Virus record (IMG/VR): IMGVR_UViG_3300042887_005614
Location: 1 to 20,479 of that record
Source: a virus
DNA length: 20,479 nucleotides
Strand: one strand, 5' to 3'
Shown: piece by piece, positions 1 through 20,479 of the stretch
How positions within the stretch are numbered: the first letter of the stretch is position 1
How the letters are laid out: each line of letters starts with the position of its first letter
Made by a program: the position numbers and the translations under genes
Notes under the pieces: model-generated
Told to the model about the DNA's origin: nothing
Databases searched by the model: none
The model's input: only the letters and a program-made list of their open reading frames with translations

Positions 1-306
1 CGCGTCCGTGGCGGGGGTGTCGTGCGTCGCTTCGCTGCTGGGCGGGGCCACGTTGATGGCGCGGAAACCGGCGTCGGTCAGGGCGAGCGTGGTCAGCATA
101 AGGCCGGTCGCGGAGTCCTCGATCAGCAGGGCGCCGTCGCCGAGGCGGTAGTCGCCCTGGGTCTCCGCGATCAGGCCGTCGCGCAGCAGGGCGTCGATCA
201 TCTTGTGGCGGCCGCCGGTCGGCAGCTTGCGGTGGAATTCGAGGCGGCGGTCCGGCCGCTCGGCGGCGCGGGCCAGGACGGTGGTGGCGGCTGGGGAGAG
301 GCTCAT
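1..306 (-). CDS. DUF3489-family protein, N-terminal part (runs off the left edge)
   Basis: Reading leftward from an ATG at 306, an uninterrupted frame continues to position 1, so only the first 102 residues are present. The start MSLSPAATTVLARAAERPD, followed by a GGRHKMIDALLRDGLI segment and a LTDAGFRAI segment, has the helix-turn-helix pattern typical of the N-terminus of DUF3489 proteins. These are small, common in alphaproteobacterial prophages, and of unproven function. A GGAG ribosome-binding site lies about 7 bases upstream of the ATG. The next upstream gene on the same strand ends at 404, leaving a 97-base gap that contains a strong hairpin. The family call comes from recognising the pattern and the C-terminal half is not visible, so it is moderately sure. 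Confidence 0.65.
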   Translation of the reverse strand, partial: MSLSPAATTVLARAAERPDRRLEFHRKLPTGGRHKMIDALLRDGLIAETQGDYRLGDGALLIEDSATGLMLTTLALTDAGFRAINVAPPSSEATHDTPATDA

Positions 307-355
307 CTGCGTGCTCCGTGTCGCGCCCCTGACCACCAGGGCTGCTACTGCCTGG

Positions 356-385
356 AGCCCCGCCGGGCGGAACCCGGTCGGGGCT
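356..385. other. Strong GC-rich hairpin in intergenic gap
   Basis: AGCCCCG (356-362) plus CCGGG (363-367) pair with CCCGG (373-377) and CGGGGCT (379-385). This gives about 12 base pairs with one bulged T and a five-base loop. It lies between the 70-aa gene (404-616) and the DUF3489 gene (start 306), so it would sit in their shared leftward transcript. There is no U-tract on either strand, so it is not a standard intrinsic terminator. It may attenuate transcription, mark RNA processing or stabilise the transcript. Confidence 0.55.
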
Positions 386-403
386 GAGGCGGAGGGCGGC
401 GTG

Positions 404-616
404 TCAGACCCGAAGGAACTCGGTGATTTCCTTGAGGCGCTCGGTGACGAAGCCCAGGCTGCCGGCATGGCCCCAGGTCACCGCCTCAGGCTCGGTGCCG
501 AAATGGTCGGCGCTGGCCGCCTGGATGCGGGCGAGCAGGGCGTCGATCTCCATCTTGCCGGCGATGAAGGCGGCCAGGGCGGCGTCGTTGTTCTTCGGGG
601 TGCGTGTGCTGCTCAT
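404..616 (-). CDS. Small conserved phage protein, 70 aa
   Basis: The function is unknown. The product is acidic and mostly helical: MSSTRTPKNNDAALAAF, then AGKMEIDALLARIQAASADHF, then a EAVTWGHAGSLGFV segment. This resembles a family of roughly 70-residue proteins often found beside DUF3489 or DUF2924 genes in alphaproteobacterial prophages. The start is supported by a near-perfect ribosome-binding site (AGGAAGGAG, about 8 bases upstream). No Cys/His cluster, signal peptide or membrane segment is seen. It is transcribed leftward between the Nu1-like gene and the DUF3489 gene. The gene call is strong; the role is open. Confidence 0.75.
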   Translation of the reverse strand: MSSTRTPKNNDAALAAFIAGKMEIDALLARIQAASADHFGTEPEAVTWGHAGSLGFVTERLKEITEFLRV

Positions 617-741
617 CGTCCGTGCTCCTTCCTGGCGGGGCCTGTTCCCCTGCGCGTGATGGACACTTCGCGCTGCGGCGCGGCACAGCCAAGCCGGATT
701 GCGAGCAGATTGATTGCGTTGTGCAGCGCCGTTGGGTCAGA

Positions 742-1299
742 TCATGATGCCTGTGCCGCGGCGGTCTCCCCGCCCAGGGCCGCGTCTTCGGGCGGGTCGA
801 ACCGATCGGCCGCCTCGGTCAGCAGATCACCGACATGCTGCTGCAGCACGGTCTGGACCAGGTGCGGCTCCACCCCGAGGTCGGCGGCGATCAGGCCGGA
901 CACCCGGGCGGGCCAGTTCAGCAGCGCGTCGCGCATGGCGCCGGCGATCTCGTCGATGGCGGCGTTGGCGGTCACGGCGTCCAGCAGCCGGCCCTTGTCC
1001 TCGTCTAGCGCCATGCGCTGGGCTTCGACTTTCAGCGCCAGCTGGGCCACGCGCAGCCGGGCATACGGTGTGGCATCGCCGGACAGTCCGGCCTGCGTCG
1101 TGCCGGCTCCCACGGCGCCTGCCAGCGGCGAGCGCACCGGATCGGCAGACTCGATCATCCGGCGGCGGGTCTTCTCCACATCCCACTGGCCATCGGGCTC
1201 ACGCTCGATGCGGCCCTTGGCTTCCGCCTTGCGCAGGGCGGTCTCGGTGACGCCGATGCGGCGGGCCAGCTCCCGGGTGGAGGGGGTCAGTTCCGGCAT
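742..1299 (-). CDS. Nu1-like terminase small subunit (DNA packaging)
   Basis: 185 aa. The N-terminus carries a helix-turn-helix of the Nu1/terminase small subunit type (TRELARRIGVTETALRKAEA at about residues 6-25, then DGQWDVEKTRRRM). The C-terminal half contains LNWPARVSGLIAADLGVEP, a pattern seen in Nu1-like 'elements of external origin' proteins of prophages. Such proteins bind pac/cos DNA and recruit the large terminase to the procapsid. The frame continues upstream to 1395, but the ATG at 1299 is preferred because it starts the HTH domain and follows GGAAGGG at good spacing. The ParB gene upstream ends at 1322, 22 bases away. The large subunit would be expected further left, outside the window. 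Confidence 0.65.
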   Translation of the reverse strand: MPELTPSTRELARRIGVTETALRKAEAKGRIEREPDGQWDVEKTRRRMIESADPVRSPLAGAVGAGTTQAGLSGDATPYARLRVAQLALKVEAQRMALDEDKGRLLDAVTANAAIDEIAGAMRDALLNWPARVSGLIAADLGVEPHLVQTVLQQHVGDLLTEAADRFDPPEDAALGGETAAAQAS

Positions 1300-1321
1300 A
1301 GACGGCCCTTCCGCCGCGCGC

Positions 1322-1759
1322 TCAGGCCCGGCCGAGGGCACCCTCGGCTGCGGCGAGCAGCTGGTCCAGTTCGAGGCCGGAGAAGCCGAGCACATCGAGA
1401 TCGACCACGCCCTCGTCGCGGATGCGGGCGAGCTCGGCTGCGAGCAGCGCCTCGTCCCAGCCGGAGTTGAGCGCGATCTGGTTGTCGGCCAGCCGCAGCG
1501 CCCGCGCCTGCGCCTCGGTCAGATGCGCCAGGCGGATCGCAGGCACAGACGCGAGACCCAGCCGCTTCGCGGCCAGCACGCGGCCGTGGCCGGCCACCAG
1601 CACACCGGCGGCGTCGACCAGCACCGGGTTGACGAACCCGAACTCGGCGATCGACGCCGCGATCTGCGCAACCTGCGCATCGGAGTGGGTGCGGGCGTTG
1701 GCGGCGTACGGCACCAGCGACGCCAGGGGCACGGCCACAACAGTGAGGTCATGCTGCAT
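1322..1759 (-). CDS. Stand-alone ParB/sulfiredoxin-like N-terminal domain protein
   Basis: 145 aa. It has the ParB N-terminal fold pattern: VPLASLVPYAANARTHSDAQV, then IAEFGFVNPVLVD, the GHGR signature (VAGHGRVLAAKRLG), and LRLADNQIALNSGWDEALL. It is close in pattern to the N-terminal half of its upstream neighbour, so the two probably arose by duplication. ParB-like domains of this kind bind DNA or nucleotide (CTP in true ParB, ATP in some phage relatives) and some act as nucleases; the activity here is not known. The ATG at 1759 overlaps the end of the methyltransferase gene by 11 bases, implying translational coupling. It has no C-terminal partner domain and ends about 35 residues after the ParB core. 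Confidence 0.8.
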   Translation of the reverse strand: MQHDLTVVAVPLASLVPYAANARTHSDAQVAQIAASIAEFGFVNPVLVDAAGVLVAGHGRVLAAKRLGLASVPAIRLAHLTEAQARALRLADNQIALNSGWDEALLAAELARIRDEGVVDLDVLGFSGLELDQLLAAAEGALGRA

Positions 1760-3224
1760 GGGCCGACTCCTGCGTCGCCGCACGCGCCACGGCCACCGCG
1801 TCGTAATCCCTGCCGTCGCCCTCCAGCATCACCGGCAGATCGGGGTGGTTCTGCCGCCAGCGCGCAATGGCGAGGTCGACATAGGCCGGTGCCAGTTCGA
1901 TCGCCCGCACGTGCCGTCCAGTGCGCTGACCGGCAAGGATGGTGGTGCCGGACCCTGCGAAGGGCTCGAACACCACGTCGCCCTCGTCGGTCAACGCCCG
2001 CATCAGGAACTCCGGTAGCTTCACCGGGAACACTGCGGGGTGCTCGGTCTCGATGCCGCGGGCCTTGTGCCGGGTGATCCGCAGCACATTGTCCGGGATG
2101 CGCGTCTCCTGCACGCCCTGGCCGGCATGCTGCCAGTCGGTGACCGTGCCGTCCTTGTTGCGCAAGCCGCCATGGCTGCCGTTGACGTGACCCGCCCAGC
2201 GGCAAGGGATGATCTTGTTGGCCTGCCGTGCCTGGCGGTTGAAGTGGAAGATGAACTCGAAGCTCGGCGCTAGCCTGCCGTTCCAATCCCCAGGCAGGCC
2301 AGGCCCCTGGTCCCAGATGTAGAGCCCGAAGCGACGCCAACCCTGGGCGCGCATCCAGTCCAGCCAGCCGTTCCAGTAGGGTTGCCACTCGCTGTCGCGG
2401 TGGATCATGCCGAGGTTCACCAGCACCTGCGCGTCCGGCGCCAGCGCCAGGTCGAGATGGCCGAACACGCCCTGCATCAGCACATCCCAGTCGGCGACCC
2501 CACCGGTGGTATAGTCGCGCTGGTTGCCGTAGGGCGGGGAGGTGAACAGCATCGCCGCCCGCTCGCCGCGCATCAGGCGGGCGACGGTGGCAGTGTCGGT
2601 GCTGTCGCCACAGGCCAGGCGATGGTCGCCCAGGCACCAGACATCACCGACGCGGGCGACCGCCTGGCGTGGCTGGTCCGGCGCGACGTCGGCGGGATCA
2701 TCCTCATCGGCATCGCCGCCGGAAACCGCGGGCGTCTCGTCGCCATCGGCATCGGCGTCTTCCGGCGCATCCCGCGCATCGCCATCGGTGACGGCTTCAT
2801 CCGCGGCGGCCAGGATCGCGCCGATCTCCTCCTGCGAAAACCCGATGGCCAGAAGGTCAACCTCGCCGGCCTGCTGCAGCCCGGCGAGCGCATCCCGCAG
2901 CAGCGCCTGGTCCCAGGTCGCGTTCTCGGCGATCCGGTTGTCGGCGAGCCGCAGCGCGTCCTTCTGCGCCGGCGACAGGTGCTTCAGCACGATCACCGGC
3001 ACCTTGGCGATGCCGAGTGCCAGTGCCGCATCCAGCCGGCCGTGGCCAGCGATCAGCACGCCATCCTCGTCCACCAGCAGCGGGTTGGTGAACCCGAAGG
3101 CGAGCATACTGGCCTTGATCTGCTCGATCTGCCCGGCCGAATGGAGCCGCGCATTACCCGCGTGCGCGCGCAGTTCCCCCACCGGACGCAGCACGATCTT
3201 GGCGGCCATCCATGGGAGGGACAT
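1749..3224 (-). CDS. ParB-domain / DNA methyltransferase fusion (beta-class)
   Basis: About 491 aa from the ATG at 3224. Residues 1-140 form a ParB N-terminal domain (GHGR at about 60-63, then LRLADNRIAENATWDQALL). An Asp/Glu-rich linker follows (about 145-185), then an amino-methyltransferase domain. Motif IV is TSPPY (about 228-232) and motif I is FEPFAGSGTT (about 419-428). IV before I is the beta-class order, so it should transfer a methyl group from SAM to N6-adenine or N4-cytosine. Such fusions are common in prophages and are usually orphan enzymes thought to protect phage DNA or mark packaging or replication sites. No cognate endonuclease is adjacent. The start is uncertain: in-frame ATGs also lie at 3233 and 3209, and none has a clear ribosome-binding site. 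Confidence 0.85.
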   Translation of the reverse strand: MSLPWMAAKIVLRPVGELRAHAGNARLHSAGQIEQIKASMLAFGFTNPLLVDEDGVLIAGHGRLDAALALGIAKVPVIVLKHLSPAQKDALRLADNRIAENATWDQALLRDALAGLQQAGEVDLLAIGFSQEEIGAILAAADEAVTDGDARDAPEDADADGDETPAVSGGDADEDDPADVAPDQPRQAVARVGDVWCLGDHRLACGDSTDTATVARLMRGERAAMLFTSPPYGNQRDYTTGGVADWDVLMQGVFGHLDLALAPDAQVLVNLGMIHRDSEWQPYWNGWLDWMRAQGWRRFGLYIWDQGPGLPGDWNGRLAPSFEFIFHFNRQARQANKIIPCRWAGHVNGSHGGLRNKDGTVTDWQHAGQGVQETRIPDNVLRITRHKARGIETEHPAVFPVKLPEFLMRALTDEGDVVFEPFAGSGTTILAGQRTGRHVRAIELAPAYVDLAIARWRQNHPDLPVMLEGDGRDYDAVAVARAATQESAHAA

Positions 3225-3491
3225 CGGCGGCATCCGGATATGGAGAGGATGGTGCTGCGCACCGCGCACCAAAATTGCGACCTGGCGCTAGGGGTCTATC
3301 GCGCTCCTGCCCCCCGCATCGATCCGGCCCAGGAAGGAACCATGGGATCGATGCAGGCTTGGCAGGCTCGATGCCGTCGGGGCCGGTGGCCCATCAGCGG
3401 CGAATGTCCAAACAATACCGAAACCGGATTCCGCTGGGGAGTGCGAAGATGTAGCGTTTTGCAGGTTTTTTCAGAACGAGGACAACAGCAG
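3225..3491. other. Divergent intergenic region between ParB-methyltransferase and DUF429 genes
   Basis: About 267 bases with no convincing gene, expected to hold a promoter for the rightward DUF429 gene and possibly one for the leftward methyltransferase. Features seen: an inverted repeat ATCGA...TCGAT around 3348-3373 enclosing a direct repeat of GCAGGC; a purine-rich AGGAAGG at 3331-3337 just before an ATG at 3342 that is in frame with DUF429; and a T-run at 3466-3471. No convincing -35/-10 pair was found. Confidence 0.4.
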
Positions 3492-4307
3492 ATGACCCTC
3501 CCCAATGTCGGGGCCGTCCTCGGTGTCGACGTGGGCTTCTCACCTACCAAGCGTTCGAGCGCCGTCTGCCTGCTGTCGTGGAATGACAATGAGCTCTGGT
3601 GGTCCATCAAGCGCTTTCGCTATCGCGAGGCGGAGTGGCAGGCGGCATTGACGGAGCTTGGAACACTCACCCCGCTTCTCGCCGCGGCATTCGATGGCCC
3701 GCTTCGCTCTGGCTTCGACGTCATCGGTCGGTATCGGACGGCCGAGCGGGTTCTGACCCGAGGGCTTGGAGGGGTGATTGGCAAGCCTGGCCAGTCGTCC
3801 TCGCCCGTGGGCAAAAGCCTCAATGCCGCAGCCAACGCCCTTGCGCTCTTTGTCCGCGATGCCGCCGACTTGGCCGATGCCAGCCACCCGCACGCCATTG
3901 ACGCCAAGGCGATCGTGGAGGCGTTCCCATCGAGTTTCCTCGGCGTGATGCTGGAGCACCCCTCGGACCTCTCTGTGACCCGCGGCGACCGATCCGATGT
4001 CTTCTTCCAGCATCTCGCCTCGGTGGGCGCCTTGCAGGAACTCTCTCAGCACCTGCTTCCGGGACGGCATGCGCGTCATTCCTGGACCGACGTGACCAAC
4101 CACGACGACCGGGCCGCCCTGGTCTGTGCGCTCACGGCACTGGCCGTCGCACAGGGTGACTACACCGCGGTCGGGGATGACGATGGGTGGATCATCCTGC
4201 CGCCCCGGCAGTTCATTCGTTCGTGGGCGTGGAACACAATGGTGGCAAACAGCGGGGCCGATGGGCACGTCGCTGCCGTGAACAGCGGAGCGCTGGTCGT
4301 CACCTAG
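3492..4307 (+). CDS. DUF429 protein (predicted RNase H-like nuclease fold)
   Basis: 271 aa. It matches the DUF429 pattern along its length: an opening strand with an Asp (VLGVDVGFSPTKRSSAVCLL, about residues 9-28), AAFDGPL, VEAFPSSFLGVML, a late HDDRAALVCALTALAVAQGD helix, and DDGWIILPP near the end. DUF429 proteins adopt an RNase H-like fold; the substrate is unknown. The ATG at 3492 is chosen because GAGGA lies 9 bases upstream and the domain begins at once. A second ATG at 3342 with a strong AGGAAGG would add 50 residues without domain character. The gene is inverted within a leftward phage operon, and its stop overlaps the convergent neighbour's stop in one CTAG. It looks like a separately controlled cargo gene; defence is a guess. 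Confidence 0.75.
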   Translation: MTLPNVGAVLGVDVGFSPTKRSSAVCLLSWNDNELWWSIKRFRYREAEWQAALTELGTLTPLLAAAFDGPLRSGFDVIGRYRTAERVLTRGLGGVIGKPGQSSSPVGKSLNAAANALALFVRDAADLADASHPHAIDAKAIVEAFPSSFLGVMLEHPSDLSVTRGDRSDVFFQHLASVGALQELSQHLLPGRHARHSWTDVTNHDDRAALVCALTALAVAQGDYTAVGDDDGWIILPPRQFIRSWAWNTMVANSGADGHVAAVNSGALVVT

Positions 4308-4846
4308 TGGACGGGCACAAGCCGGTAATGAGCGGCGAGGACACCGAGGGACACCACCAGCATTCCCTGGGCCTGGGCATGCCCGACAATGCGGCCGCCC
4401 CACCCGTGGCGACGCGCCCATTCGGTGATCGAGAACTCGAGCCCGACCACGTGCCAGACGCAGGATGCACCGGCGCTGTTGAAGCCTCCCAGCGCCTCCA
4501 TGGCTTCGGCCACCCGGCGCCGACCGGTGTACTGCTGCTCGGTGAGGGAATCGCCGCCGCCACCTGGGATCCTGAGCATCGACATGCCTCGCAGCGGATC
4601 GAGGGCGGCGACGCGGAAGTGCCGGCGGAACATCGCCCCCGCGTCGTGCATCTCCTCGGTGATGGTGCCGTTGCCGAGCATGACGCCGAGCGTGTCGATG
4701 GCATAGCGATGTGCCCGCAGCACGCCGCTTTCCGGGTCCGGCTCGCGCACAGGGGCGCTGAACGCGCCATGCTGCATCCGCCACGCCGAGGGCTTGGACA
4801 GGTCCTCGAGTTGTACGGCAGTGCGGCGCTTGCGCTTGCTGGTCAT
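4304..4846 (-). CDS. Conserved phage protein, DUF6456-like C-terminus
   Basis: 180 aa. The Lys/Arg-rich start (MTSKRKRR) leads into a central helical region with THEEMHDAG-like spacing (TITEEMHDAGAMFRRHF). The C-terminal block is VWHVVGLEFSITEWARRHG, then GWGGRIVGHAQAQGMLV and LGVLAAHYRL. That block resembles DUF6456 and related phage proteins, where a small helical, possibly DNA-binding, domain ends in a conserved LA-HY-L motif. The function is unknown. The ATG at 4846 overlaps the upstream gene's stop as ATGA and follows GGAAGGAAC. The stop overlaps that of the convergent DUF429 gene by 4 bases. It is the last visible gene of the leftward replication operon before the inverted DUF429 gene. 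Confidence 0.65.
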   Translation of the reverse strand: MTSKRKRRTAVQLEDLSKPSAWRMQHGAFSAPVREPDPESGVLRAHRYAIDTLGVMLGNGTITEEMHDAGAMFRRHFRVAALDPLRGMSMLRIPGGGGDSLTEQQYTGRRRVAEAMEALGGFNSAGASCVWHVVGLEFSITEWARRHGWGGRIVGHAQAQGMLVVSLGVLAAHYRLVPVH

Positions 4847-5106
4847 GGTGCTGTTCCTTCCCGACGCCGTCCCCAGCGCCGTGTGGCTTCGTTGACAAGA
4901 GCCTGGCGTAGCCAGGTGTCGGTGATGTCGTTGATGGCCAGGGCTGCCACGCCATGGCGGTGCCACGCAGCCGCACGCATGGCTTCCAGGTCGGCGTCCG
5001 AGGCGGTGCTTGGACCACGGTCGAGGCTGGAGCGCGGCGGGCGGGGCGCGCCGTGTAGGGCTGGCTGCACCTGCTTGTTGCTGTGCCGTCTCCAGACGGG
5101 GGCCAT
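4843..5106 (-). CDS. Small conserved phage protein, 87 aa
   Basis: The function is unknown. The N-terminal half is basic and proline-rich and probably disordered. The C-terminal half is a compact helical segment (DADLEAMRAAAWHRHGV, then NDITDTWLRQALVNEATRRWG) resembling small proteins that accompany the DUF6456-like gene in related prophages. The start ATG follows directly on the TAG stop of the preceding frame, with GGGGGGA as its ribosome-binding site. The stop overlaps the next gene as ATGA, so the product is probably translationally coupled to both neighbours. No catalytic motif is seen. Confidence 0.65.
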   Translation of the reverse strand: MAPVWRRHSNKQVQPALHGAPRPPRSSLDRGPSTASDADLEAMRAAAWHRHGVAALAINDITDTWLRQALVNEATRRWGRRREGTAP

Positions 5107-5319
5107 CTACGCAATCCCCCCACGAGCAACAGAACCCCCAGCTACCTCATTGATATATATAATATAGTTACTATTGTTATTATGTAGGAGCCTCTCCCTT
5201 CCTGGTCCCTGTCCGCGCGCGACCATGGCTTCCCGTTCGTGCGCGCGCACGTAATCACAAAATCCACAGAGGCCACTTTTCAATGACTTAACCTCTGGCC
5301 ATGGGATTGCGTTACTCAT
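5107..5319 (-). CDS. Possible small protein, 70 aa, unusual composition
   Basis: This is an open frame from an ATG at 5319 to a TAG at 5107. The ATG overlaps the primase-polymerase stop by 8 bases and the TAG directly abuts the next ATG, so the fit inside the operon is exact. The protein reads MSNAIPWPEVKSLKSGLCGF, with a CGFC pair, then an Asn-rich NNNSNYIIYI segment. No family is recognised. Codon use is unlike the neighbours, with many A/T third positions, and the Asn/Ile segment is encoded by a markedly AT-rich stretch. It could be a recently acquired gene, or a non-coding regulatory segment that stays open by chance. Confidence 0.4.
   Translation of the reverse strand: MSNAIPWPEVKSLKSGLCGFCDYVRAHEREAMVARGQGPGRERLLHNNNSNYIIYINEVAGGSVARGGIA
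5145..5186. promoter_or_regulatory. AT-rich island inside the GC-rich operon
   Basis: Around 5149-5185 the sequence is almost entirely A/T (TATATATAATATAGTTACTA and onward), in sharp contrast to the GC-rich surroundings. Read leftward it contains TATATT and ATATAT boxes about 70-80 bases before the ATG at 5106, so it could be an internal promoter for the last two genes. No good -35 element was found. A binding site for an AT-preferring regulator (Ros/MucR or H-NS type) or a DNA-unwinding element are alternatives. Confidence 0.4.
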
Positions 5320-7654
5320 CCGCCGTGTCCTCCTCGGCTGATAGGTCGCCTGTTGTCTGGGCCAGCACGTACCGGGGACCGGGCGGGCGCCCGGGGCCGG
5401 TGGCTGGCGCGGGCGGGAGTTCAATGACCACCCCATGGGTCACCAGGGTGTTGATCACTTCCCGGAAGTCGCGCTCGGCAAGCTTCAGACCCTTGTGGAA
5501 CATGGCGCGTCGACTGCAGGGGCCATGCTTGCCGATGATGCCGATGGCCTTATTGAGGCGGACCTCGAACTCGCTGTCGGCCAGGAAGCGTTCGGCATCG
5601 CGCAGGATGGTCTTGGTGCAGTGCTCAGCCAGGGTCCAGCCCCAGGCAAGGTCGGCGTCGCCGACCTGCGGGTGCGCCGGGTTGCGGCTGATGGCGCAGA
5701 CCAGGGCGAGCTTGGTGGCATTCTCGGCCAGGCGGTTGACGATGGCGGCTTGCGGCGTCCCGGCCACGCGGCGGGCCCATGCGTCCTCCTCGGCCAGCTT
5801 GCGCTCATGCAGGGCTTCCGCGGCCGCGGTCATGGGGACGGTGTAGGGTGCCGGATCGTCGGTGGCCGTCATCGGCGCGATATGCAGGTCCGGCAGGTTT
5901 CCCATGGGCAGTGGATCGCCTTGGCCATGGGTAATCGCCTTCAGGGCGTCCAGCAGCGCCGCCTGGGGTGTGATGATGCCGGCGTCCGGATTACGCGACG
6001 GCCGGTCGTCGTCGGTGACGAACACCAGGAAGCGCGCGAGGGAGCCGTCCAGCAGAGCGCCGCCTTCGAGGGCCTTCCAGAAGGTCGAGGGTGTGGTGGT
6101 GCCGTAGAAGCAGACGCAGGGCTGGTTGATGTCGACGCGTGGCGCGTCCCTCTTGTTGGCGTATTCGGTGCCGCGATAGACGCCCTTGGCACGGCTGTAG
6201 AGCTTCATCAGTTCGGACCAGATTTCCGCCTTGTGGGCGGGCGCCTTGGCACCGGCAACGGCATTGAGGAACAGCCCGAACTCGTCGATCTGGAACAGGC
6301 GGGCCGGATGTTGCTCCAGCGCCGACACCATGCCGCGGCCCGAGGCCAAGGTTTCACCGCCGAGGTAGCGCTCCAGCTTCGCCATCTCGAAGCAGCGCCG
6401 GATCACCTCGGGCGCGTGGTCCTTGCCGCCGCCGCTCTCGGCCACCGCGGCGATGTAGATGTTGCTGCGCAGGTCTGTGCCGGTGCGATACCTCCTCCCG
6501 GCCAGCACGCCGACGGCGCAGATCGCGGCGCCGAGTGCGAGGAATGGTTGCGGCCGCAAGGCAGAGCGGGTGCACTCGTCCATCAACATCTGCAGGACGC
6601 CGCCCGGCCGCAGGATGGCCGTAGGCACGGCGAGCGGCTGAGTTTCCCGCCTGGCGCGCCCGGCATGGAGCTTGGCCAGGAACGGTGCGGCGGGATGCGG
6701 CTGGGTCGCCTGCGCGGCGACCGCCGCGTTGAGGAACAAGCCAGGGGGTGGAACCCAGCCACGCTGACGGGCAAGGTCGTAGATGGTGCCAGCGCCGACG
6801 CTGTGCGGCCGCAGGGTGGCCCAGCGACGCTCGGGCGTGTCCCCACAGCCTGAGGCCCCGGATTTGCCGGACTGCCGCGACCAGTCGAGCCAGAGGTCCC
6901 GGCCGTCGTCGCCCACGGCGGCCTTGATGGCGTTGCCGATCTTTATCCACGAGTGGCCGTCCAGATCGTCGTTCGGGATCCAGGCCAGCGCCGCGGCGAC
7001 GCCGTCGACGGTGCCGCGGGGGTCGGACGGACCACGCCATGCGGTTGGCGCGATGGGGCCCGCGAGGGATTTGGGCTTCAGCTCTGGCGGGAGCGCAGCG
7101 TGGGCGGCATCAAGCCATGCCAGAACCTGCGCTTCGGTGACCACTGGCAGCGCCGAGGCGATGACGTCGAGCGGATTCTCATCAGGCCACGCATATGGCT
7201 GGCCGGTGCCAGGGTGCACGGCGTAGGCGACGAATTGCTGCCCACGCGCCAGCACCTCGAGTGGCGCCCGCTTGCGCCCAGCGAAAGGCGTCTCGGTGCA
7301 ATAAAGCAACAGCCGCTTCGGGGCCTGGCCGATGCGCAGGCATGGCGTGGCGCCGAGATGCTCGGTCGCCAGTTCGGTGAGTGCGTGGGCGACGGTCGCG
7401 TCGGTGACATCGATGTCGAGCGCCACGGTGGCGCCGGTGGCAATGCCGATGCCGCAGTCTGGCCACGTGGACCATATCTCCACCTCGTGCAGCGTGGTCG
7501 GCCGGTCGCCATGGCGGGACCAGCCTGGATAGGGCGTCCACTGTCCCTGGCTGAACCGCCCCGGCACCTTGCTGCCCGGCATGATCGGGATCGCCGCATA
7601 GCCGTTGTCCACCAGCTGCGCACCGAACCGGGTCATGAAGCTCGGTTCGCTCAT
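5312..7654 (-). CDS. Bifunctional primase-polymerase / helicase replication protein
   Basis: 780 aa. Residues 5-170 look like a prim-pol (AEP) domain with a DID metal-binding motif at 80-82 and a conserved His at about 147 (YAVHPGTGQPYAWP). Residues about 215-295 resemble PriCT-2 (WIPNDDLDGHSWIKIGNAIK). The C-terminal half resembles DUF3987-type helicases, with a P-loop-like ESGGGKD at 406-412 and a Walker B-like FQIDEFG at 454-460. The P-loop ends in Asp rather than Ser/Thr, which is atypical. It should make primers and unwind DNA to replicate the element. The frame is open to 7774, but the ATG at 7654 overlaps the DUF6511 stop as ATGA and starts the domain. A winged-helix-like tail and a Pro-rich C-terminus follow. 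Confidence 0.9.
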   Translation of the reverse strand: MSEPSFMTRFGAQLVDNGYAAIPIMPGSKVPGRFSQGQWTPYPGWSRHGDRPTTLHEVEIWSTWPDCGIGIATGATVALDIDVTDATVAHALTELATEHLGATPCLRIGQAPKRLLLYCTETPFAGRKRAPLEVLARGQQFVAYAVHPGTGQPYAWPDENPLDVIASALPVVTEAQVLAWLDAAHAALPPELKPKSLAGPIAPTAWRGPSDPRGTVDGVAAALAWIPNDDLDGHSWIKIGNAIKAAVGDDGRDLWLDWSRQSGKSGASGCGDTPERRWATLRPHSVGAGTIYDLARQRGWVPPPGLFLNAAVAAQATQPHPAAPFLAKLHAGRARRETQPLAVPTAILRPGGVLQMLMDECTRSALRPQPFLALGAAICAVGVLAGRRYRTGTDLRSNIYIAAVAESGGGKDHAPEVIRRCFEMAKLERYLGGETLASGRGMVSALEQHPARLFQIDEFGLFLNAVAGAKAPAHKAEIWSELMKLYSRAKGVYRGTEYANKRDAPRVDINQPCVCFYGTTTPSTFWKALEGGALLDGSLARFLVFVTDDDRPSRNPDAGIITPQAALLDALKAITHGQGDPLPMGNLPDLHIAPMTATDDPAPYTVPMTAAAEALHERKLAEEDAWARRVAGTPQAAIVNRLAENATKLALVCAISRNPAHPQVGDADLAWGWTLAEHCTKTILRDAERFLADSEFEVRLNKAIGIIGKHGPCSRRAMFHKGLKLAERDFREVINTLVTHGVVIELPPAPATGPGRPPGPRYVLAQTTGDLSAEEDTADE

Positions 7655-8022
7655 CCCGGCAGCCCCTGCACCTTGGTCGCCGCAGCGTTGACCGCGACCT
7701 GCTGGTCGATCAGCGCATCGACGTAGGCGCTGCAGATCGTTTCCACGAAGCTGACCCACTCCGCCGGCGTCCATCGCGCCATGTCGGTGCGGCCGAGGGC
7801 GTCGATGAACTCACCCGCGGCATTCCCAGCGCGGCGCATGGCGGCAATCTCGAACTCGTTGGGGTCAATCATCCGCCGCTCCTTCCAGATCTCGAGGCAG
7901 ACCCGCGAACAGGTTGGAACGGTCCAGTGCATGCGAGGCGCCCGCTCCCGGCGGAACCAGTCCCAATGGCGGGCAGGGCGATCGCAGGTCCGGCATCTCA
8001 TCCGATCGTCGCGCATCTTCAC
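7651..8022 (-). CDS. DUF6511 protein with N-terminal Cys motif
   Basis: About 123 aa from the GTG at 8022; ATGs at 8016 and 8001 are also possible. The N-terminus has MRCRTCDRPARHWDWF followed by a CSRVCLE pair, a likely zinc-binding C-x2-C...C-x3-C arrangement. The C-terminus is the DUF6511 signature (MIDPNEFEIAAMRRAG, GEFIDALGRTDMARW, and an EWVSFVETI helix). The function is unknown; the family belongs to phage replication regions. The first 158 bases overlap the end of the upstream basic-protein gene in another frame, which is unusually long for this operon. An internal ATG at 7872 has an excellent AAGGAG and overlaps the upstream stop by 8 bases, so a short form lacking the Cys motif may also be made. 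Confidence 0.75.
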   Translation of the reverse strand: MKMRDDRMRCRTCDRPARHWDWFRRERAPRMHWTVPTCSRVCLEIWKERRMIDPNEFEIAAMRRAGNAAGEFIDALGRTDMARWTPAEWVSFVETICSAYVDALIDQQVAVNAAATKVQGLPG

Positions 8023-8524
8023 CGGCGGCCTTCATCTGCTTTCTGCGCGCGGCGTAGGCAGCGCGGCGCTTCGCATTGAACTCATCGCGATGGGTCTCGT
8101 ACTTGGCGCGCTTTGCTACTCGTTGCCGCGCCCGCTCTTCCTCCCGATGAACCTCGCGATAGCGCCTCATCCTGGCTCTCGCGAGTTCTCTCACGCGATC
8201 GGCGTTCTGTTGGCGATACTCCTTCTCGCGTTGCCGGGCCGCGAGGATGTCCTTCTCCCGTGAAAGAACGCGTCTTGCGATCGCCGCTCCAGGATCCCGC
8301 GCAGCTCGTGCCCTGCCGTTGACCTTTGCTGCAGCCAGCCGCTTCTCGCGGTTCTTCAAATACTGCTTGCGCTGCCATTCCCGCACCTTGTCCGGGTTCT
8401 TCGCGCGATACCGCTGGTCGCGCTCTTTGGCTTTCCTCTTGCGCTCCTCTGCCTTCTCCTCATCCGTCACCGGTGGCGGGGTCTCCGGAGCCGGGGCGGG
8501 CGCGCGCCTCCATGGTGCGTTCAT
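7865..8524 (-). CDS. Highly basic helical repeat protein, 219 aa
   Basis: After a Pro/Ala-rich start (MNAPWRRAPAPAPETPPPVT) the chain is dominated by Arg, Lys, Glu and Ala in long charged helices. It carries loose repeats of the type YRxKNxDKVRExxR (NPDKVREWQRKQYLKNREKR, then YRQQNADRVRELARARM, then YREVHREEERARQR). Such proteins occur in phage replication regions and are expected to bind nucleic acid, but no reaction is known. The ATG at 8524 shares a base with the helicase stop (TGATG). The last 46 or so residues are read from DNA that codes for the DUF6511 Cys motif in another frame, and look unconserved. The natural end may therefore be shorter, or a frameshift may join the two genes. Confidence 0.7.
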   Translation of the reverse strand: MNAPWRRAPAPAPETPPPVTDEEKAEERKRKAKERDQRYRAKNPDKVREWQRKQYLKNREKRLAAAKVNGRARAARDPGAAIARRVLSREKDILAARQREKEYRQQNADRVRELARARMRRYREVHREEERARQRVAKRAKYETHRDEFNAKRRAAYAARRKQMKAAGEDARRSDEMPDLRSPCPPLGLVPPGAGASHALDRSNLFAGLPRDLEGAADD

Positions 8525-10107
8525 CACTCGAACCTCACTTTGATGATCTCGGTGTATTGGCCCGCTGGGCGGGTCTGGATGGCGATTGGCTGTCGAAGGT
8601 CGTCTTGGTGCCGCATCGCCTCCTGGACGGTGGCAGGTGCGGGCAGGTGCGGCGCACGATGTCGCCACCACGCCACGGCTTTCTCTCGTGGAAAGCCGGT
8701 GTGCTCGAAGCACACCCATTCACTGTGCCGCGCCAGGCCACTTTCGTAGGTGACGCGCAACGAGGCCGGCTTGCCGGGCTTCTCGTGGACGGCGTAGCTG
8801 ACGTCGGTCACATCGCACCATGTGGCTTGGACTTGCGTTGACAGCAGCGCATTGGTTGCGGCGACGGCCGCCACCTTCACCTCGGGCGGTGGGAACTCGT
8901 GATCGCACGCGATGCAATGCCGCACCCGGGCGTGGTTGATGGTCTGGCAGTCGGGACAGACCTTGATGGGCGCCTCGCCGTCGCCCGCGGGTTCCTTCTT
9001 CCTTCCGTCGACCATGTCGATCGGGCCGTGCCGGGCGGTGTTGCCGGCGAAGTCCAGCACCAGGCAGTCCTCCTTGCCCTCGGCGAGGCGCGTGCCGCGG
9101 CCAACCATCTGGACATAGAGGCCGACGCTCTTGGTCGGGCGCAGCAAGGCAATGAGGTCCACGCCGGGGGCGTCGAAGCCGGTGGTCAGCACATTGGCGT
9201 TGGTGACGCAGCGCAGCCGCCCTGCCTTGAACGCCGCAAGGATGCGGTCGCGCTCGGGGCCGGGGGTATCGCCGGTGACCGTCTCGGCTGCGACGCCGTG
9301 CTCGCGGATGGCATCGCGGACGTGATGGGCATGGGCGACGCCGGCGCAGAACACCAGCCAGGAGCCTCGACCCTCACCATGTTGGACGATCTCGGCGACC
9401 GCGGCGCGCGTCACCTCGTCGCGATCGACGGCGGCCTCGAGGTCCCGGGCGATGAACTCGCCGCCCCGGCTGCCGACGCCCGCGATGTCAAGTTGGGTGT
9501 CGGTTTGCTTGGGGATCACCGGCGAGAGGTAGCCCTGCTGGATCATGTCCAGCACCGGCACCTCGTAGGCGATGTCGGTGAACAGCCGATCCTTGCCCTC
9601 GTGCAGCAACCCGCTGTCCAGCCGATAGGGCGTGGCGGTGAAGCCGACGACCTTGAGCAGGCCGGCGTTGACCTCGTTCAGTTGGGTCAGGAAGGAACGA
9701 TACATGCCACTGTCGCCGCGGCCGAGCAGGTGGGCCTCGTCGATCAGCACCAGATCGCATCGCTGCACCTTGTAGGCGTGGCGGTGGATGGACTGGATGC
9801 CGGCGAACAGGATCTGCGCGCGGATGTCACGGCGGGAGAGGCCCGCTGAGTAGATGCCGGCTGGCGCCTCGGGCCAGGCGCGCATCAGCGCCAAGAAGTT
9901 CTGCTGGATCAGCTCCTTCACATGGGTCAGAACCAGCACCCGCGTGTCCCGGTAGCTTTCGATCGCCTCGCGGATGAAGCCGGCGATGACGACTGACTTG
10001 CCTGTCCCGGTCGGCATGACGACCAGCGGGTTGCCGGTGTGCTCGGCGAAGTAGCTGTAGAGTGCGTCGACAGCGCTGCGCTGATAGGGGCGGAGGGAGA
10101 GGGTCAT
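8524..10107 (-). CDS. DEAH-box superfamily 2 helicase with zinc finger
   Basis: 527 aa. All main SF2 motifs are visible: motif I PTGTGKS (32-38), DEAH (123-126), motif III FTATP (156-160), and motif VI QMVGRGTR (333-340), with TTGFDAPGVD before it. A CPDC...CIAC four-cysteine zinc finger (384-401) and a C-terminal domain of about 110 residues follow. The layout resembles phage helicases of the type III restriction/ERCC3-like group (T5 D10 or T4 UvsW style), which remodel forks and recombination intermediates with ATP. There is no nuclease domain, so it is not itself a restriction enzyme. The frame is open to 10320, but the ATG at 10107 overlaps the nuclease stop as ATGA and begins the helicase core. 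Confidence 0.92.
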   Translation of the reverse strand: MTLSLRPYQRSAVDALYSYFAEHTGNPLVVMPTGTGKSVVIAGFIREAIESYRDTRVLVLTHVKELIQQNFLALMRAWPEAPAGIYSAGLSRRDIRAQILFAGIQSIHRHAYKVQRCDLVLIDEAHLLGRGDSGMYRSFLTQLNEVNAGLLKVVGFTATPYRLDSGLLHEGKDRLFTDIAYEVPVLDMIQQGYLSPVIPKQTDTQLDIAGVGSRGGEFIARDLEAAVDRDEVTRAAVAEIVQHGEGRGSWLVFCAGVAHAHHVRDAIREHGVAAETVTGDTPGPERDRILAAFKAGRLRCVTNANVLTTGFDAPGVDLIALLRPTKSVGLYVQMVGRGTRLAEGKEDCLVLDFAGNTARHGPIDMVDGRKKEPAGDGEAPIKVCPDCQTINHARVRHCIACDHEFPPPEVKVAAVAATNALLSTQVQATWCDVTDVSYAVHEKPGKPASLRVTYESGLARHSEWVCFEHTGFPREKAVAWWRHRAPHLPAPATVQEAMRHQDDLRQPIAIQTRPAGQYTEIIKVRFE

Positions 10108-11033
10108 GCGGGCACCCCGTCGCGCCACTCGGCGCCGTCGGACATGCGGTAGCTGACCCAGTCCTCGCCGGCATCGGTCTGCGTGCCGGGGACAAGGTCG
10201 GGGATCAGCAGGTGGGCGGCACAGCCGCTCCGCTGCTCGCTCGGAGACAGCAGGCAGGTGTGCCGGGCACAATGCCACTGACCGTCTGCGACCGGTGTGC
10301 TGTGCAGGCAGGAGCGGCAATGGCGCTCCGGCAGCACTCCCTCATGGCAGATAGCATGGTGGTCGCAGAACCGGCATTGCCACCAGGTCGGGTCGTCGCT
10401 GATGCGGGCCGGTGGGCGCGCCGCCAGGATGATGCGTTCAGCCTTGGCCAGGAGCCGGAGGCCGGCCTCCGCGTCGGCGCGCACGCGCTCCTGGTAGAGC
10501 TCGTCGGTGTTCTTGTTGACGGCGAGGTAGAAGGCCCGCTCCAGCCCGGCGAGGTGCATGTAGGCCTGCATCTGCGCCCAGTGTGCTGGCTTGGACGCGG
10601 CGACGCCGTCCTTCTGCAGCGCGAGGAAGGACTTCTCGCTGTGCGTCTTGAACTCGCAGGCGTGCCAGGTCTTCGGCGCCTCCGGGAAGCCGATCGCCAC
10701 GGCGTCCATGCTGCCGCCGAAGTGGCCGGTGGCGTCGCGCAGCGTCCATTGCCGCCCGGTGGCGGGGTCAAGATCGAGCACGGTGACGCCGATGCGGCGC
10801 AGATTGGCGACGAAGCGCGCCTCCGCCAAGTTCCCAGTCTCGAACAACCGCAGCAGCCGGCCGGTGTGCCGCGCTCGGCTCGCCCAGCGGAAGCCATACC
10901 AGATGGCCCGAACACAGCCACCGCCGATCACCGACGCGCCGAGATGGGCACGATACCCATCGGCGCTGTCGGCTTCGTACGCGGCATAGATCGCCGCGAC
11001 GGTCGGTTCGGGGGGAGGAGGCAGAGTGGCCAT
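10104..11033 (-). CDS. PD-(D/E)XK exonuclease, Cas4/RecB-like, probable Fe-S cluster
   Basis: 309 aa. The nuclease core has GGSMDAV (Asp110), EFK (Glu127-x-Lys129) and a QMQAYMHL helix (Gln154/156, Tyr158), the usual RecB/Cas4 order. Cys40 (GGGCVRAIWY) together with Cys220, Cys223 and Cys229 (CRFCDHHAIC) matches the split four-cysteine [4Fe-4S] pattern of Cas4/AddB nucleases. A further Cys-rich stretch (CRSC, CARHTC at 239-260) may bind zinc. It is expected to resect DNA ends for recombination, working with the adjacent DUF669 protein and ATPase. There are no cas1/cas2 genes and no array, so a CRISPR role is unlikely. The gene starts 2 bases after the DUF669 stop. Confidence 0.85.
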   Translation of the reverse strand: MATLPPPPEPTVAAIYAAYEADSADGYRAHLGASVIGGGCVRAIWYGFRWASRARHTGRLLRLFETGNLAEARFVANLRRIGVTVLDLDPATGRQWTLRDATGHFGGSMDAVAIGFPEAPKTWHACEFKTHSEKSFLALQKDGVAASKPAHWAQMQAYMHLAGLERAFYLAVNKNTDELYQERVRADAEAGLRLLAKAERIILAARPPARISDDPTWWQCRFCDHHAICHEGVLPERHCRSCLHSTPVADGQWHCARHTCLLSPSEQRSGCAAHLLIPDLVPGTQTDAGEDWVSYRMSDGAEWRDGVPA

Positions 11034-11035
11034 GG

Positions 11036-11569
11036 TCAGCCCGCGCGGCGCCAGGGCGGGGTGGAGGCAGTCGTTGCCGGCGCCTGGCGGGGCGGGGCCA
11101 CCCGCGGTGTGGTCACCGGCGCGGCCGTGGCACGCGCGGTGGGCGCAGGACCAAGCGGCGCGTAGCCCTTGATCTTGTTCTGCTTGCGCTGCTCCTGCGG
11201 CGGCAGGTGCTTGTCCCGGCTGTCGGGCTCGACCGCGAGCGTCACCTGGAGCGGTCGTAGGTGAAGCTGCTCGCTATCGTTGACCTGGAGCTGCCCCACC
11301 GCGTGGCAGATCGCGGACAGGGCGCGCTGCGCGATCTCCACCGTCTGCTGGTTCGGGTTCACCAGGTTGAGCTGATCCCAGATCTTGCGGCCCTGGTGGA
11401 GGCCCTCGATCACATCGAGCTCGAGCCAGAGCAGCTGGCCGTTGCCGGTCTTGGTCGCGCGCATCTCGCTCTGCACGATCTGCGCGACGTAGCGTCCGGG
11501 CGGGAGCAGTTCGAAGGGTGCAGCAGGCTCAACGGTGCTGGCGTCGAAATGCTGGTTGAGCTGGGCCAT
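11036..11569 (-). CDS. DUF669 phage recombination-associated protein
   Basis: 177 aa. Residues 1-120 match DUF669: a FDASTVEP start, FELLPPGRYVAQIVQSEMR, GRKIWDQLNLVNPNQQTVEI, then AQRALSAICHAVG. The remaining 55 or so residues are a Pro/Ala/Thr-rich flexible tail ending in PPWRRAG; the aromatic end recalls the tails that single-strand-binding proteins use to dock partners. DUF669 genes sit beside RecA-like ATPases in many phages and are thought to act in single-strand annealing or binding. The ssDNA role is inference from context. One base separates its start from the ATPase stop, and two bases separate its stop from the nuclease start. Confidence 0.85.
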   Translation of the reverse strand: MAQLNQHFDASTVEPAAPFELLPPGRYVAQIVQSEMRATKTGNGQLLWLELDVIEGLHQGRKIWDQLNLVNPNQQTVEIAQRALSAICHAVGQLQVNDSEQLHLRPLQVTLAVEPDSRDKHLPPQEQRKQNKIKGYAPLGPAPTARATAAPVTTPRVAPPRQAPATTASTPPWRRAG

Positions 11570-11570
11570 G

Positions 11571-12356
11571 TCAGTGGACCTCCTCCGCGGCGGGCGCGGT
11601 CTCTGGGGAATAGAAGGGGATGCCGGCGGCGAGCGTCGGCCAGTCGAGGGCCAACGTGTCGGGCAGACCGAAGCGGTTCTTGGCCAGGTAGGCCGGCCGC
11701 TCGGTGGTGTGCAGCAGACGGTCGCCGCCGCTCACGCCGCGCACGACCTTCTTGCCGAAGCCGGCATCGGACTTCAGCGTGCTGATCCGGTAGTTGGCGA
11801 ACAGCACGGCATCGACGTGCTCCTGCACCAGCGCCGCGGCGCGGGCATGCAGCTTGGGCTGGTAGCGGTCGTACGGTTCCGTCTCGGGACTGTCGAAGCG
11901 CTTGATGTCAGCGTGGGCGATCAGGATCACGCCCATGCCCCGCTCATTGCGCAGCAGGTTCAGCCCGTCGAGGAAGCCGCGCCAGGTATCGACCGCGGCC
12001 GTGTACCCCTTGCCGAAGCCGGGCTGCTCGATCGACGCCCACGGGGTGGGCTGGATCGCGCAGGTGTGCTGCCAGACCATCGGCTCCAGCCAATCGAGGC
12101 TGTCCAGGACAACGGTCTGGAAGTCGTGCGGCTGGCCATACAGCACGTCGAGCGCGTCCTGGACGTCGCCATAGTTGCGCAGCACGCCGAAGGTCGCGGC
12201 ATCGATGCCACCGAGCCCATCTTCGGTTTGCAGAAACACCGGGTTGGGCGCGGCCGCGGCGAGCTTGGTCTTTCCGACACCGGCGACGCCATAGACGAGG
12301 AGCCGGGGCGGCAGTGCCTCACCACCGCGGCGCAGGGATGCGAGGGAAATTGCCAT
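11571..12356 (-). CDS. RecA-fold ATPase, Sak4-like (AAA_24)
   Basis: 261 aa. Walker A is GVAGVGKT at 23-30, Walker B VVLDSLD around 83-87, and a later ILIAHADIKRF segment fits the sensor region of phage RecA-core ATPases (AAA_24/Sak4 group). These small proteins replace RecA or Rad51 in some phages, promoting strand annealing or exchange with a partner SSB. Next to DUF669 and a RecB-like nuclease this forms a recombination trio. The ATG at 12356 shares its first base with the upstream stop (TGATG); a GTG immediately before it would add one residue. The C-terminus is short and acidic (PAAEEVH). Confidence 0.85.
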   Translation of the reverse strand: MAISLASLRRGGEALPPRLLVYGVAGVGKTKLAAAAPNPVFLQTEDGLGGIDAATFGVLRNYGDVQDALDVLYGQPHDFQTVVLDSLDWLEPMVWQHTCAIQPTPWASIEQPGFGKGYTAAVDTWRGFLDGLNLLRNERGMGVILIAHADIKRFDSPETEPYDRYQPKLHARAAALVQEHVDAVLFANYRISTLKSDAGFGKKVVRGVSGGDRLLHTTERPAYLAKNRFGLPDTLALDWPTLAAGIPFYSPETAPAAEEVH

Positions 12357-12541
12357 CACGACACCTCCCGGCTCGGCCGCGGCTTGGCCTTGACGACGTC
12401 GATCTCGATCTGGCCGCCGGCGCGCGCGACGGCTTCGGTGAAACTGTCGAGCGTCGGCTCGAAGGCCGCGACGTCCTTGGCCCTGGCCATGGCGTCACCC
12501 GCGAGCGGGATGGCGACCTGAATGCGGAGTTCGTGGGTCAC
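12356..12541 (-). CDS. Small conserved phage protein, 61 aa
   Basis: The function is unknown. The product, MTHELRIQVAIPLAGDAM and onward, has a beta strand, a helix (LDSFTEAVARAGG) and a second strand (QIEIDVVKAKPRP), a compact alpha/beta layout. It starts with GTG overlapping the preceding stop (GTGA) and ends in TGATG with the ATPase, so it is coupled to both. That strict fit between two clear genes supports it as real. It may be a partner of the ATPase, but nothing in the sequence shows this directly. Confidence 0.6.
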   Translation of the reverse strand: MTHELRIQVAIPLAGDAMARAKDVAAFEPTLDSFTEAVARAGGQIEIDVVKAKPRPSREVS

Positions 12542-13017
12542 GCGCGGGTTTCCTTCTGGGTGAGGGTGTAGGTCGGTCGTCCGGTGCCCACGGTGCGGGC
12601 CGGTTCGAACAGGGCACGGATGCGCGGCGGCCAGGCGGCGTAGCGGCTCTCTGGCACGCTCATCTCGACGGCCACGTAATCGGCAGGGTCCTCCCCCCAG
12701 CCGCGCAGCACAGCCACAGCGTCACGCAACCGCGCCTGGTCCCACTCGGTGCGCTTGGGCAGGTCGGCCACGACCTCGAAGCCGCCGACCTGGAACCGCA
12801 CCCGGCCGGTGTCCTTGCCCTCCATACGGCGCGTGACCGCCGCCTGGTCGCCGAAGCGGGCGTGCAGGGCGATGGCGAGTTTGTCGCCGAGCGTCTTGGT
12901 GTCGGCCTTGAGTTCGGTGACGTCGTCGGCCAGCAGAACCAGATGGTCGATCGGCAACTGGGCGATCTGCCCGGTGTCCATCTCGCGGATCTGCGCCAGG
13001 GTTGTTCGGTTGCTCAA
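12538..13017 (-). CDS. Conserved phage protein, 159 aa (unknown function)
   Basis: It reads MSNRTTLAQIREMDTGQIAQ from a TTG start at 13017, then a helix (LVLLADDVTELKADTKTLGD). A block follows with GKDTGRVRFQVGGFEVVADL, PKRTEWDQARL and a RYAAWPPRIRALFEPARTV end. The same block occurs in proteins beside DUF669 and RecA-like genes in alphaproteobacterial phages; no reaction is known. The TTG is chosen because GGAG lies 8 bases before it. The next in-frame ATG (12981) would remove 12 residues and has no clear ribosome-binding site. The open frame runs up to 13248, but that part is antisense to the resolvase-like gene's protein sense and carries no domain. Confidence 0.7.
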   Translation of the reverse strand: MSNRTTLAQIREMDTGQIAQLPIDHLVLLADDVTELKADTKTLGDKLAIALHARFGDQAAVTRRMEGKDTGRVRFQVGGFEVVADLPKRTEWDQARLRDAVAVLRGWGEDPADYVAVEMSVPESRYAAWPPRIRALFEPARTVGTGRPTYTLTQKETRA

Positions 13018-13057
13018 CGTAAAATCTCCATGGGGTGGGTGGGGGAGCGACGAAAAC

Positions 13058-13480
13058 TCAGGCGACCTGGCGGCCAACGGCGTCGTTCGATGGAACGGGG
13101 CCCTGTTCCATGCCGCGGCGGCGTTCCACACGATCGGCATCCGCGTCGGCATCGACGCGCGCGCTGCGCCCGGCGATTTCGAGCCAGATGTGCAGGGGCA
13201 GGACGACGAAGGGGGTTGCCCGGTCGCGCCACAGGAACAGCGCGTCATTGCGGCCGAGCCAGCGTTCCAGGGTGCGGAAGCCGCTGCCCTCGCCGCGGGC
13301 CTTGACCTCGGCCTTCACCGGCATAGGGCCACGGACGTACAGATCGACATCCGCTCCATTGCCCTGGTAGCGCAGGGCGCCCGAGAGCGGCACGCGCTCG
13401 GCGCGCAGGCCGGACTTCGCGTGGATCTCGACGATGGCGCGCTCGCGGCGCAGTCCCTTGTCGCGCGATGGCTTACCCAT
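13058..13480 (-). CDS. Holliday-junction-resolvase-like PD-(D/E)XK protein
   Basis: 140 aa. The basic N-terminus (MGKPSRDKGLRRERAIVEIH) is followed by ERVPLSGALRYQGNGADVDL and KAEVKAR. Glu14, Ser33, Asp46, and Glu58-x-Lys60 line up with the E...S...D...ExK pattern of Hjc-type archaeal/phage resolvases and related nucleases. It would cut branched DNA made during recombination-dependent replication. The last 35 or so residues (SARVDADADADRVERR and onward) look disordered. The ATG at 13480 overlaps the Cro-like gene's stop by 8 bases. Substrate choice cannot be told from sequence; a general nuclease of the VRR type is possible. Confidence 0.7.
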   Translation of the reverse strand: MGKPSRDKGLRRERAIVEIHAKSGLRAERVPLSGALRYQGNGADVDLYVRGPMPVKAEVKARGEGSGFRTLERWLGRNDALFLWRDRATPFVVLPLHIWLEIAGRSARVDADADADRVERRRGMEQGPVPSNDAVGRQVA

Positions 13481-13796
13481 GGTTGCGCCCCCTGCGGATG
13501 GATGCCAGTTCCGCCAGCAGCCGCTCATCCACGGGCCGGCCGGTCACCCGCGCGGCCTGCGCCACCGCCGACCAGTAGCGCGCCGGGATGCCCCTCTTGC
13601 GCCATGCCCGGACCGTGACAGCCTCGACTTCGAGCACCCGGGCGAGTTCGGTCGCACAGCGCCAGAGGCCAATCACCTCGGCAAAGTTCGCCGGAGGGAC
13701 AACCCAAGGCGCGTTGGAGGCGTGCGGCGCGCCAAGCCTGCCGGCAGTTCCGGTCGGCTTGGACGGGGCGCTGGGCGGGGGTGTGTTCGGGCTCAT
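13473..13796 (-). CDS. Cro-like helix-turn-helix regulator
   Basis: 107 aa. A Pro/Ser-rich N-terminus (1-35) precedes a single HTH at about 44-75: LWRCATELARVLEVEAVTVR, then AWRKRGIPARYWSAVAQAA. The W-KRG-IPA-YW pattern is typical of Cro/YdaS-type phage regulators. It is the first gene of the leftward operon and lies divergent from the CI-like repressor, the arrangement of a lambda-like cro. It should bind the inverted repeats at 13836-13895 and shut down cI. No strong ribosome-binding site is seen before the ATG at 13796, so translation may be weak or may begin elsewhere. Confidence 0.75.
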   Translation of the reverse strand: MSPNTPPPSAPSKPTGTAGRLGAPHASNAPWVVPPANFAEVIGLWRCATELARVLEVEAVTVRAWRKRGIPARYWSAVAQAARVTGRPVDERLLAELASIRRGRNHG

Positions 13797-13895
13797 GGCC
13801 GTAAGATACAAACTGGCGCGCGACGAAAACAAGACTTGTAATGCGACAAAATTAGAGCTACACAATTGCGCAGGAAGCGCTACATAGTGCAGCGC
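13797..13895. promoter_or_regulatory. Divergent cro-cI control region with candidate operators
   Basis: This 99-base region separates the Cro-like and CI-like genes. Candidate operators are TTGTAATGCGACAA (13836-13849, TTGT/ACAA arms), GAGCTACACAATTGCG (13855-13870), and GCGCTACATAGTGCAGCGC (13877-13895, GCGCT/AGCGC arms) ending just before the cI ATG. A TCTAAT box is read leftward at 13856-13851 and could be the -10 for the operon, though its -35 is poor. The stretch is AT-richer than its surroundings. Confidence 0.6.
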
Positions 13896-14663
13896 ATGGA
13901 ATCGACATCAGACCGGCTCAAGCGCATTCGCGAGGAAAAGGGCATCGGCAGCGGCGCCGAACTCGCCCGGCTTGCCAATGTTCCCGAGGCTACATACCGC
14001 GCCTATGAGAGTGGCCGGCGGCCGCTCACACCGCGCGCCGCCCGCGAATTGGCCGTCCCCCTGGGTGTGACCTGGCAGACCCTGCTGTTCGGCAAGGAGG
14101 CCGCGTCACTTGAGGGGGCGGTCACCACGGCGGAGCAGGCATCTGCACTCCTGGGGCTGCGGACCAGTCGTATCCCACCAGCACCCAAGGCGCGGCCAAT
14201 CGGCAATCTTGCCGCCGAAATCATCAGCATGGCCGGAGAATCCTGGGCATTGCTGCCGGTTTACGATGCGCGCGCCTCTGCTGGCCCAGGGCGCGAGATC
14301 GACAACGAGACCGTGCTCTATCGCATTGCCTTCCGCGAGGACTGGCTGCGCTCGGTCACCGCGGCACCTCTTGCCGACCTGGCGCTGATCGCCGTTGATG
14401 GCGACTCGATGGAACCGACCCTGCGCCAGGGTGACACGGTGCTGATCGACTTCGGCCAACGGCGACCGCAGCGAAAGGACGGTATCTACGTCATCCGCAC
14501 CGACGGCGGCTTGCAGGTAAAGCGGCTGCAGGTCGAGGTCGCGAAGAACCGACTCTCCATCCTGTCAGACAACCAGCACTACGAGGCGCAGCACGGGGTC
14601 AGCCCCGACGATATCACGGTCGTCGGTCGGGCGATCTGGCTTGGGCGACAGATCGGGTCGTAA
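13896..14663 (+). CDS. CI-like phage repressor (XRE HTH + S24 LexA-type peptidase)
   Basis: 255 aa. The N-terminal XRE HTH runs from about 6-60 (SDRLKRIREEKGIGSGAELA, then NVPEATYRAYESGRRPLTP). The C-terminal S24 peptidase domain has the catalytic pair Ser171 (DGDSMEPTLRQGD) and Lys209 (LQVKRLQ). An Ala129-Gly130 bond in ARASAGPG lies where LexA-type proteins cleave themselves, so RecA-triggered self-cleavage and induction by DNA damage are plausible. It would hold the leftward operon silent in the lysogen and may regulate itself through the operator overlapping its start. The ATG at 13896 is preferred to a TTG at 13866 because the HTH begins there. No clear ribosome-binding site is seen. Confidence 0.88.
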   Translation: MESTSDRLKRIREEKGIGSGAELARLANVPEATYRAYESGRRPLTPRAARELAVPLGVTWQTLLFGKEAASLEGAVTTAEQASALLGLRTSRIPPAPKARPIGNLAAEIISMAGESWALLPVYDARASAGPGREIDNETVLYRIAFREDWLRSVTAAPLADLALIAVDGDSMEPTLRQGDTVLIDFGQRRPQRKDGIYVIRTDGGLQVKRLQVEVAKNRLSILSDNQHYEAQHGVSPDDITVVGRAIWLGRQIGS

Positions 14664-14690
14664 CGCACTGAATCTGCTGCGCCGAACGTA

Positions 14691-14747
14691 GCGCTACAAA
14701 ATCGCACTCCCGCGGCGGTCGCGGCGATGTGTATCGTTAAGCGATGC
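14691..14747 (+). promoter_or_regulatory. Candidate operator/promoter before the recombinase cassette
   Basis: GCGCTACAAAATCGCA (14691-14706) matches GAGCTACACAATTGCG in the cro-cI region at 12 of 16 positions, and shares GCGCTACA with the operator at 13877. A second inverted repeat, GTATCG-N5-CGATGC (14731-14747), overlaps the first ATG of the next gene. This suggests the phage repressor also controls the integration cassette. No convincing -35/-10 pair was identified. Confidence 0.45.
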
Positions 14748-14968
14748 ACGCTATGAATCGCCCTTCGATTGTTGCCCCGACCCACCTGCCGCCCGACCTC
14801 CACGAGGTTTGCGCCATCCTCGCCCTGGGCATCCTGCGGCTGCGCAGCCGCATGGCCGCGGAAAGTGCAAACACCTCCGCCCGGGCTCGGGAGCGTGGAG
14901 ACATTCGCCTACACTCCACCGCCCGGCAGCGCGTCCATGCGAACCCGAAGAGAAAGGGAGTCGCATGA
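14744..14968 (+). CDS. Small conserved protein of the recombinase cassette, 74 aa
   Basis: The function is unknown. The core is a helix (LPPDLHEVCAILALGILRLR) followed by a basic tail ending RQRVHANPKRKGVA. The same short protein pattern is often seen immediately before DUF2924 and a serine recombinase. Its stop overlaps the DUF2924 start as ATGA. ATGs at 14744 and 14753 are both possible; neither has a strong ribosome-binding site, and the first lies inside an inverted repeat, so a bound regulator could block translation or transcription. It may be an accessory factor for recombination direction, which is inference from position only. Confidence 0.65.
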   Translation: MHAMNRPSIVAPTHLPPDLHEVCAILALGILRLRSRMAAESANTSARARERGDIRLHSTARQRVHANPKRKGVA

Positions 14969-15435
14969 CCACGTTGATCACTTCCATCCCCAAGGACACG
15001 GTCCTGGCCCGGCTGGCCGCGCTGCACGCCATGCCGATCGCACAGCTGAAGCAGCAATGGCGCGACCTGTTCGGCAAGGAGCCGCCGCCCTTCAGTCGGA
15101 CCTATATCCAGAGCCGGCTGGCCTACCGGATACAGGAACTCGCTTATGGCGGGCTGAAGCCGGAGACGGTGGCGAAGCTGGAAACCATCGGCGAGCAGTT
15201 GGACGGCGGCAACGTCATCATCCGCCGGATCCGCCACCAAGATAAGCCGATTGCCGGCACCAGGCTGATCCGCGAGTGGAAGGGGGTGCAGCACACTGTG
15301 ACCGTGCTCGCCAACGGCTATGAGTGGGAGGGCCGGCCTTACCAGTCGCTCTCGGCCGTCGCTCGCGCCATCACCGGCACCAGGTGGAACGGCTTCACCT
15401 TCTTCGGCCTCAAGAACCAGCGGGGGGTGGCATGA
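14965..15435 (+). CDS. DUF2924 domain protein
   Basis: 156 aa. The family pattern is clear: a LARLAALHAMPIAQLKQQWR helix, DLFGKEPPPFSRTYIQSRLA, AYRIQELAYGGL, then GTRLIREWKGVQHTVTVL, GYEWEGRPYQSLSAVARAIT and GTRWNGFTFFGL. The C-terminal part resembles small DNA-binding domains found in phage proteins. DUF2924 genes lie directly before serine recombinases in many alphaproteobacteria, and the protein is a reasonable candidate for an accessory or directionality factor, though this is unproven. The ATG at 14965 has GGGAG upstream and overlaps the previous stop (ATGA). Its own stop overlaps the recombinase start in the same way. Confidence 0.88.
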   Translation: MTTLITSIPKDTVLARLAALHAMPIAQLKQQWRDLFGKEPPPFSRTYIQSRLAYRIQELAYGGLKPETVAKLETIGEQLDGGNVIIRRIRHQDKPIAGTRLIREWKGVQHTVTVLANGYEWEGRPYQSLSAVARAITGTRWNGFTFFGLKNQRGVA

Positions 15436-16766
15436 GCAAGAAACCCGCGGCCGCAGCGCCGGTGCGCAAGATCCGCTGCGCCATCTACACCCGCAAGAGC
15501 ACTGACGAGGGACTGGACAAGGAGTTCAACACGCTGGACGCCCAGCGCGATGCCTGTGCTGCCTACATTGCCAGCCAGCGGCACGAGGGTTGGATCGAGG
15601 TCCCCGACTACTACGACGATGGCGGCTATTCCGGCGGCACCCTGGAGCGTCCGGCGCTGAAGCGGCTGCTGGCCGACATCGAGCAAGGGCGGATCGATGT
15701 CATTGCCGTTTATAAGATTGACAGGCTCAGCCGCTCGCTGATGGATTTTGCGAAGCTCGTCGAGACCATGGAGGCACACGGCGTCACGTTTGTCAGTATC
15801 ACTCAGTCGTTTAACACAACGACCTCGATGGGTCGGCTAACGCTGAACATTCTTCTGAGCTTTGCCCAGTACGAAAGAGAGATTATTGGGGAGCGCATTC
15901 GCGACAAGTTCGCTGCCTCCCGCGCCAGGGGCATGTGGATGGGCGGCAAGGTGCCGCTGGGCTACCGGGTCGAGGCTCGCAAGCTCCTGGTGGTTGAGAG
16001 CGAGGCGCGGCAGGTGCGGGCGATCTTCGAGCGTTTCCTCGTGCTGCGGTCGGCGACGAAGCTGGCCAAGGAACTGCGGCAGCAGGGCGTCGTGTCCAAG
16101 ACCGGGGCCGAGATTGACAAGGGCTACCTCTATCGGCTCCTGGCCAACCGGACCTACCTCGGCGACGCACCGCACAAGGGTAAGATTCACGCCGGCGAGC
16201 ATGAGGCCATCGTGTCACAGGAACTGTGGGACAGGGCGCACGCCGTGCTGCAGGTCAGCCCCAGGGTTCGGGCCAACCAGGCCCGGGCGCAGTCGCCGGC
16301 GTTGCTGAAGGGGCGGATCTTCGGGCTGGATGGTCGGGCCCTGTCGCCGACGCACACGCGCAAGGGTGGCAAGCAATACCGCTATTACGTGGCGCAGGTG
16401 GTGCTGAAGGACCAGGAGACACAGAACCCAGACCTTGTGCGCCGCATCGCCGCAGCCGAGATCGAGCAGGTCGTGCTGGCCCAGGTCCGGGCCTTGGTGC
16501 GGCAGCCGGAGGTGATCGTGGGCACGTGGAGGGCGGCCCGTGAGGAGGCACCTGACGTGACCGAGGCCGAGATTCGCGAGGCGCTGGAGAACCTGGAGCC
16601 GATGTGGGAGGAGCTGTTCCCCGCCGAGCAGGCGCGGCTGGTGCAACTTCTAGTGGAGCGGGTGACGGTCGGGCCGACCGGGGCGGACATCAAGCTCCGG
16701 GTCGACGGGCTGTCGAGCCTGGTGCGGGACCTGCGGGGTAGCGGCGCCATGCGGGAGGCCGCGTGA
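15432..16766 (+). CDS. Large serine recombinase (integrase)
   Basis: 444 aa. The N-terminal resolvase domain (about 12-165) has the nucleophile Ser23 in YTRKSTDEG, then TLDAQRDAC and the DRLSRS motif at 97-102. The recombinase domain follows (about 175-285; PLGYRVEARKLLVVE, with GYLYRLLANRTYLGD). The usual zinc-ribbon segment is present in outline (LLKGRIFGLDGRALSPTHTR) but lacks the cysteines of phiC31-type enzymes, as in other DUF2924-linked recombinases. The C-terminus is short, without a long coiled coil. It should catalyse integration and excision through a covalent serine-DNA link. The ATG overlaps the DUF2924 stop (ATGA), and its stop overlaps the next start (TGATG). Confidence 0.92.
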   Translation: MSKKPAAAAPVRKIRCAIYTRKSTDEGLDKEFNTLDAQRDACAAYIASQRHEGWIEVPDYYDDGGYSGGTLERPALKRLLADIEQGRIDVIAVYKIDRLSRSLMDFAKLVETMEAHGVTFVSITQSFNTTTSMGRLTLNILLSFAQYEREIIGERIRDKFAASRARGMWMGGKVPLGYRVEARKLLVVESEARQVRAIFERFLVLRSATKLAKELRQQGVVSKTGAEIDKGYLYRLLANRTYLGDAPHKGKIHAGEHEAIVSQELWDRAHAVLQVSPRVRANQARAQSPALLKGRIFGLDGRALSPTHTRKGGKQYRYYVAQVVLKDQETQNPDLVRRIAAAEIEQVVLAQVRALVRQPEVIVGTWRAAREEAPDVTEAEIREALENLEPMWEELFPAEQARLVQLLVERVTVGPTGADIKLRVDGLSSLVRDLRGSGAMREAA

Positions 16767-17158
16767 TGGCGGAGACGGTCACGGTGCGGGTGCCGCTGGC
16801 AATCCGGAAGCGTGGTGGGCGGAAAGTGGTGGTGTCGCCGGATGGGTCGGTGTTGCCGACCGCGCCGCGAAACGTGGTCACCAACGCCGATCCGTCGCTG
16901 CTGAAGGCGCTGGGGCGGGCGTTCCGCTGGAAGCGAATGCTCGAAGACGGGACCTTCGCTTCAGTGTCAGACATTGCTCGGGTCGAAAAGATCGACCGAG
17001 GCTATGCCGGCAGTGTCCTGCGGCTTACGCTGCTGGCGCCAGATCTAATCGAGGCGATCCTCGAAGGGCGGGCGGGCCAGGAGGTGACCTTGCCTCGCCT
17101 AGTCGAACCCTGGCCCCTCATCTGGCAGGATCAGAAAGCCGCCTTTGACGCCAGGTGA
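16766..17158 (+). CDS. HTH protein coupled to the recombinase
   Basis: 130 aa. The basic N-terminus (RVPLAIRKRGGRKVVVSPDG) leads to a KALGRAFRWKRMLEDG helix. A helix-turn-helix follows at about 65-90 (FASVSDIARVEKIDRGYAGS, then VLRLTLLAPD). The same block is found at the C-terminus of some serine recombinases and in separate proteins after them, so it probably supplies DNA binding for the complex that the short recombinase lacks. The ATG shares its A with the recombinase TGA. It is the last gene of the cassette and ends 56 bases before the restriction-gene remnant. The role is inference; the gene itself is clear. Confidence 0.75.
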   Translation: MAETVTVRVPLAIRKRGGRKVVVSPDGSVLPTAPRNVVTNADPSLLKALGRAFRWKRMLEDGTFASVSDIARVEKIDRGYAGSVLRLTLLAPDLIEAILEGRAGQEVTLPRLVEPWPLIWQDQKAAFDAR

Positions 17159-17214
17159 TGTTGCCACTCCGCTCCGGTAGTGCACATCCAAGGCGATCCT
17201 GGCACACTCCCCCT

Positions 17215-17617
17215 ATGCCGGCCGCCGTCATCGACAACCCGATTCTGAATAGCCCCTTCGCCGAGCCCTCCAGCCATTGGGAGCTCGACGAGAACGGCAT
17301 TCCGACCGGGATCATCGCCAATGGCCGGCGCCGCAGCGAGTTCATCGTCCCGGTCCCACCCCCCAAGCACAAAGTAGCTGCCCAGGCGTCGCTCGGCCTC
17401 GAGGACGAGTACGGCAAGCGACAGGCCAATGACTACATCAACGAAATCCGTGGCAAGGTCGCGCAATGGCGCACCCTTGGCGACCAGGGGCTGCGCCCCC
17501 TGGGCCAGCCTCTACCGCACCGAAAGCCGCCCCTTCGCCAAGCCAAAATCGGGCCGGATCGCGGTAAAGGTGATCAACCACTACGGCGACGAGGCTATGA
17601 GGGTGTTTAGGACATGA
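17215..17617 (+). pseudogene. Remnant of a BPTD_3080-type restriction endonuclease (internally deleted, frameshifted)
   Basis: The first 85 or so codons (MPAAVIDNPILNSPFAEPSS, GRRRSEFIVPVPPPK, YINEIRGKVAQWRTLG) match the N-terminus of the large type III-like restriction/helicase proteins called BPTD_3080. From about 17501, in the +1 frame, WASLYRTESRPFAKPKSGRI then AVKVINHYGDEAMRVFRT matches the end of the same family, stopping at 17617. Intact members are far longer and carry the helicase and nuclease domains, all missing here. The junction (17482-17501) holds a GGGGC-TGC-GCCCC palindrome. Read in the first frame, translation ends at 17610. The product would be inactive. The family match is from recall of both conserved ends and is moderately sure. 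Confidence 0.7.
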
Positions 17618-19080
17618 GCGGTATCTGGTCTCGCGTCCGTGACGGTGTGCATGCGGCCAAAGAGGCAGCACAGGAAGCTGCGACGGTGACGACGCTGCGA
17701 GTCGCGGTGACTGGATTGAGCCGCTCAGGGAAAACCGTATTTCTGGTTTCGTTGATCAGCAATCTGCTCGCGATGGGCCGCAACGGGCCCGACGGCAGGC
17801 ACAATACACTGCCGGAGCTCGCCAAAATCCTACGTGCTGATGACGGCACATCTCGCCTGTTGAGCGTCGAGATCGAGCCCACCGGCACGCAAGCGATTCC
17901 GCGGTTTCCGTATGAGGCCTACCGCGATGGCATCACCGACGGCTCCGCCCCCACCTGGCCCCCTTTCACCGACCGACCCGCCTTCATCACGCTGCGGCTG
18001 CGCCTGGCGCCGAAAAGCAAGTTTGAACGCTTTCGCAGCACCTTGCTCGGTGCGCAGGAGGTCCGGCTAGAGCTACTCGACTACCCTGGCGAGTGGCTCG
18101 TCGACCTGCCGCTGCTCGAACAATCCTATGAAGTCTGGTCGGCGGAGACGATCGGCCTCCTGCATCGAGCGGAACGGAATTCGTTTGCCGGGCCATTCCT
18201 ACAGTTCCTCGCGGCCCTCAACAGGGGGGCGGTGGCCGATGAGAAGCTGGCTACGCATGGCTTCTCACTCTACCGACAGGTACTAAAGCAATGCAGAGAG
18301 GAGGCGGGCCTGCGCTGGCTCCAGCCCGGCCGCTTCCTTATGCCTGGTCCCTGGGGCGAAGTGCCGATGATGCACTTTTTCCCATGGAGCGGCGCGCCTG
18401 AGCCTCCCCGCGGCTCTCTGGGAGCGCTGTTGCGCGATCGCTTCGATGCCTACAAGAAGGACATCTCCGAAACCTTCTTCAAGCCCTACTTCAGTTCCTT
18501 CGATCGTCAGATCGTCCTCGTCGATCTGCTTGGTGCGATCTGGGCCGGCAAGGCTGCATTCGACGATACGCAGCATGCGGTGTCAGCGATTGGCTCAACT
18601 TATCGGCGGCTTCTAGAAGGTGGAGTGCTAAGCCGCCACAAGATTACCCATGTTGCGTTTGCGGCGACCAAGTCCGATCACGTGGACGATCTTCAGCGGA
18701 ACAACCTCAAGCACCTTCTCAATCACGTGGTCATGGCTGATGCGCCGCCGGGTCCGCGCCCTGCTCGCATCTCGTTTCACCAGATGTGCGCAGTCCGGTG
18801 CACCGAGGATGCCGAGGCGATTCCAGTCGATGGAGAGGCGGTAGACGCTGATCGTCCCGTTAGGCGTGTCGTTATGGGAACGCGGCTGGGCGAAGATGTG
18901 AGGAGGGCGTTCAGCCCGGGCGTGATCCCCTCGGGAGCCATACAGGACAGCTACTGGGACAGTCCCTATCTTGTGCTCCCGATCCTCCGGCCGCCCGAAC
19001 TCAAGGCCGGCGGAGCGCATCCCATTGTCCATATCAACATGGACGAAGTACTTGCGACTGTCCTGGAGGGCGCGCTGTGA
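17614..19080 (+). CDS. ycjX: YcjX-family P-loop GTPase (DUF463)
   Basis: 488 aa, the usual family length. Walker A is GLSRSGKT at 34-41 (VTGLSRSGKTVFLVSLISNL), followed by LLDYPGEWLVDLPLL (a G3-like DxxG segment), FFPWSGAPEPPRGSL, VLVDLLGAIWAG, HVAFAATKSDHVDDLQR (the late nucleotide-specificity segment), SYWDSPYLVLPILRPP and a closing INMDEVLATVLEGAL. YcjX proteins are stress-linked nucleotide-binding proteins whose cellular task is not settled. The gene forms a pair with ycjF (GTGA overlap) and reads as host chromosome, with apparently lower GC than the phage genes. Its ATG overlaps the stop of the restriction-gene remnant (ATGA), so its native promoter may be lost or lie further upstream. 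Confidence 0.93.
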   Translation: MSGIWSRVRDGVHAAKEAAQEAATVTTLRVAVTGLSRSGKTVFLVSLISNLLAMGRNGPDGRHNTLPELAKILRADDGTSRLLSVEIEPTGTQAIPRFPYEAYRDGITDGSAPTWPPFTDRPAFITLRLRLAPKSKFERFRSTLLGAQEVRLELLDYPGEWLVDLPLLEQSYEVWSAETIGLLHRAERNSFAGPFLQFLAALNRGAVADEKLATHGFSLYRQVLKQCREEAGLRWLQPGRFLMPGPWGEVPMMHFFPWSGAPEPPRGSLGALLRDRFDAYKKDISETFFKPYFSSFDRQIVLVDLLGAIWAGKAAFDDTQHAVSAIGSTYRRLLEGGVLSRHKITHVAFAATKSDHVDDLQRNNLKHLLNHVVMADAPPGPRPARISFHQMCAVRCTEDAEAIPVDGEAVDADRPVRRVVMGTRLGEDVRRAFSPGVIPSGAIQDSYWDSPYLVLPILRPPELKAGGAHPIVHINMDEVLATVLEGAL

Positions 19081-20000
19081 GCGGTCGCAGAGGTTTCCTA
19101 GATGAACCAGCCCCTCTGACGCCGCCTCCGGCCCAGCAAGAAGCGCCAGCGGTGGGACCAGGAGCAAGAGGATGGATAGACGGCAGTGAAATTCGACCGG
19201 GCCCAGTGCGCCATGAAGAGCCCCAACTCGAAGCAGTCGATGTAACCGAGAGTGCAGCTGGTTCGGCAAAGGCGCTAACGTGTTCTATCCTGGGCTTGTT
19301 GGTAGTCGCCATTTTTGCAAGCCTCGGGAACTCGCTGATCCTGGCATTCCAGCAGGCCCCGGCTTGGGGAGCCGCGCTTGCCTTGGTCGTGGCCCTGCTA
19401 CTCGGCACACTGACATGGGCTATCTGGCGCGAATGGCGAGGATACATCGCCCTAGGGCTCGTTGAGTCTGTTCGGCGAGAGTTCAAAAATAACGATAGAG
19501 CAGTGGTCCAAGCGGTAGCTCTGTCATGGTTGCGTGCCATCCACCGGTCTGACTTGACCGAACAGGTGATTGGCAAGGCCACCGACGCAGACACGGTGCG
19601 CGCACTCCTTCGTGGCGGGCCGATCAAAGACTTGGAAGACCGCACCGCCCAGATTGGACGCGCATATGGGCTTCGCGTCTTGGCTGCGACCGCCGTTTGT
19701 CCTTGGCCTGGTTTGGACGGCCTTATCGTTGTCTGGCAGTCGCTCCGTCTGGTGAGGCAGATTGCGACCATACATGGCCTCCGGCCAGGCACGGTCGGTT
19801 CTGCGGCATTGCTGAGACGTGCAGCAATGGATTCGGGCACCGTGGTTGCAACCGATCTGGCCGTGACCGCAGTCGTAGACGGACTTTTGAGTTCTCAATG
19901 GATTGGTGGACTTGCAGGTCAGGCTGCTGGATCTGCGGTCGCTGCCCGGCGGATCGTTCGGTTGGCATTGGTCACAGGGGCGTATTGTCGGCCGCTTTGA
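19077..20000 (+). CDS. ycjF: YcjF-family inner membrane protein (DUF697)
   Basis: 307 aa. The cytoplasmic Pro/Glu-rich N-terminus (1-65) is followed by two membrane segments (about 68-90 and 95-117), then a DUF697-like C-terminal region with GRAYGLRVLAATAVCPWPGL, WQSLRLVRQIATIHGLRPG, TDLAVTAVVDGLL and AGQAAGSAVAARRIVRL, the last a small-residue-rich hydrophobic stretch. It is the usual partner of ycjX, and its GTG start overlaps that stop (GTGA). The role is unknown; it is thought to act with YcjX at the inner membrane. It is a host gene by family and by its composition. No clear terminator follows on this strand. Confidence 0.9.
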   Translation: MSGRRGFLDEPAPLTPPPAQQEAPAVGPGARGWIDGSEIRPGPVRHEEPQLEAVDVTESAAGSAKALTCSILGLLVVAIFASLGNSLILAFQQAPAWGAALALVVALLLGTLTWAIWREWRGYIALGLVESVRREFKNNDRAVVQAVALSWLRAIHRSDLTEQVIGKATDADTVRALLRGGPIKDLEDRTAQIGRAYGLRVLAATAVCPWPGLDGLIVVWQSLRLVRQIATIHGLRPGTVGSAALLRRAAMDSGTVVATDLAVTAVVDGLLSSQWIGGLAGQAAGSAVAARRIVRLALVTGAYCRPL

Positions 20001-20274
20001 GGCGAGGACACCACTTGGCATCCCGTGTTGGCGGTCGGCACGAGCGGCTGAAAGAAACCGACAGCTTGGGGCATTGGAGAAAGTCAGAGGCGGGGACCTA
20101 TCGCCGATCGGGTGATTCGCTCAACCAGTATTTGTTTATTTCGAAAAAAGCGCGCAGTTTCAATTCGCTGGAACCTTGTCGGGTGATCTGCCGACCCCCA
20201 AGCTTCGGAGAGAAATGCCCCTCCGGAGAGCGAAAATGGGGTTCTGGCCACCGCAACACCCCCAACCCCACGCG
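20001..20274. other. Intergenic region without a recognisable gene
   Basis: Nothing here is convincing as coding. It holds a lower-GC patch around 20128-20165 (TTGTTTATTTCGAAAAAAGC) and a direct repeat of CGGAGAG followed by GAAA at about 20205-20235. No attachment-site core could be recognised, because the other end of the element is outside the window. Confidence 0.5.
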
Positions 20275-20299
20275 AAAAACCCCCAAATATCTTGGGGTT
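20275..20299 (-). terminator. Rho-independent terminator of the tRNA-Gly gene
   Basis: Read leftward, the sequence is AACCCCAAGATATTTGGGGG followed by TTTTT. CCCCAA pairs with TTGGGG around a short loop, and five U residues follow. It lies about 45 bases after the 3' end of the tRNA gene on the same strand, as expected for a single-gene tRNA transcript. Confidence 0.8.
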
Positions 20300-20344
20300 C
20301 TAGGTGGCGTGACCGCCTGGAGAGAATGGTGGAGTGGTGGCGAC

Positions 20345-20419
20345 TGGAGCGGGCGATGGGATTCGAACCCACGACCCCAACCTTGGCAAGGTTGTGCTCT
20401 ACCCCTGAGCTACGCCCGC
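20345..20419 (-). tRNA. tRNA-Gly (anticodon GCC)
   Basis: Read leftward from 20419, the acceptor arm GCGGGCG pairs with CGCCCGC (20413-20419 with 20349-20355). The D-arm reads AGCTCAGGGGTAGAGC. The anticodon stem-loop is CAACCTTGCCAAGGTTG, with GCC at the centre, and the T-arm is GTGGGTTCGAATCCCAT. The discriminator U and an encoded CCA follow at 20345-20348. All stems pair, and the length is 75 with CCA. It is a complete, ordinary glycine tRNA. Its 3' end points toward the phage island but is separated from it by ycjX-ycjF, and serine recombinases do not normally use tRNA genes. Confidence 0.96.
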
Positions 20420-20449
20420 GCTCCGTTCCGCAATCAGCGGAGGACCAGT

Positions 20450-20478
20450 CTAATACGGGGCTTCCCGGGCGATGACAA
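20450..20478 (-). promoter_or_regulatory. Sigma-70 type promoter of tRNA-Gly
   Basis: Read leftward, a -35 box TTGTCA (20478-20473) is followed by exactly 17 bases and a -10 box TATTAG (20455-20450). Start of transcription would fall near 20443, giving a leader of about 24 bases before the tRNA. A GC-rich stretch just after the -10 could serve as a stringent discriminator. Confidence 0.75.
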
Positions 20479-20479
20479 T

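Follow-up and report, generated by a model that had tools for sequence, protein, structure and literature searches.

A DUF429-like gene as exchangeable cargo in a cos-side turnover hotspot of a temperate phage family

INTRODUCTION

Phage lambda carries bor, an opposite-strand accessory gene immediately inside its right cos end; bor is expressed in the lysogen and encodes a lipoprotein. Antiviral hotspots adjacent to cos have been described in P2 and P4 as small loci flanked by a pair of conserved phage genes (Rousset et al. 2022, PMC9122126). Proteins of the DUF429 family (PF04250) belong to clade D of the RNase H-like superfamily, the clade of RuvC and terminase, and have been predicted to have nuclease activity (PMC3985635). 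The Rhodobacter RcC phages were reported by their authors to have 11-base 5' cohesive ends (PMC8601537). Here we compare with these systems a locus in IMG/VR virus record IMGVR_UViG_3300042887_005614; the window is the whole stretch that was analysed, 20,479 bases that include a prophage end.

RESULTS

A rightward gene at the junction of two leftward operons

The early and packaging genes of the window are read leftward, and a repressor and a serine integrase are read rightward at 13.9 to 16.8 kb. Host genes lie past 17.6 kb (a TIGR01620-family gene, the gene preceding it, which we take to be YcjX, and tRNA-Gly), and one prophage-host junction is probably located at about 17.2 to 17.6 kb. Between 15324 and 20479, the integrase is followed by a small downstream gene and then by the apparent host genes (YcjX-like, TIGR01620 family) and the tRNA. 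Consistent with an earlier note on this DNA, which had picked out a single inverted gene in the phage gene block, 3492-4307 is the sole rightward gene left of the repressor (~13896); everything else from position 1 is leftward, including the open frame at 1-301. The same note had placed the gene inside a phage operon. Leftward genes do lie on either side of it, but its position is the junction of the early operon with cos and the packaging operon.

742-1395, minus strand: terminase small subunit (phrog_57), a packaging gene past cos
1749-3272, minus strand: ParB-domain DNA methyltransferase, the conserved cos-side anchor of the slot
3478-3482, plus strand: ribosome-binding site GAGGA, read from the sequence, with 9-nt spacing to the ATG
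3492-4307, plus strand: DUF429-like cargo gene, 271 aa, ATG start
4304-4966, minus strand: DUF6456-like protein, conserved anchor on the early-operon side (27.1 bits against a cut-off of 26.3)

The ribosome-binding site that had been claimed is present, and the stop codon of the gene overlaps that of the convergent DUF6456-like gene (CTAG, 4304-4307). Given that dN/dS is 0.08 against an 83%-identical copy in a closely related contig (L002) and 0.17 to 0.26 against more remote, ~60%-identical homologues, we regard 3492-4307 as a real, working gene that, by these ratios, is under purifying selection.

The slot between the two anchors turns over

We define the slot as the interval from the DUF6456-like gene to the ParB-methyltransferase gene. 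To collect IMG/VR loci, we scanned with both flanking genes and with the primase and kept the loci that hold both anchors; this gave 82 other loci, of which 76 were distinct once near-identical slots were merged. The slot was empty (259 to 531 nt) in 33 of the 76 distinct loci and occupied in the other 43, and across loci it ranged from 259 to 4690 nt, either empty or holding one of more than 15 cargo classes. Spacing between the DUF6456-like and methyltransferase genes exceeded 600 nt in 55% of loci, compared with 0 to 12% at eight neighbouring control junctions; the ParB-terS interval was constantly long in all loci of this comparison.

Among the 82 other loci and the window, DUF429 was found in the slot only in the window, in L002 (the same kind of phage), and in L146, a divergent prophage in an Acetobacterales genome with a protein 60% identical to that of the window. 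The locus comparison that the earlier note had set as a check thus found DUF429 swapped for other genes or absent across relatives, and the cargo role that it had proposed gains support. DUF429 is not a fixture of all relatives, since the slot is empty or otherwise filled in nearly all of them.

3468-4303, no strand: swapped unit, DNA not common to close relatives; shared blocks end at ~3467 and at the DUF6456-like stop (4304)

Close relatives delimit the exchange. L009, with a methyltransferase 90% identical to that of the window, matches window positions 3467-2900 and 4810-4318 and has a gene for a 393-aa protein between them; L010 matches 3456-3250 and 4810-4326 and has a gene for a 335-aa protein in the slot; and in four further close relatives (L019, L020, L022, and L099) the slot is empty. 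Judged from these alignments, the DUF429-like gene is an exchangeable accessory gene, and the site that it occupies, with a conserved phage gene on each side, is a turnover hotspot.

The commonest recognisable cargoes were cassettes with an HU-like protein or its usual 123-aa companion (~14), the TacA1 antitoxin with a GNAT toxin (10 loci, inverted as DUF429 is), and a PIN_10 protein with an HTH partner (3 loci). Single cases were DUF4917 (PDC-S21) with SocA_Panacea, DUF4268 (PDC-S11), an HTH-ImmA/IrrE cargo (PADLOC PD-Lambda-2_B), a restriction-enzyme-like protein (PADLOC mREase_II), HNH, Schlafen/AlbA (SLFN_AlbA_2), and DUF5131; several slot proteins matched no family. Because many slot genes resemble toxin-antitoxin or anti-virus genes, the DUF429-like gene probably aids the host against rival viruses. 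Not all of the cargo is defence-like, and the presence of HU-like, RTX-like, and ceramidase-like genes in the same hotspot would suit a lysogen trait other than defence, such as plasmid-like stability, metabolism, or some other conversion. We consider such a trait very unlikely for the DUF429-like gene, whose homologues have mostly restriction and toxin-antitoxin genes as neighbours.

Orientation was discarded as a distinguishing feature of the gene: TacAT, PDC-S11, SLFN, and mREase cargoes are inverted too, and PIN, HNH, HU, and PDC-S21 cargoes are not. An HU-like gene (PF00216), often with the 123-aa companion, is frequent just before cos (L011, L012, L013, L018, L055, L060, L071, L072, and L092), and it may have a packaging function rather than being cargo. 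The slot of L097 holds a DUF5131 gene (914-1714, plus strand) convergent with a gene for a 306-aa protein (1699-2619, minus strand) that, judged by eye, resembles a three-Cys-motif partner (TcmP). In L073 (5732-7693), the cargo has three genes, the middle one being the PD-Lambda-2_B match (E=1e-44).

The slot abuts a cos site

3256-3345, minus strand: cos element, a conserved noncoding block before the methyltransferase gene, present in nearly all relatives and matching RcC virion ends
3300-3320, minus strand: inferred cosN, GATGCG^GGGGGCAGGAGCGCG, cut between 3315 and 3314, with an 11-base 5' overhang GGGGGCAGGAG, from the RcKemmy and RcFrancesLouise ends

The element has the consensus GGTTCCTTCC-N-ATGCGGGGGGC-GGA-GCGCG-N-CTAGCGCCAGG and, at no more than 5 mismatches to a 21-base core, is found at the methyltransferase end of the slot in 80 of the 83 loci (53 exact); 8 of 800 shuffles reached the same threshold. 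Rhodobacter RcC phages have the same element and the same gene order (HTH gene, element, ParB, terminase). The records of RcKemmy and RcFrancesLouise start with GGGGGCGGAAGCGCG and end in ...TATGCG, so that the junction reads TATGCG / GGGGGCGGAAG..., and the RcBaka record is cut at the same spot, give or take a base or two. We conclude that the element is cos because it matches the physical virion ends of phages with published 11-base 5' cohesive ends; the position of the cut in the window is carried over from the RcC record ends. A promoter-only reading of the conserved block was dropped in view of that match. The exact 21-base pattern had no match in 385 sampled alphaproteobacterial genomes, a sample too thin to be informative.

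The cargo accordingly lies at the right virion end, as it does in the P2 and P4 hotspots (PMC9122126). The adjacency of the site to cos was absent from the earlier note and comes from the likeness of the element to the RcC ends.

3435-3456, minus strand: leader block CGCTACATCTTCGCACTCCCCA, common to L009, L010, L039, L078, L085, and L146

This block probably acts as promoter or operator for the transcript that runs leftward on the cos side, and its sequence is more likely to serve that transcript than DUF429 because it points leftward and is present in relatives that lack DUF429. Near the DUF429-like gene itself, a sigma-70 consensus scan, which covers E. coli-type signals only, recognised no promoter or terminator. 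The motif GCTACANNNTYGCRC occurs exactly at three window sites, 3441-3455 (minus strand), 13857-13871 (plus), and 14693-14707 (plus), which are the cos-side leader and the positions before and after the repressor. It is found at the same three places in L146 (689, minus; 11221, plus; 12046, plus), one of them with a mismatch. A two-mismatch search with the motif gave chance-level results, and the three exact sites are all that stands out; from them, in a pattern found post hoc, a shared operator or phage promoter is possible.

The product is a divergent DUF429 relative with a predicted RNase H-like fold

The DUF429 pattern noted earlier proved right in kind and weak in degree: in a Pfam scan, PF04250 scored 13.1 bits against the window protein, below the gathering cut-off of 23, and it had no match at E<=1 in the other eight family members scanned. 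The PADLOC candidate PDC-S44 matches residues 9-238, almost the full length (E=3.4e-4, 17.9 bits), with a match at E<0.01 in just 2 of 9 family members. Residues D13, D68, E143, and D205 are kept across aligned homologues, and bona fide DUF429 proteins, obtained via PF04250 and PDC-S44 searches of 76 genomes (the latter giving one partial match), have D, D, E, and DD in the same order. Profile-profile comparison with these proteins (hhalign) was weak (probability 0.7%, E=0.082) and colinear at the motifs. We treat the window protein as a divergent, sub-threshold relative of DUF429.

As for the RNase H-like fold that had been proposed, the best AlphaFold (AF2) model (pLDDT 81.8, pTM 0.87; 4 input sequences, with pLDDT of five models from 39.5 to 81.8) shows its strands in an RNase H-like order and places the four acidic residues at the expected ends. 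The top Foldseek ranks were of the same kind, comprising terminase nuclease domains, Ydc2, RuvC, EndoV, and RNase HI mixed with Hsp70 and NurA, but no match was significant (E>=0.2 in PDB and >=0.005 in BFVD). Sequence searches of the PDB with the window protein gave chance-level matches only. The predicted fold and conserved acidic residues suggest a nuclease with D13, D68, E143, and D205 as candidate active-site residues. We think it most probable that the protein, divergently related to DUF429 and PDC-S44, is a metal-dependent nuclease of the RNase H fold.

A nuclease of this kind, of RuvC- or terminase-like fold, might instead serve the lytic cycle of the phage, for instance by resolving Holliday junctions or cutting host DNA, and merely happen to be encoded on the opposite strand. 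The rank of Ydc2, RuvC, and terminase domains among the folds would fit, as would the position of the gene next to recombination and replication genes and cos. Against this, the gene is missing from the slot in nearly all siblings, including several with high similarity elsewhere, homologues occur on plasmids and chromosomes without recognisable phage neighbours, and the gene is convergent to the early operon. We therefore hold a lytic role to be distinctly unlikely.

Homologues move among replicons and often sit beside restriction and toxin-antitoxin genes

No homologue of the window protein was found in 50,697 phage records. Of 397 genomes sampled from the host's order, 10 had a match (~7 of these strong), whereas 385 genomes sampled from the host's class yielded only the homologue already known. 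The DUF429-like homologues evidently move between plasmids, chromosomes, and phages of Acetobacterales. Phd-VapC adjoins the homologue in L003 (9046-10282), where the last 11 nt of the toxin gene also belong to the DUF429 frame, and in L149 (7597-9075) a Phd-VapC pair is followed by an overlapping DUF429 gene, with HsdR alongside. Near other homologues are HsdRSM with a TM0106-type nuclease (L159); McrBC, Phd-VapC, HNH, and UvrD (L004); and HNH with a TM0106-family nuclease (L005 and L006). In L147 and L148, the homologues lie among housekeeping or polysaccharide genes, with no restriction or toxin-antitoxin neighbours. The phd-vapC-DUF429 arrangement in L003 resembles a three-gene operon.

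Such arrangements raise the alternative that the gene belongs to another system, either Phd-VapC or an HNH nuclease, as its helper or third part, and that, captured without its partner, it now does little. DUF429 follows and overlaps phd-vapC in two loci, and an HNH gene starts within ~35 nt downstream of it in L004, L005, and L006. The partners vary by locus, none is present in the window or in L146, and the dN/dS of 0.08 to L002 indicates selection without a partner; we find this alternative unlikely.

DISCUSSION

Our best explanation as a whole, which we favour with some reserve, is that the gene is accessory cargo in a cos-side turnover hotspot and encodes an RNase H-fold nuclease that makes the lysogen resistant to other phages or foreign DNA. 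The hotspot lies at the right virion end of a cos-type temperate phage family, with the last early gene (DUF6456-like) on one side and cos on the other. The product, a metal-dependent nuclease by its predicted fold and catalytic residues, would be expressed from the prophage, its divergent orientation allowing transcription separate from the lytic operons, and would act either by cleaving nucleic acid that enters the cell or by causing the death of the infected cell. Defence or exclusion appears to be the likeliest role and fits the company that the gene keeps here and elsewhere, an argument of guilt by association; weighing against it, PDC-S44 is itself only a candidate. More tentatively, and with somewhat less than even confidence, we speculate that this mobile RNase H-fold branch is a new family of stand-alone anti-phage nucleases, that its spread in Acetobacterales is due to a cos-adjacent defence hotspot not described before, and that several other unclassified slot genes are likewise new defence systems.

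Starting from one anomalous gene, the analysis arrives at a defined hotspot that can be searched for by its fixed anchors (DUF6456-like gene, cos, and ParB-methyltransferase). The slot holds about ten cargo classes resembling toxin-antitoxin or defence systems, and several others that match no family. The analysis provides a short list of genes for phage-resistance testing in alphaproteobacteria, and DUF429-like proteins, unstudied so far, gain a testable function.

Since the slot abuts cos, it belongs with the P2/P4-type cargo hotspots beside cos, here in a different lineage of phages, and extends the idea of cos-side hotspots past P2 and P4. Like those hotspots, it lies directly beside cos and shows fast turnover of short toxin-antitoxin or defence-like systems (PMC9122126). 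It differs in its lineage (ParB-methyltransferase/Nu1-type terminase phages of Acetobacterales and relatives, with the RcC phages as virion-sequenced cousins), in its anchors and cos sequence, and in having cargo with a putative anti-phage role, by similarity to toxin-antitoxin, restriction, and PADLOC candidate systems. RcKemmy and RcOceanus (RcC cluster, PMC8601537) share the cos element and the order HTH gene, cos, ParB, terminase, but have no annotated gene in their slot before cos.

The gene resembles lambda bor in its opposite strand and cos-end position, and differs in that its product is a predicted nuclease. With DUF429 the window protein shares the order of acidic motifs (a D closing strand 1, then DxP, ExxP, and a DD that opens the last helix) and the predicted RNase H-like fold, but it falls under the Pfam cut-off, and its branch clearly moves between phages, plasmids, and chromosomes, whereas DUF429 genes were deemed unlikely to be mobile (PMC3985635). 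The likeness to PDC-S44 spans nearly the full length, but its score is weak and is shared by few family members. The kind of arrangement (cos-adjacent hotspot, moron) is already known; the lineage, the anchors, and the cargo family appear to be new within the searchable literature.
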